DNA of 64,000 nucleotides from Sergeia podlipaevii (taxonomy: Eukaryota > Euglenozoa > Kinetoplastea > Trypanosomatida > Trypanosomatidae), in the NCBI GenBank assembly GCA_030849805.1, contig JASANZ010002273.1, positions 157,761 to 221,760 on the forward strand, in the 5' to 3' direction. Every line of letters starts with the position of its first letter. The stretch's first letter is position 1. The notes under the pieces were generated by a model, which worked only from the letters and a program-made list of their open reading frames with translations, searched no databases and was not told the origin of the DNA. The position numbers were made by a program, and so were the translations under genes. Shown here piece by piece: positions 1-64,000 of this stretch.

Positions 1-2
1 AC

Positions 3-296
3 TCCCTGAAGCATCTTATTGAGAACTACAATGCGGATATCGAGTCCAAGCGCGAGGAGGAGCGTGCGCTCGTGGAGCGCAAGAAGAAGGAGCTGGAGGA
101 GAAGTACATCAAGAAGATGAATGACCTAGCCCGCAAGATGCGCGACCAGAAGCTCATGGAGAAGCGCGAGGAGCTGCAGAAGTCCTCCAAGTGGGCTCGC
201 TACTGGACCAGCCGCATCGGTCGCCTTGCCGAGGAGGAACGCACCATCAACGAGGATGTTGAGGAGGTCCGTATTTTGTCTCGCCGCGAGATTTAA
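3..296 (+). CDS. C-terminal part of a charged coiled-coil protein (5' end outside window)
   Basis: The reading frame is open from the left edge and ends at TAA 294-296, so only the last 97 or so residues are visible. They are very rich in Lys, Glu and Arg in a heptad-like pattern, then a tryptophan-containing segment (residues WARYW) and a charged end. This suggests a long alpha-helical coiled coil, as in many cytoskeletal or flagellar trypanosomatid proteins, but no specific family is recognised. Codon use is G/C-ending and regular, which supports real coding. The first ATG in the visible part (72) is internal, because coding-like sequence continues upstream of it. Confidence 0.75.
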   Translation, partial: SLKHLIENYNADIESKREEERALVERKKKELEEKYIKKMNDLARKMRDQKLMEKREELQKSSKWARYWTSRIGRLAEEERTINEDVEEVRILSRREI

Positions 297-1652
297 ATTA
301 TCAGTTGTGTACTGACGTAGGTGACAGAACTTGTTTGAGAGGAACCCATTGAGCACCAATTTGTCTTCTCCTCACTTTTTCATATGAGAAACGAGGAGGG
401 GCAGTAACGGCGATGGATAAGGGACCTCCAGCTAGATTTAACGCGTGATCCACGGCATAAACACAAACGATGGTGTGTAGGGAACAACATGGATGCAGAC
501 CTTTTTTTCCCTCTCTTCTCTCCAACACTTTCTTTGTGTATGCGGCTGCTATGGAATAGGGCACATGATTCAAGGCAGGGAAGGAGGGAGATGCAGAGGG
601 TAGCACAGAGTTTATTTTTTAAAAACAGAAATGTGAGAGGAAAAAAAAATACAAATCAAGAAACGAAAAGATGAAAGAGAGAAATGATAACGAAGGCAAT
701 CTGTGGCGCGTGTTTTGTTTCTCCATATTCATTGTTATAATACGCAATGGGAGTGTATCCATAAGGGTAACGTGTTGTCATTAAAGCGTTGTTTGTGTGT
801 GGGTGAGTGAGAGAGAATTTTTTCTTAAGTATTTTTGTGCTTTTGCGTATGGGAGAAGGAGCGTGAACGTAGGTTGTGTCGTATGCACAATGCTGAATTG
901 AAGATCCATTTTTTTTTTCTCTTCTTTTGTAGGAAAATGAAGAAGTAGCTTCTTTCCTTTTATTAAAACAGAGCATTTGAGCTGCTGTTTTCTTTTGCAA
1001 GCCTGTGTGCGTGTGGGAGAAGAGGGGAGGAGGAAGAGATCTCTAATTATGTACGCCGTTTGCGGGCTTCTTGTTGTTGTTTTGTCGTAGGCGATGGCGT
1101 TATAAAGAGAGAGGGAGAAAAAAAAAGAAGTGGAAGAGGGCACTTGAGAAGGAGAATTTTACACCGACAGTAACTACCGCGGCAACTATTATTATTATTA
1201 TCTATTATTAATGTTAAATTTCAAACTAAAAAAAATATATCTTTCCCTCCCACCTCGCACTCTCCTCCTCATTGATGGGGTGTTGTGCGTTCTGTTCCTT
1301 TGCCTTTTTATTGTTATGAAGGCGTGTTTCAGGTGTGGATGTGATTCTTTTTTTTTTTTTTCTGTTGCAGGTGAAATGCATGGAAAAACATTTTTTAACC
1401 ACATAGTGTTTCTACATTCATCACATTGTCCTCAGTGATAACTCTTCATTCAATTCATTTTTTTTTAAAATCTTTGTAGTCAAATTTTAACTGGTATCAC
1501 TTTACACACACAGAGAGAGAGAGAGCAAAATAGAATCAAGTAGCACACTATAATCATTACAGAGCTGCTACTGCACGCACTTGACACATCACACATATTT
1601 TCTCTCTTTTTAGCTCTTCATTCGCTTGTTTTTGCGTAGTAAAGCAGAATAA
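297..1652 (+). other. Intergenic spacer
   Basis: T-rich and purine-rich low-complexity sequence with ATT repeats near 1190-1210 and a GA repeat near 1513-1525. It contains the 3' UTR of the upstream gene and the splice region of the next. No coding signal is seen on either strand. Confidence 0.7.
1598..1613 (+). promoter_or_regulatory. Candidate spliced-leader acceptor for the 1653 gene
   Basis: Pyrimidine tract ending in TTTTTAG (AG 1612-1613), 39 nt before the ATG at 1653, with no ATG between. Confidence 0.5.
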
Positions 1653-2588
1653 ATGCTTCTTCGACGCCACATTATCCGTAGCACTGCTAGCCTAAAGGTA
1701 GCTTTCGTGGCAGGCCATCAGATACGAGTGGGAAGTACAGATGCGGGGAATGACGCAGGGGATAAAGCGAGTAGCAAGGAGGACTCTGCAGCAAGTGAGA
1801 AGGTACAGGATAGCAAGAACACAAGCTACGCCAATGAACCTATTGAGACTGCGCCTTTTCCTGCCTCAACAGCGCACTCGACTTCTTCTCATTCGTCATC
1901 TCATCACGATGCGGCCGCGACGGAGGAGACAGGGAATGCTCATGGAGAAGGCAAGGGCACTTGCGACAGAGATACTGCTGCTCTTGATGCAGCAGTCAAG
2001 GAAGGCGATAAGGCTGTCACAGAGGCTGCACCGGAACCGGTGCGGTGGATTCAGTCCGCTTATGAAGATCCCGAGGACTTGCCCATTGTGGATGAGAGAG
2101 GGCAGTACATAGTGACGCGTGTGAAGTGGCCAACTGGCGAGGTGGCCTACACGACACCACCACCAGTGGATGACAAACTGGCCCCTCGATTTGGCTACAA
2201 CGTAGTGCAAGTGAAGAAACATGTGTCTTGGTGGAAGTATAATCAAAAGTATCCCCGCCTCTCATTCGCCTATCTTAACATTCAGGTGATATTTCTGCTC
2301 GGCTTGGCGTGGCTCACCGGGTTTCTCACAACTGAGTATCGCAACGCGACGGAGGCAATGAAGAAGCCAGGTGCGATGGTTGGCGAGCATCGTGGCCGTG
2401 GACCTGTAACGGACAAGAAACAGAAGGTCTCGCTCTCTTCTCAGGACATGAGCGCAATGATAGACAAAGCGCAGAACAACTGGCTGGATGGATCAGCTGA
2501 GGCGAACTATATTGGCTCTAAAGACTATGTCATGCGCCAGATTCCTAGACCAAAGGAGTTCTCTGCCGACGATTTTAGGAAGAGATAA
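1653..2588 (+). CDS. Putative mitochondrial single-pass membrane protein
   Basis: A 311-residue protein of unrecognised family. Residues 1-26 are basic and amphipathic with no acidic residue, as in a mitochondrial presequence. Residues 28-120 are low complexity (Ser, Ala, Asp, Glu, His) and probably disordered. A conserved-looking block (about 130-200) contains WKYNQKYPRLSF and leads directly into one hydrophobic segment at about 205-226, followed by a charged 85-residue tail. This layout resembles small trypanosomatid inner-membrane proteins such as divergent respiratory-complex or ATP-synthase subunits, but that is inference from layout only. The start is the first ATG after the AG at 1612-1613. 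Confidence 0.75.
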   Translation: MLLRRHIIRSTASLKVAFVAGHQIRVGSTDAGNDAGDKASSKEDSAASEKVQDSKNTSYANEPIETAPFPASTAHSTSSHSSSHHDAAATEETGNAHGEGKGTCDRDTAALDAAVKEGDKAVTEAAPEPVRWIQSAYEDPEDLPIVDERGQYIVTRVKWPTGEVAYTTPPPVDDKLAPRFGYNVVQVKKHVSWWKYNQKYPRLSFAYLNIQVIFLLGLAWLTGFLTTEYRNATEAMKKPGAMVGEHRGRGPVTDKKQKVSLSSQDMSAMIDKAQNNWLDGSAEANYIGSKDYVMRQIPRPKEFSADDFRKR

Positions 2589-3533
2589 CTTTTTTTTTTT
2601 GTTATTTTTGCTTTCGTTGGAGGCTCGACGTCTCTCCCCACCTCACTTTCTTTCTTCACTTGCAAGAGAATCAGGATGTGGATCGAGTCGTGCTTTGTTG
2701 CTGTTGCACGTTCTATATATATATAAAAAGAAGAAAAACTATGATTCTATTCTAGCTTTATACATATATGAGGGACCTTCTCCCCCTTCTTACAGTTTGG
2801 AAGCTACGTGCGAGGATACGCATATGTAAGTTGCAGTGACGCTGGTTGATCTGCTAGTTGGGAAAATGTTTAAAAAGAAGAGGGGAAACATACACACACA
2901 TACACACACACACATACACACACACATGGATGTGTCTTCAAGAGAGAAATAGCTATTTCCATTTTATTTTATGGTGCTGCATGTATGTGTATGTGTGTGT
3001 GTGTGATATGTGATTTCTCTTTCTTTCAAGTGTAGCGGGGCTTGGGGCAGTAAATTTTCTCTTGATATCTTTACCTTTTATTTTATTTACTTTCTTTATT
3101 CATCACAAGTGAGTTGTTAAATAGAACAACAACAAAAAAAAGCACGCGCATATGCATTTAAGAACGCATTTTGATGACTTGGAGAGGTTTTGCCTTAAAT
3201 AGAAAAGAAAGTGAATAGTTGTGGTTTATTATTATTATTTTCAGTTTGCAAGAACAACAAAATGGAGTGTCTTTTATATCTGAATGTACATTCTCTGCTT
3301 TGCTTCATTTTTCCTTTGATTACTCTTTTTATTTACCGTAGTTTGTTTTTTGCGCTTCATTATCATTTTTTATTCGTTTGTGGCATTTTTGTTTATTTTC
3401 ATAGTTCATAGAAACTCTTTAAAATAAAATTGGGAAAGTATTTTCGTTCTTTTATTGCGCCATTTCCCTCTCATTTTCTTTTGCTATTATTTAGTTAAAT
3501 TTTTCATTTTTTTCACCCAAAACTTCTATCTGA
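2589..3533 (+). other. Intergenic spacer
   Basis: T-rich spacer with a CA/TACACA repeat at about 2890-2926 and a TG repeat at about 2983-3004. No gene is seen; short T-rich reading frames such as 3211-3411 are compositional. Confidence 0.7.
3469..3494 (+). promoter_or_regulatory. Candidate spliced-leader acceptor for the macro-domain gene
   Basis: Pyrimidine tract followed by ATTTAG (AG 3493-3494), 39 nt before the ATG at 3534 with no intervening ATG. Confidence 0.45.
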
Positions 3534-4268
3534 ATGAATTTTCGCCGTGTGCATCCTTCAAAGATGACGGATGCATCGGCTGCAGAGTACCGTCGGAGCA
3601 TTCTAGCTGAACCTCTTACACAAGAAGAGCACACGCTGCTTGACCTCCCGCTAGACACATGGCTCAGTGCGGATCGCAGTACATACTCACTCTTTCATCC
3701 CTCTATTACGAATGCTGTCTCGCCGCTCTCACTCACACCGGTTGATGCAAAACATTCACTTCTCAAGAAGATTGCCATCTTCCGTGGCCCCGTCACAAAC
3801 CTCAGCGCTGATGCAATCGTGAATGCGGCAAACAAGACGGCTTTAGGTGGCGGAGGAGTCGACGGGGCCATTCACCATTGTGCTGGCCGCTTGCTACTGC
3901 GAGAGTGCGCGGGGTTCCCAACTGGATGCCCTACTGGCGAGGCAATCATCACAAAGGGATACAACTTACCTGCGCGGTTTGTCATTCATACTACAGGACC
4001 TATCGGTGAGCATCCAGACCTACTAAGAAGCTGCTATCGCAACGTGTTATCGCTTGCGAAGAGGCACAATGTTCGTACGCTAGGCTTGTGCGGGGTGAGT
4101 ACTGGAGTATTTGGCTATCCCCTTGCTGCCGCAACAGCTATTGCCGTTGAGGAAGTCGCTGCTTACCTCAAGAACAATGCCGAAGAAGTGGATATGATAT
4201 GTTTTGCGTGTTTCAAGCCAGCAGAGGTGCGCGTGACTGAGGAGGCCATACGAAACAATCGATGGTAG
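3534..4268 (+). CDS. Macro-domain protein (MacroD-type ADP-ribosyl hydrolase)
   Basis: 244 residues. The C-terminal two thirds form a macro domain: the ADP-ribose-binding NAAN is at 97-100, the glycine-rich loop GGGGVDGAIH at 105-114, and the second phosphate loop STGVFGYP at about 189-196. Family members hydrolyse O-acetyl-ADP-ribose and remove mono-ADP-ribose from acidic side chains. The Asn of NAAN and the Asp in the glycine-rich loop needed for activity are present, so it is probably active. The N-terminal 75 residues match the short helical lead-in of MacroD proteins. A second in-frame ATG lies at residue 11 (3564) and could also be used. No organelle signal is clear. Confidence 0.93.
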   Translation: MNFRRVHPSKMTDASAAEYRRSILAEPLTQEEHTLLDLPLDTWLSADRSTYSLFHPSITNAVSPLSLTPVDAKHSLLKKIAIFRGPVTNLSADAIVNAANKTALGGGGVDGAIHHCAGRLLLRECAGFPTGCPTGEAIITKGYNLPARFVIHTTGPIGEHPDLLRSCYRNVLSLAKRHNVRTLGLCGVSTGVFGYPLAAATAIAVEEVAAYLKNNAEEVDMICFACFKPAEVRVTEEAIRNNRW

Positions 4269-5004
4269 TGGTGACATACATGCAGGGGTTGAAACAAGAT
4301 CAATCTCTTTCTCTCTTTCTCTCTCTCTCTCTCCCTCTTTCTCTATAACAGACATGGTCGTCTGTTGTGCTCTGAGGAATATTTCACAATATCTTTCTTG
4401 TGCTACGTATATATATATGGCGCGGTAACGGTTTTAATCGTGGCGCTTTTTTTTTTTTTTTTTGCCTTTGCGCGTTTTGTGAGACACTTTTGAACGAGAT
4501 GATCGGCTGAGTAAGTGGATCAACGAGGTGCCTTTGAAGAGACTTTTCGTACGGTATTGAGCTGTTGCTTTTTTTTTTTTGCGCTTTTGCAGTTGCCTTG
4601 GAGGAGAAGGACGCCTAGGTTGTCTGGTACAGTTATTTTCCATTTTTTTTAAAAAAAAGTTAAATGGGAAAAAAACAATAGCTGCTTTGAATATAGCATA
4701 GATTGCCTTTTTATGCTTTGCTCGCCACTTTCACTTTACTGCTGTTACCACTTTTGTGTTCATAACTGCTATCTTCTTTCATTATTATTATTGTTATTAT
4801 TGCGCATTGATTTTGATTGAAAAGGGTGACTCCCTCTCTCTTGCTCTCTCTCTCTGTGCTTGCCCTTATTTTGGCGTGCATGTACGCGGCCTCTTTTTCA
4901 TATATATATAAAGCCCTTCAATTGCCAAATCTTGGAAGTTGTTTGCTCACTGAACTTGTTACGATTTTATTCCTTTTTTTTTGTCTATCGGCTTTCCGCT
5001 CTTG
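4269..5004 (+). other. Intergenic spacer with spliced-leader region
   Basis: CT-repeat tracts (about 4303-4343 and 4828-4856) and poly-T runs. Candidate splice AGs before the next gene are 4912-4913 and 4937-4938. No coding sequence is seen. Confidence 0.6.
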
Positions 5005-7872
5005 ATGTCTGGCACCCACCAGCTTGTACTGCCGCTTCCTGAAGGATATGCATGCAATGCCAAGGATGCGCAGTCCTTCTTTCTCTACGACACATCTCAA
5101 AGTACAGCGGATGGCGATCCTTCTCAGTCATCTAATGCTAGTACTGGGCTTCCTCACTATCCCCAACTAGAGCGTTACTTGGACCATCTTTGTGCGTTCA
5201 TGCGGCGGACACGCCTTATCCAGCGACACCCACACAAGTTTTTTGACTACGTGCGGGGTGCAGAGTGGCAGAAGTCCGCTTTTCACTTGGACGGGTGCCC
5301 CGTGACTGAGAGTGAAGTGGGTGACACACTTGAGCTGTGCCAGGGATTTTCTTCTTTGATACAGCGAGACATACTGAGGGACCTGCCGGGACTGCTAAAG
5401 GACGGTCCGCCACTGGACGCTGGAGTGCCTACGTGTGTGACTGATTTCTATAAGGAAACACGAGAGCTTATGCTGAGCCGTCATCGCAGGCCACAGTCAG
5501 ATAGTTCTCGATTTACGCTTTTGAAGAATAATGAGAAGGCGTATGCGGCGGCCGCGAAGGCTGCAGCGTCAATGGATCAGTCCGGCAAGCACAAAGCAAA
5601 GCTTGAGCGTGTGCTTTCTTATAGCATGGGTCCCAAGAAGCAGCATGAAGTGGGCATTATGCGAGCAACAGTTGCGGACCTTATTTCTTGTTGCAATGCG
5701 TGCCGCATGGAGGGCGTATGTTCTAGCAACAGCAATGCGAGTGGAGAAGCCGTAGAAACTGTCATCAACATTGGAGAGGGCAAAGGCTACGTGTCGCGTG
5801 CGCTCGCTGTGTGTGACGCAGTGCAGGTAATTGGCCTAGACTGTAACCCCGCGCACAAGGAGAAGGCCGCAGAGAGGTTCGAATGGATTGCTGAGAATTC
5901 TATTGGTTCTCTCAAGCCAGGCCAGCGTGGCGCTGATGGGCTTAACTTGATGTATGAGCCATGTGGTCATGTGGCCAGTGTGACGTGTATGGTGTCAGAA
6001 AGCGTAGACTGGAAGCACCTGCTCAAAGGGCATGTGCGGACCATCGCAGACGGAGCGTCGTTGAATGCCGCAGAATGCGATCGGGGAGACTTGGTAGGCA
6101 GTGCTACTTGCACTGCTGCTTCTGCAGCTGCTCCCTCAGCAACTTCAGCAGAGTCTAGTGGCCTTGCATTGAGTGAGCACGACGGCACAGTTGCTTTTCG
6201 GCGTGCAAAGGCGAAGTGTCGGCTGTGTGGCACCGTTATCCGTGCATCCTGTGCAACCTCTGTGATCAAACATGCAAGCAGGCACATCAATACTCTCCCA
6301 AGTACACTCTCCGAGAAGGAGGGGGCAAGCGGCAACGATAACTCAATGAGAACAATGCAACAGGGGGCTCCGCAGCTGCCTCCGCGCTCACGTGCAGAGG
6401 CTCAGCAGTGGTGCGAAACTCTGCCACAGGCAGCGTATGTCTCTCGACTGCTGGAGGCGTATTTTGTTTCTTTCCCAGACACTGCAGTCTTATCTTCGAC
6501 TGTGACTCCGCGCAAAGGAGCGACGTCGGTGATCACGCCGCCGAATGAAATGTCACACTTTTTTGAACTGACGTGGGTGGCGCGTGGGTACCGGGTCGAG
6601 GTGCTGCTTCCCACACGCACAGACAGAGTGGCTGGCTCAACGACCGGCGCTCTTGCAGCGTCAGAGGAGGAGAGATGGAGCTGGAAGCGCTGCGTGGCGA
6701 CTGTCGTGGGCTACGATGAGGGTTCTGGCCGTCACCAGTTACTTGCGGATGTTGGCATTCGAAAAGAAAACTACACGCTGTACCGATGTTCATCTGCTGC
6801 ATCACTAAACTTTTCAGAAGGTACGACAGGGGTGCTTATTACTGCTGCCGCTGCTGCTGAGGTGGCGCAAGCCGTGGTGAATTACAATGGGGAGCCACAG
6901 CCTGACGCTGGTGCATGGGGCCGCGCACAGCGGTGCATTGTTTTGCGAGTACTACCTCTTGTGGCTGCCAGATGCCCAGCGGTGCGTGTGCCATCTCTTT
7001 CTAATACCGTACATATAGGCCTCCATACATGCGGCGACCTCGGGTCTAACATATGCCGTCTTTTTGCCAAGAGTGGTGCTCCCGGCTTGCTGCTGGTGAG
7101 CTGTTGCTGGCATATGCTGACGGAGACGGGCTTCCCCCTTAGTCATGCGCTGCGGTCTCGTGGTATGACGGTCGATAAGGTTTCATTGCTACTTGCGACG
7201 CAACCGCTTGACATGTGGGGCACCGCGTCTGCTGAAGGGCACCGTAGCTCAGCGAAGATACTCTTCTTCAGGAGTTTACTAGGCGTTATGTGGCGGCAAC
7301 TGGAAACTAAATGGAGCAGTTCTGGTGAGCACGAGAAGTGCTGCGGCGCCTGTCAAGGCAAAGGTGCATTTGTAGAGCATCAGGCAGCGGTGCAGTGCAG
7401 CACTGGGTGTGTGTTTGCCCCGATGCCGCATCTTGAGCCGCCGTTCCTGCGCCGTGTCACTCGGGTAAAGGAAGTGGTTACCTTTGCCGAGTTTGTGAGC
7501 GAAGTGTGTAACGAGTACATATACGCCGCGACAGCCAAGGAGAGCGAGTACACATGGCATGCGAGTGTGTGCGCGCAGTGCCGGATTGAGCAGGAGGCCT
7601 ATATTCAAGACCAGATAGTGAAGCAGGGCATAGCTTCTCACATTTGGGAGGAGTATGGCAAGCTGCACTTTGCCTCTTTCTTGGGACTGACGGTACTGCG
7701 TACATGGATGTGCCACCTAGTAGAATCTCTGTTTCTGCTAGATCGTGCTGTGTTTCTTCATGAGGAGCTTTCTGCGCTGCCTGCTCCACACGCAGGAACA
7801 GCGGTTTCTTTAGTGCCACTGTTTGATGGATCTCTGTCACCGCGACTATACGGGATTCTTGTTCGTCGGTAG
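5005..7872 (+). CDS. METTL25/RRNAD1-like methyltransferase-fold protein
   Basis: 955 residues from the ATG at 5005; the frame is open upstream only through TTG. An S-adenosylmethionine-binding motif GEGKGYVSRAL lies near residue 257, followed by a beta strand ending GLDCNP. The diagnostic METTL25-family blocks follow: GLHTCGDL near 671 and SCCWHMLTE..FPLS near 697-711. Human relatives are about 470-600 residues, so this copy is enlarged, mainly by an insertion between the SAM motif and the GLHTCGDL block. The insertion includes a Cys-x2-Cys...Cys...His...His cluster from residue 405 that could bind zinc. I assign it as a probable SAM-dependent methyltransferase; the substrate is unknown. A second Cys-rich patch lies near 7340-7412. 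Confidence 0.88.
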   Translation: MSGTHQLVLPLPEGYACNAKDAQSFFLYDTSQSTADGDPSQSSNASTGLPHYPQLERYLDHLCAFMRRTRLIQRHPHKFFDYVRGAEWQKSAFHLDGCPVTESEVGDTLELCQGFSSLIQRDILRDLPGLLKDGPPLDAGVPTCVTDFYKETRELMLSRHRRPQSDSSRFTLLKNNEKAYAAAAKAAASMDQSGKHKAKLERVLSYSMGPKKQHEVGIMRATVADLISCCNACRMEGVCSSNSNASGEAVETVINIGEGKGYVSRALAVCDAVQVIGLDCNPAHKEKAAERFEWIAENSIGSLKPGQRGADGLNLMYEPCGHVASVTCMVSESVDWKHLLKGHVRTIADGASLNAAECDRGDLVGSATCTAASAAAPSATSAESSGLALSEHDGTVAFRRAKAKCRLCGTVIRASCATSVIKHASRHINTLPSTLSEKEGASGNDNSMRTMQQGAPQLPPRSRAEAQQWCETLPQAAYVSRLLEAYFVSFPDTAVLSSTVTPRKGATSVITPPNEMSHFFELTWVARGYRVEVLLPTRTDRVAGSTTGALAASEEERWSWKRCVATVVGYDEGSGRHQLLADVGIRKENYTLYRCSSAASLNFSEGTTGVLITAAAAAEVAQAVVNYNGEPQPDAGAWGRAQRCIVLRVLPLVAARCPAVRVPSLSNTVHIGLHTCGDLGSNICRLFAKSGAPGLLLVSCCWHMLTETGFPLSHALRSRGMTVDKVSLLLATQPLDMWGTASAEGHRSSAKILFFRSLLGVMWRQLETKWSSSGEHEKCCGACQGKGAFVEHQAAVQCSTGCVFAPMPHLEPPFLRRVTRVKEVVTFAEFVSEVCNEYIYAATAKESEYTWHASVCAQCRIEQEAYIQDQIVKQGIASHIWEEYGKLHFASFLGLTVLRTWMCHLVESLFLLDRAVFLHEELSALPAPHAGTAVSLVPLFDGSLSPRLYGILVRR

Positions 7873-8316
7873 TGATTGTAGTGAGACATTTTCTGTTTTC
7901 TCTCTCTCTGTGTGTGTGTGCAAAATAGAGGCTTTTACCTCTCCTACAATCCTACTAATGCTCTCTTATAAATTCCTTTCTTATAGTATAATGCAGGCAG
8001 AATTGTTCTGCACATATACATACACTTATTGTGCCACTTGATGTGTATATAAGAAGAAATAAAAATTGAATATATATATAAATATATGTGTATCACAATA
8101 CGATATGCAATAGCTGGAAAACTTAAACAAATACTTCATTATTATTTTTCCTGTAAGTTTTTTTTATTATTTTTCCTTGCATCTGTGTGCGTATGTATAT
8201 ACTTGTAAAGATGTACGAATATCATTATTTTGCTTCCTTTTTTTTTCATCCTTTTTTTTTCTTTTTTTGTTCGCTGACGTATATATCTTGTTTTGCAGTT
8301 AGGATTTAGTTTTCTT

Positions 8317-8337
8317 TATATATATATATATATATAT
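8317..8337. repeat. (TA)n microsatellite
   Basis: Uninterrupted TA repeat of about 20 bases in the spacer. Confidence 0.9.
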
Positions 8338-8513
8338 TTATTACACGTTCACAGAGGGAGAGGTAGACCAGATAGACAATACGGTAAAAGGAAACTGTCA
8401 AGCTATCTTTGTTATTTTGTTGTTGTTGTTTTTCTTTTTGCTTCCTACTGTCTAGTTGCTAATACAAGGGTAAAGCACTCTTTTAGTGCTTATCAAAAAC
8501 ACAGCTATCTACA

Positions 8514-8516
<3 letters not shown>

Positions 8517-8548
<32 letters not shown>
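8517..8548. repeat. (AT)16 microsatellite
   Basis: Thirty-two bases of uninterrupted AT dinucleotide in the spacer; expected to be length-variable. Confidence 0.95.
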
Positions 8549-8550
<2 letters not shown>

Positions 8551-9679
8551 TCTGTCTTCATTTTTGTTTTTTCTGTAGGTGATCTTTTTTTTAAAGTTTT
8601 ATTTTGCGGTGAAGAGAGAGTCGATATTTTACATTTTTTTTTTCTTTCATAGGGATATAGCTTTTGCTTTATTATCATTACTATTGCTTTTTGAAACCTT
8701 GCTTCTCTGCCAACTTATACAGGAAAGGAATTACTTGCTTTTCACTTTCTTTCAAAAAAAAAAAAAAAACTTAATAAATAAAATAGTGCAGCCACGAAAG
8801 TACACATCGACAAGGGGTACTCGTCTCTTTCTTCTGACAGCTGGAAAGCGCATTGACACTTGCTGCTTGGTATCTTGCGAGAGATATCTTCTTGCATCTA
8901 CACCTTCATATCCGTGTTTATTTATATTTCGTGTGTGTCTGTGCACGCGAGAGCACGTGTAAAGAAAAAAAAAAGAAAGCGGTGCCAACAAAGTGAGAAA
9001 GCAAAAAAGTAAAAAGCAAGCGCGTTTTTTTTTTATTTTGGGGTTTTTTTTGCTAGTTTCTTCCCTGCCATTTTTTTTGTTGTTGTTTTAGGATATACTT
9101 TCGTAGCCACGTACAGAAACAATTTCATTACAAGTCTTTAGCTAGTTTCTATTGTAGAAAAACTTCTGATTTTGTTTTGTTTTTTGCTCTCTCTTTGTTA
9201 CGCGTGTGAGCTTGAACACGTTTGCTATACAGCTGAGAGTACAAAAGTTACTGGTGAAAAATAATAATAGAAGGAGCTTTAGCTAGTTGACGGACGCATA
9301 TCGTTACAAATCAACGCATTTTTAAAAGCAGTACATTGAAATATATATAACAAAGTGAGGTTATATATATTCAGTCTTCTTTGCTAAAGTAGTGTCTCTC
9401 TGTGTGTTTGTGTGTGTGAGTGTGTACACGAACGTTATTAGCACATATTATATTTATTTCTTTTTATCACTTGAAGCATTTTTTTTTTTTGCTATTATTG
9501 TTGGCAACGGAAGAAGAGAAAGACACATTTGTGAGTTACTAGGTACGCCACTGTCTTTTTTCTTTCTTTCTTTTTTTCTTTCTGTCTCTGTGATACGTTG
9601 ACGACTGCCCTCTGTTTTAATTTTATTTTTTGGTTATCTGTCTATATATATACATATATATATACACCACCTGTCTGCA

Positions 9680-11521
9680 ATGAAACCTACTATAAGCACT
9701 ACGCCATCTGCTGGTGCAGCTGCAGGCGCAAGCAATAGCGTGCGCACCCCTCTTACTTACATGCACTCCCCGTATACTCGCGCGGTCGTTAGCGATCCCG
9801 CTGATGGACGCGGCAGTCCTCTCTCCGCTCGCCAGAACAGCAACACGGCGGCGGCGGCGGCGGAGGCCTCACCAGCGCCGGAGTCTTCTATTCCGATACA
9901 GCTTTCCTCACCACTGACTGTGCAGACGCGGTACCGTCGCACACCACAGACCCCTAAACTACACTCGACAAATCCGTATAACGGCACGAGCGGAAGTTAC
10001 GGTGCGAGCGGGCCGAACGGCAGCGGAATGAACTGCGTCGGCGGTTCTGCAAATGCAAACACTGGCATAGCGGCCAATAACAATGTCAGTGTATCGAGCA
10101 TGATGAATCGAAGCGGTAGTTACAGCTTTACAGGAGGTCCGTCAACGTCTGGTAGTCCCGCCATGGGCGGCAACAGCGTGCCGCATTCGCCTCTTGGTGC
10201 TGGAGATGGCAGTAGCGCTTTTGGTGGCGGAGAAAGCGCTCCACTGCATCGACAGCAGCAGCCCTTCATGCGGCCTGCGTACGCCACTCCGTCTGGTCTG
10301 ACCGTTAGCTCAGCTCCTAACTATCCACATCACCACTACCAGCACGTACCGCAGCAAGGCTTCCGAGGCAGTCCATTCCCAAGCAGCAACAACAACAGCA
10401 TGAGCAACTCTCTAGGTGGCGGTGGAGGTACTGGCGAGCAGCAGCAGCAGCAACAACAGTACACAACTGTCGGCAGCTTTGGCCATCAGACTGGTGGTAG
10501 CCATCACCAAGGCATGACGCCACACAAGACTGGCGGCTCGTACGCTCCTTCTACCTTTGTGATGCCTACGCCTCTGCCTGTGAGTAGCGGTAACGAAGAC
10601 GGCACTAGGCCTATCGCATGCTCTCCACAAAGCGCTCCATACGCTGGCCATGATGGTGCCCTACTCGCGCAACGGAGTGCGTCTTCTAACCACAACAACA
10701 ACAATATCAACAACAGCACGAGTTCTCACAGTTACCTCTATCAGTACTCCTCATCACCAGTAGGCTATGGCGCACCGGGTGGTAGTTCATCTTTTACTGC
10801 TCCTAACGTCATCCCTGCACCCCAGGTCAACAGTTATAACAGCTCGCCCCGTGCAGTGGGATCCTTCAATGTTGACAAGCATAGCCATACCCGAAACCTG
10901 CAACAACAACAACAGCAACAGCAACAACAACAACATCAGAAAGCACATCACGATGATGCTGCCTCCACTTCATCGCACTCTTGCAGTAGCGCCAGCAGCG
11001 TAATGGACAATCTTCCTCTGTGCCCTAATGATGACGCATGCGCACTCATTAACGATAACAAGCACCAACGCAAGTTTGCTCACACATGCCGACTCTTCCC
11101 ATGCTATCATGCGCACATTAGACGGCACGCAAAGTTGTTTCGTCACACCGCAGGGCAGATGGCGCAGACAGAAGGGGTGAACACCGCCAAGATAACGACG
11201 CACGCGCTGACAAGTGTGAATTTCGCCACGATTAGCCCAGAAGCTCCCAATGCGTACCGCATTTATGTCTCTCACCGAGACAAAAGCTACGAGATATACG
11301 GCGACTGGTCATCGGTGAAGGTGCATACTTTTAAGCGGTACCTGCATCAGGTGTACCACATAGCACCACAGGCACAGGTGTTGATGATTGCTAAAACGCA
11401 CAAAGTTATGGACGATGAGATTAGTTCGGTGAAGTCATACGGCATTGAGCAGGATTCAGTGATTCAGTTATCCAGCGACGTGGATTCTTCTGTCCCGCGA
11501 GTGCCCATTGAGGATCTCTAA
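9680..11521 (+). CDS. Q/N-rich protein with Cys/His cluster and ubiquitin-like C-terminus
   Basis: 613 residues. Residues 1-435 are low complexity: Ser, Gly, Asn and Gln runs, including polyglutamine encoded by CAG/CAA at 10437-10458 and 10899-10935. A compact Cys/His cluster follows (C448, C454, H468, C470, C475, H477, H479, H483), probably zinc-binding. Residues from about 525 to 600 have the size and hydrophobic pattern of a ubiquitin-like fold (YRIYV... then ...VLMIAKTHKVMDD...YGIEQDSVIQLS). Prion-like tracts and zinc fingers are common in trypanosomatid RNA-binding regulators, so a role in mRNA metabolism is possible but unproven. The start is the ATG at 9680. Confidence 0.8.
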   Translation: MKPTISTTPSAGAAAGASNSVRTPLTYMHSPYTRAVVSDPADGRGSPLSARQNSNTAAAAAEASPAPESSIPIQLSSPLTVQTRYRRTPQTPKLHSTNPYNGTSGSYGASGPNGSGMNCVGGSANANTGIAANNNVSVSSMMNRSGSYSFTGGPSTSGSPAMGGNSVPHSPLGAGDGSSAFGGGESAPLHRQQQPFMRPAYATPSGLTVSSAPNYPHHHYQHVPQQGFRGSPFPSSNNNSMSNSLGGGGGTGEQQQQQQQYTTVGSFGHQTGGSHHQGMTPHKTGGSYAPSTFVMPTPLPVSSGNEDGTRPIACSPQSAPYAGHDGALLAQRSASSNHNNNNINNSTSSHSYLYQYSSSPVGYGAPGGSSSFTAPNVIPAPQVNSYNSSPRAVGSFNVDKHSHTRNLQQQQQQQQQQQHQKAHHDDAASTSSHSCSSASSVMDNLPLCPNDDACALINDNKHQRKFAHTCRLFPCYHAHIRRHAKLFRHTAGQMAQTEGVNTAKITTHALTSVNFATISPEAPNAYRIYVSHRDKSYEIYGDWSSVKVHTFKRYLHQVYHIAPQAQVLMIAKTHKVMDDEISSVKSYGIEQDSVIQLSSDVDSSVPRVPIEDL

Positions 11522-13945
11522 AAAAAAAAAGTGAAGAAATTTTTTTGCTTTTTTTTTTTGCTGTTTGACGCGCCATTTTGCAATCAAAGGATGATTATCT
11601 CTCTTTTCTTCTCCATATTCAAGTCAAATGATTGATTTTCGCTCCCATAAAGCGTTATGTGCGCTTTTTTTTTTGGGTAACGGATGCTTTTACAATGTAG
11701 GGGAGTTAAGACACATTCTGAGCGAATATATCAAGTGCATGCGTGCGTGGTACTTCATTGTTCTCTCCTCCCCCCCTTTTTTTTGACCTTCTTGTCGTTT
11801 TTTTTTCTCTACTTACGAGGGGAGGAAAGCGATTATTTCCATGTATGGAGACAAAGAAATATTTTTCTTTTATTGTTGTTTTGTTGTCTGAGATGAAGAG
11901 TTGGAAGTATGTTGAATATTTTTTTTTTCTTTTATGAAGCATCCTCGGTTGATATATGCTATTTTTTTTCCTTGTTGTTGTCGTTGTTGTTGCCGAGATT
12001 ACAGGCTTTTCTACTTACAGGCTAATTTGCTGTTATCATATTCGGATATATTTTTTTTCTTTGGCAATGATCTTTATCATGATACTTACTCTGATGTGTG
12101 CCCGCAGTTGTTGAGGAGGAGCTCTTTATGTAAGTTTTTTTTTTATTATTGTATTTTTTTTTTGGGTAAGCCTTCTAGACCCACTACTGTTTCTAACCAT
12201 TTCTCTTATGTTAACTGTTTGATGTATGACCAGTTTTTACTTTTTTTTTTTTTTCTTTTTTTGTCATATCCAGATACAATTATTTCTACTGCCTTTTGTT
12301 GAGGGAATAATATATATATACATTAGGCTCATCACCCTCATGGATCTACAAAAATACTATTTGCCTATATCTTGGAGTCTAATTGCGGCCAGGCATACAC
12401 CTTTCCTCTTTTTTCTTCTATTTCGATATAGGTGCACGCATTACCAAAAGTGCTTGATGACAACGTTCCTGTACTTTTTCTTTTTGTAATTTGTATTGCA
12501 CGAAGAGAGGAGGAGATCTTTTTGTTTTTTTATTGTTGTTGTTCTATACATGCGTGCACTAGTAGTGATGTTTTGATAGCGTTGGTCATCTTTTTTTTTT
12601 TTTCTCCCTTTCTGTATTGTGCACGGTACAGCGTGAGAGATGGTCTTAGACACTAGGTTTCATATTATAACTCTTCTAATATTTTTTTTTTTTTCAAAAT
12701 CACTTTGCTTCTGTGTTAGCAGTGAAAAACAACTTTTGCAGGTATTCCACAGGTTTGTTCTTCTACTTTTTCTTTTCTCGTTTCTTTTCCTTCTTTTGGT
12801 CAATTGTTGCTACTGAAGGACTTCCCAGAGCGACCGATAGGGTAACACTACCCGCCTTTTTTTTTTTTTTTTACTATTTTAAGTGTGTTGATAAGTGTAA
12901 CAATAATAAAAGCAACTGACACGAGTTTATATGCTTGATTTTTTTTTTTAAGTTACTTGTGCATGGATTGGTGGCGTACGTCGTAAACTTATTGATGAGT
13001 CCAGGAGTTTTTTTTTTTCCCTTCTTGCTAGAAAGGTGGGGAGGTGATGAAAATAGTCTCTAGATATGGACATTGGTGTACAAGTGGTTAAAAAGTAGGG
13101 TGGTGGGGTGACTGGGTGGTGGGGAGTGAAGGGTGTCGTTGAGGATGTCAACAGTGAGCCACCTTTGAAAGAAAATATGAGGCTACTCCCACTTGTACGG
13201 GGAATTAAATAGTGTGCGATCATATGGTCGCCTTTCTCTTTATATATAGAGCGAGCGAAGTCGTTCCAAAAAAAAAAAAACGGGTAAAGATGCTTTATTA
13301 TTTGTATTGTTGACAAGGCATATTTGTGTGCTACATGGGTTTGAGGTTATTTTTTTGTCTTTGCATCTACACATGCATACATATATACATACACACCTAT
13401 ATACACCTGTGTTATGCGTGTTTCCATACGCACGCACACGAGACGAGAGTGTGTGAGAGGGACGGCTGCCAGTCAAACTGTTGCCGCATAACTGGACGAA
13501 CACAGAGTCTTCTCTTTGGGTGACTTGTTACGATGAACTCATTTTTTTTTTTTCTGTGGATGCACGTCTAAGCGCATCAGTGCTTATTGTTCTCTTGTCA
13601 TTTTTTTTTTTTTGGACGTGAATCTGTGCTGCCTTTTTACCATCCTTTTTTTCATTTTACCCCCGTTCTACTGCCCTTTTTTTTTTTTTTGAAAGAATCG
13701 TATATTGTGAAGCACAATATTTTTGCGTCATAGAAACTTACTGCGGAGAGGAGTGTCCCGTTACATCTGCTCTACTCCCCCCATCCATCCTATTTCTGTT
13801 TTTTTCTTTCCCTTTGGGTTGTTGTTGGTACCCGCGGTGTCCAAAGAACCGCTCATAGTGTGGCGCAATTGCATTCATCATTCATAATTTCATAGTAGGA
13901 TCAAGTTAGCAATATAGCACAACATACATATATATTCCATTCGTG
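11522..13945 (+). other. Long intergenic spacer
   Basis: 2.4 kb dominated by T tracts with mixed composition near 13020-13510. Open stretches on both strands are T- or A-rich and have no coding-like composition. Candidate splice AGs for the next gene are at 13845-13846 and 13857-13858. Confidence 0.65.
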
Positions 13946-14671
13946 ATGCTTCAATCAGTGTGGCGACGAATTCGCAGGGATGCTAATGTTCCTGGGGTAG
14001 TGTACAGCGATGATATGTATAACATCCGTGAGCAGCTCGAAGAGCAGCAAAGTATGCACTGGCTTGGCAACCTCCGCAACGTGCGGCTAGAAACCGCCCC
14101 GGCGCTAGTGCTGAGTTCGAATGGGGAGAATCGCGTAGAGCCGGGCCCTGAAGAGGAACCCTACACGTTCTGGGAGCGCGTCGGCCTTATGCCTGTCCAC
14201 CCTTCTCGTGTGCGTGCTCGACAATATTACCATCCAATCACTGACTTTGGTCTTTACGACTATGACGAGATATCACCTGAAGAGAAGCAACTGACAGCAC
14301 GATGGCTATCACGGGCGATGGAATTTAACGCTGCAATTCCGGCTGGTATTCTGGCTCTCGTTGGGTGTATCGTGCTACCCCTTCGTACAGCCTTCCGTAT
14401 GCCTCTACTAGTCAGTGGTGGTATCGCTGGTGTCGCGGTAGAGATAACCAAGGCGTACATTTCAGCTTCCCAGGAGCGCCAGGATCTTGATGACTTCATT
14501 CTTGCGAAGGAGATATGGTATATAAAAAATGTCGAGACATACCAGTTGGGGTTGCCGCGAATGCCACATGGCAGGGAGGAGGAATATCAATCTTATCTAG
14601 ATGGGAGCTCATCAAAGACTGGCACGGAGCAACAGCTGCCGGACCACTTACTGGACGCGCTTCATATATAG
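13946..14671 (+). CDS. Two-helix membrane protein, probably mitochondrial
   Basis: 241 residues from the ATG at 13946 (a GTG precedes it). The N-terminus is basic (VWRRIRRD), consistent with a mitochondrial presequence. Two adjacent hydrophobic segments at about 128-147 and 152-170 form a hairpin separated by LRTAFRMP, after a charged, aromatic-rich region (about 70-125). The C-terminal 70 residues are hydrophilic with Glu/Asp clusters. I do not recognise the family; the arrangement fits a kinetoplastid-specific inner-membrane protein. Coding composition is regular and the product contrasts sharply with the flanking T-rich spacers. Confidence 0.75.
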   Translation: MLQSVWRRIRRDANVPGVVYSDDMYNIREQLEEQQSMHWLGNLRNVRLETAPALVLSSNGENRVEPGPEEEPYTFWERVGLMPVHPSRVRARQYYHPITDFGLYDYDEISPEEKQLTARWLSRAMEFNAAIPAGILALVGCIVLPLRTAFRMPLLVSGGIAGVAVEITKAYISASQERQDLDDFILAKEIWYIKNVETYQLGLPRMPHGREEEYQSYLDGSSSKTGTEQQLPDHLLDALHI

Positions 14672-15366
14672 AAACAGGGAAAGGAGGGCTTCTGTACTCG
14701 AGAAACATGCATGATGAACTGGCCATGCTCTCAACTAAGACGTTTTATCATTCTTTTTTTTGACTATTCCTTTTTATTGTTCTTATCGTTATTGTTTGCT
14801 GTGTACTGACGCTGAAACTGAAAGCACGTGTATCTATTTGTTACTGTTGCTCAATAGACGACGTCAGCTCCTTACCACCGGTCTACTGCCCTCTGTATCT
14901 CGTAAACATTTGCTGTTGTGCTCATTGACACAGATGCGAGTAGTAATGACAACCTCTGCAAGGCCAATTTTTTCTCCCTTCTTTTTTTATTTTTGTGGAA
15001 GCATTTTTTAAAAGAAAAACAAAACGCAACAAAAAGAAATTTCAATATTCTTTAAAATTTTTTTTTTGAAGAGAATCAAGAAGAAAAACTAGCACTAGCT
15101 TGATTTTTTTTTTCTTTACTATTTAGTTTATTCTTTCCTCTTTTTTTCTTTTTTTCTTTTTTTCTTTGCTATATCAGTTTTTTTTTTTTTTTTTGCCGTA
15201 CTATACAAGAAATCTATATACGGGCTACTACGACTGAACTGCTTGCTAGTATTTGACGACTGCCATCACCTGTGTGCAGTGTAACGTTTTGAATCCTGCT
15301 GTGCGTTCATCCGCTACACCACCCCTTTCTTTTTTTCCATATCCATATTATTTCCTCTTTTTACCA
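14672..15366 (+). other. Intergenic spacer
   Basis: T-rich spacer with long pyrimidine tracts at 15121-15194. No gene is seen. Confidence 0.65.
15121..15209 (+). promoter_or_regulatory. Candidate spliced-leader acceptor for NMNAT
   Basis: Long polypyrimidine tract with AGs at 15176-15177 and 15208-15209. The next ATG downstream is 15367, which supports that start over the upstream non-ATG extension. Confidence 0.5.
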
Positions 15367-16248
15367 ATGACAGAGAAGTATCAGCTGAGGACAGAAAAGC
15401 TGCAGAAACTGAGCAACATTGTCGGGTCTGGTGAGCCACTTCCGCAGCCCGTTGTCCTTCTTCTATGTGGCTCCTTCAACCCTATTCACAAGGCTCACAT
15501 TGCCATTTTTGATTCCGCTAAACGATCCCTTGACGGACAGCCGTACACTCTGGAAAGCACTACGGGTACTCCTTCAGCAAACCATCCTATAAAAGTGGTT
15601 GCTGGCTTTGTCTCCCCTGTGGCTGACGCTTACAAGAAGTCGGGGTTAAAGCCGCTTGCGATCCGAAGTGCCATCATTTCCGCCGCCATCGCAGACCACC
15701 CATCGCTCGAGGTGGACATGTGGGAGGGTGTGCGAGAAGAGTACACCCGTACCTACTTTGTCATGGAGCACATGGAGAAGGCGGTTGGTGAGTTCTACGC
15801 AAAGCAGGAGCCCGAAGTTGTGGCTATGCTGGCTGCGGAGGGGGTGCGGGTGCGTGTTATGCTTGCGTGCGGAGCCGACCTTTTTGCTTCTTTCTTTCGT
15901 CCTGGGTGGTGGTCTCCGCCGCTGCTGTTGCGGCTGCTAGAGTGTTTTCGTATCATTATTATAGGCCGGGAAGGCTTTATTGAATCAGAGAAGCAGCTGC
16001 TGGCGAAGTCACGAGGGACTGTGCTGCAAGTGCGTGAGGGCGACGTCGACTACACCGTTGACTTTTCCAAATACACTTTTTACTTTGGATCTTTCGAAGT
16101 CCCAGATGCCACATGCTCCACCTTTGTAAGGGACGCGCTGAAGCCTGGGACAGATCCGATAAAAGCTCGCGAAGCCATTTCAAACATGGTGCACGCTCCA
16201 GCAGCGGTTGATCTTATCATGAAGTACTACGGACCGGAGGCAGCCTAG
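15367..16248 (+). CDS. NMNAT: Nicotinamide/nicotinate mononucleotide adenylyltransferase
   Basis: 293 residues from the first ATG after the splice acceptor. It makes NAD+ (or its deamido form) from NMN (or NaMN) and ATP, the central step of NAD synthesis and salvage. The nucleotidyltransferase ATP-binding signature GSFNPIHKAH is at 35-44 and the second signature STFVRD lies near 250-256. The middle block with LACGADLFASF, a proline-rich turn and FRIIIIGREG is typical of eukaryotic NMNATs. Length matches the family. No signal peptide or peroxisomal tail is seen, so a cytosolic or nuclear site is likely. Trypanosomatids lack de novo NAD synthesis, which makes this enzyme probably essential. Confidence 0.95.
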   Translation: MTEKYQLRTEKLQKLSNIVGSGEPLPQPVVLLLCGSFNPIHKAHIAIFDSAKRSLDGQPYTLESTTGTPSANHPIKVVAGFVSPVADAYKKSGLKPLAIRSAIISAAIADHPSLEVDMWEGVREEYTRTYFVMEHMEKAVGEFYAKQEPEVVAMLAAEGVRVRVMLACGADLFASFFRPGWWSPPLLLRLLECFRIIIIGREGFIESEKQLLAKSRGTVLQVREGDVDYTVDFSKYTFYFGSFEVPDATCSTFVRDALKPGTDPIKAREAISNMVHAPAAVDLIMKYYGPEAA

Positions 16249-16601
16249 TAACACTGAAGGAGAGAGAGAAAAAAAGAGTCTCTCATTTTCTACTTTTCCG
16301 AGTTTTTTTTTTGTTTTATTTTAAAGTGCTATTGCTTGTCAGGTGTTTTTCTTTTCCGAAATGATGAAAGCGCATATTTTTACTGACTATTTTGTCCTCC
16401 TCTCTCTCTTTTTATACATTTATTCGGTAGCTCAGTAAGAAAAAAAAATAAAAGAAAAAGAAACAGGAAAGGAAGCTAGAAAAGAGGTGGCGCGTGTAGC
16501 GGAAACCCAAGTGATTTTATTTTTGTGTGTTATCTACTTGATGATGCTTGAAGAAAAGGCTTAATTGTAGCGTACATGTTCCGTAACCCATCGACGGTAC
16601 G

Positions 16602-16602
<1 letters not shown>

Positions 16603-16640
<38 letters not shown>
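16603..16640. repeat. (TA)19 microsatellite
   Basis: Thirty-eight bases of uninterrupted TA dinucleotide. Confidence 0.95.
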
Positions 16641-16646
<6 letters not shown>

Positions 16647-17104
16647 GTATGCGATGTACCTAGAATCCGTTGCTTTCTTCTCCTACAAAACTTTTTCTGA
16701 CGTTTTTATATCTCTTTTGCTTTTTTTTTTTTTTGTAAGTGTCAAGACTTCAGAAATTTTTTTTCATCTATATTTAAAGAAAAAAACAACAACACATTTG
16801 CAAGCAACTGAAGCTCTTCTTTCTATAGTGTCATTACGGTATCATTCAGGAACTTGTGTTGCGTCGTGGTACATTTTTATTTTATCATTAAGAAACATAC
16901 GCCATTGGTTTAATTTTTTTTCTTTATTTATTATCATTGCTATTAATCGTTTCGGTTGCGCGATTTTTAGGTATACGCTCTAGACACTGTAAATCTTCGC
17001 ATAAGAGAGGAAAAAGAAAAGAAAACAAGAACCTATACTTGAGATAGTAGTGTGAAGGGAAAGGAAACTACTGCATTTCTTTTTAAAATACCTTCGGTGT
17101 AGCT

Positions 17105-17125
17105 TTTTTTTTTTTCTCCTTGAAG
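17105..17125 (+). promoter_or_regulatory. Candidate spliced-leader acceptor for the cytochrome b5 gene
   Basis: Poly-T/C tract followed by AG at 17124-17125. No ATG occurs between it and the start at 17250. Confidence 0.5.
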
Positions 17126-17249
17126 CTTGCTATTGCGATTTTCATTACCATCATCATTGCAAATACAGTGTGCTCTGCCGCACTTTGATATTACTCATAT
17201 TACTATTATTACTACTAGTATCTAACGAAAGTTTCCAATTGACTTATTT

Positions 17250-17903
17250 ATGAGATCGTCTCTAGATACACCTGAGAGTCCCCATGAGAAGGACACCTCT
17301 TCAAAGAAAGTGGACGCAGTCAAAAAACGAACCACTTGGGACGCGATGGAGTGGATGACGAACTCCTTTCAGCAAGGCAACATAGCCACCCTAGTATTAT
17401 GTATCTGCTTTCTTCTAGCGGTGGTTCTCTATACGTACACCGCAGCAGGGGACTTCTCGTGGTTTGGTGACGTGCGTTCAGCTGTTTGGGCACAAGAGCG
17501 GGATGCATCAGATTCATCGTTTGCTGCGGCGCACACTAGCACTGAAGGGAAACGCGGTTCGACCAACGCGCTGACAGCGAGTGGGGCAGTACTACCTACT
17601 GGGTCGGCAAAGGATAGTGGTGCCACAGAGTTCTTCAAGACAGCTGGTAGTTTTCAGTGCCCCCAGGATCATTATTTCACTCGAAGTGAAATCGCTGAGC
17701 ACACCACCCTAGACGACTTGTGGGTTGTCATCGATGGAAATGTACTGGACATGAGCTATTTTGTTAGCCGTCACCCTGGAGGATCTGTGCTGTTAGAGGG
17801 TGCTGGCGGCCAAGATATGGCAATTGTTTTTGCTCAGTTTCACCACCCATCCACCGTGCAGCTGTTTCCTAGTTTTTGTATTGGGCGTTTGAAGGTGGAG
17901 TGA
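17250..17903 (+). CDS. Membrane-anchored cytochrome b5-like protein
   Basis: 217 residues. Residues 1-44 are hydrophilic, 45-62 form one transmembrane helix, 65-138 are a Ser/Ala/Thr-rich linker, and 141-217 are a cytochrome b5 heme-binding domain. The heme-ligand motif HPGG is at 175-178, and the second axial His is expected in FHHPS (198-199). The anchor is N-terminal, so the heme domain is at the C-terminus, the reverse of classical tail-anchored cytochrome b5. It resembles membrane-associated progesterone-receptor-like or kinetoplastid cytochrome b5-domain proteins in layout, but retains the two-His b5 pattern. Likely an electron carrier at the ER or another membrane. Confidence 0.9.
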   Translation: MRSSLDTPESPHEKDTSSKKVDAVKKRTTWDAMEWMTNSFQQGNIATLVLCICFLLAVVLYTYTAAGDFSWFGDVRSAVWAQERDASDSSFAAAHTSTEGKRGSTNALTASGAVLPTGSAKDSGATEFFKTAGSFQCPQDHYFTRSEIAEHTTLDDLWVVIDGNVLDMSYFVSRHPGGSVLLEGAGGQDMAIVFAQFHHPSTVQLFPSFCIGRLKVE

Positions 17904-18487
17904 ACCAGTGTGCATATATTTTTTTTTTTCGCCTTACTTGCTTTCATTTTCATTTTTTTTTTTGTTGTTGTTGTTTGGGGCCTTTGAAGTTGCATTTCTG
18001 CAACTCTTGCTAAACTGAAAGTAGGAGAGGAAAAGTGGCTATGATGTTTTGGGCCGATGAGGAAGATCTGAGAGAGGTGGCTTTTTTTTTTTTTTACTTG
18101 AAGAGCTGAGCGCACTCTGTATGCGTGACTTACGTTCCCGCACATATATCTCTTGCGGTCTCAACAAGAAGTATGCGAGCGTATATACACGCTAGCTATT
18201 TTTATTTATTTATTTTTTGATGTATCGGAACTCTATTGTGCTTCCAGGAAAACAGCTGAAGGAGACAAGAAGCCTTCGCATGTTTAAATTACAGCATTCC
18301 GCATTGATGATCATGCGATTTAATAAACCTTCTTCTCTCCCTTTGTATCTTATTCTTCGAACCATTTTTTTTTTTTTTTGCTAAATGCCTCCTCTTTAGT
18401 TACACAAGGTGCAAGTTCAATTTTTTTTTTTTTAAATACAAACGATTTAAGACACAAAAGACAAACATACAAGGAAACAAATAAAGC
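17904..18487 (+). other. Intergenic spacer
   Basis: T-rich spacer between the cytochrome b5 and arabinonolactone oxidase genes. No gene is seen. Confidence 0.65.
18421..18451 (+). promoter_or_regulatory. Candidate spliced-leader acceptor for ALO
   Basis: Poly-T run 18421-18433 followed by the first AG at 18450-18451; the first ATG after it is 18488. Confidence 0.5.
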
Positions 18488-19933
18488 ATGCTTCTCAGCG
18501 CGGTGAACGTGGTTGGCCAAGATGGCACATGGACCAATTTAGCCGAGATTGGTAGTTGCAAGCCTCAGCATCATCACTACCCCACCACTCAGGAGCAGGT
18601 CGTGGACATTGTTCGCCATGTACGCTCTAGCAAGTCGACTTGTCGTGTGGCAGGTTGCGGCCGCAGCCCTAACACGAGCACGTTTACTGAGGGTCACATG
18701 ATTCACATGGATTGCATGTGCAAAATCTTAGCTATTGACACGCGCGCGCTTTCTATTTCATGTGAAGGTGGCGTACTCATGGAGGACATGATGAAAGCTC
18801 TGGATAAAGAAGGGCTAATGCTTAAGTGTGTGCCGTCCTATGTAAAGACCACCGTCGCTGGTTGTTTGGCGACTGCCACTCACAGCAGCGGTATGCACAC
18901 GAACTCGCTGTGCGACTATGTACTGGCCATGACAATTGTGGATGGTGTTGGAAACGTGTGCGTGCTTGACGGTGGTAGCGAAGCCAAACTCGCGAAGATG
19001 CGTCTGGCCGCGTGCCATCTTGGTGCATTAGGGGTTGTGGTGCGCGTGGAGTTGCAGGTAGAGAAGAAGTCCGCGTGGCACATGCTGAGCCAGCCAGTCT
19101 CCTTGGCGGACGCGATGAATACAACCCTGTTGGCGACTAAGGTAGCCAAGAGTGAGTACTACCGCTTTTGGTGGGTGCCTCACACTAAGATGTGCTATGA
19201 GTCCGTTGGCACTCGTGTGGATTTAGAGAGCCCAACTCCTGTTGTGGCTAAGCAGCACTTACAGTGGGCTACCAAATCGCAGTCACTGTGGGCACGAGTA
19301 ACGGACTTTGTGAAGGGAAGCTGGCTAAGGCACAGCGTGGTGCAGCATGCGCTGCATATGGCATGTTGGTTTCCCACCATCCAGCCTTACATTAACCAGC
19401 TTTACGCCAAGACATTTTATGGCGCACCGGAGGAGCAGTATGGGTCTGCGCTAGAGTGCTTTACGTTTGACTGTCTGTTCAAGCAGTGGGCGAATGAATG
19501 GGCAATCGACGCCAGCAAAGCGGTAGAGGTGCTCAGCCGTCTTCAGTGCATGATAATCAATGAAAAGATGATGGTACACTTTCCCGTCGAGTTCCGCTTC
19601 TCTGGTGCGGATCAAGCAGCCATGTCGCCTTCCTTCGGGCGTCCTACGTGCTGGATTGGTATTGTGATGTACCGCCCTTTCCTCGCCGAGGCACGGGACA
19701 CACGCAGGTACTACGATGGCTTTTGCAATATCATGACCACGCTTGGGGGCCGCCCACACTGGGCCAAGTACTACGACTGGGACTGCAAGCAGTTGGAAAT
19801 GTCTTATGGAGAAAACTGGAAGAAGTTCATGGCGTTGAGGTCTGAGATGGACCCTGATGACTTGTTTGTGAACGGTTGGCTGAAGACGTTGCTCAGCAAC
19901 GGTCGACACAACAGTACTGAGCCTGTGCCTTAA
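18488..19933 (+). CDS. ALO: D-arabinono-1,4-lactone oxidase family (aldonolactone oxidoreductase)
   Basis: 481 residues. It oxidises an aldono-1,4-lactone to ascorbate or an analogue in the last step of vitamin C-type biosynthesis. An FAD-binding (PCMH) domain occupies about 20-190, with RVAGCGRSPN at 53-62 and a TVAGCLATATHSSG block near 120-135. The ALO C-terminal domain ends with the family-typical HWAKYYDWD near 425-433 and MDPDDLFVNGWL. The residue that is a FAD-linking His in yeast and plant enzymes (GxGHS) is Arg59 here, suggesting non-covalent FAD, as reported for trypanosomal relatives. The C-terminus EPVP is not a PTS1, so glycosomal targeting is not evident. Confidence 0.93.
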   Translation: MLLSAVNVVGQDGTWTNLAEIGSCKPQHHHYPTTQEQVVDIVRHVRSSKSTCRVAGCGRSPNTSTFTEGHMIHMDCMCKILAIDTRALSISCEGGVLMEDMMKALDKEGLMLKCVPSYVKTTVAGCLATATHSSGMHTNSLCDYVLAMTIVDGVGNVCVLDGGSEAKLAKMRLAACHLGALGVVVRVELQVEKKSAWHMLSQPVSLADAMNTTLLATKVAKSEYYRFWWVPHTKMCYESVGTRVDLESPTPVVAKQHLQWATKSQSLWARVTDFVKGSWLRHSVVQHALHMACWFPTIQPYINQLYAKTFYGAPEEQYGSALECFTFDCLFKQWANEWAIDASKAVEVLSRLQCMIINEKMMVHFPVEFRFSGADQAAMSPSFGRPTCWIGIVMYRPFLAEARDTRRYYDGFCNIMTTLGGRPHWAKYYDWDCKQLEMSYGENWKKFMALRSEMDPDDLFVNGWLKTLLSNGRHNSTEPVP

Positions 19934-20615
19934 GGCGGAAACACAAGGCTTTTGGAAAATAAATGCTTGAGAAGGGGTTAGCGAGAGAGAGTGAGAAACG
20001 CAGCAATCCCAAATGATAATAAGCACATTCTTTTTCCCCTTTTACAGTATATTTTGCTTTTTTTTTCCTGTTGAGAGGAGTGAGGAGGAAAGATAGAAAG
20101 AAGGTTCAAAAAAGAGAAAGAGAGACAGCACTTGCTGCTGTATACGCTGAGCACTGAGGAGATACGTACGAATATATATGTAAACAATTTTTTTTTCACT
20201 TTTGTTAACTTGCGTTCATCACGACGGAGAATGAGCTGGAGTTCATTCATTCATTCATATCTTTTTCTTTTACCGTGAAGTGAGGTTGTTCTGTGGTGAG
20301 CAATATCTATGGATATGTTTGCCGATTTGTCTTTATGATTAATAACCATCTTTTTTTAAAAAATCTTTATTTCATCTTTGAATACATATGCGTGAAACAT
20401 TTGTTTTTATATAGTTTCCTTTTGGTGCTCTGTGTGTCACCCCCCATCTTATTACCATTATCATTATTAATATTAATAGTATTAATTGATTATCTTCCCT
20501 GGCTGTGTGTTGCATACTGGACAGAGGTCGTTCTTAGCACCAGTAGAATTGGCAACGAAAATAATAAAGAACATTTTTTAAATTTTTTTTGATACTTTCA
20601 CCGCTGCGACTCTAC
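19934..20615 (+). other. Intergenic spacer
   Basis: T-rich and A-rich spacer. The AG at 20523-20524 is a candidate acceptor; the first ATG after it is 20616, the SDA1 start. Confidence 0.6.
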
Positions 20616-23183
20616 ATGTCTGACAACGCCTTCAGGGGCTCTCTGCTGCTTCTGCAGAACCAGACGCGGCGCGACCCCGAGTCCTATCATGGCGACTTCC
20701 TTACACAGCTCGATCACTTCACGGCCGCCACTCCCACTGTCACCGCACAGCGTGTTGCCAATCCACAGTACATCGCGATACTCAACTATCTCTGCCACGT
20801 CAGCCACTGCTTTCCCAAAGAAGCTCCGCGTGTCGCCAAGGTAGTGCTGGAGCTGTTGCGCTCTTCGAAAGGAAGCATACTCCCTCATGAGGTCAGGACC
20901 GCACTCGTCAAGGCTATGATGCTGCTGCGGTCGAAAGACATTGTGCACGCGGAGGACTCCTTTCCAGTTCTCTTTACGCTCTTACAAGAGCGTGACAAGC
21001 ACATGCGGAAGCTTATTCTTACTCACATTGTCAGTGACATCCGCAAGGTGAACATGCCCAACGCAAAGAACGGGGCTACAGTGAATCGCAAGGCACAAAA
21101 CTTCTTGTTTGGCGTGATGGCCGATGATGATCCCGTGCAGGCACGCTGTGCAGAGATGGTCATGATTGACCTGTACCGTCGCCGCGTGTGGGCGGATGAG
21201 AGGACAGTGGAGGTTCTTACCAAGGCTTGCTTCTCTAAGCATACACCTATTATCCGCACCGCCCTACGCTTCTTTCTCATGCAGATGCCGAAGATTTCTT
21301 CTGTTGATGACGATGCGGACGAGAACGCTGCCGAAGAGGACCCGGGACGTTCTATTTCAAAGCTGAAGCAGAAGCTTAAAATCGTAAAGAAAACAGCCAA
21401 GCGTGATCGCGTGCTGAAGCGCAACATGCGTGATGTGAAGCGCAAGTACAACAACGAAGCGAAGGAGGAGGAAATGTTTGCGAAGCAGCATGTTGATCCA
21501 GTGCGGCTACTGCGCGACCCCCAGCAGTTTGTGGAGAGGCTGCTCGCTAAGTTACATAAAACCTCCGAGCGCTTTGAAGTCCGCTTGCTTTACCTCAACG
21601 TGATAGCACGCGTGGTGTCCGAGCACGAGGTGATCCACATGCCCTTGTACAACTTTCTTGAGCGCTACATGGAGCCCTCTCAGCTGCATGCAACCCAGCT
21701 TCTCGCACTTTCCGCGATGTGCGTACACCGTCTCGTGCCTCCAGATGCCGTGGAGCCACTGGTGAAGGCCATTGCGAACCATTTCGTTTCTGATCGTTCC
21801 TCACCGGATGCCATTACAATTGGCATTAACACTATCAGAGAGATCTGCAAGCGTCAGCCGCTAGCGATGAACGAGGACTTGCTGAAGGACCTGGCGGAGT
21901 ACAAGAACCAGCGTGGCGACAAGGGCGTTATTATGGCTGCACGCGCACTCATTCAGCTCTACCGCGCTGTGTATCCGGAACTCTTGCCGGCTAAGCTGCG
22001 GGGAAGCAAGGCAGGCCCATCTGAGAGCGGTGCGAAGCCAGTGTATGGTGCGGAGCACGTGTACACAGATATTCCCGGCTTGGAGTTGCTGTACAGCGCG
22101 GTGGAGGACGGCAGCAACCGCGGCTCCTCTGAGAGCAGCAGCGACGAGGACAGCGACAGCGAGAGCGGCGAGTGGGTGACGGACAGCGACAGTGAACTTA
22201 ACGGTGATGACGTGGAAGGGGACTTTATTGATGTTACAGACAGCGACGACGATGCCGAGTGCCCTGAGCTTGTGCGGGTGGATGCCAATGGGACGGTACA
22301 CCCACGGGAGGAGACTGAGAAGGAGGAACCGTCCATGAAGCGTGTACGTGCAGAGCAGCACAGCGACGACGATAGCAGCAGCAGCAACAGCCACATTTCT
22401 TTGGATGACAGCGATGATGAGTCGGGAGAATGGGAGGAAGTGTCTGAGGATAGCTCTCTTGAGGAAGACGAAGACGAAGAAGACTGGGAGGAAGTCGAGG
22501 GAAGCAGCGATGAGGAAATTGATGAAGAGGAGCTTGGTGAGGAACTTGAGGAAAGTTCAGGTGAAGAGGATGAACCACCCACGCTTTCGGCTGCCCTTGC
22601 TGGCGCTCAAGCGTCCAATGGATGGTACGAAGACACTGATGGTCACTCTGATGCACCATCGGTTACATCCTCCACGCGCAAGACTCCGTCCATTTCTAGC
22701 TCTAAAGGCTCTACTACGTCTTTGTCATCCTCACGCATTCTTACTGATGCTGATTTTGAGAAGATTCGTAAGCTGCAGGCGCAGCACGGCAGCCATCAGT
22801 CGCTGCGCGGCAAGATGAAGGATCGCGATGCACGCACAAAGCATCGCAATCAGCTCATCCACGGTATATCTGATGACCTTTCCGCCCATGATATCGAACA
22901 TTTCACGATGAAGAAGCGCGATAGCGACAAGGAGGAGAAGATTGCCAGCGCGAAGGAACTGCGCAAGGCGAGCTCGAAGTTTGAGCTGCGAAAGAAGACG
23001 AAGAGCAAACTCAACTCCACGCACGGAGAGCACTCCAAGCGCGGTAAACTCTTCCAGATGACGAAGAGATCTGCACGTGTAGCAACGAAGCTGAAGAGCT
23101 CCGTGACGGACCGTGCAACACGCGCAAAGGAAATGAAGAAGAAGGACATCAAGTTCCGCATCAAGCGTGGCTGGAAGGCGTAA
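20616..23183 (+). CDS. SDA1: SDA1 homologue, 60S ribosome biogenesis and nuclear export factor
   Basis: 855 residues from ATG 20616 (a TTG extension upstream is not used). The N-terminal block NQTRRDPESYHGDFLTQLDHF and the following alpha-helical, HEAT-like region to about 480 match the SDA1 family, which acts in maturation and export of pre-60S ribosomes in the nucleolus. A very acidic Ser/Asp/Glu-rich stretch covers about 505-655 and is probably disordered. The C-terminus is strongly basic and carries the family's conserved tail (RGKLFQMTKRSARVATK near 808-824, ending in RIKRGWKA). Length is a little above yeast SDA1 (767). Codon use is typical of a well-expressed gene. Confidence 0.95.
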   Translation: MSDNAFRGSLLLLQNQTRRDPESYHGDFLTQLDHFTAATPTVTAQRVANPQYIAILNYLCHVSHCFPKEAPRVAKVVLELLRSSKGSILPHEVRTALVKAMMLLRSKDIVHAEDSFPVLFTLLQERDKHMRKLILTHIVSDIRKVNMPNAKNGATVNRKAQNFLFGVMADDDPVQARCAEMVMIDLYRRRVWADERTVEVLTKACFSKHTPIIRTALRFFLMQMPKISSVDDDADENAAEEDPGRSISKLKQKLKIVKKTAKRDRVLKRNMRDVKRKYNNEAKEEEMFAKQHVDPVRLLRDPQQFVERLLAKLHKTSERFEVRLLYLNVIARVVSEHEVIHMPLYNFLERYMEPSQLHATQLLALSAMCVHRLVPPDAVEPLVKAIANHFVSDRSSPDAITIGINTIREICKRQPLAMNEDLLKDLAEYKNQRGDKGVIMAARALIQLYRAVYPELLPAKLRGSKAGPSESGAKPVYGAEHVYTDIPGLELLYSAVEDGSNRGSSESSSDEDSDSESGEWVTDSDSELNGDDVEGDFIDVTDSDDDAECPELVRVDANGTVHPREETEKEEPSMKRVRAEQHSDDDSSSSNSHISLDDSDDESGEWEEVSEDSSLEEDEDEEDWEEVEGSSDEEIDEEELGEELEESSGEEDEPPTLSAALAGAQASNGWYEDTDGHSDAPSVTSSTRKTPSISSSKGSTTSLSSSRILTDADFEKIRKLQAQHGSHQSLRGKMKDRDARTKHRNQLIHGISDDLSAHDIEHFTMKKRDSDKEEKIASAKELRKASSKFELRKKTKSKLNSTHGEHSKRGKLFQMTKRSARVATKLKSSVTDRATRAKEMKKKDIKFRIKRGWKA

Positions 23184-24016
23184 TAGAAAGAGAGATAGAG
23201 AGAGGGAGAGTGTGTGTGTGAGAGCTAGCTACTAAGATAGTAATGGTACCGTGGAGCATGCAAGGTACATACTCTGTACTCGCACATAAGCGGATGTTGT
23301 GAACTGTATGTCTTGTATTTTGGTGGTGCTCTTTTCGTTATTATTATTATTTTTTTTTTTTTTGCTCTTCGATTAATATGGGAAAGAGTGTGTTGAGGCA
23401 TACTCATCATCGGTTTGGTAATTTATTTTTAGTGTTGCTTGTACTAGCAATCCAACCATAAGCGAATGATAAGGTGTGGTGTGTGCGCTCGAAGGTGCTG
23501 CTATGCATTCCATAGGGAGGGATAAAGGAGAGAGGGAGAGCAGCTTTTAAAAGGAGAAAGTAATACGAGCCTTCCCTTTCATTTCTTTTGCAACGTGTAA
23601 GCGTGAAAGCGTGTAAAGATAAATAATAAATGAAAGACAAAAAAAAAAGAAGCACACTGTGAAAAGAGACGTAGGTATATTTATTATGCTGTTGTTATCA
23701 TCTGCAATCCTTCTTGCTGTGACGGACCAGCGTTTTTTTTCTTTTTATTGTGTGCATTTTGTACTCTACTATGATTTTTTCAGATTGTACTGGACCTTTG
23801 ACTCAAAAAAAATTCTCTTTACTTCTTTATGCGTTGCTTTTCACTATTGCACGTTGTGCTTTGATGTTTTTTTTTTTGTTGTTGTTGTTTGTTTGTTTGT
23901 TTATTTCTGTGATGATGTCTTTCATTGTGTATTTCGTAGCAGTCAGAAGAAAAAAAAAGGAGAAATTGTACAAGAAAAAATAATTACCCTCATAAAGTAC
24001 GCACATAGTCAACGCC
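23184..24016 (+). other. Intergenic spacer
   Basis: GA and GT repeats just after SDA1 (23187-23222), then T-rich sequence. No gene is seen. Confidence 0.65.
23867..23939 (+). promoter_or_regulatory. Candidate spliced-leader acceptor for the 24017 gene
   Basis: Long T/GTT-rich tract ending in TTTCGTAG (AG 23938-23939). The first ATG downstream is 24017. Confidence 0.5.
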
Positions 24017-24400
24017 ATGACGTCGCGGCAGGCATTTTTTGAGCTGTCTAGCAGCATGATGAACCCCAAACACATTGGCCTTTCCCCCTTTCTTGAAAGC
24101 AAAGAAATGCGATTGAACCAGAGCCCACCGAGTGTGCTCTCCACCATGTACGAGTACACCATGTGCACGAGGCGCGCCATCAACACGCGCATCATAGGTT
24201 TTTGTGAACCCACATTGCAGCAATGCGTAGATGATTTTGTACTCACTATGAGGGCGACGCGCTTTGGTGGAAGCGACGAGGCGGCGCTGCGCGAGGTCTT
24301 ACGTAGGCGGAGAGGACAGGTGGACGTAGCCTCCCTCCCATGGGAACCAAAGGCGGAGTATCTACGGTGGTTGCGTGATCAAGGGCGTCTTGAGGAGTGA
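24017..24400 (+). CDS. Small conserved-looking protein of unknown function
   Basis: 127 residues, family not recognised. The product is soluble and mixed alpha-helical in appearance, with several Cys and a basic segment LRRRRGQVD near 93-101. It ends in a helical WEPKAEYLRWLRDQGRLEE tail. GC content and codon use match neighbouring genes and contrast with the T-rich flanks, and the start is the first ATG after a good splice-acceptor tract, so I regard it as a real gene. No signal peptide or membrane segment is present. Confidence 0.72.
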   Translation: MTSRQAFFELSSSMMNPKHIGLSPFLESKEMRLNQSPPSVLSTMYEYTMCTRRAINTRIIGFCEPTLQQCVDDFVLTMRATRFGGSDEAALREVLRRRRGQVDVASLPWEPKAEYLRWLRDQGRLEE

Positions 24401-24971
24401 CTAGAGTAGCAAGAATGCCCCAAAGAAGAGACTGAGAGCGCTTGAATGTGGGCTATGACAGCTGGCTGCTGCTGGGCTGATGATTGTCACAATAATGGAA
24501 AAAAAATATATGATAATAATAGGAGCAACAATATGCCGTATAACTTCGTTTATGGCAACTTTGAATGTGCATTTACTGTACACTTTCCTTTATCTTCTTA
24601 TGTGCGTGGACTGTTCTCTTATATATAGATGATTTTTTCTTTTTTTTGCCTTCTTTCTTTCCTCAAAATGAAAACCTTTTGCGACTCCATAGCACATTTT
24701 TAGTGTTGACCCTATCAAAAGGAGAACAAAAAGCGCTATTCCAGTTTTTGTTATTACACATTTGCAACAATCATTTATAATCTTGCGTATCTTGTCTTAC
24801 GGGTATCCTTTTTAGGTGAAAGGTTTGCATATATATATCTTCTTTTCCCCTTTTTTTTCTTTTTTTTTTTGCTGCTGCGGCTTTTAAAGCTTTATAGCGA
24901 AAGAGAAACCGTTTATAGGAAAAGAGAAGGGAGCCAACAACTTGATTGCTAGACGAGCGCAAAGCGGGAGG
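24401..24971 (+). other. Intergenic spacer
   Basis: T-rich spacer; nothing beyond splice signals is seen. Confidence 0.65.
24840..24889 (+). promoter_or_regulatory. Candidate spliced-leader acceptor for the IQ-motif gene
   Basis: Long pyrimidine tract followed by AG at 24888-24889. The next ATG is 24972, which fixes the start of the gene. Confidence 0.55.
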
Positions 24972-27296
24972 ATGCTCGACGAACGAACATTAAGACCACA
25001 ACGCCGTGCGCGCTTTGTGGGGAGCAGTAGTGATCGTGGCGCGAGTGAGACACGACTCACTTCTCTCCGCGGCATTCCAAGTCGTCGAGCTTTATCACAA
25101 CGTGTTGATTCCTCTCGGCGTCGCGACGTGCACGGTGGCGGCGGTGGTGCACGGCGAGGAAGCACAGTGGATACGCGACGCTACGTCACATCAGCGAAAA
25201 ACAATTCTAACGCGTCTCTGCACAACTTGTTGCGCCGCCTCCGTACATACCGCACCTTTGCTCCACTTTTTGATTGTGATGAAGGCATCAACGCAAATGC
25301 AACCACAGCCAACACTCTCGCTGTTTATTCAGAGGAGGAACTTACGCGTGACACGTTGAACCCGCACATGAACTTGTGGGAAACTATTGACGTACTTCTC
25401 GACACCTCGCTTTCAAATCTCATGCGACACAACACAAACGATCACTTCTTTACCATGTTAGATCACGTCGTGCCGGAGACGACACGCATGCGACCTCGCA
25501 AGACTGTAATTGTGGCCGACTCACCTGTGTCGCCGCAGCAGCAAAGGGAGCTGCAAACCAGCACTGGGGCCACATATCCTTCCAAGACACCTGCACCGCC
25601 TTCCACCATCGCTAGAGGCAACCCAATTGTGGTGCATAGCACACGTACAAGCAGCAGTGGCGCAGTCATGGCCGGTGCGTGGGCACGCGATCACCCAATC
25701 GCCGCAACCGCTGACCGCGTACGTGAAGAGATGGACTTCTGGGAAGATGCAGCGCACATCCGAGACAGAGCCTCCCAATCTCAGTACCTACTCAGTGCGC
25801 GCAGAGACCTGGCGACGTTACGCAGGCAGAGCACTTCTCACTTTGGATCCGCCGCGGCGCCACTTCTGTACCCTGGGCAGACCCGCATCACTCTGACGTC
25901 GCCGTCACCAGTACACGACTGCGAGAACAAGGCTCGCCAGCAGCGGGAAGCCCTTGCGGCTGGACAGAAGGAGGCGTGGTGGAAGTTCACTACTGGAAGG
26001 CGCACTAGCGTCGATGGCTGCGCGTCATTTGGCACTGCCGCACTGTCCTCCCCGAGGGGCTCTTCCATTACAGGTCATTCGATCCTGTCAGGTACCACTA
26101 CGCCGAGAAATGCGGGGACTGCTCTTGCTGGTCCGTTCATGCTGTCTGCTCCTTGCATGGCTTTAGCCACTGCATCATTTAACGATTCCCAACAGCAGCA
26201 GCAAGAGCATCAGCGACGCTTGTCGAGCGGAGTTGCGGCCACCTACCCTCTCTCCCATCAGAATCGCGTGGTGTGCGACTACGAAGACAGCAGTGCTCTA
26301 CATGAGTGGGTGCAGAGTGGGTGGATGCACCACACACACAGACACGAGAATGCCGCCCTACGTATTCAGTCGGCTTTCCGCGTCTACTGTGCCCGACGCA
26401 TTACAGCGCTACGCCGCCACGCGCGCTTTTTAGCCTTTGCAGAGGCAGTGAAGGCGGAGGCTGATGCTTTTTGTCAGTGGGAAGTGGCCTCGAAGCTTTC
26501 CTGGCAGCAGCGCAGCACCACCGGCGAGGCGGACAAAGTGGTGCAGTCGATGAGGTTCTTTATGAATAAGATTAACGCGGTGGTTGAGATACGGCGGGCA
26601 CGACGGAAGGCAGCAGCGGATGTGGAGAACGAGATTCATGAGTACGCCGCGCTTACCATCCAGCGCGTGTACAGAGGTCACTTGGGCCGGGAGCAGAGTG
26701 GTGCACTGCGTCATCCTGAGCAGTACGCGGAGAAACAGAAGCGGCGCAACGCTCACTATGCAGTCGTGATTCAGTCTGCATGGCGGTGTTACTCGGCAAC
26801 ACGGCGATGGAATCGTATGCGTACTGCTGCTGCTACCATACAGCGTGCTTTCAGATGCCACGCCGCGCGTGTTCACCTGCTAGCACTAAGACGCACGGGC
26901 ATAGCGGAGTGTCACGGTGAACTACGTCGGCACGCGGCAAGCGTTATTGAACGTTTCTTTCTGCGCTTGCTGGCAGAACAGCGCTGCTTCTACAGCCGAC
27001 ATAAGGCTTATATTGACAGGTTGCAGAGAGTTGGCCGAGGACTCTTACAGCGGCGGGCATTGGGACAATGGGAAAAGACCGCAGAGCGGCTAGAAGTGGC
27101 GCGGAAGTGCGCGCAACGCTGGCGGGCGGCGAAACGGGTGCGCTGTGCCAAGACGGAGGCCAGGCGCAGACGCGACTGGTGGAAGCGTGAGTGTGATGTG
27201 AGGATGATGCAGGATGCTGCCAGTACTATACAGCACGCGTGGCGCAATTATGTAGGCCGTGACAGGCCAGCATTGTCTGCATCTGACGAGCTTTAG
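24972..27296 (+). CDS. IQ-motif (calmodulin-binding) protein
   Basis: 774 residues from ATG 24972. The N-terminal 450 residues are Arg/Ser-rich and mostly low complexity. At least five IQ motifs follow, of the form IQxxxRxxxxR or close to it: near residues 460 (RIQSAFRVYCARR), 559 (TIQRVYRGHLGRE), 597 (VIQSAWRCYSATRR), 620 (TIQRAFRCHAARV) and 750 (TIQHAWRNYVGRD). The third to fifth are mixed with Arg/Trp-rich helices. Such arrays bind calmodulin or centrin-like EF-hand proteins and are common in flagellar and basal-body proteins of trypanosomatids. A cytoskeletal, possibly flagellar, role is inferred; no motor or other catalytic domain is present. Confidence 0.87.
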   Translation: MLDERTLRPQRRARFVGSSSDRGASETRLTSLRGIPSRRALSQRVDSSRRRDVHGGGGGARRGSTVDTRRYVTSAKNNSNASLHNLLRRLRTYRTFAPLFDCDEGINANATTANTLAVYSEEELTRDTLNPHMNLWETIDVLLDTSLSNLMRHNTNDHFFTMLDHVVPETTRMRPRKTVIVADSPVSPQQQRELQTSTGATYPSKTPAPPSTIARGNPIVVHSTRTSSSGAVMAGAWARDHPIAATADRVREEMDFWEDAAHIRDRASQSQYLLSARRDLATLRRQSTSHFGSAAAPLLYPGQTRITLTSPSPVHDCENKARQQREALAAGQKEAWWKFTTGRRTSVDGCASFGTAALSSPRGSSITGHSILSGTTTPRNAGTALAGPFMLSAPCMALATASFNDSQQQQQEHQRRLSSGVAATYPLSHQNRVVCDYEDSSALHEWVQSGWMHHTHRHENAALRIQSAFRVYCARRITALRRHARFLAFAEAVKAEADAFCQWEVASKLSWQQRSTTGEADKVVQSMRFFMNKINAVVEIRRARRKAAADVENEIHEYAALTIQRVYRGHLGREQSGALRHPEQYAEKQKRRNAHYAVVIQSAWRCYSATRRWNRMRTAAATIQRAFRCHAARVHLLALRRTGIAECHGELRRHAASVIERFFLRLLAEQRCFYSRHKAYIDRLQRVGRGLLQRRALGQWEKTAERLEVARKCAQRWRAAKRVRCAKTEARRRRDWWKRECDVRMMQDAASTIQHAWRNYVGRDRPALSASDEL

Positions 27297-27787
27297 TGCA
27301 GCACTATCTGCTGATGTGTTCACCCGAAAATATCTCTACGCGGAAGAGATATGTTGTGGGATTGTATTTCTAAAATGTCTGTAGATAACTCATGTATACT
27401 TATTTCTTCGCAAAACTTTCTTGTTTTGCAAAACAAACACACTTTTGTATTTATGGCTACACAGGTATAGGTGCGCTATGCTGTGTTCCTATTGGAGAGA
27501 AAAGCTTCAGAAAGCCGAAAAGATAATAATTGTTGCTTTCATTGAGTTGAGTGACGTACTCAAGTTAGTGGAGCAGGAGGAGGGAGCGGGGTTGACTGAC
27601 GAAGGCGTCGTTTCGCATGGTATATTTATTTTTCTTTTTTTCTCTTTGTTCATTTTTGGATTTGTTTCTTAGTAGCATCACGTGGCCCTTACCATAAAAC
27701 GAATCACACATACACAGACCTACAATATATATAAATTTATACAGATATCTTTTTTTGTGAAGTAACCCCAGTCAAATTTGGTGGGAT
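27297..27787 (+). other. Intergenic spacer
   Basis: Short spacer. The AG at 27761-27762 after a poly-T run is the likely acceptor for the next gene. The open stretch 27421-27672 has a hydrophobic T-rich end and no recognisable domain. Confidence 0.6.
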
Positions 27788-28648
27788 ATGCCTCTAAGTG
27801 AGACTGAGTTGAGCATGGCAGTGGACGTTGCTCTTCGCGCGGCGCACACTGCCGCATCTACAATCAACTATGCAATGAATGAGCATGGCAGCTCATCTAG
27901 CAGTTTGGACGTGCAGGCGAAGGGCAATCCAGTTGACCTTGTTACGAGATATGACAAGCAGTGCGAGGCGGAGGTGCTGGCCATTCTGCGCTCTAGTACC
28001 CCACTGTACGCCATCTTGAGTGAGGAAACACACGGCGATGTAGAACTGGGTGATGAGCCCACGTGGGTGGTGGACCCCATTGATGGCACTACAAGCTTTG
28101 TGCACGGCTTGTATGACTGCTGCGTCTCTATTGCACTTGTTGTGGATAAGGAGCCGGTAGTAGGCGTGGTCAGTGCACCACGGCTGCAGGAGGTATACAC
28201 CGCAGCGAAGGGAAGAGGCGCATTTTGCAACGGGCAGCGCATTCATGTGTCATCCACCTCTGTGCTGCAGGAGGCAGTTGTTCTTGTTCATCAGGCCTAC
28301 AATCGTTCCGAAGAGGCAGTGGCCAGTGTGGTGGAGATGCAGAAGGAGCTGGCAAAGATACCGGTACGGTCACTGCGTAACAACGGAGCAGCAGCGCTTG
28401 ACATGTGCTTTATCGCTACTGGACGGGCGGATCTTTACTTGGAAGTCGGTATTCACGCGTGGGACTACGCTGCCGGCACACTTATCGTTAGAGAAGCTGG
28501 CGGTGTTGTCCACGACGTCGAGGACACAGAGACTTTTAGCCTAACACGACGAGGGATGTGTTGTGGCAGTTGCAAGGCGCTGACTGCTCAAGGCGTGCAG
28601 CTAGCAAAGAAGTACAAGTATCGGGATTGCATACTCAATCGCAACTGA
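27788..28648 (+). CDS. Inositol-1(or 4)-monophosphatase family phosphatase
   Basis: 286 residues, the usual length for the family. The Li-sensitive, Mg-dependent phosphatase motifs are complete: the LSEE metal ligand at 77-80, the WVVDPIDGTTSFVHG core with DPIDGTT at 96-102, and the C-terminal metal-binding WDYAAG at 225-230. It probably hydrolyses inositol monophosphate to free inositol, feeding phosphatidylinositol and GPI-anchor synthesis; related members act on other sugar or nucleotide phosphates (for example PAP), so the substrate is inferred. No targeting signal is seen. The start is the first ATG after the AG at 27761-27762. Confidence 0.93.
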   Translation: MPLSETELSMAVDVALRAAHTAASTINYAMNEHGSSSSSLDVQAKGNPVDLVTRYDKQCEAEVLAILRSSTPLYAILSEETHGDVELGDEPTWVVDPIDGTTSFVHGLYDCCVSIALVVDKEPVVGVVSAPRLQEVYTAAKGRGAFCNGQRIHVSSTSVLQEAVVLVHQAYNRSEEAVASVVEMQKELAKIPVRSLRNNGAAALDMCFIATGRADLYLEVGIHAWDYAAGTLIVREAGGVVHDVEDTETFSLTRRGMCCGSCKALTAQGVQLAKKYKYRDCILNRN

Positions 28649-29281
28649 CTGGTGCGACTATCGACTTATATTGGATATTGTTCTATTTACTGGCTATATA
28701 GGCAGACGTGTAAGCGAATTGCTTATGCTGCGGTTTTTTCTTTAAAATGAAAAAGTTGTAGTACTACATACATGTACTTGACAGGATGGGTCTCTATTTT
28801 ATTGTTACTGTTGTACTCTGCCCAATTATTGCCTCTATTTTGTATTGACGCAATTCACCTGGATCAGTGTTTTCAGGCTGCGTATTGAGAGAAGGGTGAG
28901 GGCCAAGAAGAGAAGATGAAGAGCTTCACCTATCCTTCTCTTATTGTCTTCAAAGTAGCTATTCTTTTTGTGGAACACTTCACTCTACCAAGTCTATCTT
29001 GCACATCCCTACCTTTCTACTTGCTTTATCACTCATTCCTCTTCTTCTTCTTTTTTTTTTCTTTTCTGTTGGTTATTATTCACGAAGCAAGAAAAAAAAA
29101 AGTACATTACAAGTAGGTGTTGAATACATATACATATTGAGACAGTTTGTACGTGCCTTCGTTTATATTTAGTTGTAGTCTTCGGTATTTACATATACAA
29201 CTACAGTTCTCCAGACTTCAAGCAGTTGCGTTTCTGCCTCTTTCTGTACTCACTATATTCTTCATTTTATCTCCCCTCAAA
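28649..29281 (+). other. Intergenic spacer and otubain leader
   Basis: T-rich spacer with a strong pyrimidine tract 29036-29070 and a candidate AG at 29086-29087. Nothing else is seen. Confidence 0.6.
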
Positions 29282-30070
29282 ATGGCGTTGACCACCCCGG
29301 AAGAGCTGATGATGATTGAGGCACAGATGCATGCCATCAAAACAGAAGTAGACCTGCAGCTGCCCCTCAGTACGCCTGAGCCTCTCACACGTGATTGCCA
29401 ACTTACTTCAACTTTTCAGCATGACTCTGTCTTTGCAGGGAAGATAGCGTCACTCGTGCAAGGACTACCCAACAAGTATGTCAGCATCCGTTATGCTCGT
29501 AGGGACGGTAACTGCTTCTATCGGTGTGCAGCCTTTCAACTTTTCTGTTTAATGCAGCGCGACGTTATGTTTGCCGCCTATTGCACAGATGTTATGAAGT
29601 CTTTACGCCCTAGACTGATCGCTCAGTACGGTGACTATAGCGCTGACTTTAGCGATGTGGTTGAAGAGGCTGCTGCTAAAATCACGAGTGGAGTGTGGGC
29701 TACACCTGATCATATTCGTGACGTGGTGAGCGGAGAGGAGGGATCATATATTATTGTCTACTTCCGCTATGTGGTGTCCCTGCAGATTAGGCTCAAAGAG
29801 GAGGACATTCTGCCCTTTGTTTTGGGACTTGACTATCCTTCCGTGGAGGCGTATTGCGTGGCAGAAGTGGAGCCAGTTGATCATGTAAGCGATAACATAC
29901 AACTCGTTGCATTTGCAGAGCTATTTGATGTATTGATACGGGTGGAAATGCTTGATAGAAACCCAGGAAAGACCACCACGACGATTGTACTGAACGACTC
30001 ATGCAAGAGGGACAAGTGTGCCATCAATTTACTCTTTCAGCCAGGCCATTATGACTTACTTGAGGGGTGA
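29282..30070 (+). CDS. Otubain-like deubiquitinase (OTU family, peptidase C65)
   Basis: 262 residues from ATG 29282 (upstream non-ATG codons are open but read as T-rich leader). The catalytic block RRDGNCFYRCAAF has the family's Asp75-Gly-Asn-Cys78 with the nucleophile Cys78. The C-terminal PGHYDLL supplies the catalytic His256. The order of helices between them fits otubain (OTUB1-like) rather than other OTU classes. Otubains remove ubiquitin from substrates, often K48-linked chains, in the cytosol. The N-terminal extension seen in human OTUB1 is shorter here. The catalytic residues are intact, so activity is expected. Confidence 0.9.
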   Translation: MALTTPEELMMIEAQMHAIKTEVDLQLPLSTPEPLTRDCQLTSTFQHDSVFAGKIASLVQGLPNKYVSIRYARRDGNCFYRCAAFQLFCLMQRDVMFAAYCTDVMKSLRPRLIAQYGDYSADFSDVVEEAAAKITSGVWATPDHIRDVVSGEEGSYIIVYFRYVVSLQIRLKEEDILPFVLGLDYPSVEAYCVAEVEPVDHVSDNIQLVAFAELFDVLIRVEMLDRNPGKTTTTIVLNDSCKRDKCAINLLFQPGHYDLLEG

Positions 30071-30507
30071 GTTGGCTGCAATGGGTGGCGCTACGTGGTA
30101 TTTTGAATATGCTTTTTGCAGAGCGCCGATGGAAGAGCGCGAAAGAACAAAAAGAAAAAAAAATTATAACGATTGCTTGCTTTTGCCGTTACATTTTTGT
30201 AATTTAGATAAGTAGAGCTATCTAGCATTTTTACACTTGTATACTCTTTTCTCCTTATATATATATAGGTTTGTAGCTAATGTTAAGGTAAGATGTCTTT
30301 TCGTCTTTCATTCTACAGTACTTGACACGCACTCTCTGAGTACAAGAGCTTCATGTTGCTGCTTATGCTTCCTTTTTTCTTTCGTTCCTTCTTCACTCTC
30401 TTTTTCTTTCTTCTCCATTTTTTTTTTTGGTGTTCCTACGTCAGGCAGAGTAGTTAACGATATAGAGGTATCTCGTGTGTACACTGTGGCACCAAGAGGT
30501 GGTTCTC
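30071..30507 (+). other. Intergenic spacer
   Basis: Short spacer with a strong pyrimidine tract; no gene is seen. Confidence 0.6.
30370..30444 (+). promoter_or_regulatory. Candidate spliced-leader acceptor for the coiled-coil gene
   Basis: Seventy-base pyrimidine tract ending in CAG (AG 30443-30444). The first ATG after it is 30508. Confidence 0.55.
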
Positions 30508-33027
30508 ATGTTCACGTGGTTTAGGCGAGATAGTTCAGTGGATGAGGAACACACATCAGGCGGTGAGAGACTGGGCTTTCATCCAATTGACATTACGCAG
30601 CTGAAAGACGACACGGAAACTTCTCCTCAGCCTCACTGTGAGATTCCACGACAAGTTTTGTACTTGTCAGAAGCGAAAGATGCCGCCTCGCTGCAACCGC
30701 CGCAGCCTGTGGCAAACGACAAACTTTTTGGTGGCTTAGACATTGTACGCCCTAGACGAGAAAGGCGTGTGGCTCATGACCGCTCTACAGTGTCGTCTGT
30801 TCATTCTGTAGCTGAGGAGAATCTCGCAGTGAAGGTGGTCACTTCCAGCGCCACCACATGGGTTGAGCTTGATGCTCAGAAGTGTGTAGGCAACGATTCT
30901 GTTCCTCCAACAGTCCTCTCGAATTCATCTGTTCCCGCACAGGGCGAACCCAATCTCAATAGGGGTAGCCAACACATCGTTCAGTGCGCTCCTCTAGCGG
31001 TAGAGGAAGGGACACCAGCTCAGGATACACACTCCATGGACGTAGAGTGTGCCGAGTCTAGCGACCTGCGGTCTAGACTGGAGCGTTTCTTCCTTCTATA
31101 TGATCGTACGCGCCTCACAGATGTGGCGCACACAGTGCAAATATGGAAAGGGAAATGCACAAGGGAGCTCTTCGCGGAGTTAACACAAATGTATGGACCA
31201 GAACCACCTTTGACTAACGAAGAGGCATCGGTGCCGAGTGAAGAGGGGAGCGACTGTGAGCACGTGGGAACAGAATCCGCGAATGACGACCATTTTCACC
31301 CTCCTGCAGCGTCTTCATCGAGTGAACACGCTGTCTCCAAGCAGGGAAATGTAGAAGATGGCGGGCAGCCTCACCACAGCTCTGCCTTCTCTTTCCTGAG
31401 AGAGAGCGTGCCGTCTTCAGAAGTACCAGAAACTCCGGCCCACATTCAAAATAGCAGTGCAGTTGCATCTACTGTGCCGTGCCATGTCTCACCAAACGTT
31501 GAGATCCTTCAGACTACTGTGTGTGATGCACGGACTGCGTTTTGCGACAGTGTTGAGGCGCTTGTCGAGTGCATGCACCAGCAGAATGACTTTCACACTG
31601 CTATCACAACTGCCGAGTCCGCTCTAGAGGCAGCAGTGCAGAGAGAAGACTACAGTGCCGCTGAGGCCAAGACAGAGGAGGTGATGCAGCTCCAGTCCAA
31701 ATTACAGGCGGCTCAGGCGCGATCAGATGGCATTGCTCTGGTATCTCTGTCACACGCGGTGGAGCGCCACATGCACGCAGAAAGGGGGCTAGCCGCAGCC
31801 CAGAAGGCACTGGCAAAGGAACTACGTGCCTCCTATGAAGTTGAACAACGAGAACGGAAGGCCGCGCAGAAGTGTCGTCTAGTGGAAGCACGTGAGATGT
31901 GTGAACGCACCCGCAAAAGTCGTGGCATTGCTGAGGCGAGCAGAGCTGAGGCCGTCAATCGGCGTGAAGAACTCTCGAATGAGTTGCAGCAGCTAAGGAA
32001 AAGACAAGTGGAGGAGGAGACTCATCTCCAGCAGCGTCGCGACGCCTTGGCTGAACAGCACTCCTCTCTCACAGAGAAGGCGAGGTTACTTGAGGAGAAG
32101 CTGACAGCGCTGCGAGCGGAGATTGCTTGCGTCGCTCAAGCGCGCGAAAGAGTTGAGGATGGGATATGTGGTCAACAGGTGCAGCACGCTTCACAGCTTA
32201 CTGGTATTGAGAGTGCCGTGTCAGAGGCAGATGTAGTGGTCAGTAGTGCTGCAAAGCAGGTGGAGGAGCTAGAGGCACTAGAAGCGGCTGCTCAACAGCA
32301 AGTCGAGGAGTTGACCAGTGATGTTCAACACCCAGGTGCAACGAATTGTGCACCTCAGGACGTAGAAGTGCTTGAGAGAGAGGCCCAGTACATATTAGAC
32401 CACGAACTCCCAACAACATTATCATGCTGGACCGCCTGTCAACACGCTCTTGAGATGAGAGCAGAGGTAGCTGCGCGCTACTTAAGTGGGGCTTCCAGAG
32501 GCGGAGAGGAAGAGATGGACGCTCCTGCAGCTGCCTTGCGTGCAGTACAAGGGGAAATTCAAAGCATAGGCATTAGTCTTGCAACACTCACGTCACGCAT
32601 GGACGAGCTGCAGAACGGCATTGCTATTGGCGAAAGAGTGAAGGCAGCTGCGGTGGCGGCACGGCAGTTTAAGGATGCACAAGAACAGAACTCCCTTCTA
32701 CAACGGCTGAATGCAGCTCTCGTGGAGTGCAGCGGAGAGTTAAAAACGCAGAGTATGCAGCTTGATCGCCTCACTCTTGAGGCGGGAAAGCTAACAAAAG
32801 CAGTAGAGGTGGAGTCCAAAAGTGCTACCAGCAAGTCAGGTGATCTCCTTGCACGTTACAGGGCTGCACTACAGGTTGCAGCAGACGCGTGTGCTGTAAC
32901 AACGATCGAAGTTTCTTCAGATGATGTGGAGTGGAAGCAGAACTGTGTCTGCGGCAAAGTGAACCGGTTGGTGACGTTTCTTCTACAGGAGTATGATGCT
33001 ATACTGATACAATGTGTGCAAGTCTAA
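30508..33027 (+). CDS. Long coiled-coil protein
   Basis: 839 residues from ATG 30508. Residues 1-340 are hydrophilic and probably disordered. From about 345 to 770 the sequence is dominated by Glu, Gln, Ala, Arg and Leu with heptad-like spacing (for example ELQQLRKRQVEEETHLQQ near 493-510), consistent with extended coiled coils interrupted by short breaks. The end contains a Cys pair (CVCGK) and a short hydrophobic tail. No catalytic domain is recognised. Proteins with this layout in trypanosomatids are usually structural or adaptor components of the cytoskeleton, flagellum or membrane traffic, but the exact role cannot be assigned. Confidence 0.82.
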   Translation: MFTWFRRDSSVDEEHTSGGERLGFHPIDITQLKDDTETSPQPHCEIPRQVLYLSEAKDAASLQPPQPVANDKLFGGLDIVRPRRERRVAHDRSTVSSVHSVAEENLAVKVVTSSATTWVELDAQKCVGNDSVPPTVLSNSSVPAQGEPNLNRGSQHIVQCAPLAVEEGTPAQDTHSMDVECAESSDLRSRLERFFLLYDRTRLTDVAHTVQIWKGKCTRELFAELTQMYGPEPPLTNEEASVPSEEGSDCEHVGTESANDDHFHPPAASSSSEHAVSKQGNVEDGGQPHHSSAFSFLRESVPSSEVPETPAHIQNSSAVASTVPCHVSPNVEILQTTVCDARTAFCDSVEALVECMHQQNDFHTAITTAESALEAAVQREDYSAAEAKTEEVMQLQSKLQAAQARSDGIALVSLSHAVERHMHAERGLAAAQKALAKELRASYEVEQRERKAAQKCRLVEAREMCERTRKSRGIAEASRAEAVNRREELSNELQQLRKRQVEEETHLQQRRDALAEQHSSLTEKARLLEEKLTALRAEIACVAQARERVEDGICGQQVQHASQLTGIESAVSEADVVVSSAAKQVEELEALEAAAQQQVEELTSDVQHPGATNCAPQDVEVLEREAQYILDHELPTTLSCWTACQHALEMRAEVAARYLSGASRGGEEEMDAPAAALRAVQGEIQSIGISLATLTSRMDELQNGIAIGERVKAAAVAARQFKDAQEQNSLLQRLNAALVECSGELKTQSMQLDRLTLEAGKLTKAVEVESKSATSKSGDLLARYRAALQVAADACAVTTIEVSSDDVEWKQNCVCGKVNRLVTFLLQEYDAILIQCVQV

Positions 33028-34102
33028 TGCACGGAGGTGAGAGGAAGCGTAGTGAACATCACATTCAGGTCAGTTTTTTCTTCTTCTTAAGCTCTTCATT
33101 TTTGTATACGTGCGTATCTGCAGTTTTCTTCTTTTTTTTTTTTGTCCTTGACGTTGCTCTTGTTGATTACAAGCTTTCATGTGCCATTACAGAAGCCATG
33201 ATTGAATCATGTTTCGTAGTGTACGAGGAGGATACAGGTCGCAACGTGGAGGGGAACCGTTGAATTTTCTTCTCTTGCTTGTTCTGTTCATCATGGCGTT
33301 TGTGCGGTTTTTTTTTGTTGTTGACAAGGTGGTGTGATGGGAACGCAACGCTCGGGAGGTTCTGTACGTTTTTCTTGTATCCGCTTTTCCTTTTGTTTAA
33401 ATTGCGGCGTACGACTACTTGAAGCACTTCGGTATGCACTATGCAAGGACGGCAGAGTTTTTTTTTGATGATGGCGACACGCCATTCCCCTGCTGCGGCG
33501 CGCGAATGTGTTTGCTATGACAGTTGCAAGTGTGTTTCTTGGGGCTAGGAGTTCTGTCTTGTGTGGCGTATCATGCCTTTGCGAAGGCGTGTTGTACGTG
33601 AATATGTTTCATGTAGTCTTCCTTCTCTTTCAAATAATGATGTGGGATCCACTATGGAGAAACCGTATTCTTGTATTCATTTTGGCCTTTTATTGCCTTT
33701 ACAGAAGAAAATAGCAATTTTTTTTTTTTAACGTGACTACAAACTTTGTGTTTTACTGATGCTTTGAAGCAACAAAATGTGCTACAGTGGTTCCTATTTG
33801 CGAGATTAAAGGTGTATTTGTATGCATTTTGCTTTATAAATATTCCTCTTGTTGTTCTTTTTCTTTTCTATTTATATCAGCAGCTTACATACATACTTTG
33901 TTTAATATAGCAATATTTGTCTGTTTCTTTTGCCCTTTTCTATTTAAGAGGAAGGAGCTGATATTCAGCTTTACAAACTAAACGCACATATATATATACG
34001 TATCCTACGTTCATATTGTTAGTGACCCTTTAGGTATACGGATCATCTTTTTGATTTGATTTTTACGCTTGAGCTACTTCTCTTTTTTTTTTTATTGCAA
34101 CC
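33028..34102 (+). other. Intergenic spacer
   Basis: About 1.1 kb of T-rich sequence. The AG at 34072-34073 is a likely acceptor for ZPR1. Short open stretches show no recognisable protein. Confidence 0.6.
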
Positions 34103-35575
34103 ATGTCAGATCACAAAGAAGAGGGTCTGTCTGACATGAAGGAGACGGGCACGGCAGCTGCTGCGATCGACGACGACATTGAGGCGGGCGAGGAGGGAAA
34201 CCAGCGCTACATCAAGACAGATCTTGGTGAAATGAACGAGATTGAGTCTATGTGCCCCAAGTGCGAGGAGAACGGTACTACGCGTCTCATGATTACTGAC
34301 ATTCCTCACTTTAAGCAAATCATTGTGAGCAGCTTCGAGTGCCCACACTGCGGCGAGCGCAACAATGAGGTGACATTTGGAGGAACGTTTGGACCCAAGA
34401 AGGTGCGCTATGAGCTGCAGGTGAAGGACCAGAAGGATATGGATCGTCAGGTTGTCAAGTCGGAGTTCGCCACGATAACCATCCCTGAACTTGAGCTGGA
34501 GATCCCTGCAGAATCTCAAAAAGGCGCTCTGAACACGGTCGAGGGTGTCTTAGAGCAGACTAAGGAAGGCCTGCAATTCCAGCAACCATTGCGGAAGATT
34601 CAGCACCCCGAGCTGTACGATCAGATTGAAACCTTCTGTAAGAAACTAGAAGCGTACCGGTCAGGTGACATTCCCTTTACTCTTATCGTTGATGATCCCG
34701 CTGGTAACAGTTACATTGAAGGCCGCTACGACTACTATCATCCCACAATTGATGCACAGCTCACCAAGTATGAGAAGGAGCGTACCGACATTGATAGACA
34801 ACTGCTTGGCGTTTCGATTGACTACAACACCGAACGTACGGCAGAGGAGGAAAAGCAGGTGGACGACGGCCACTTTGGTGACATCACGCACATCCCGTGC
34901 GACTGCCCAGCATGCCGTAAGCCTGGCGAGATGCTGATGCACGAGTGCGATATCCCCTATTTCAAAGAGACGGTTATTATGGCCTTTAAGTGCGAGTACT
35001 GCGGCTACAAGAGCAACGAGATCAAGACAGGTGGCGCGATCGCTGAAAAAGCGCTGCGACTCACCCTGAGTGTAGAGAGCGAAGATGATTTGAAGCGTGA
35101 CGTGCTGAAATCTGATACTGCGAGCCTGCATGTGCCTGAAATTGGACTTGAGCTTGCACCAGGCACTCTTGGAGGATTCTTTTCATCTGTTGAAGGCACA
35201 TTGATGCAAGTGCACGATCAGCTAAGCAATCTTCCTCAGGCTGCTTTTGCAGAGGGTGACTCGGCGGTTGAAAACACTAAGAGCCTTCTGGATTTCGTGA
35301 AGGAAATTGACGAGCTCCTTCAGTCAAAGAAGCCGTTTACGTTCATTTTGGATGATCCTATGGCGAACATTTATATCCAAAACCCCCGCGCGCACCTCCC
35401 ACCTCCGGAGGATGAGGACCCAAAGCTCAAGAGGGAGGAGTATGTACGAACATATGAGCAAGATGAAGAGCTTGGCCTCCATGACATGAAGGTGGATGGC
35501 GACTTCGGTGCATCCGGTACCACGGACGCTGCGAAGGAGAAGGAGAACTTGTTAGAAGTGCGGAAGGATCAGTAA
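34103..35575 (+). CDS. ZPR1: ZPR1-type zinc-finger protein
   Basis: 490 residues with the duplicated ZPR1 architecture: a C4 zinc finger and an A/B domain, repeated. The first finger uses C51, C54, C80 and C83; the second uses C268, C271, C297 and C300. Each is followed by the family's GGxxG-type strand block and a beta-rich domain. In other eukaryotes ZPR1 binds elongation factor eEF1A and acts as a chaperone for its folding, and shuttles to the nucleus on growth signals. The C-terminus is an acidic and charged tail. The start is the first ATG after the AG at 34072-34073. Codon use suggests good expression. Confidence 0.95.
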   Translation: MSDHKEEGLSDMKETGTAAAAIDDDIEAGEEGNQRYIKTDLGEMNEIESMCPKCEENGTTRLMITDIPHFKQIIVSSFECPHCGERNNEVTFGGTFGPKKVRYELQVKDQKDMDRQVVKSEFATITIPELELEIPAESQKGALNTVEGVLEQTKEGLQFQQPLRKIQHPELYDQIETFCKKLEAYRSGDIPFTLIVDDPAGNSYIEGRYDYYHPTIDAQLTKYEKERTDIDRQLLGVSIDYNTERTAEEEKQVDDGHFGDITHIPCDCPACRKPGEMLMHECDIPYFKETVIMAFKCEYCGYKSNEIKTGGAIAEKALRLTLSVESEDDLKRDVLKSDTASLHVPEIGLELAPGTLGGFFSSVEGTLMQVHDQLSNLPQAAFAEGDSAVENTKSLLDFVKEIDELLQSKKPFTFILDDPMANIYIQNPRAHLPPPEDEDPKLKREEYVRTYEQDEELGLHDMKVDGDFGASGTTDAAKEKENLLEVRKDQ

Positions 35576-36717
35576 TGGCAATGCGTGCTACCCAGCTGCG
35601 GGACTAGGTGGAGCATTCACCAATTGGCTTGCTGCGTTATATTTTCTATACATCCTGCCAGTTTTTTTTTCCAGTTGTTCTTGAAAGCATTTTGCCGTCT
35701 TTTATTTTTACCTTCATTTTTTTTAAAAAATGCATGTTTCTCTTCCTCCATCCCAGTGCAGTGGCATACATTTGATGTTCTCCAGATCATGGGAAATTTC
35801 TTTTCGGTTAACTACCATTTTACCTCTGTTAAACGATGTAACCGAAATTACCATGTACATGAAAGAGGAAGGGAAGATAAACAGCACCTTGGTCACAGGT
35901 ATTTTTGGATCCTGAATCGAGTAACTTGACCTATCTATAATTTTTTTTTTTTCAAGTATATAATTGCTGGTAAGGTATATTACATTCTGTTTAGTGACCT
36001 CTCTCCTCCTCTCAACTTCTTGTACTGTTGTTTTCTATTCTCTATGACATCAATTGCCATTATGTTATTGTTGTCCCAGAAGGATACATATTTACATATG
36101 AGCAGCAGTTTGCATACGCTGAAGAATAGGCGGTGAAGAAGAGGCGCTATATGCGAATAGAAGAACTGAGTGAAAATACGGGAAGAGAGGACCAGCTGTG
36201 CGAAGCAAGCAGAGTCACTGTCACTGGATACTCCTTCTCACTAAAAGATGATAGTGTACTAGCGTGCATTGGACATTAATCGTTAAAGAATCAAATATAA
36301 ATACAACAAAATATAGATGATATGTTATCTTATCTCTTTCTGGAGTATGATTATTTGTTAGTGCCTTCATCATCTCATGGACATCGTTTCTTTTGGTGCG
36401 GGGTTCTAAATGGTTTTGGCGTCGCGAAACACAGAAGCCTCATAACTACTTTTCTCTTCACTTAATATTATTATTATTGCTATTATTATTATTTAGTTCT
36501 TTTTTTCAGTCTTAGCAATTTTGAGTTTGCTTTTTTTCTTTTTCGTTCTTCTACACACCATAAGTTTTTGTTTGCCCTATTCCTTACACTCTCTTTTTCG
36601 TTTGTTTGCTTACTCATAGCATTAGAAAAAGGGCAGTAGCACTACCAACATAACCATTGCGTGCGATCCTTCATTATTCATCCGTTCTTTATCTCAATAT
36701 AACGGCTTTTACCTCCA
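35576..36717 (+). other. Intergenic spacer
   Basis: About 1.1 kb. T-rich and A-rich with ATT repeats near 36468-36494. No coding signal is seen. Confidence 0.6.
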
Positions 36718-37053
36718 ATGGAGAAAATTGGGCAACTTGATGATTTGTTACGCATTGTCGAGGAAGGAGTCGCTTTGTTCGACGCAATAGACTTGGATAT
36801 CTGCTCCGAGTGCTTACATGCGCCAATTGCGGACTCAAGCCATACACGTGTGGATGCTAGTGCGGAGGTGGATGAGGGGATAGAATATCGTCAGCATGAA
36901 GCCAATGTTCCAGAGACCAACCACTACACCTCATTTCACAATCGAGATGATGCTATTTCATTGGCGTACCGCTTGCACACTGCCGCGCGGAAGGAGTTAG
37001 CTGTTTCAATGGCTCCTGTCACGCCATATTCAGTCTACTTAGGGAGACAGTAA
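36718..37053 (+). CDS. Small protein of unknown function
   Basis: 111 residues. Acidic, soluble, without signal peptide or membrane segment. The N-terminal 25 residues look helical (DDLLRIVEEGVALFDAIDL) and two Cys sit close together (CSEC at 30-33). Composition and codon use are coding-like and distinct from the T-rich flanks, so it is probably a real short gene, but no family is recognised. Its function is unknown. Confidence 0.6.
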   Translation: MEKIGQLDDLLRIVEEGVALFDAIDLDICSECLHAPIADSSHTRVDASAEVDEGIEYRQHEANVPETNHYTSFHNRDDAISLAYRLHTAARKELAVSMAPVTPYSVYLGRQ

Positions 37054-37639
37054 GTAGAATATGCACACATTTCTCTTTTTATTTTCTGTTTCTTTGGTCA
37101 TACAGTACGTTAGTTTGCCGCGGTTCCTCGTAGTAACGTTTGGTAGAACCCTTTTGTTATTATCTATAATGGATATTAGATTCATCTTTCTGTGCCTTTA
37201 TTGTTGTGATAGCGTATGGAAACCGTTATTGAAGGAGCCAAAGTAGACGAGTGGAATATGTGGTGTTCACGATGTTGCGTATTGGCCTCACTTTTTTTTT
37301 TTTTTTTCACGCTAGACTAGAATAAAAAAAATAAAAAATGATCATTCTTTTTTATTTGCTTCTTCTCTTTATTGTTATCTGTCTTTGCGTGTTGAAGTGG
37401 AAATAAGACACGTAGAATGGAAATGATTACGTACATATATAAATGTAGAATACTCTTTTTATCTATTCTTCTTCCCATTTTATGTTTGGCATACATTCTA
37501 GATTTTTCCTTGGTGGAACTAAAAAAAAAAAACAGAGTTTGGATTGATAGAGCTGAGTTGTAGCAACGCGTTGGGTAAATCTTGAAATTGTAGTTGCCGT
37601 TTTTTTGTTTTGTTTCTAAACTGGAGGTGACGTGCCAAA
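37054..37639 (+). other. Intergenic spacer
   Basis: T-rich spacer with a poly-T tract at about 37291-37308. The AG at 37625-37626 is a candidate acceptor for the next gene, giving a very short leader. Confidence 0.6.
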
Positions 37640-38425
37640 ATGCCAGTGGAGAGCTCTGCATTAGGCAGCGTCGATGGTGCTGTCACTCAATACGACGAGT
37701 GTATCAGGGAGGGCATTAAGCTGCAGAAGGAGTTAGAACAGTATTACGTTGTGCAAGAAGCCTTTATTCGTAAGCGAGTTGCACTGCTGGACACAATGCA
37801 GTCCACCATCGCGGATGAGCGCCGGTGCCTCGAAGCGCAGCACCAGGAGTGCAGACATCAAATCAGCGCCGCGCGACGTAGCATCCTGGTCCTACAGTCC
37901 AACCACGGCAAAGTTGCGCAGACCATTCAGATGCCCCACAACAGTCTCAACAATGATGAAAAAGATATTAACGCAAAGCTTGAAGCTCTTTCCCGTCAGC
38001 TGCAGCGCGAGGACAATGCCCTTACCCAGGCCTTAGACAAGTGTGAATCACTTGAGAAGCAAGAGAAGGAGCTTGCAGATGAGGAAATGCGCTTGTACAG
38101 CGAAGAGCAGCAACTCGAAAGCGATGCTCGAAAACTGAAAAAGATGAGTAGTGATGTTGATATTCGTCGACAAGGACTGGAGAGGCGCAACGAGACAATT
38201 TTAGAATGGGATCGTAAACTTGAGTCACGTGAGCGAGACTTGGTTCGACTTCAAGATCAACTAGTTGTGAATTTGCGCGAGGTCGTGCGAGAAGAGCTGG
38301 AACTTGGCATCACGCATACGCGTAGCATAATTGCCCCCACGGTGTCCCCGCGTGTGGTGATGGACAACAATGACATGGAGATTCAACACGATGAGGATCG
38401 CGAAGAGATCAACCTCGACGAGTAG
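37640..38425 (+). CDS. Coiled-coil protein of unknown function
   Basis: 261 residues. After a short N-terminal segment, residues 15-230 are almost entirely alpha-helical and heptad-like, rich in Glu, Gln, Leu and Arg (for example ELADEEMRLYSEEQQLESDA). The C-terminus is acidic (HDEDREEINLDE). No other domain is recognised. It may be a structural or adaptor protein of the cytoskeleton; this is inference only. Confidence 0.78.
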   Translation: MPVESSALGSVDGAVTQYDECIREGIKLQKELEQYYVVQEAFIRKRVALLDTMQSTIADERRCLEAQHQECRHQISAARRSILVLQSNHGKVAQTIQMPHNSLNNDEKDINAKLEALSRQLQREDNALTQALDKCESLEKQEKELADEEMRLYSEEQQLESDARKLKKMSSDVDIRRQGLERRNETILEWDRKLESRERDLVRLQDQLVVNLREVVREELELGITHTRSIIAPTVSPRVVMDNNDMEIQHDEDREEINLDE

Positions 38426-38878
38426 CAACGATACTAGAGGAGAACAAAATGGAAAAATGAATGAGAAGAAGAAAACAATAGGAAAGAGAGAGGGAATGTG
38501 TGGGTGTGAGTACTGCTGTGAGCACGTGTTAGTGTTGCAAATGGCTGCACATGATTTGTATATTTTTTGATTTAAAATTGTGAATCACGATACCTCGCTT
38601 TTTTAGAAAGAAATGCAGAGCTATATAAAAAATAAAAAATGATGTAACTTTCTTATCATTGCATGTACACCTTGAGTTAACTTGACTGTCTAAACGGGTA
38701 AAATTACATTTTACATATTTTTTTTTGTTAACTCTGGTTGGCTTTTACCGGACTCTTAAAATACTGATTTGCCATCTTTATTTTAAAAAAAACGAACCTT
38801 AACAACTAAGCACACAATAGTTGAAAACAACACCGACAACAACACGGTCTTCTTTTAGGTAGAAGTAGCTCTTACAAA
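38426..38878 (+). other. Intergenic spacer
   Basis: T-rich and A-rich spacer; the splice acceptor of the transporter lies at its right end. Confidence 0.6.
38848..38858 (+). promoter_or_regulatory. Candidate spliced-leader acceptor for the FLVCR-like transporter
   Basis: GTCTTCTTTTAG (AG 38857-38858), 20 nt before the first ATG at 38879. Confidence 0.5.
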
Positions 38879-40537
38879 ATGCAATCCTCATATCATACCT
38901 ACACACATTCAGAGAGAGAGGAGAAAAATATTGTAATGGGGACAGACAATAATGTTTATACAGACGCAGCGTTAGAGTCGCCAAGATCCATGGCCAATGA
39001 GCACGCAACGCATGGGAGAGAAGGGGTGGATCATGAAACAAGTGAAGTTCATAGTGCTCTCAAAACTGGAGCACTTAGCATAAGGGAGGCGCTCTGCGAA
39101 TTTAGCGATGACGGCCAGGCCCCTACTCCACTACCTGCTGGGGGAATGGTGAACAGTGTTGAGTGTACCCCGGAGAGCGATTCTCTTATTCCGGAAGCGC
39201 ACCAGGAACTTGGTACGTCGCCAATGCGGTTTGTCGTCATTGCACTTTTCGCCGCTTTTGGTTTCATTAACCAGGTGCAGTACGTTGCTTTTAGCATGAT
39301 CATCCGAGAAACGCAAGAGTACTACAACGTAGGTGCTCTCGCGGTCAATCTTCTAATTTTGTTGATTCCTCTGTTCTACGTTCTCGGAGTGTTCCCTGGT
39401 TGTTGGCTCTACAATCAGTTTGGGCTCCGCAAGGGCATCATCGCTGGCGCGAGCATTAATGCCCTTGGCGCAACCCTGAAGCTAATTTCTGTATGGGTTC
39501 CCCACTATGCTTTTCTGTTTATAGCGCAGGTATGTGTGGCAGGAGGTCAAATTCTGTTTCTTGGGCTACCTACCCGAATTGCAGGTACGTGGTTTCCAAA
39601 TGGTGAGCGAACGTTGGCGACGGCGGTGGGATCCTTAATGGGTTTTGCGGGCATGGCAGTAGGCATGTTCTACTCCCCTCGTATTGTTAACTTGCCAGAT
39701 CACAACAATACAGCTCGCTGGGGTGCCCTATTGGGTTCCCAATTTGCCTTTTCGATCATCGTTTTGGTGTTGATTGTTGCCTTTGTGCCTGAGCGTCCTA
39801 AGCTTCGCCCATCCCTTACTGCCTCTGGCGATGGCGAGCAATCGCTATGGGCGCAGGTAAAGCTGCAGCTTCGCAATCGTAATGTAATGATGCTAACGCT
39901 TTCCTTTGGGCTTACCACCGGGACGTTGACGGCTGTTGCAGGCGTGCTGACTCAGATCCTTGAGCCTTTTGGTGTGAGCGAGACCATCGTCGGTGTTCTT
40001 GCCTTTTCTGGGATTCTCGGCGGCGCCTTTAACTGTGCTGTGGTTGGTGCCCTTGTCGACTACACTCACCGCTACAAACTGTCTATTCTGTTTCTCATTG
40101 CCACCGTGTTAGTCTTGCTGGTGCCTGTCACTATCCTCGCCGCAGTGGACAAGGGTGGCACGATCATCCCTGGTGTTGCCTACGGCATTGTGCCTTTGCT
40201 GGAGTTTTTTGCTCTTCCAACGGTACCAGTTGCGATGGAGCTGTCTGTGGAGTTGACATACCCCACGTCAGAGACTGTCTCTACAACTCTTGTTCTTTTC
40301 TCACTCTGTCTCTTTTCTTTTATTGCGCTTATCGTCTTCTCTATTATCCTCGGTGATAATCCCACGGCACTTAATAGCTTTACAGTGATGATAATTGCAT
40401 TGATAGTATGCCTGGCAAGCTTTATTTTGATGATGTTTGTAGAGGAGGACCTTAAGCGCCGAGGGAGCGTACCCAATATGGTGGCGAACGGCAGCGAAAC
40501 ATTAAATGAACCTCTCTGCTCTGAGACTACGCCGTAG
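38879..40537 (+). CDS. FLVCR-like major facilitator transporter (putative heme or choline transporter)
   Basis: 552 residues. The first 115 are a hydrophilic N-terminal domain and the rest carries about twelve transmembrane helices. The N-half has FLVCR-family features: VQYVAFSMI in the first helix, then a PLFYVLGVFPGCWLYNQFGLRKG segment (split as PLFYVLGVFP and CWLYNQFGLRKG), followed by GLPTRIAGTWFPNGER. FLVCR proteins transport heme or choline and ethanolamine; in Leishmania an FLVCR homologue (LFLVCRb) has been reported as a heme importer. Trypanosomatids are heme auxotrophs, so heme uptake is a plausible role. A second in-frame ATG at residue 20 (38936) is an alternative start. Confidence 0.88.
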   Translation: MQSSYHTYTHSEREEKNIVMGTDNNVYTDAALESPRSMANEHATHGREGVDHETSEVHSALKTGALSIREALCEFSDDGQAPTPLPAGGMVNSVECTPESDSLIPEAHQELGTSPMRFVVIALFAAFGFINQVQYVAFSMIIRETQEYYNVGALAVNLLILLIPLFYVLGVFPGCWLYNQFGLRKGIIAGASINALGATLKLISVWVPHYAFLFIAQVCVAGGQILFLGLPTRIAGTWFPNGERTLATAVGSLMGFAGMAVGMFYSPRIVNLPDHNNTARWGALLGSQFAFSIIVLVLIVAFVPERPKLRPSLTASGDGEQSLWAQVKLQLRNRNVMMLTLSFGLTTGTLTAVAGVLTQILEPFGVSETIVGVLAFSGILGGAFNCAVVGALVDYTHRYKLSILFLIATVLVLLVPVTILAAVDKGGTIIPGVAYGIVPLLEFFALPTVPVAMELSVELTYPTSETVSTTLVLFSLCLFSFIALIVFSIILGDNPTALNSFTVMIIALIVCLASFILMMFVEEDLKRRGSVPNMVANGSETLNEPLCSETTP

Positions 40538-42031
40538 AGTACACTATGCACCACATAACGTATGACGGGCTTTTTTTTTCTATTTTTTTCAAGTTCAAAT
40601 ATATATTTGTATGTATATTTAAATATATAAATATGCTTTTTTTCTATTTTGTCTTTATGCTTCGTAGCTGTTTATGTTATGTGTGTGTGTGCTTTGTTTT
40701 TCTTTTTCTTTCTCTCACCCCTCTTTTTATTGTGTTAGGGCTGGTGACAAGCGTGTTTCCTCCCACTATGTTTTCTTCTTTGTATATACATATACATACA
40801 TACATATATGTCTTTTTGTCTAGATACCATTTTTTTTTTCTTGCTGACTACTTCTTCTTTTTTTTTTTTTTGAGTGACTTAGTATATACTATATCTAACA
40901 ATGCATAGGTAAAGTAAGTTCTTAAGAAACGTGGATGCCTAGCACATAAACGGTGTATGGGTGAATGTGCCTCCAACCTTGATGTTGTGAAGTTATGTGC
41001 GCAGGATTATCCACATAGTTTTATGGATGTGCTTAGGCGCATGTACTCACATGTTGAAGCTACGTTTATGCGTTTAGTATGATAAGCACTACACAAAACC
41101 TGTCATTGAACGACTCTCTGCAAAATTATAGTATGATATCCTTATTTTTTTTTTTTTTTTTCTTTCTTTTCAACAATGAACACACTACACTGATTTGCAT
41201 TTATGAAAATTCTGCATTAGGAAAAAATTGTGAGATAATTTCACCTTTAATGTGTACATGTATGGGGCAATCATAATCGTGCTTTTATATGGTCCTCAAC
41301 GTACTTACTTACCGCGCCAATGTGGTACAACTTATATATACAGGCATAACTAAATGAAAAGGATGAATACGCTGATGGTGTATACTTGAGATATGTATAT
41401 ATGTATTTAAACTCTTTGGTAAATGCACTGTGCGAGCATTGCTACATAGCACTAGCATGCTCACACTCTCTCTCAAAAAAAAAGAAAGGAACAGTACAGT
41501 TTACTGACTTCTGGCATTCTTGTTATTGCTAGATTTAACATTAATGCATGACAATTGTTTTTATATATTCACTTTTGCTATGTGGTGGGTCTTATTTTAC
41601 GCTGCATCATACATTCTCTTTTTTTTTTTTCCCTTCAAATAATAATAATATTAAATACATACGCCTCTATATCATTACTACTATCTGTATCTTCATTTAC
41701 ATTTTCAGTTTGTACACGTGCAGGTGAATCTCGAATAGGACTTAACAGGACAAAGGTGGCTAGCAAAGTTGGCACACATTGAAACCCTGGCTTTTGTAAT
41801 TTGCATTGCATTTGAAATGATTTATGCATTTTGTATCTTACAACTCTTCAGACGGAAATAGCCATATACAGTTTTTTTTTCTTTCTTTCCAGGCTACCTT
41901 GTACAGTACATGAGTAGCACAATAGTATAGCTATACTTTATCACATATCATTTTGTATTCCCCCGTAGTGTCACTGGCAGTAGCTGCAGCTCAACTGATA
42001 TGAAACTTTAAGGCAGGGTTGCCGAGTTTCA
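40538..42031 (+). other. Long intergenic spacer
   Basis: 1.5 kb of T-rich sequence with poly-T tracts. A candidate splice AG is at 41891-41892. An upstream mini-ORF (ATG 42000, stop after three codons) precedes the channel start. No gene is seen. Confidence 0.6.
41875..41892 (+). promoter_or_regulatory. Candidate spliced-leader acceptor for the channel gene
   Basis: TTTTTTCTTTCTTTCCAG (AG 41891-41892) with upstream ATGs (for example 41910 and 42000) before the channel start at 42032, so translation may be limited by uORFs. Confidence 0.4.
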
Positions 42032-45000
42032 ATGTTTTATATACTTGTACATTTCCCACAAATCCTAACAGCGATTGAGCAATGGCATTGTGATACGGTT
42101 CAACTTCCTATTCCTATGTGTGATAGGACGGAGTCTACGTCCTTATCATCGTATTGGCTCAACATTTTCATCCGAGTTCGTACGTTTGTGCACTTGCGGC
42201 CGGTTGTATGGACTTGGTATGCTTGCACTTGCCTTATTACTATCGCATCAATGGTTCCACAGCCACAATACCACTTTGACGCTGCGGCTTATACAACTTT
42301 GCTTTCTATATATATATTGTGCCTCGCTATCCTATGGGCACACATGCTTCTCTATATTGTTGCTAGCGGTGGACCGCGAGTTTTCTTACGAAGTTTTTGG
42401 ATTTGGGTCGAACTGTTTCTTAATGTTACCAGCTTGCTCGCTGTGACACCATCCACGCGCCATGTGCGGTGGCTATGTGCGGTTTCTGCAGCTAGACCGG
42501 TTCGGCTGATAGTGCGTAGCGCTTTCCCGCTTCATCCTCTTGCGCGCGGGGCACCGCGCCTGATCGACCTGGTACTTAGCTTTTGTGTCGTATTGCTGAT
42601 GCTATCTCTTGTGGCGGTACTGGCGTTTCATGAGGAGCTGTTCTCTAATATAGGCAAAGCCGTTCTAATGGTCCTCAAGGTTGCCGCTGCAGACAACTGG
42701 GTTGCTAATATGAATGTGTCTATGCAGACAAGCGGTGATGTTGCCGCCTTCTTTTATGTCGTGACGGTGCTACTTGGCGCCTTCTTTGCTGCACTCACAA
42801 ACACGGCAGTCAATGCTGCAGTCTCCTGCTTTAGTGACTCGCGGGGAATTGACCAGCAGCGAAGTCCACAAAGTTGGACGTTCTCTGGTGAGCACTCTGA
42901 TACGAATAGTTCTACCCACCCTATGCTTCCTTCAAAGAGGCATGCGTCTCACAGCTGTATTCCTGATACAAAGAAGACGACCACCGGGAGTGGGAGGTGG
43001 CGCAGAGCAATCAACAGGCTGAAGAGACGAGGCACCACTTCTAGCCAACAATCGAGACGTAAATCGAAACTGGCGCAAGTAGCCGCCGCATGGCTTGAAA
43101 GCGATGTCTTTGCGCTGGCTAATTTGCTCCTATCACTTGTTAGCTTTGCTCTTCTTGCTAGTGTGTCTGCTGGAATGTCTTTACACAAACAAGCCGCCAT
43201 AATGCGCGCAAGCGCGTCTGTTGCGTTGGTGTGGGTCGTACCTGTTGCTCTTCGTGCGAGTGCTGCGCCGCTGGGGAGGTTTCTGTCAGATCCCTGGTGC
43301 TGGGTTGATGTGCTATGCGTGATAAGCGGTATCTTGGAACTCGCAGCTCCAGTGAAGTTGTTTTCACATCGAGCTGTGTGTGGCTTGCGTATTTTTCGTG
43401 TCTTGGGGATTTGCAAATATGCTCGCATGCCAATCCCCATGCGGTGCTGCAAGGGTGTAGCAGTAATGCTCGCCCTTATCGCTATTTCAGTAGTATTGTT
43501 TGCCAGCAGCGGGATGCACTTGTTTGGGTTTCAGGTGCCGCCCACGCGCATTCCACCATTTGACGTCCCCCCAGCGGATTACGGCACAATTTGGGGTGCA
43601 GCTCTTATGACCTTCCCAGCACTGTATGGCAGCGGTTGGTTTGCATCACTGAAAACTGTTCAAGAGTGTGGGTACGTCGGGAGTGGCGCAGTGTTTTATG
43701 TGCTTCTCTTATTCTGGGGGACGTGCGTCTTGCGGCCCTTGATGCTGTCGTATCTTCTACGTTGCGTACCGCCCCGGCGAACAGTTCACAGCACTACTAA
43801 CCATCAGAGTATACCCCCACTATTTCTCCCGGAGATGCCAAAGATCGGGTGCCCTACGAGCCACGATACCGGCATAGCTACTCCTTTGATGCCAACTCAC
43901 AAAGGTCGTAGCACTGATGCCCGGTTACGCACAGTGCTGGGTTGTGCCTTCCATAGCAAGCTTTATTATGTGGTCTCTTCGGTCTTGGCTCTTGCTGTGG
44001 TTGTCGCTCTCTTCTTTGAGCGAGCAGATAACAAGTACGACCGTCAGCTACAAATGTCCAACGCGCTGGCGACTGCTATTTTCTGTCTTGAACAGATTGT
44101 CAAGTGTGGAGTATACGGCATATGGCGCACTCCATCCTCACTTGTAAGGGATATCCATGCACACGGAGAGGTAAAGTTGCCCAGCCCCTACTTTTGTTAC
44201 TTTTTGAATTGGATTGAGTTTGCCGCGAATCTGTTGTGCTTTGCTGGTGTGTTCTACGGTCCTCTTCGCGTAGGTGGTGTTCTTCGTATAGTACGGGTGT
44301 TTGTCACGGTAGAGCGGCCAAGTTGGTTGCTGGCGGAGTTGCCACGCATTCTTTGTGACGGCTGGATGGTGTGTCTGATACCGTTACTTTGCGTTTACTC
44401 ACTGTTTGCGATTCTTGGAATGCAGTTCTTTTCTGGGCGATTTAGCTGGTGCTCGGACGCCGACATAAAACAGCGTCAGCTTTGCATTGGAATAAACCCC
44501 ATGACAAGGGAACCACGCGTCTGGCACACCGGCAGCGACTTTAGCTTTGACACGTTTGGCGACGCCCTACTTTCTCTGCTTGCACTCTCAACGGTAAGCA
44601 ACTGGGTACCGTACATGCGGCTAGGTATGGATGCAGCTACTCAGGATGATGAAGGCATGTCCTACAATCAGTCTCCTTACTACGTTGCGTATTATATTGT
44701 GGCAGTTGTGTGCCTTCGTTTATTGGCGTTACCGCTACTGTCCGCAAGCCTTGCAAAGTCATCTTCGGAGATGCTTACAAGGTCCGTTAAGGCGTGTCCC
44801 GCTCGGTATTTTAGTCATGGCGCAACAGCCTTACGATACATTGCAAGTGGTGGGGATGCGGAACTAGAACCACGGGAAGGATGTCCTCTTGCGCTTCGCA
44901 TACATAGATGCTTAACATATAGTTTTTGCGGTACCCTTGCATCTTTTTACGACTACGTTTTGCTATTCTTGTCGCTTCTCTGTGGCTGCGTTCTTTGTGT

Positions 45001-46057
45001 TACAGTCCTCCCACAGTGGTTCCACACCGCAATCTGTGTGGCATGTCTGGTAGCATACGGACTGCAACTGACGCTTCGCATGACTGCGTATTTGGGAAGT
45101 TGCTCACTCCGAATGGGCGGTCAGTGGTACTTCAGAGAATCAGTAAACGCAATTGTGCTGGTCTTGATGCTTCTTGGTACCGCATTCCCTGCGCGATGTG
45201 AGTGGCTTCGTGCATTGGTGTGGCTCAAAGTGCTGCAGCATTCTACACTACTACTGTCACCGCTTGGATGTCTGTCAGGTTCCCTGCAAATGCGATGGGT
45301 GGGATGGACAGTTGGTATCTACGCATTTGCGCTTTTAACCTACGGCGCTGTCGGTACGCAACTGTTCGGTATCAAAGACACAAACAGCGCCTTTCCTGGT
45401 CCCTTAAACTTCAGCACTCTGTGGATGTCCATTTTGCTACTTTTTGGTTGCAGCACGGGAGATACATTGCCGACTGTGATGAGACAGTGCATGGAGCTTC
45501 CCCATGTTGGCACGCACAGCGCGATTATTTATTTTACCTCCTTTACGCTTGTTGTAAACGTGACGCTTGGGCAGCTGGTATTGATGTCACTTGTCAATAG
45601 CTTTGGGGTCTCGCCCAGTAGTGCTGCTTCCATTGTAGTTGCGAAGTGCAAGAGGGTGTGGTTCCGACGTCATAGCGATGAAAGCCGCGAACGCATGCCG
45701 TTTTCATTGTTTCTTATTGATGCGCCGCTACTTTTGGCGGCGTGCGATAACACCAACACGTTTGGTGCCAAGCCAGCAAAATCTACCACGTTGTTTTCTT
45801 TTCTATTTTCTTTAGGGCTGCACAGTGACGGTGAGGGTAACGTGCACTACTCCGAACTCGTTAGGGCGTTGCTGAGTAGTACGCTAGGTGTTCAACAGCA
45901 ATGTGGCATGGCACGTTCATTGAGAGGAACTCTTGTATCACACCTGTATGCAAAGCATCTTGTGACTGCTTATCTACGACATGAGTACACGAATGATGAG
46001 GAGAGGAATGCGTGTTACGTAGGTAGTGCGCGCGTGTTTTGTTCAGAGACGGAGTAA
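42032..46057 (+). CDS. Four-domain voltage-gated cation-channel-like protein
   Basis: 1341 residues with four homologous six-helix domains of the voltage-gated calcium/sodium superfamily (about residues 45-250, 340-580, 635-935 and 965-1215). Pore loops align with calcium-channel filters: DI ...ADNW with D221, DII YGSGW with S534, DIII TVSNW with S856, DIV STGDT with D1144. The positions that are four Glu in calcium channels are therefore D/S/S/D. S4 helices keep some Arg/Lys (DIII GVLRIVRVF; DIV weaker), suggesting reduced voltage sensitivity. It is much shorter than the long trypanosome flagellar calcium channel (over 2000 residues). It is probably a plasma- or flagellar-membrane cation channel, but ion selectivity cannot be predicted. 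Confidence 0.85.
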   Translation: MFYILVHFPQILTAIEQWHCDTVQLPIPMCDRTESTSLSSYWLNIFIRVRTFVHLRPVVWTWYACTCLITIASMVPQPQYHFDAAAYTTLLSIYILCLAILWAHMLLYIVASGGPRVFLRSFWIWVELFLNVTSLLAVTPSTRHVRWLCAVSAARPVRLIVRSAFPLHPLARGAPRLIDLVLSFCVVLLMLSLVAVLAFHEELFSNIGKAVLMVLKVAAADNWVANMNVSMQTSGDVAAFFYVVTVLLGAFFAALTNTAVNAAVSCFSDSRGIDQQRSPQSWTFSGEHSDTNSSTHPMLPSKRHASHSCIPDTKKTTTGSGRWRRAINRLKRRGTTSSQQSRRKSKLAQVAAAWLESDVFALANLLLSLVSFALLASVSAGMSLHKQAAIMRASASVALVWVVPVALRASAAPLGRFLSDPWCWVDVLCVISGILELAAPVKLFSHRAVCGLRIFRVLGICKYARMPIPMRCCKGVAVMLALIAISVVLFASSGMHLFGFQVPPTRIPPFDVPPADYGTIWGAALMTFPALYGSGWFASLKTVQECGYVGSGAVFYVLLLFWGTCVLRPLMLSYLLRCVPPRRTVHSTTNHQSIPPLFLPEMPKIGCPTSHDTGIATPLMPTHKGRSTDARLRTVLGCAFHSKLYYVVSSVLALAVVVALFFERADNKYDRQLQMSNALATAIFCLEQIVKCGVYGIWRTPSSLVRDIHAHGEVKLPSPYFCYFLNWIEFAANLLCFAGVFYGPLRVGGVLRIVRVFVTVERPSWLLAELPRILCDGWMVCLIPLLCVYSLFAILGMQFFSGRFSWCSDADIKQRQLCIGINPMTREPRVWHTGSDFSFDTFGDALLSLLALSTVSNWVPYMRLGMDAATQDDEGMSYNQSPYYVAYYIVAVVCLRLLALPLLSASLAKSSSEMLTRSVKACPARYFSHGATALRYIASGGDAELEPREGCPLALRIHRCLTYSFCGTLASFYDYVLLFLSLLCGCVLCVTVLPQWFHTAICVACLVAYGLQLTLRMTAYLGSCSLRMGGQWYFRESVNAIVLVLMLLGTAFPARCEWLRALVWLKVLQHSTLLLSPLGCLSGSLQMRWVGWTVGIYAFALLTYGAVGTQLFGIKDTNSAFPGPLNFSTLWMSILLLFGCSTGDTLPTVMRQCMELPHVGTHSAIIYFTSFTLVVNVTLGQLVLMSLVNSFGVSPSSAASIVVAKCKRVWFRRHSDESRERMPFSLFLIDAPLLLAACDNTNTFGAKPAKSTTLFSFLFSLGLHSDGEGNVHYSELVRALLSSTLGVQQQCGMARSLRGTLVSHLYAKHLVTAYLRHEYTNDEERNACYVGSARVFCSETE

Positions 46058-46639
46058 GGTTTATGTTTATATACCCACTTATTTTTTTTTTTCTTTGTTG
46101 ATTACTATTGCATATTGCTAGAAGTATAAAATAAATGACTTGCTTATTTTTTGATGTTGCGTTAGTATTTTTATTTTTATTATTATTATTTGGAAACACC
46201 CTTTCAACATTCGCTGCTATACATCTCCTTTTTTTTTTTCTTTCATTACTCACCTTAGTCAGTTGCAAGGGTATGTGCAGAGTCTTAAAAAAGAATGCAA
46301 TATCCGCTAGTCTTCTAGTTGTAGAAGATTTTGCCTATTTTTTCTTTGAGTTGGATGAGTTTCTATGTATCACTCGCTAATGTTAACACATGTTGACTCT
46401 ACTCTATCTTTGCCATCTCTTGCTTTTTTCTTTTATTTTTCAAAACTATTTTGATACTTTCGTATATTATTGTTGTTTTCATTGTACGCGGCATGCTGTG
46501 TGCAGGCAAAACTTGCTCAAATTGAACGCAAAGATAGCCTGGATATCCCTCTATACAACACCTGTGGGGTGTCTACATGTGTAAGTACTACATAAAGCAA
46601 ATAAGTGTGGCACTATTAGAATCAAATCACGACAGAAAA
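46058..46639 (+). other. Intergenic spacer
   Basis: T-rich spacer between the channel gene and the TBC remnant. No gene is seen. Confidence 0.6.
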
Positions 46640-48219
46640 ATGAATAGACGAATGTTAATCACAGAAGATGAAACCTTGATGAGTGATGAGGATTGCGTAG
46701 CAGACGCATTGGACGTTTCTTCTTTTTTGACTTTTCCTATTTTGTGTGCGAACGAACTTTGCGGAGACACTGTGTGTCTGCCCCCATGTGCGCCTGTCTT
46801 GCGAGCGCTTTGTTGACACCTGCTTCTAAGCACACTTCCCAGGCAAAGATGCGACATGTGACAACTTTCTGGAAAAGAGTACGCAGACGTAGGAAGTTAG
46901 GTGCTGCGCTAGATGGGCTCGTGCGGGGGAGCTTATGTCTCGTACGCAGTCTCACTACACGGGAGGTTCTTGCAACAACGCCATATGCAACGCTGGTCGA
47001 AAATTTACTTGCACTGACGACGAGGTCGATGAGGGGGATAGCCTCAGACAAAAAGATTCAGATAGAGGAAGAAGTGGCATGTGTGTTGCTGAACATTTTC
47101 TTCTGCTAATAAAGAGTACTGTGTGCGCAGCTTCTTTTTAGCTAGAGAAAAGCTGCGCAAGGATATTGAAAAGGATGTTACCAAACTGTTTCTTGATGGC
47201 GCTGAACCTTTCATCATCACGTCAAGCGGTCGTGTAATTATCGAGGAAGTGCTGGTGCGTTATCGCGTAAGCAAGGGGTTGAGTATCGGCAAAGGGATGC
47301 ATGGTATAGCTGCGTTAGTATACTGTGTTTCTACTGCATCACCGCCGTTACCACATGTTGCTTGGGATCACAAGTAATACAGCTCAGAGGAAGTTGCAGC
47401 TGTCGCTGAGCCAATTAGTTCACCGGGCACAATTTCAGCTGACTGTTATGAACTTTTTACGCGTATCTATGGATGATATGTCTGACGTTGGTGGCACAGT
47501 AAGACGAGCGGGATGGTGTTATGACCAAGAGAATGGTTACGCCGCCGTGGCTACTATAGAGCACATTCAGAAGGAGTTGTTGGTTGAGGCTGATGAGGAG
47601 CTTTCCAGAAGGATATCTCTTGACTATGATATTTCATAGCAGTTCTTATCTGTTACATTGACCGCGGCTATTGTTTGTTACAGAGCTTCTACTTGAACAA
47701 GTAGTATTAGTATGGGACGCTACTTTTGTTGAGATATGTCTGACGCGTACCACTGGGGAACAATCATCAACAATGAACAATGGAACACTTCCATATCTAT
47801 CTCTCGCTATGCTTGTCAACGTTTGTGATGCTCTGAAAATGAATTTCACCAATGCTTTAACGGTTCTGATGTGCTATCCGGTAGTCTCAAACGTATGCAC
47901 GCCCATTGAACCTGCCACAGCACTCCCGCCACAATGCAGAATGCGTGTTCTTCTGAGGGATGAGGTGTTGGCAACGGACGGTTGTCATGTACTGCACCAG
48001 TCGTACCATTGCAGCACTCGCCAACATACAGCTACAAGACAGGGCATGCGCCTACAGGCAGCCATTGAGCATCTGAGCCGCAAATGGTTTCCAGATGACA
48101 ATCATGCGCACCATGTAGCAACGAATAAGGGCGCGCGAGCTGTGGATGAGGACTATGTTCTTGCCATTGCTGAGGTACAGAACATGCGTGATGTCTTGCT
48201 CGGTGACATCGAAGAATAG
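46640..48219 (+). pseudogene. Frame-disrupted TBC-domain (Rab GTPase-activating protein) gene
   Basis: Coding-like sequence is spread over several frames and has stop codons between. One frame (47123-47377) carries a TBC-like start, IEKDVTKLF, and GMHGIAALVYCV. Another (47325-47639) and a third (47671-48219) follow, the last with LEQVVLVWDATFVE and YLSLAMLVNVCDALK, matching the TBC block LRLWDxLF followed by a helical PYLALAILL segment. The best general match is to TBC1D13-like proteins. Both catalytic fingers are lost: the Arg of IxxDVxR is Lys, and the Gln of YxQG is Lys (IGKGM). The N-terminal part (46640 to about 47109) is coding-like but unrecognised. Trypanosomatid genes rarely have introns, so I read this as a decaying pseudogene. 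Confidence 0.7.
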
Positions 48220-48669
48220 CCCGGGCTTATGTATTGTAATGTTTGCTGTTCTCTACCCCCCTCCCCCTCCCTCCCTCCTTTCTCCTCTCCATTTCTCCAA
48301 AGCACAAAAGGAAAGTAAATTAACTATCTGGAGAATATATTACTTTTTCTTTTAACTATTGTAATGTGTATTACTATTTTTTGTTTACTGATAACTCGAT
48401 AGCTTTATGATATACATCTTTACTGACTTTGTTCAACTGAATTCACAATTATGTTCTGCTTTTTTTCTTTTTTTTTTCTCCTGCTGCGTATAGTATCGTT
48501 ATATTGTGCTACTTAAAAAGAATAATATATTTTTACTTTTCATTCTAGCTGAAAATCAGTAAAAGAAACAAACACATTTTGTGTAGGCTCCCTTCGTTTT
48601 CAGCGCCAAGAATACCAAGCAGTACTCGTGCTATATCGCAAGCTCACTTCACTATAAATATTTGTCATC
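48220..48669 (+). other. Intergenic spacer with splice acceptor for the amastin gene
   Basis: A C-rich stretch (48258-48280) follows the pseudogene, then T-rich sequence. TTTTCAG (AG 48602-48603) is followed by no ATG until 48670. Confidence 0.55.
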
Positions 48670-49224
48670 ATGGCTCCCAAGAAAAATGAGAGGAAGCCAG
48701 GTCCCCTCGGGACTGTTGGCCCTATCCTCGTCCTTGTTCTTCAGTTCATCAGTCTCTTCTTCATGTGCATAGGCACACCCTATGATGTGTTCAAGCCACG
48801 TCCTGGCCATGAGGGAGTCACTGAAGGACTTTGCTACTCTCTTTGGGGTTCAAAGATATGCGGTGGCTCCCACGCCCACGCTACCCACAATATCTTCTGG
48901 AGTACGTGCGGTGTGTTCGAGGCATCTATGAAGGCCGGCTCCGCATTTGGCATCATCTCCATTGGCTTCATGAGTATCACGATTATGGTCCTGTTTGCGT
49001 ACATTTGCAAAGTTCTTCAGTCCAACATCCCCCTTATTCTTCTCACCTTATTGTCGACTATCACGTCTTGTGTCCCTTGGGCAGTAGTGGCTGGTCTCTA
49101 CCACAACTCTACCTGCGGATACCCCAACTTCAGTGTTCCTTACGAGCTCGCTGCTGGCTTTGCTTTTCTTGTTGTGAGCTTTGGCCTTCAGGTCATCACC
49201 TTTATTCTTATGTGCCTGTCGTAA
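48670..49224 (+). CDS. Amastin-like surface protein
   Basis: 184 residues with four hydrophobic segments (about 15-36, 85-112, 116-142 and 158-183), the layout of amastins, which are trypanosomatid-specific surface glycoproteins. The loop between helices 1 and 2 has the amastin-signature-like CYSLWGSKIC at 55-64. It matches C-[IVLYF]-[TS]-[LF]-[WF]-[GF]-x-[KRQ] but is one residue shorter before the second Cys than the usual eleven-residue signature. It is a single copy here, unlike the tandem arrays common in Leishmania. The first ATG after the AG at 48602-48603 is the start. Confidence 0.87.
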   Translation: MAPKKNERKPGPLGTVGPILVLVLQFISLFFMCIGTPYDVFKPRPGHEGVTEGLCYSLWGSKICGGSHAHATHNIFWSTCGVFEASMKAGSAFGIISIGFMSITIMVLFAYICKVLQSNIPLILLTLLSTITSCVPWAVVAGLYHNSTCGYPNFSVPYELAAGFAFLVVSFGLQVITFILMCLS

Positions 49225-51513
49225 GAAAGGAAGTATATATGTATGAAAGCAGATGGAGAAGAATGACGCCACATTGCTTTGCAGACAAGGAAATTTAGAG
49301 CATATAACGCTAAATTTGGCGTATATAAATGATACGCACCTTCTTTTTTTTTTTTTTTAGTGTGTGTGTCTTTGATTTAGTTCTCTCTCACTCCCCCATC
49401 ACACTCGTATTTTTCTTTTTTTACTATTGAAATGGTGATTTATATATCGCACTCTCTCCTGCTGTACTTCCTTTTTCCGTGCTATCGTTTCCTTACACAA
49501 GTTCACTTTACTCTTCTTGAGTAAGGTGGCACAGTCAGGCACCAAGAAAATGTTGGAGCTGGTGAAACCGAACTAGGTGATTTTGTAAGGAAAGCTGCTG
49601 ACAGGAAACCGAAGAAGTGAGAGAAGAGTACTTCACCTTAATGCAAATATGGGCGGAACAAAATTGTGTGTATTGCGCATGATATTGATCGGGGAAAATT
49701 TATATATATATATATATACATATCGTTATAAGAAGAGGAATTTTAAAAGAAAGAAAGTAAATCATAACAAATAGATTTATCCCCCCTCCCTCATTCCCTG
49801 AACAGTAAAACAAAAAAAAGAAAGAAATCATTCTCTTCTGGGAAAAAAAGGGGGGGGCTAAGGTTTGTACTTTACTGTTATTTTTATTTACTATAAATGA
49901 TGCGATCCATTTTTTCGTTCGAGTATGTGCGTATCGTCTGTATGTCGGCCTTCGTGTGATCGCGTGTGTACACGTATAGGTGGACATTTTTTTTGGAGGG
50001 GGGAGAGGGATGGGATGGGCAGCAGGTAGTTCTGTTCGGTATGGTCAGAGGTATTTCTCTTACGAAAGTCCATCTCTCACTTGTGAGCAAACGGAGCATT
50101 TGCTCAGCCCACTACCGTATTGGAACTATGAACGATTGTTTTGTCTTGGATTATGTTGTTTTCCACAAACTGACTGCGTGAATTTTCTAGCAGCTATCAT
50201 TCGAATATACTGGTACTATTTTCTTTTTTTGGCATGATATTTATGTACATGTTGCCCAACTCGGCTTTCAAAATCAAAGAAAAGGTATGGAAGCATCAAG
50301 TTCGACAAGCAATCAATTAGTTTCAAGTTCCATCGGCTATGAAAACACGTATTGAAGCAGTCAAAGGGAAGGTACTACAAGAGTTACGCACACAAATCTA
50401 TATATATATTTGTTTGTATCGACATGCTTAGGTTTCATTTTTTTTTTTGCTTTGTAAGCTCTGCTCCGCCGTTGTTGTTTTTTTGATCGTGGAACATTCG
50501 CACCAGAATAAGACTTATCTTTGCATAATTTTTATTTTTGTGCCTATGTGCCACCAGTTATCAGGGAACATGTGTTGCAAGTGAGTAAAAAACAGGAAAT
50601 TGAGTGCTGTATTTTTTAGTGTAAGTCAAACTTGTCTTGGTTGCTCTCCATATACAAGCAATAGAATAATGATTTGCGCTCACTGACATACGTGCCTCTT
50701 TTGAAATTTTTTTTTTGCTTGGTGAGTACAGCGTGCATTTTCGTTATACTTGTGAATACACATTGTCTTGAAAGAAGCCACACAGGCACTGCCCAACAGC
50801 GTTCCTTTAAAAGGGCAGAAAAGAAAAGCAGTGACAACATTGCAGACGAACAGGAGACAAGCTGTTTGGCACTTTCGTACGTATTTTAGTTGTTTATTTA
50901 AGTCTTATACATTTTGAAACGAGTGTGTGGGAAATCAGGCTGAGTGTAAATATGTATTTATCTATATATGGATTTATATATAAATATTGTACGATTTGGG
51001 GAAAGGAACTTAAGTGTGTTAAAGATGAGGGAAAATTGTATTACTGTTAAGAGAGGAAAAAGAAAGAAGGAAATACGAGTCAAGTTTGAAAAAAAAGAGA
51101 GTATGGAGGAAGAGGAGTTCAACATTATATAGTGAAAACCATAGCCTATCCCCACAATGCAGCCGCTATCTTCTCTCTTGAATCTGCCCATTTGTGAGCA
51201 CTCACGTGTTCAAAGAAAAAAAAGAGAAGTACAACAATACAATACTATGTAGTTTGTCATGTAGTTGTCATATCTTTTTTTTTTAAATACTCAATAAAGA
51301 GATCGGAGCTTATTATTCCTTCTGAATAGTACTGTATTGCGTGAGGTTGAGGAATCAATAAAGCTTGAATATCTTCCTAGGCAAAGGATATAGTAATGGT
51401 CAAACCCTCCAAGGTTAAAATGACGGTTTATGTCATGTAACTTAAATATATATATTAAGGTCTAAAGGCACAGCGAGAACAGAGACTTTGTATTGTGAAG
51501 CTCAGTTTTAGCT

Positions 51514-51552
51514 GATTCGTGCCGAATCGGTATGCAGCGCGAGTTGCGTACC
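51514..51552 (+). other. Two abutting DNA/RNA hairpins
   Basis: GATTCG (51514-51519) and CGAATC (51523-51528) form a six-base stem with a three-base loop. Directly after it, GGTATGCA (51529-51536) pairs with TGCGTACC (51545-51552), one G-T pair, eight-base loop. The function is unknown; it could be a small RNA element or chance. Confidence 0.3.
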
Positions 51553-52669
51553 ATTACGCATTTTGGCTTATGTGTTTGGCGGCAGTGTGTTTGTCAATAT
51601 AGTGAGTGAAAACTCCATAGAAAGCCTCTTTTGAAGCCAGTTCTGTCTTTTCTATGCACTTATATGTTCTCTTGTTATGCCTCTCCCTATTTTATATTGC
51701 AACTTTTTTATTTTTTTTACTCTGCAGTGCTTATATATATATTTTTTTTCATGTTGTGCACCACCTTGCTGTTAGCATTTAGGAAGCGGCTTTGGGGTCC
51801 CGCCCTTTGCCGATATGTTGCATAATAGAAGCCCAGGTAAAGCGTACATCTTTTCATGATAAAACGTCAAAAATTAGGTTGCGCCTTAACAATGCGTATA
51901 CTCATACTATTGTGCGAAACATTGTTCAAGTTACTGTCGGAGCAGGGACCCCTCTATACTTCATCACTTGACAATATGCTTGCTCAGAATTTAGTATTGG
52001 CCAAATTCAAAGCTTATACGACTACATCTCTAATGCGAGTAGAATGGCTAGCTGTGCCTTGTGCAGAGTGTGGCTATGGATTTTGACGCTTTACTATTGG
52101 AGAAACATTAGAGCGTGATGTGGCTCGAGTCGGCCATTCATAAATGTTTTTTTCATATACATTTATAAACGCATTCTATGTTGCCATCCGCTTACTATGG
52201 GAGCGTAGCAACGTATTCCTTTATTCACAGTTGTGTGGCTTGACGCAAGCAGTACAGGTCTATTGGTCACTGTGATTTTATGTATAGCGGCGCTGTGATC
52301 GTATCTAGCACGATCTTGGGGCTATGCAGCTGTCCGATATAAGAAGTTGCGGATTACTACTCATTTTCTTTGGATATTCACTACTTGATTAGTAAGAAGG
52401 CATTGCCGAAATCTGAAATGTGAGACTGTAAATTGTTTGCTGGTGTGATTGCCGGGGATACTATTTGGCCTTTACACTTTTACCTATCATTTGAGCTATA
52501 CTCTCAGACAGACCACATTATTGTAATTGTTTGGTGGCATCTCGGGGTAATGACGTGCACCATTGGCATCTAAATGAACTTGTGTTTATCTCATCATTTT
52601 GGTGTTCCGCCAACATTGTACTTGCAAAACTTTTTTTGGTTTCTTTTCAAAAGGCGCAATTATATGTCC

Positions 52670-52711
52670 ATTTTTTATCTTTTATTATTATTTTGATTTT
52701 GTCTTTAAAAG
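52670..52711 (+). promoter_or_regulatory. Candidate spliced-leader acceptor for the phosphofructokinase
   Basis: Pyrimidine-rich tract followed by AG at 52710-52711. The next in-frame ATG is 52834, and no in-frame ATG occurs in the open frame upstream of it. Confidence 0.45.
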
Positions 52712-52833
52712 CATTCACATTAGTATCGCACATTCTCAAGCGTAAAATCTTGTTGTTAGAGAACAAGTACGAGTCTTATATTATTCAGATTCAAAATCTG
52801 CTTCACCAACTACGAGAAGGAAAGGGGACGAAA

Positions 52834-54078
52834 ATGAAGGACCTTGTTGGTGCCTGCGTGTTTGGCCAGTCTGGGGGTCCCACTTCTGTCATCAACGCCA
52901 GCGCTGCTGCAGTTTTCATCGAAGCACTGCAGCAGAAGAATATTACAAAAGTCTACGGTGCTGCTTATGGTATTGAAGGCATCATGAAGGAGAGACTATA
53001 TGACATGTCTATGGAAAGCCCTGAGGAGCTATCCCTCTTAAAGCACACCCCGTCTTCAGCGCTTGGATCGGTGAGGTACAAGATTAAGAAGGAAGAAGAA
53101 TTAAGCCGCATCATGGAGGTTTTCAAAAAATACAACATTCGTTACTTCTTCTACAACGGCGGCAATGACAGCATGGACACGTGCAACAAGGTGAGCAAGT
53201 ATCTTCTGAAAAATGGATACAAGTGCAACGTAGTTGGCATCCCAAAGACGATCGACAACGACCTTGTTGGGACAGACCACTGTCCTGGGTACGGCAGCGC
53301 GGCGAAGTTTGTGGCAGCTTCTGTGATGAACATGTACCTTGATGCCACTGTGTACCGCAACGGACAAGTGACCATTGTCGAGGTCATGGGCCGTGATGCA
53401 GGGTGGCTTACGGCGGCAAGCTACCTTGCGACTCTTAAGGGCTGCGGTCCTCACCTGATTTATGTCCCTGAGCAGACATTTGACCCTGCCAAGTTTGTGA
53501 CTCAAGTAAGGGAGGAGGTGCGCAAGAATGCCGGCTCGTGTTTCGTTGTCGCCAGTGAAGGTCTGCGCCTCGCCAACGGTAAACTTCTTTCCGCTCAGCC
53601 GGCCATGGCACATGACAAGTTTGGCCACGCTCAGCTGGGTGGACTTGCTGCCGCGCTTGAGGCCATTGTGAAGAATGCCCTGCCGACAATCAAGGCCCGC
53701 AGCATTGAACTTAACATACTTCAGCGATGCACAGCGTTTTGCGCGAGTGCGAGAGATGTTGAGGAAGCGTTTGAAGTTGGTCGGTTCGCCGTTCGCAGTG
53801 CGTGTGCTGGCGCAACAGATAAGATGGCGGCTCTTCAGCGATCCAAAGACGGCCCTTACAAGCCATCCTTTGTGCTTACCAACATTGAGGTGTGTGCAAA
53901 CGCTGTAAAGGCGATTCCAGAGTCTTGGATTCTTCCTGACAATAAGGGCTTCACTCAAGAGTTTGTCGACTATGCTCTTCCGCTGATTCAGGGCGAGCCT
54001 AGCGTACCATTTGAAGATGGTCTTCCTAGGTTTGCCAAGCTGAAGAAAGTTGCTGCTGCAGCACCTTCTTCTTTATAA
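52834..54078 (+). CDS. Bacterial-type phosphofructokinase, pyrophosphate-type signature, probable glycosomal
   Basis: 414 residues from ATG 52834; the frame is open upstream but contains no earlier ATG. It phosphorylates fructose 6-phosphate. The nucleotide-loop start is GQSGGPTSVINAS (11-23), the phosphate-donor site is NGGNDSMDT (108-116), the catalytic PKTIDND is at 137-143 and MGRDAG at 185-190. The residue equal to Gly104 of the E. coli ATP enzyme is Asp112 and that equal to Gly124 is Lys138, the combination typical of pyrophosphate-dependent enzymes. The usual trypanosomatid ATP enzyme has GGDGT and is about 480 residues, so this is a different lineage, close in motif style to clostridial and spirochaetal enzymes. 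It ends in SSL, the same glycosomal PTS1 found on T. brucei glycosomal PGK. Lateral acquisition with later addition of the targeting tail is inferred. Confidence 0.9.
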   Translation: MKDLVGACVFGQSGGPTSVINASAAAVFIEALQQKNITKVYGAAYGIEGIMKERLYDMSMESPEELSLLKHTPSSALGSVRYKIKKEEELSRIMEVFKKYNIRYFFYNGGNDSMDTCNKVSKYLLKNGYKCNVVGIPKTIDNDLVGTDHCPGYGSAAKFVAASVMNMYLDATVYRNGQVTIVEVMGRDAGWLTAASYLATLKGCGPHLIYVPEQTFDPAKFVTQVREEVRKNAGSCFVVASEGLRLANGKLLSAQPAMAHDKFGHAQLGGLAAALEAIVKNALPTIKARSIELNILQRCTAFCASARDVEEAFEVGRFAVRSACAGATDKMAALQRSKDGPYKPSFVLTNIEVCANAVKAIPESWILPDNKGFTQEFVDYALPLIQGEPSVPFEDGLPRFAKLKKVAAAAPSSL

Positions 54079-54963
54079 ATTGAGACAATGAAAAAAACAA
54101 CCTCTATCGATGCATTAACAGGAGAGCGACCTGCGAACACATTCTTCTAGGATGCTCGTATTACCCAGTGTGCGTGTTCCGCACTTATCAAAAGCTTGTG
54201 AGTGAAACTATATGTTTATTCATCGGTACTATTGAAGACACATGAGTTTTGGTTTTATCAAAAAAATAAATGAAGGAAAACAAAATAGCAATAGGAGCCC
54301 TATAGGAGAGTGGTGGGAATACAAAAATGGAAGCCTACCGCAAAAAGTTAGATGTCAGTTGGATTTTTTTTTCTTTCAGTGATATCATTATTTCTATCAT
54401 ATATTGTTATTACTACTGCTGTTGTTGCTATATATTTCTCGTTCTTTGCACCTTTACTGCACAGAGGGCAATACAAGCACCAGCAACAATAAAACCAAGC
54501 GCTCATGTTTTCTTAGAAAAAATGATTCAGCAAAGCGTGCGGTTCTCTTTTTTTTTTATGGTTTATATATGCTAAATTTTCATCACAACGTATATGCGAG
54601 AATTTCTTTTTGCACCAATTAACTTTTGTTTTGTTAGCACAAAAATGTTTTTGCGCTATGGGCAAAATGAAAGAAGAAAACGAGTGCCTACCCATTATTG
54701 TACGAGTATTTGCTTTTGAGTGGTAGCTGCTCCGAGCGCATTGTTTATTTGCGTTTTCATTGCTTTTGTATCAACGTAATTTTGATCGTTGATAAGATGC
54801 ATTGTTATGTAAAGTTTCGTTGTTTATTCTTTTCCTCGTTTTTTCCTCAACTAGAATGTTAAACATAAAACTCACTTTTTATAGCGAACCTCATTTATTA
54901 AAGAGAGCAATTTTATACCCGATACACACAGGCTGCACTGATTTTTCTATTTGAAAGTGAATA
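54079..54963 (+). other. Intergenic spacer
   Basis: T-rich spacer. AGs at 54930-54931 and 54956-54957 are candidate acceptors for the next gene. Nothing else is seen. Confidence 0.55.
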
Positions 54964-55653
54964 ATGGATTTTTTCCAAATTATTGATGTTTGTGCAGACG
55001 CACCGTCAATCTTTTTTGCCATAGTGGAAGTAGCTCTGGCTACTATCTTCTCCATCGCATTAGGACTTGCTGTGCAGTTTCTCCCCTCGCTCCTCCTTGT
55101 ACGCTCGAGTGCTCGTCCATCAGTGCAGCGTCACAAAGGGTCTACACATAAATCCGCTGAGCCGCGTAAGGCTCCTGCATCATTGCCTACAGCTAGTAAG
55201 CCAAAGCCACTAGTTAGCACGCAAGATCATGAACAAAAGTCTACTGACGATTTATGTGCGGCACCACACAACAGCCACCACATCGCTGATAGAACTTTGG
55301 ACGCAGTGCTCGACGACTTTTTTGAAAATGAAACGTTGCTTGACGACGCCCTGCTTGAGACAGTAGCGCAGCGCTCTGTTTCTCCCCCTGGTGCTCCTGC
55401 CCACGAAGCCCCACCATCTGATTCTGCAAAAGACTTTGATGCGGAACTCGCAAAGCGTATGGGGCGGGGTTTCATTTCAAAAGGTGGACATATCCCAAAG
55501 AAGCAACCGCCAAGGGTTACTAAACCATCGACACCACAGATTGATGACGTGCTTGAGAACGTTCTTTCAGCATATATGGATGAGGAGGAATTACTGGACG
55601 CCGCGCTTCTTGATACTGCCTTGCAGTCTGCGAATGTTGCTGAGAAGCCATAG
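54964..55653 (+). CDS. Membrane-anchored protein with a duplicated acidic motif
   Basis: 229 residues of unknown family. Residues 14-46 form one hydrophobic segment followed by a basic stretch (SSARPSVQRHK), suggesting an N-terminal membrane anchor or signal-anchor. The rest is hydrophilic and partly low complexity, and contains two related acidic helical motifs: TLDAVLDDFFENETLLDDALLE near 111-132 and QIDDVLENVLSAYMDEEELLDAAL near 192-215. The repeat looks like a duplicated binding segment. Function is unknown. Confidence 0.65.
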   Translation: MDFFQIIDVCADAPSIFFAIVEVALATIFSIALGLAVQFLPSLLLVRSSARPSVQRHKGSTHKSAEPRKAPASLPTASKPKPLVSTQDHEQKSTDDLCAAPHNSHHIADRTLDAVLDDFFENETLLDDALLETVAQRSVSPPGAPAHEAPPSDSAKDFDAELAKRMGRGFISKGGHIPKKQPPRVTKPSTPQIDDVLENVLSAYMDEEELLDAALLDTALQSANVAEKP

Positions 55654-56808
55654 GGCTATCTCGCCACGTCGTTAAATGAAACATATCATTACTTTACTAA
55701 AAATAGGCATATTCCTGCAGCAGTGTCAGTGTAGTAAAACTCAAATGTTTTTGAATTGAATCGGTAGCAGTCCGGAGAAAGTCTCCTTTTAATCCCCTGA
55801 AACGGTGCAACTTCTGCGTTTGTCGTTCATCGCTTGCCGTTGATGAAAACTCACGTCATGACAGCATTTTATAGGTTTGCTCGCTGCAGCCCCGATTTCC
55901 GCTACTTGTTCCTTTTATGTCATTAGTTAGTTTTGTTGTTTGTGTTGTAGACGAGAGACGTTGGAATAGTTCTGCATTGCAAAGAGCGGTGACTGGAGCG
56001 TTTTGACAGCGATTATTATCATGAGATGTTTGAATTTATATAAAAAACATTTAATATTTTGATTGTTCTTTCACAACCTTTAAGCTTCCTAAGAATTGAC
56101 ACTTCGCAATGAGGAGATGCTTATTTTGGTACTCTTTAACACACCTACATCTGTGCATTGATGATCTGCATTCACATCATTCTATCATATTTCTTTATTT
56201 TTCATTTTTTCTTTATTTCAACTATTCAAATCACTATATAGATTTGCTCTCTTTTAGTTTTCAAGCTTCCCTTCTCAATCCAAGAAAAGAGGCCTTTCTC
56301 ACTACCTATCTCAACATTGTTTATACCACTTATACTATTTCACTTTCTTTGACTTCTCTAAGATATAAAACTTTACTCTATTTCTTCTGTCTGTATATCG
56401 CATAGTGTTTGTACGCAAGACAAAAACAAAAAAAAATCACAATAGCTGTTCCCGCACGTGGTTATACAGTATCCTCGTACACACACACACACACACTTTG
56501 TTGCGATCCTCATAGTAGAGAATACAGTTTTCCTTTCTTGTTCTCTTTCATAATATATTTCTTTTATATTTCTTTTATATTTCAAGCCACGCAAGTGCCA
56601 TTAAACATAGGTCATTATATTTCTGGCTCAATTAACTCGCAACTACCAAAAAAAATAAAATTGATATCAACAACACAGTTGACTTCTGTTTTTACTTTAT
56701 TTCACCTTTTAACAGTGTTACTGTTAAATGTATATTCACTAGGTAAAGAGGAATACAGAAAGCAGCACATATTACAATATCATCGTTTTACCTTTCAGCA
56801 GCTGACCT
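55654..56808 (+). other. Intergenic spacer
   Basis: 1.15 kb of T/C-rich sequence with an AC repeat at about 56478-56497. No gene is seen; the open stretch 56109-56405 is compositional. Confidence 0.6.
56784..56798 (+). promoter_or_regulatory. Candidate spliced-leader acceptor for the surface protein
   Basis: CGTTTTACCTTTCAG (AG 56797-56798), about ten bases before the ATG at 56809. Confidence 0.5.
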
Positions 56809-59319
56809 ATGCGTGCAGTACCGGCGATGCGTTCTTGCGCTGCCCCGCCTTTTCGTGGCCTCCTGCGGTCGCAGTCCGTCCTGATCACGTTGCTGGTGGT
56901 CTTGCTTGCGTCCACGCAGAGTGGAAGTGCAACAATGCCACGGGAGGGTGTCGAGCATGGTGAAGCGTTTGCTGTCGGTGTGCCTTTCCGCGTCTCGGTG
57001 AAGAATGGCGTCAAGCGGGCGTTTCTGTCCACGTCGAGGAGCTGCACGGAACGGCTGCTGGATGCCGGCGAGTGCACCCCCGTCACGAAGAGCACTTCCA
57101 CCGGCGGGGAGGGGGAGGCGTCGTGCGTGTTCACAGTGCCGCTTGCTGCTGTCAACGCTACGGTCGCGGTGTATGCGTGCAGTGATGCGGGACTTGCGAG
57201 TGCGCGCGAGTACAAGCTTGGTACGGACATCATTACACCGAAGGCCGCCTTTACGAACATCATGACCACTTTCCAGCTGAGCGAGAAGGTACCAGTCGGG
57301 GCGCAGGTGCAGTTTTACAAGAGTGACACATGTAATTATGACCCTGTTGGCCGCACAATCATGCTACCTGCGGATCGTCAGATTAGTGTGACAGCTCCAG
57401 AGACTGACATGATGTATCTGTGCGCCAAAACTGGAAACGAGTGGGAGAAACTGGCACCTGTTCCCGTGATTGACCCCTTCACAACTGCGCCGAATACAGG
57501 GTTTCGATACACAAGCCAAGACATCTGGGGGAGCACCCCGATGCTAAAGCTCACGCTCGCCATCGACGCGACATGCGCAGTGCCAGTCGGCGAGGAAGCT
57601 GATGCTACTGCAGTGGGCGGTGCCAGCACGCTGGGGCTGAGCGTCGCTGTGCCACGGGGCACCTACGCCATGTGCGCTCAGTTGGCCAGAAAACTTGATT
57701 TTGACCTCCTGCCGTCGCAAACGGAGTTCAGTGTGCAGGAGTACGGGCTGAGTATTGGCCAGTTCATGTACGCCAACACGTCGACTGCGTTCAGTTTTAC
57801 GCTTGACGCTGTGCAGCAAGGCAAGAAGTTTGAGGCTGCTCTATTCAGTGGTGAGCACTGCACAGGGGACATTATCTTTACCTACGCCGTTGCCAAAACG
57901 TGGCTGGTTGAGAAACCAGGCATGTACTACCCCTGCGTGCGTGAGGCGGGCCCCAATGCTCAATATACAACTGCCCCCGCTGCTCCCATTGAAGTGGTTG
58001 ACACTCCGTCGATTGAGGCCATGAAGGACTTACCAGAGAATAAGACGGATCGCGGTCTGCGCGTGTCGGTGACGCTCGCCAATGTGCCGATGAGTGCTGT
58101 CATCGCTGTGGGTCTGTTCAAGGACAGCGCGTGTCAGGCATCCGTGGTACAGGGCACGTCCTCTGGGGGCCTTCCTGTCACGCTCGCCGTCCCCTTCAGC
58201 AGCCCGGACAAGGTTGCGGTGTGCGTTACGGCCCCGTACTACCCCACCACCACGACGCATCCCAGCGGCGATGGGGAAAGTGCCCCTGCACACACGTTCT
58301 ACCTAATGGACAACATTGTACTGACGGAGCTCGGCTTCTCTTCCCCCAGCAAGCACTCGAACCGACTGTCCGCTGGCGCGATTGTTGGCATTGTCATTGT
58401 AAGTGTCGTAGTGATTGCGTGTATTATTCTGGCCATCGTCTGGAGGGTTATACGTTTCCGTCAGCGCAAGCGGCAGCTGGAGGTGCCTCGAGAGGACAAT
58501 TTTTTCTATCATCACCCGACGATACCGGAAGCGGAGTCAGCCAATATGTATGATTTTCGTGACAGAGGAGGGAATGGGAACTACGGTGAAGGAAATTCGG
58601 TTTTGGGTCGTACAGTTGTTCGTCCCTGGTTGGACCCCAACAATTTTCCAACAAATGTTATCCATGGTGACCCTCTTGTGCAGTTCCCTCTTGCGCAGTT
58701 CACAGAGATTGTTGCTGTCCCCGCCATTCAACCCACTATCCCTGTAGTTGACTATGGGGGTCCGGTCCCCTATACCGATCGGGACGATGCTTCCTCCACT
58801 GGCGAGGTGGCAGCTGTTAAACATACTCAGCCTAGAGGGGTCATCACTGCTAGGCCTGTATATGTGGTACATGATCAGCATATGAATCCTTTGAACGGAC
58901 CTGTTCCTATGGTTAGTGCTCCTCCTGATTCTTCCGTCAGTAGTGAAAATATATTGCCGCGTAAAAAACAACATGCATCAAGCAAGCCTTTTGATGGGCC
59001 ACGTGACTGGCTCCCATGGGATGCCAACGATGCCATTGAAAGAAAAAGATGTTTAGGCCGTATCAAAACAGTAGGAGCTCCTACATTGCACCCCTCATTT
59101 ACAAAAGAACAAACTCAGCCCCAGGAAGCAGGGATGTGCAATAAACATGATGAGGGGGAACACAATCGGCCTACCTTGGAGAATGCAAGGAACGATTTGC
59201 TGTGTTCTTCTAGCGATTCTAACGTAGAAGGTGATCATTCAGAAAACCACCAAACAAACAGTTTTTGCAGTGTCTTCCACGAAGCCGTTGATGGCATATA
59301 CGGAAGTCAGCATTTTTAG
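56809..59319 (+). CDS. Type I surface membrane protein with tandem Cys-paired repeats
   Basis: 836 residues. A hydrophobic signal sequence lies at about 22-41, an extracellular region at about 42-519, a single transmembrane helix at about 520-546 with basic stop-transfer (WRVIRFRQRKR), and a long cytoplasmic tail. The extracellular region has about five related segments of 80-100 residues, each beta-rich and with about two Cys (for example KSDTCNYDP...MYLCAK, SGEHCTGD...YYPCVRE and KDSACQAS...VAVCV), suggesting tandem Ig-like or other disulfide-bonded domains. No known adhesin family is recognised. Coding-like sequence continues past the stop at 59317-59319, which suggests the tail is truncated relative to an ancestor. 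Confidence 0.82.
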   Translation: MRAVPAMRSCAAPPFRGLLRSQSVLITLLVVLLASTQSGSATMPREGVEHGEAFAVGVPFRVSVKNGVKRAFLSTSRSCTERLLDAGECTPVTKSTSTGGEGEASCVFTVPLAAVNATVAVYACSDAGLASAREYKLGTDIITPKAAFTNIMTTFQLSEKVPVGAQVQFYKSDTCNYDPVGRTIMLPADRQISVTAPETDMMYLCAKTGNEWEKLAPVPVIDPFTTAPNTGFRYTSQDIWGSTPMLKLTLAIDATCAVPVGEEADATAVGGASTLGLSVAVPRGTYAMCAQLARKLDFDLLPSQTEFSVQEYGLSIGQFMYANTSTAFSFTLDAVQQGKKFEAALFSGEHCTGDIIFTYAVAKTWLVEKPGMYYPCVREAGPNAQYTTAPAAPIEVVDTPSIEAMKDLPENKTDRGLRVSVTLANVPMSAVIAVGLFKDSACQASVVQGTSSGGLPVTLAVPFSSPDKVAVCVTAPYYPTTTTHPSGDGESAPAHTFYLMDNIVLTELGFSSPSKHSNRLSAGAIVGIVIVSVVVIACIILAIVWRVIRFRQRKRQLEVPREDNFFYHHPTIPEAESANMYDFRDRGGNGNYGEGNSVLGRTVVRPWLDPNNFPTNVIHGDPLVQFPLAQFTEIVAVPAIQPTIPVVDYGGPVPYTDRDDASSTGEVAAVKHTQPRGVITARPVYVVHDQHMNPLNGPVPMVSAPPDSSVSSENILPRKKQHASSKPFDGPRDWLPWDANDAIERKRCLGRIKTVGAPTLHPSFTKEQTQPQEAGMCNKHDEGEHNRPTLENARNDLLCSSSDSNVEGDHSENHQTNSFCSVFHEAVDGIYGSQHF

Positions 59320-59563
59320 AATAACCGAACTGCGGGTTTGTATGGACCAAACGCGTTTTTTGGCACCACTAGATTTTCCATTGAAAAATAGGAGCACATT
59401 GCCACCAATTGAACTAAGATATGTAGGTGTGTAGATATCTCATTCAGACTCTGGCAATGGTGCTCCGGTGGATGCTTCCCGTATCCAGCAGCGGCGGCTT
59501 TCATCTACAAGTGAAAAAAGGGGTGATTCCACACTTTCTACAGATAGTTTGGGCAGCATCTGA
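59320..59563 (+). pseudogene. Eroded tail extension of the surface protein gene
   Basis: After the TAG of the surface-protein gene, the same frame reads NNRTAGLYGPNAFFGTTRFS and then stops. Another frame then reads SHSDSGNGAPVDASRIQQRR followed by a Ser/Thr-rich segment up to the stop at 59561-59563. The composition is coding-like and similar to the tail, so this looks like remnants of a longer cytoplasmic tail broken by stop codons and a frameshift. Confidence 0.5.
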
Positions 59564-60964
59564 CATTGGGATTTACCGGCGGCGTGGGTGTGGGGAAGCG
59601 GTATTTCTTTATAAGCATATCCAATCCTTTTAAAATTGCAGAAACTGTTCATTCGAATTTTTATTGTTATATTTTCAGGAACGTGTTAAAAGTTTTTCTT
59701 TTTCTGAAAATCAGGCGCGAAAGAACCTCCAAAGGAACAAAATACACTTGTGTCTATAGTGACATGGTAATGATACATTAAAAGATGGAGGGATCCGTAA
59801 CTAAAAAGCTATACTCACAGAAAAATAGCATTCATTGTTTATTCCATTCTCGTTTTACTTTTGTTTGTATTTTTAATCCCGAACTTGTTTTTTTCTTCTA
59901 TTGTTGTGAGTGAATTAATGATTGAGGTACCCATGTTGTATATATATATATATTTTTTTTTTAAATTGTTGTGCCTTTTTCAAGTACTTTGCTTCCCTCT
60001 TCAATAATGATGTGAACATGTTTTAAATGCGAAACATACATATATACATATATAAAATTTAACTAAGTGAGGAGAACATACTTCTGCGTTCTTGGGCAGT
60101 AAAGGTGTAGTTGAATAAAAGATTTTCAACAAAGGAATATTGTCTGCACTTTGTCCTCTTAGTTTTTCTAATCATTTATGAAATCTAAAGTAAAAAGTGG
60201 TATGACTTTTTTTTTCCACAAATGGTTGAAAAAGATGGCGTTAGTGATCCACAAGGTATCGCCAATGCGTGGTTACAGCCTCACTTTATCTATTTTACTG
60301 TTGCTATTCAAGGGAAAAGTGGGAAATCAACCACAACAGCAACACAGAAAATATCAGCATCGTTTGTGTTTCTATTTTATTTTATTTTTAGAACAATGTG
60401 TGTTTTTTCTTTCACAAGAATCAAACTTTGTGAAAACAAAGAGAAAAGAATGACCGAGAGTTTTGTACGTTACATTCATTTGTGTGCACCTATAAAAAAT
60501 GCAGCAAATACAGAGAATCGAAGTGTGTGTTTACGTGGTAGAAAAGAGATATTTATTTTTCCTTCATTATTTCTGTATCGCATCGGTAGCAACAGGCTAT
60601 ACCGTCCTGCCATAAAAAAAGTAACTTTTTTTTTAGGGGTCGTACAGAGAGTGAGCTGTGCTTGGGGGTTTGAACCCGTACTTTCCCCACCTATTTTTCT
60701 GATATGCATTTGGTGTCGGTGTGCTGTCGCTGTAAGTTTTTTTTTTAATTATTTTATGTAATTGCTTAGCTTGCACTTTTGCTATGTTGATTCCACATGA
60801 TTTTTTTTTGTACTTTTCTATTTTGCAAGCATTTATGACTTTCTTTTCATGGATTCTTCCATTGCACTTCATGCAATTGTTATCCTCTTAGAAACAAAGA
60901 TGATCAACCAGAATGGCTGGAGGCTTTAATGTGAGCACGCAATTCCAGAAAGAACAGCTGCGTG
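59564..60964 (+). other. Intergenic spacer
   Basis: T-rich spacer with an AT repeat near 59939-59952. A short frame from ATG 60913 (MAGGFNVSTQFQKEQLRD...) looks coding-like for about 40 residues just before the histone deacetylase remnant, but is unrecognised. The frame 60222-60761 was judged non-coding. Confidence 0.5.
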
Positions 60965-61690
60965 ATGTCAGTAGGCAGCAAGGAGGCCACTTTATTCTCA
61001 TTGTACAAAATCGGTATGTGGGAATGTTTTCTCCTTGAAAGATACACAACTGTTTGGGATTTACAGCAGCAGTGTGTTGCTGAGTTGCCAGTTGCATCCA
61101 TCACAAAGTACACCGTTGGCAGCACTGAAACGGGCGACACGGACGGGGTCTCGTTTGACGACGAGCGTAGCAGTAAAAGGAGCGCGGACGCTTTTTATCC
61201 CGGAACTGGCCATGCCGAGCGCGTCGGTGGTGAGGACGTTGATGCAGCTCGCGGCACAAACATAAACATTCCTTGGCCCACTCATCACTTTGGCGATATT
61301 GAGTACCTCCAGGTGCTGACGGAACTTGTTATTCCCGTGGCACAGGAGTTTGCGCCAGAGGTGGTAATTATCAGCTGTGGCTTTGATAGTGCGCAAGGCG
61401 ACTTGCTAGGCTCCATGAACTTAACCCCGTCGGGGTACTATCTCATGACAAAGCTGCTTTGCAAGCACTTTTCCAAGGTGGTGGTGGTCCTCGAGGGAGG
61501 GTATCACGTCGCCAACGTTACCAAATGCTCGGAGACAGTTCTCCGTGCACTACTTGAAGTTTCGGCTGAGGCAGCAGCGCAACCACTACCGTTCACCCGC
61601 ATGCTTTATGCGCAGACACAGCGCTTGGTCGCGCGGGTAAAGCATCAGCACTTGGAGTACTGGCGTTGCTACCGCAGCGATTCACAGTAA
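60965..61690 (+). pseudogene. Histone deacetylase, C-terminal half only
   Basis: 241 residues are open from ATG 60965. From about residue 72 the sequence matches the C-terminal half of class II-type histone deacetylases: FYPGTGHAERVG, then NINIPW, FAPEVVIISCGFDSAQGD with the zinc-ligand Asp, and VVVVLEGGYHVANV with the catalytic Tyr. The N-terminal catalytic half, with the tandem His charge relay and the DxH zinc ligands, is absent. The first 70 residues are unrelated. It therefore cannot be an active deacetylase as it stands and is most likely a pseudogene fragment, though an expressed truncated protein cannot be excluded. Confidence 0.78.
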
Positions 61691-62088
61691 AGAGTTTGAC
61701 TAGGCCTACGAGCATGGTAAGGCATACAAGCAGAAGGCTATGCTTTCTTTTGAAGGAGAAAGAACAACATAGAGCACAACGCCCCAGGCATCACTTGCAG
61801 CTAAGAAAGTGGAGGGAGGGAGGCAAATCAAAGCTACCCAAATCAAAGTATATGCACATTTTTTTGTTCACAGACCAGAAACGCGTGTTCGCTTTTTATA
61901 CCTTACCTCTTTTTTTTTTAAAAAATTGATATGTGAAATAGCCACCAATACTGTACGAGCAATTGCTAAGAGATAAACACAGAGGCACAATCACTAAAAT
62001 ACACGTTGGCGCGAGATCTTAATGGGTGCTATCATCACATTTTTTTTTTTTTTTGAGAGAGTGTGTGTGATCAAAGTTCCTCAATTAG
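61691..62088 (+). other. Spacer with possible coding remnants
   Basis: Downstream of the deacetylase fragment a frame reads AYEHGKAYKQKAMLSFEGER and then stops, with more coding-like sequence after it. It is unrecognised. Otherwise T-rich. Confidence 0.35.
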
Positions 62089-62262
62089 AAAGCAACACTC
62101 ACAACTAGATTCAGCGAAGGGGGTATTCACGAAGGAAAGGGCAGATACTGGGTTCTACTGCTCGAGCGTGAGAACACTGGTGAAAACTCTCTTGCTTACT
62201 TCAACAACGCTCACGAAGAGATGTGGCATGTCATTTCTGTAGAGCCCCGCACCGCCCTCTGA
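62089..62262 (+). pseudogene. PH-domain-like fragment
   Basis: A 57-codon open stretch bounded by stops and without a start reads ...HEGKGRYWVLLLERENTG then ENSLAYFNNAHEEMWHVIS. The RYWVLL / LAYF pattern resembles the start of a pleckstrin-homology domain. Coding composition is clear, but it is an isolated fragment. It may belong with the LRR fragment just downstream. Confidence 0.45.
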
Positions 62263-62305
62263 CTGAGAGACCGGTCTCCATGTCTTTGCGCTTTTGGAGC
62301 TCTAG

Positions 62306-63076
62306 GCGATTGTTAGTAAGGGGGTATTTGGAATAGTGGCTGGCACGCCAGAGCAGCCTTGGAAATGGGTGTATACGAAGAAAAAAAAAAGCAATCTTCA
62401 TGACTTGACTGGTCTGTTGGGCTTTACGTCGCTACGGATGCTTGATTTGTCGTATACTTCAGTGACCAATTTGACTCCTTTAAAGCGGTGCAGGGCTCTT
62501 GAAGATTTGATTATCTCATCGTGCAAGAAGGTTGAGGATATAAGCTGCCTTGCGGGTCTTCCATGCCTCAAGCACTTGCAAGCTGGGAGTAGTGGTGTGC
62601 GCACCATTGGGTTGCTTTCTCAATGTCCGAAGCTACAGATAGTTGACCTCAAGGAGTGTGAGAAACTTAAAGACATTGACGGCTTTTCTGGGGCACGTGC
62701 TTTGAAGGAGGTGGATCTACGTCGCACAGATGTTCGTAACGTGGCTTCTCTTGATACCTGTCCCTCTCTCAAGAAGGTGTTAATCAGAGATTGGGACGGG
62801 GATACCGTCTGTGATCTGCATGCTAGAACACGGTACAAGGTGGATTGCGATTGGCTGGTGGGAATTAGTTTAACAACTGCAGAGCGAATCCAGGATTACT
62901 ATGCACAAGTTGTGGCGCTACTTTCTATTTCATTGACATTTACTTTTAGTGCTGGGGAATCTTGCGTCAATGCGTCACATTCCTGTTATTTTACTCTTCT
63001 GCATTCGTATTTTATTTTGGTGGCACAGGTTCTGTTTGTTGTGCTTTCAATTATCTCTCATTCACTGCCTTGCTAA
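62306..63076 (+). pseudogene. Leucine-rich-repeat protein fragment
   Basis: Open from 62306 to TAA at 63074-63076 with no ATG near its start. About six leucine-rich repeats of 22-23 residues lie between 62396 and 62810, each with a consensus like LxxLxxLxxLDLSYTSVTxL (for example SLRMLDLSYTSVTNL and ALKEVDLRRTDVRNV). After about 62890 the reading frame runs into hydrophobic T-rich spacer-like sequence. Both ends therefore look broken, and I interpret it as a fragment of a longer LRR protein. Confidence 0.6.
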
Positions 63077-63728
63077 ATCAGATTTCTATATGTCATTGTT
63101 TTATTGTTATCTGTGGCTTTTTTTTATATTGTTGGTGAGAAGACCAGAGTGCAGATACTACTATAGTGTTTTTGTATATCGTACGTTTTTACTACACATT
63201 GGCGATTTAAAGTGCATGTTGGTACGTGCTCCAAGAGTTCCAAGAGTCTTCTGATGATTTTCTTTATGTTTAATTTATTGTATTATGTGAAACGTTTATA
63301 TAAGTAAATGAATTTGGTACGCCCTTTGCTTTTTATTTCTTTTTCTTTTGTCGTTCTTGTTTTCGTTTCACGTAAATCACATCTTTTTTTACTCTCACGT
63401 ATTTGGGGGATAATAGTTTCTTTTCTCCTTTTCATTTTGGCGACTGCTTGTTTGTGCTTGACGTGAGGAGGTTTTTTGATCACTTGGTGGTTTTCTCTCC
63501 AAATAGTTTGAACACAGAATAAAAAATTATTATTCATTTTTGTTTTTTATTTATTAGCGGCGCGAAGCGGCCGGTCGTGAGTTTTGTGAGTATCATGTAC
63601 GGTATGCTTTGATGTGCTTTAGGCTTCCACGGATATCACTCACTACCTTTTTTTCTTTGGCGTTTTTTTGTTGCCATTCTGCTCATTCTTCTGCTTGTTT
63701 GTCTCCCCACTTTTGTCTTTATCTTGCT
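63077..63728 (+). other. Intergenic spacer
   Basis: T-rich spacer with a pyrimidine tract at about 63640-63728. No gene is seen. Confidence 0.55.
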
Positions 63729-63953
63729 ATGAAGTTTAACATACCTTTAGCCTTCAACACTACTAAAATGCTCCCTTCTTTCTTCATCACACAATGCGGA
63801 GGCAGAGGAGAGGGGAACTTGGGTTCCGTTCCACTAGCGCTTTCTGCTGCCCACCCAGCAGTGTTACAACTTACAGAGTTTCACGAGGACGGGTACAGGA
63901 TCCCCGGCGCACATGTGCGTTTTGTTCCACGCCAAGAAGTTTCAGGAACTTAA
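63729..63953 (+). CDS. Possible small protein, doubtful
   Basis: 74 residues from ATG 63729 (MKFNIPLAFNTTK...). The last 50 residues have coding-like composition (GNLGSVPLALSAAHPAVLQL) and the frame ends 47 bases before the right edge of the window. The upstream extension to 63612 is T/C-rich and reads as leader. It could be a short gene or the remnant of a broken one; no family is recognised. Confidence 0.3.
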   Translation: MKFNIPLAFNTTKMLPSFFITQCGGRGEGNLGSVPLALSAAHPAVLQLTEFHEDGYRIPGAHVRFVPRQEVSGT

Positions 63954-64000
63954 GACCTGTGCATTTATCCAAGGGCTCGAGGCTCATCACTGCTGAATAC

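Follow-up and report, generated by a model that had tools for sequence, protein, structure and literature searches.

A clostridial-type, probably pyrophosphate-dependent and putatively glycosomal phosphofructokinase in the trypanosomatid Sergeia podlipaevii

Trypanosomatids carry out the phosphofructokinase (PFK) step with an ATP-dependent enzyme, exemplified by that of T. brucei (2hig/3f5m). Going by the accessible text of the papers cited here, the ATP spent in the glycosome by hexokinase and PFK is restored within the organelle by PGK, PEPCK and PPDK (PMC7082770), and ATP used in the glycosome must be regenerated in the glycosome (PMC12121924). PPDK bearing a PTS1 was present in all kinetoplastids analysed in one study (PMC9512073). 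The same study describes in Diplonema papillatum a PTS1-bearing, pyrophosphate (PPi)-dependent PFK of the 'Long' clade, DpPFK1, which it attributes to transfer, and it names the drivers of ATP- versus PPi-dependence among glycosomal PFKs as an outstanding question. PPi-PFKs have been linked to the control of PPi levels elsewhere. In Toxoplasma, depletion of the enzyme raised PPi, and growth was partly rescued by a pyrophosphatase (PMC8836295), and in Acetivibrio deletion of the PPi-PFK gene succeeded only if a pyrophosphatase was provided (PMC12203962). For trypanosomatids themselves, the available part of a 2025 paper holds that a PPi-dependent glycosomal PFK was probably never present in their ancestor. 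Literature on PPi-PFK or phosphofructokinase in trypanosomatids, T. theileri and Vickermania, in the parts accessible here, reports no such enzyme; supplements, subscription papers and the remaining text could hold one.

The gene described here lies in a window of 64,000 nucleotides (the whole stretch of DNA analysed), which forms the final part of a 221,760-base contig in a genome assembly of 23.39 Mb and 576 contigs. Judged by its sequence, the protein itself belongs to a bacterial family that is already known. It resembles the NF010675/PRK14072 PPi-PFKs (Clostridia; 3k2q, 3hno) in length, in its GGxD motif and in full-length identity (59-65% among the matches listed), but is encoded by a trypanosomatid, ends in SSL, and has a four-residue deletion and 19 positions absent in all 127 relatives compared. 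With the trypanosomatid ATP-PFKs, including that of the same genome, it shares the reaction step and the PFK fold; it is set apart from them by an identity of 24%, by the length and motif of the ATP enzyme and by a fully supported split in the tree. Like DpPFK1, as the accessible text describes that enzyme, it is probably a PTS1-tagged PPi-PFK that a euglenozoan with glycosomes acquired laterally; unlike DpPFK1, which is probably of two subunits and ends in PKL, it is of the short type, ends in SSL and stands beside a retained native ATP-PFK. On published description, again as accessible, it further resembles the Toxoplasma (PMC8836295) and Acetivibrio (PMC12203962) enzymes in occurring beside an ATP-PFK and in its likely bearing on PPi homeostasis, although those enzymes are not glycosomal. 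It would also resemble glycosomal PPDK in coupling PPi use to the ATP economy of the organelle, although PPDK is an unrelated protein and was not found in the assembly.

The novelty lies in the setting: this trypanosomatid combines its native ATP-PFK with a clostridial-type PPi-PFK whose putative glycosomal tag is conserved, and no PPDK was found in its assembly. With both PFKs present and PPDK apparently missing, the question of what drives the choice of phosphate donor becomes testable in one cell. If the reading set out below is true, bacterial enzymes are shown to have entered core glycosomal carbon metabolism within the Trypanosomatidae.

The protein and its phosphate donor

The open reading frame is real and complete. 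It begins at the first in-frame ATG after an upstream stop at 52492, a start that agrees with the N-terminal MKNLVGAC of the bacterial relatives in the alignment, and translation confirmed the 414 residues, the two active-site motifs and the terminal SSL that the initial annotation had reported (Table 1).

Table 1. Positions of the features discussed, in window coordinates unless a contig is named
Feature	Position	Strand	Basis
PPi-type phosphofructokinase CDS, 414 aa plus stop	52834..54078	+	translation; whole-length match to NF010675 proteins
NGGNDSMDT motif, residues 108-116	53155..53181	+	translation; 34-row alignment
Asp112, in place of the Gly of ATP-PFKs	53167-53169	+	translation; alignment
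PKTIDND, residues 137-143	53242..53262	+	translation
Lys138 within PKTIDND	53245-53247	+	translation; not donor-diagnostic here
C-terminal SSL, putative PTS1 glycosomal signal	54067..54075	+	translation; relatives; T. brucei PGK tail
Amastin gene, upstream neighbour	48670..49224	+	PF07344, 94.2 bits
229-aa ORF, downstream neighbour	54964..55653	+	no Pfam match
Histone-deacetylase-like ORF	60965-61690		profile positions 176-298 of 298 only
GAPDH search matches	C458:22004-22477 and C575:96866-97360		profile search

The protein matches the Pfam PFK domain and passes the NCBIfam model NF010675 (diphosphate-F6P phosphotransferase) with 522.4 bits, the cut-off being 273. It scores 59.9 bits, below the cut-off of 587.95, with TIGR02477 (PFKA_PPi, 539 positions), which we take to be the model of the long-type PPi-PFKs. 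Its best solved relatives by sequence are the PPi-PFK entries 3k2q (Marinobacter) and 3hno (Nitrosospira). The same two were the best folds for a structure model (TM 0.77-0.80, the listed T. brucei PFK chains giving TM 0.63-0.68), although this model was built from nine sequences only, has a mean pLDDT of 77.6 and adds little beyond sequence. An antisense open frame of 285 aa with a TTG start also lies inside the gene (53101-53958, minus strand) and is in all likelihood a side effect of codon usage.

The initial annotation had read Asp112 and Lys138 as a pair of marks of a PPi-dependent enzyme, and the accessible text of a 2025 review lists Asp and Lys in the same way (PMC12203962). The aspartate stood up to comparison. 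In a 34-row PFK alignment this site is Asp in all 17 rows of the NF010675 family and Gly in all 17 of the other clade, made up of the kinetoplastid ATP-PFKs together with three bacterial rows and a single euglenid. It is a strong but imperfect guide to the donor, because one bacterial row of the other clade (P0229) has Gly at the site although its source labels it a PPi enzyme. The lysine did not stand. Every one of the 34 rows has it, whichever group the row belongs to, as do 250 of 251 proteins compared, and because the ATP-PFK clade carries it as well (17/17) it does not mark PPi against ATP here and was dropped; as judged from these sequences, the lysine half of the review's signature fails to discriminate for kinetoplastid ATP-PFKs. 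The residue before Asp112 is Asn, giving GGND, and the Asn-Asp pair occurs in 17 of the 17 NF010675-family rows. The textbook motif of PPi-PFKs is GGDD, and 3k2q and 3hno carry GGGD at the corresponding position. From these features of the sequence we infer that PPi, rather than ATP, is the donor of the 414-residue enzyme.

Relatives and bacterial origin

A word-based search of 5.8 billion proteins, in which 8,000 candidates were scored and the best 120 listed, gave as the closest among the matches listed two unannotated proteins, P0002 (73% identity) and P0003 (66%), which come from contigs of 6,146 and 1,775 bases and both of which end in SSL; among the same matches they are followed by sequences at 65% identity and below. 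An organism is named for seven of 127 relatives, every one belonging to Clostridia or Clostridiales, and the unnamed remainder is taken as bacterial from its position among Clostridia.

A first tree of 52 rows combined the three SSL proteins, 42 of the 127 relatives (thinned at 90% identity) and seven other bacterial rows. As named outgroups, six plasmid records (H1, H3 and H5-H8) were taken from 30 listed of 73 matching, while H2 (a Legionella record), H4 and others were left out; a single-protein scan of genome contigs gave two confirmed loci, the one at 53% being used and the one at 24% dropped. The SSL proteins were monophyletic (100/100) on a stem of 0.67 and fell inside a 40-row node (97/93), their exact sister being weakly placed (90/74); long outgroup branches and the odd composition of P0003 bear on the reading of this tree. 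In a second tree of 34 rows, 17 chosen from the NF010675 family and 17 from the other clade, the group holding the SSL proteins was split from the kinetoplastid ATP-PFKs at 100/100. Thus the phylogeny against PPi- and ATP-PFKs that the initial annotation had called for did not place the protein inside the trypanosomatid ATP-PFK clade, and membership there is rejected on this split together with the length of 414 aa and the GGNDS motif. The lateral bacterial origin first suggested for the gene is supported by its nesting among bacterial sequences, those of Clostridia included, far outside that clade.

The three SSL proteins, which diverge pairwise by 27-34%, have in common the four-residue deletion and the 19 positions, four of which lie where the relatives are mostly gapped. 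The tail and the tree together suggest that P0002 and P0003 likewise come from trypanosomatids. One transfer from a Clostridia-like bacterium, followed by vertical descent with the tail kept, would be the best explanation of this pattern. Since the grouping is supported at 100/100 and the deletion and residues are shared, independent transfers into three lineages are unlikely. No named trypanosomatid was among the 120 best matches listed for the 414-aa protein, although the same database holds named trypanosomatid ATP-PFKs (Angomonas, Leishmania, Phytomonas and several Trypanosoma), and so the PPi-PFK seems to be patchily distributed, as far as a word-based search with 8,000 candidates scored and the 120 best listed can tell.

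The genome was also searched for the standard ATP-PFK, which is present. A genome-wide Pfam PFK search found two genes, the one described here and one on contig C138, whose product (P0122) is an ATP-type enzyme of 486 aa with GGDGT, in keeping with the motif and the length of about 480 residues that had been given for the trypanosomatid ATP enzyme. P0122 is 82% identical to the proteins of Angomonas deanei and Leishmania naiffi and 76% to that of Trypanosoma theileri, and in the second tree it groups with A. deanei, L. naiffi and Phytomonas (94/89), which places the host among the trypanosomatids other than Trypanosoma. Its SKV ending is found in the Leishmania protein too, and it is assumed from its orthologues to be glycosomal. 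With P0122 in the genome, the suggestion that the PPi-PFK might work alone does not hold.

The glycosomal signal and the proposed role

The SSL tail is present in the 414-aa protein (P0001), P0002 and P0003 and in none of the 127 other relatives. By composition the chance of SSL is about 6.5e-4, and that of any permissive PTS1, under a pattern of our own definition, about 2.4%. P0003 has a longer tail that agrees with the others in its last three residues only, as would be expected if those three residues are under selection. SSL is the tail that T. brucei PGK uses for glycosomal import, and the accessible text of PMC8262884 bears out the initial identification of it as the PTS1 of that enzyme; its conservation in three proteins, against 0 of 127 relatives, likewise favours a PTS1 on a bacterial-type PFK. 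PTS searches in T. brucei have a sensitivity below 40% and a specificity below 50%, according to the available part of PMC9512073. The tail is a signal and not a proof of import, and points to a location that is probably glycosomal.

In the reading preferred here, to which we give a probability of about 0.6, the protein is a clostridial-type glycosomal PPi-PFK, acquired once and working mainly in the forward direction, which removes PPi, saves ATP and partly replaces PPDK; import, forward direction and the substitution for PPDK are what we infer. An ancestor of several trypanosomatids would have taken the gene once from a Clostridia-like bacterium, and the enzyme would have gained, and then kept, its SSL PTS1 and come to operate beside the native ATP-PFK. 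PPi is released inside glycosomes by nucleotide-sugar synthesis and phosphoribosyl transfer. The enzyme would there convert F6P and PPi to F1,6BP and Pi, so that an inhibitory by-product is removed and one ATP per hexose is spared where ATP must balance internally, and it would probably have assumed part of the task of turning PPi into ATP that falls to PPDK in other kinetoplastids. Several glycosomal enzymes are inhibited by PPi, as the accessible text of PMC7005584 has it, and the facts of glycosomal ATP and PPi, taken with the PPi sinks of Toxoplasma and Acetivibrio, favour by analogy a forward, PPi-consuming role. Against a sink stands the presence of two soluble pyrophosphatases in the genome, which give PPi other exits; furthermore, PPi may cross the glycosomal membrane, as far as the available text of PMC7005584 and PMC7082770 goes, which weakens the case for a strictly local sink.

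The initial annotation had allowed that the enzyme might act beside PPDK, which the assembly does not show. PPDK was not found in the genome assembly by the profiles PF01326, PF02896 and TIGR01828, which matched 13/14, 14/14 and 14/14 control genomes, respectively, TIGR01828 being over its cut-off in four. As a check of completeness, a search for the proteasome family found 15 matches, each at a separate place in the genome, the expected count being 14 subunits and HslV. The membrane H+-pyrophosphatase (PF03030) was not found in the genome either, which may reflect loss or an assembly gap, and the GAPDH search of the genome brought up two proteins only, one of 333 aa that lacks a PTS1 and a divergent GAPDH-like one of 353 aa, and none with a glycosomal PTS1 tail. 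The missing glycosomal GAPDH may have been a tandem array that the assembly failed to retain, and the assembly may miss genes, tandem ones above all. As the H+-pyrophosphatase and the PTS1-bearing GAPDH are also missing, the failure to find PPDK could likewise be due to an incomplete assembly, and its absence is suggestive, not proven. The bolder form of the preferred reading, in which a clostridial PPi-PFK replaced PPDK in one lineage and glycosomal glycolysis became able to use PPi at the PFK step, with the ATP-PFK as a second gear, as an independent counterpart of the diplonemid solution, can only be put forward tentatively.

Among other enzymes searched for, the genome encodes a PGK that ends in PKL and has an N-terminal extension, read by eye as PAS. 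A PGK-like protein of 841 aa (C573:117644-119248) has inserts and a long C-terminal extension, by eye a putative cyclic-nucleotide-binding region.

It is unlikely, though deserving of consideration, that a glycosomal PPi-PFK runs chiefly in the reverse direction (F1,6BP + Pi to F6P + PPi) and offers gluconeogenesis a second exit, conserving the bond that FBPase wastes, a use that would suit trypanosomatids of the insect gut, which may be short of glucose. PPi-PFKs are reversible and the T. brucei ATP-PFK itself contributes to gluconeogenesis, according to the accessible text of PMC12121924. However, an FBPase ending in SKL is present in the genome, so that the reverse reaction is unneeded for gluconeogenesis, and no PPDK was found in the assembly to use the PPi produced. 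A cytosolic enzyme, its SSL weak or masked, which serves the PPi balance of the cytosol, is improbable: the limited specificity of PTS searches in T. brucei, as the available text of PMC9512073 reports it, speaks for this, but the tail is kept in three proteins that are 27-34% divergent, even though that of P0003 differs in length and in its preceding residues, and relatives outside the three are without it. Very little probability attaches to sedoheptulose 7-phosphate as the main substrate (the SBP pathway), as in cellulolytic clostridia. Two clostridial PPi-PFKs are only four- to six-fold less efficient on it than on F6P in the accessible text of PMC12203962, and no separate SBPase was found in the genome, as the FBPase is the sole PF00316 match; a transaldolase is present in the genome, however, so that a bypass is not required, and the replacement of transaldolase is weakened as the main reason for keeping the enzyme.

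The locus and the integrity of the assembly

The window holds no N bases. The PFK gene sits in a region with few genes (about 49.2-56.8 kb), some 10 kb from the end of the contig. Upstream, at a distance of 3.6 kb, is an amastin gene, of a family known from trypanosomatids; the histone-deacetylase-like ORF, 6.9 kb downstream, represents a fragment or a pseudogene, or else its start was wrongly called. The GC content of the PFK gene (0.513) and its GC3 (0.553) are within the range of the ORFs of the window. Its codon score is -1.109, those of 11 host genes in the window being -1.277 to -1.016. Codon usage was nonetheless dropped as a test of integration, because two bacterial relatives (-1.24 and -1.129) also score within the host range.

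That the gene is bacterial and stands on a chimeric contig through contamination or misassembly is the least probable explanation of all, since the identity of 65% to bacterial-type sequences, the position in a gene-poor stretch near the contig end and the host-like codon scores of bacterial relatives, which leave codon usage unable to exclude it, are set against a gap-free window with amastin upstream and against an SSL tail, a shared deletion and a 100/100 grouping that are unexpected in a bacterial contaminant. The misjoined bacterial contig against which the initial annotation had cautioned has left no sign in the sequence, with the amastin gene on one side and the histone-deacetylase-like ORF on the other. 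Elsewhere in the window lie genes for SDA1, ZPR1, otubain and an ion channel. The interval between the amastin and PFK genes (about 49200-52800) is AT-rich and gene-poor.
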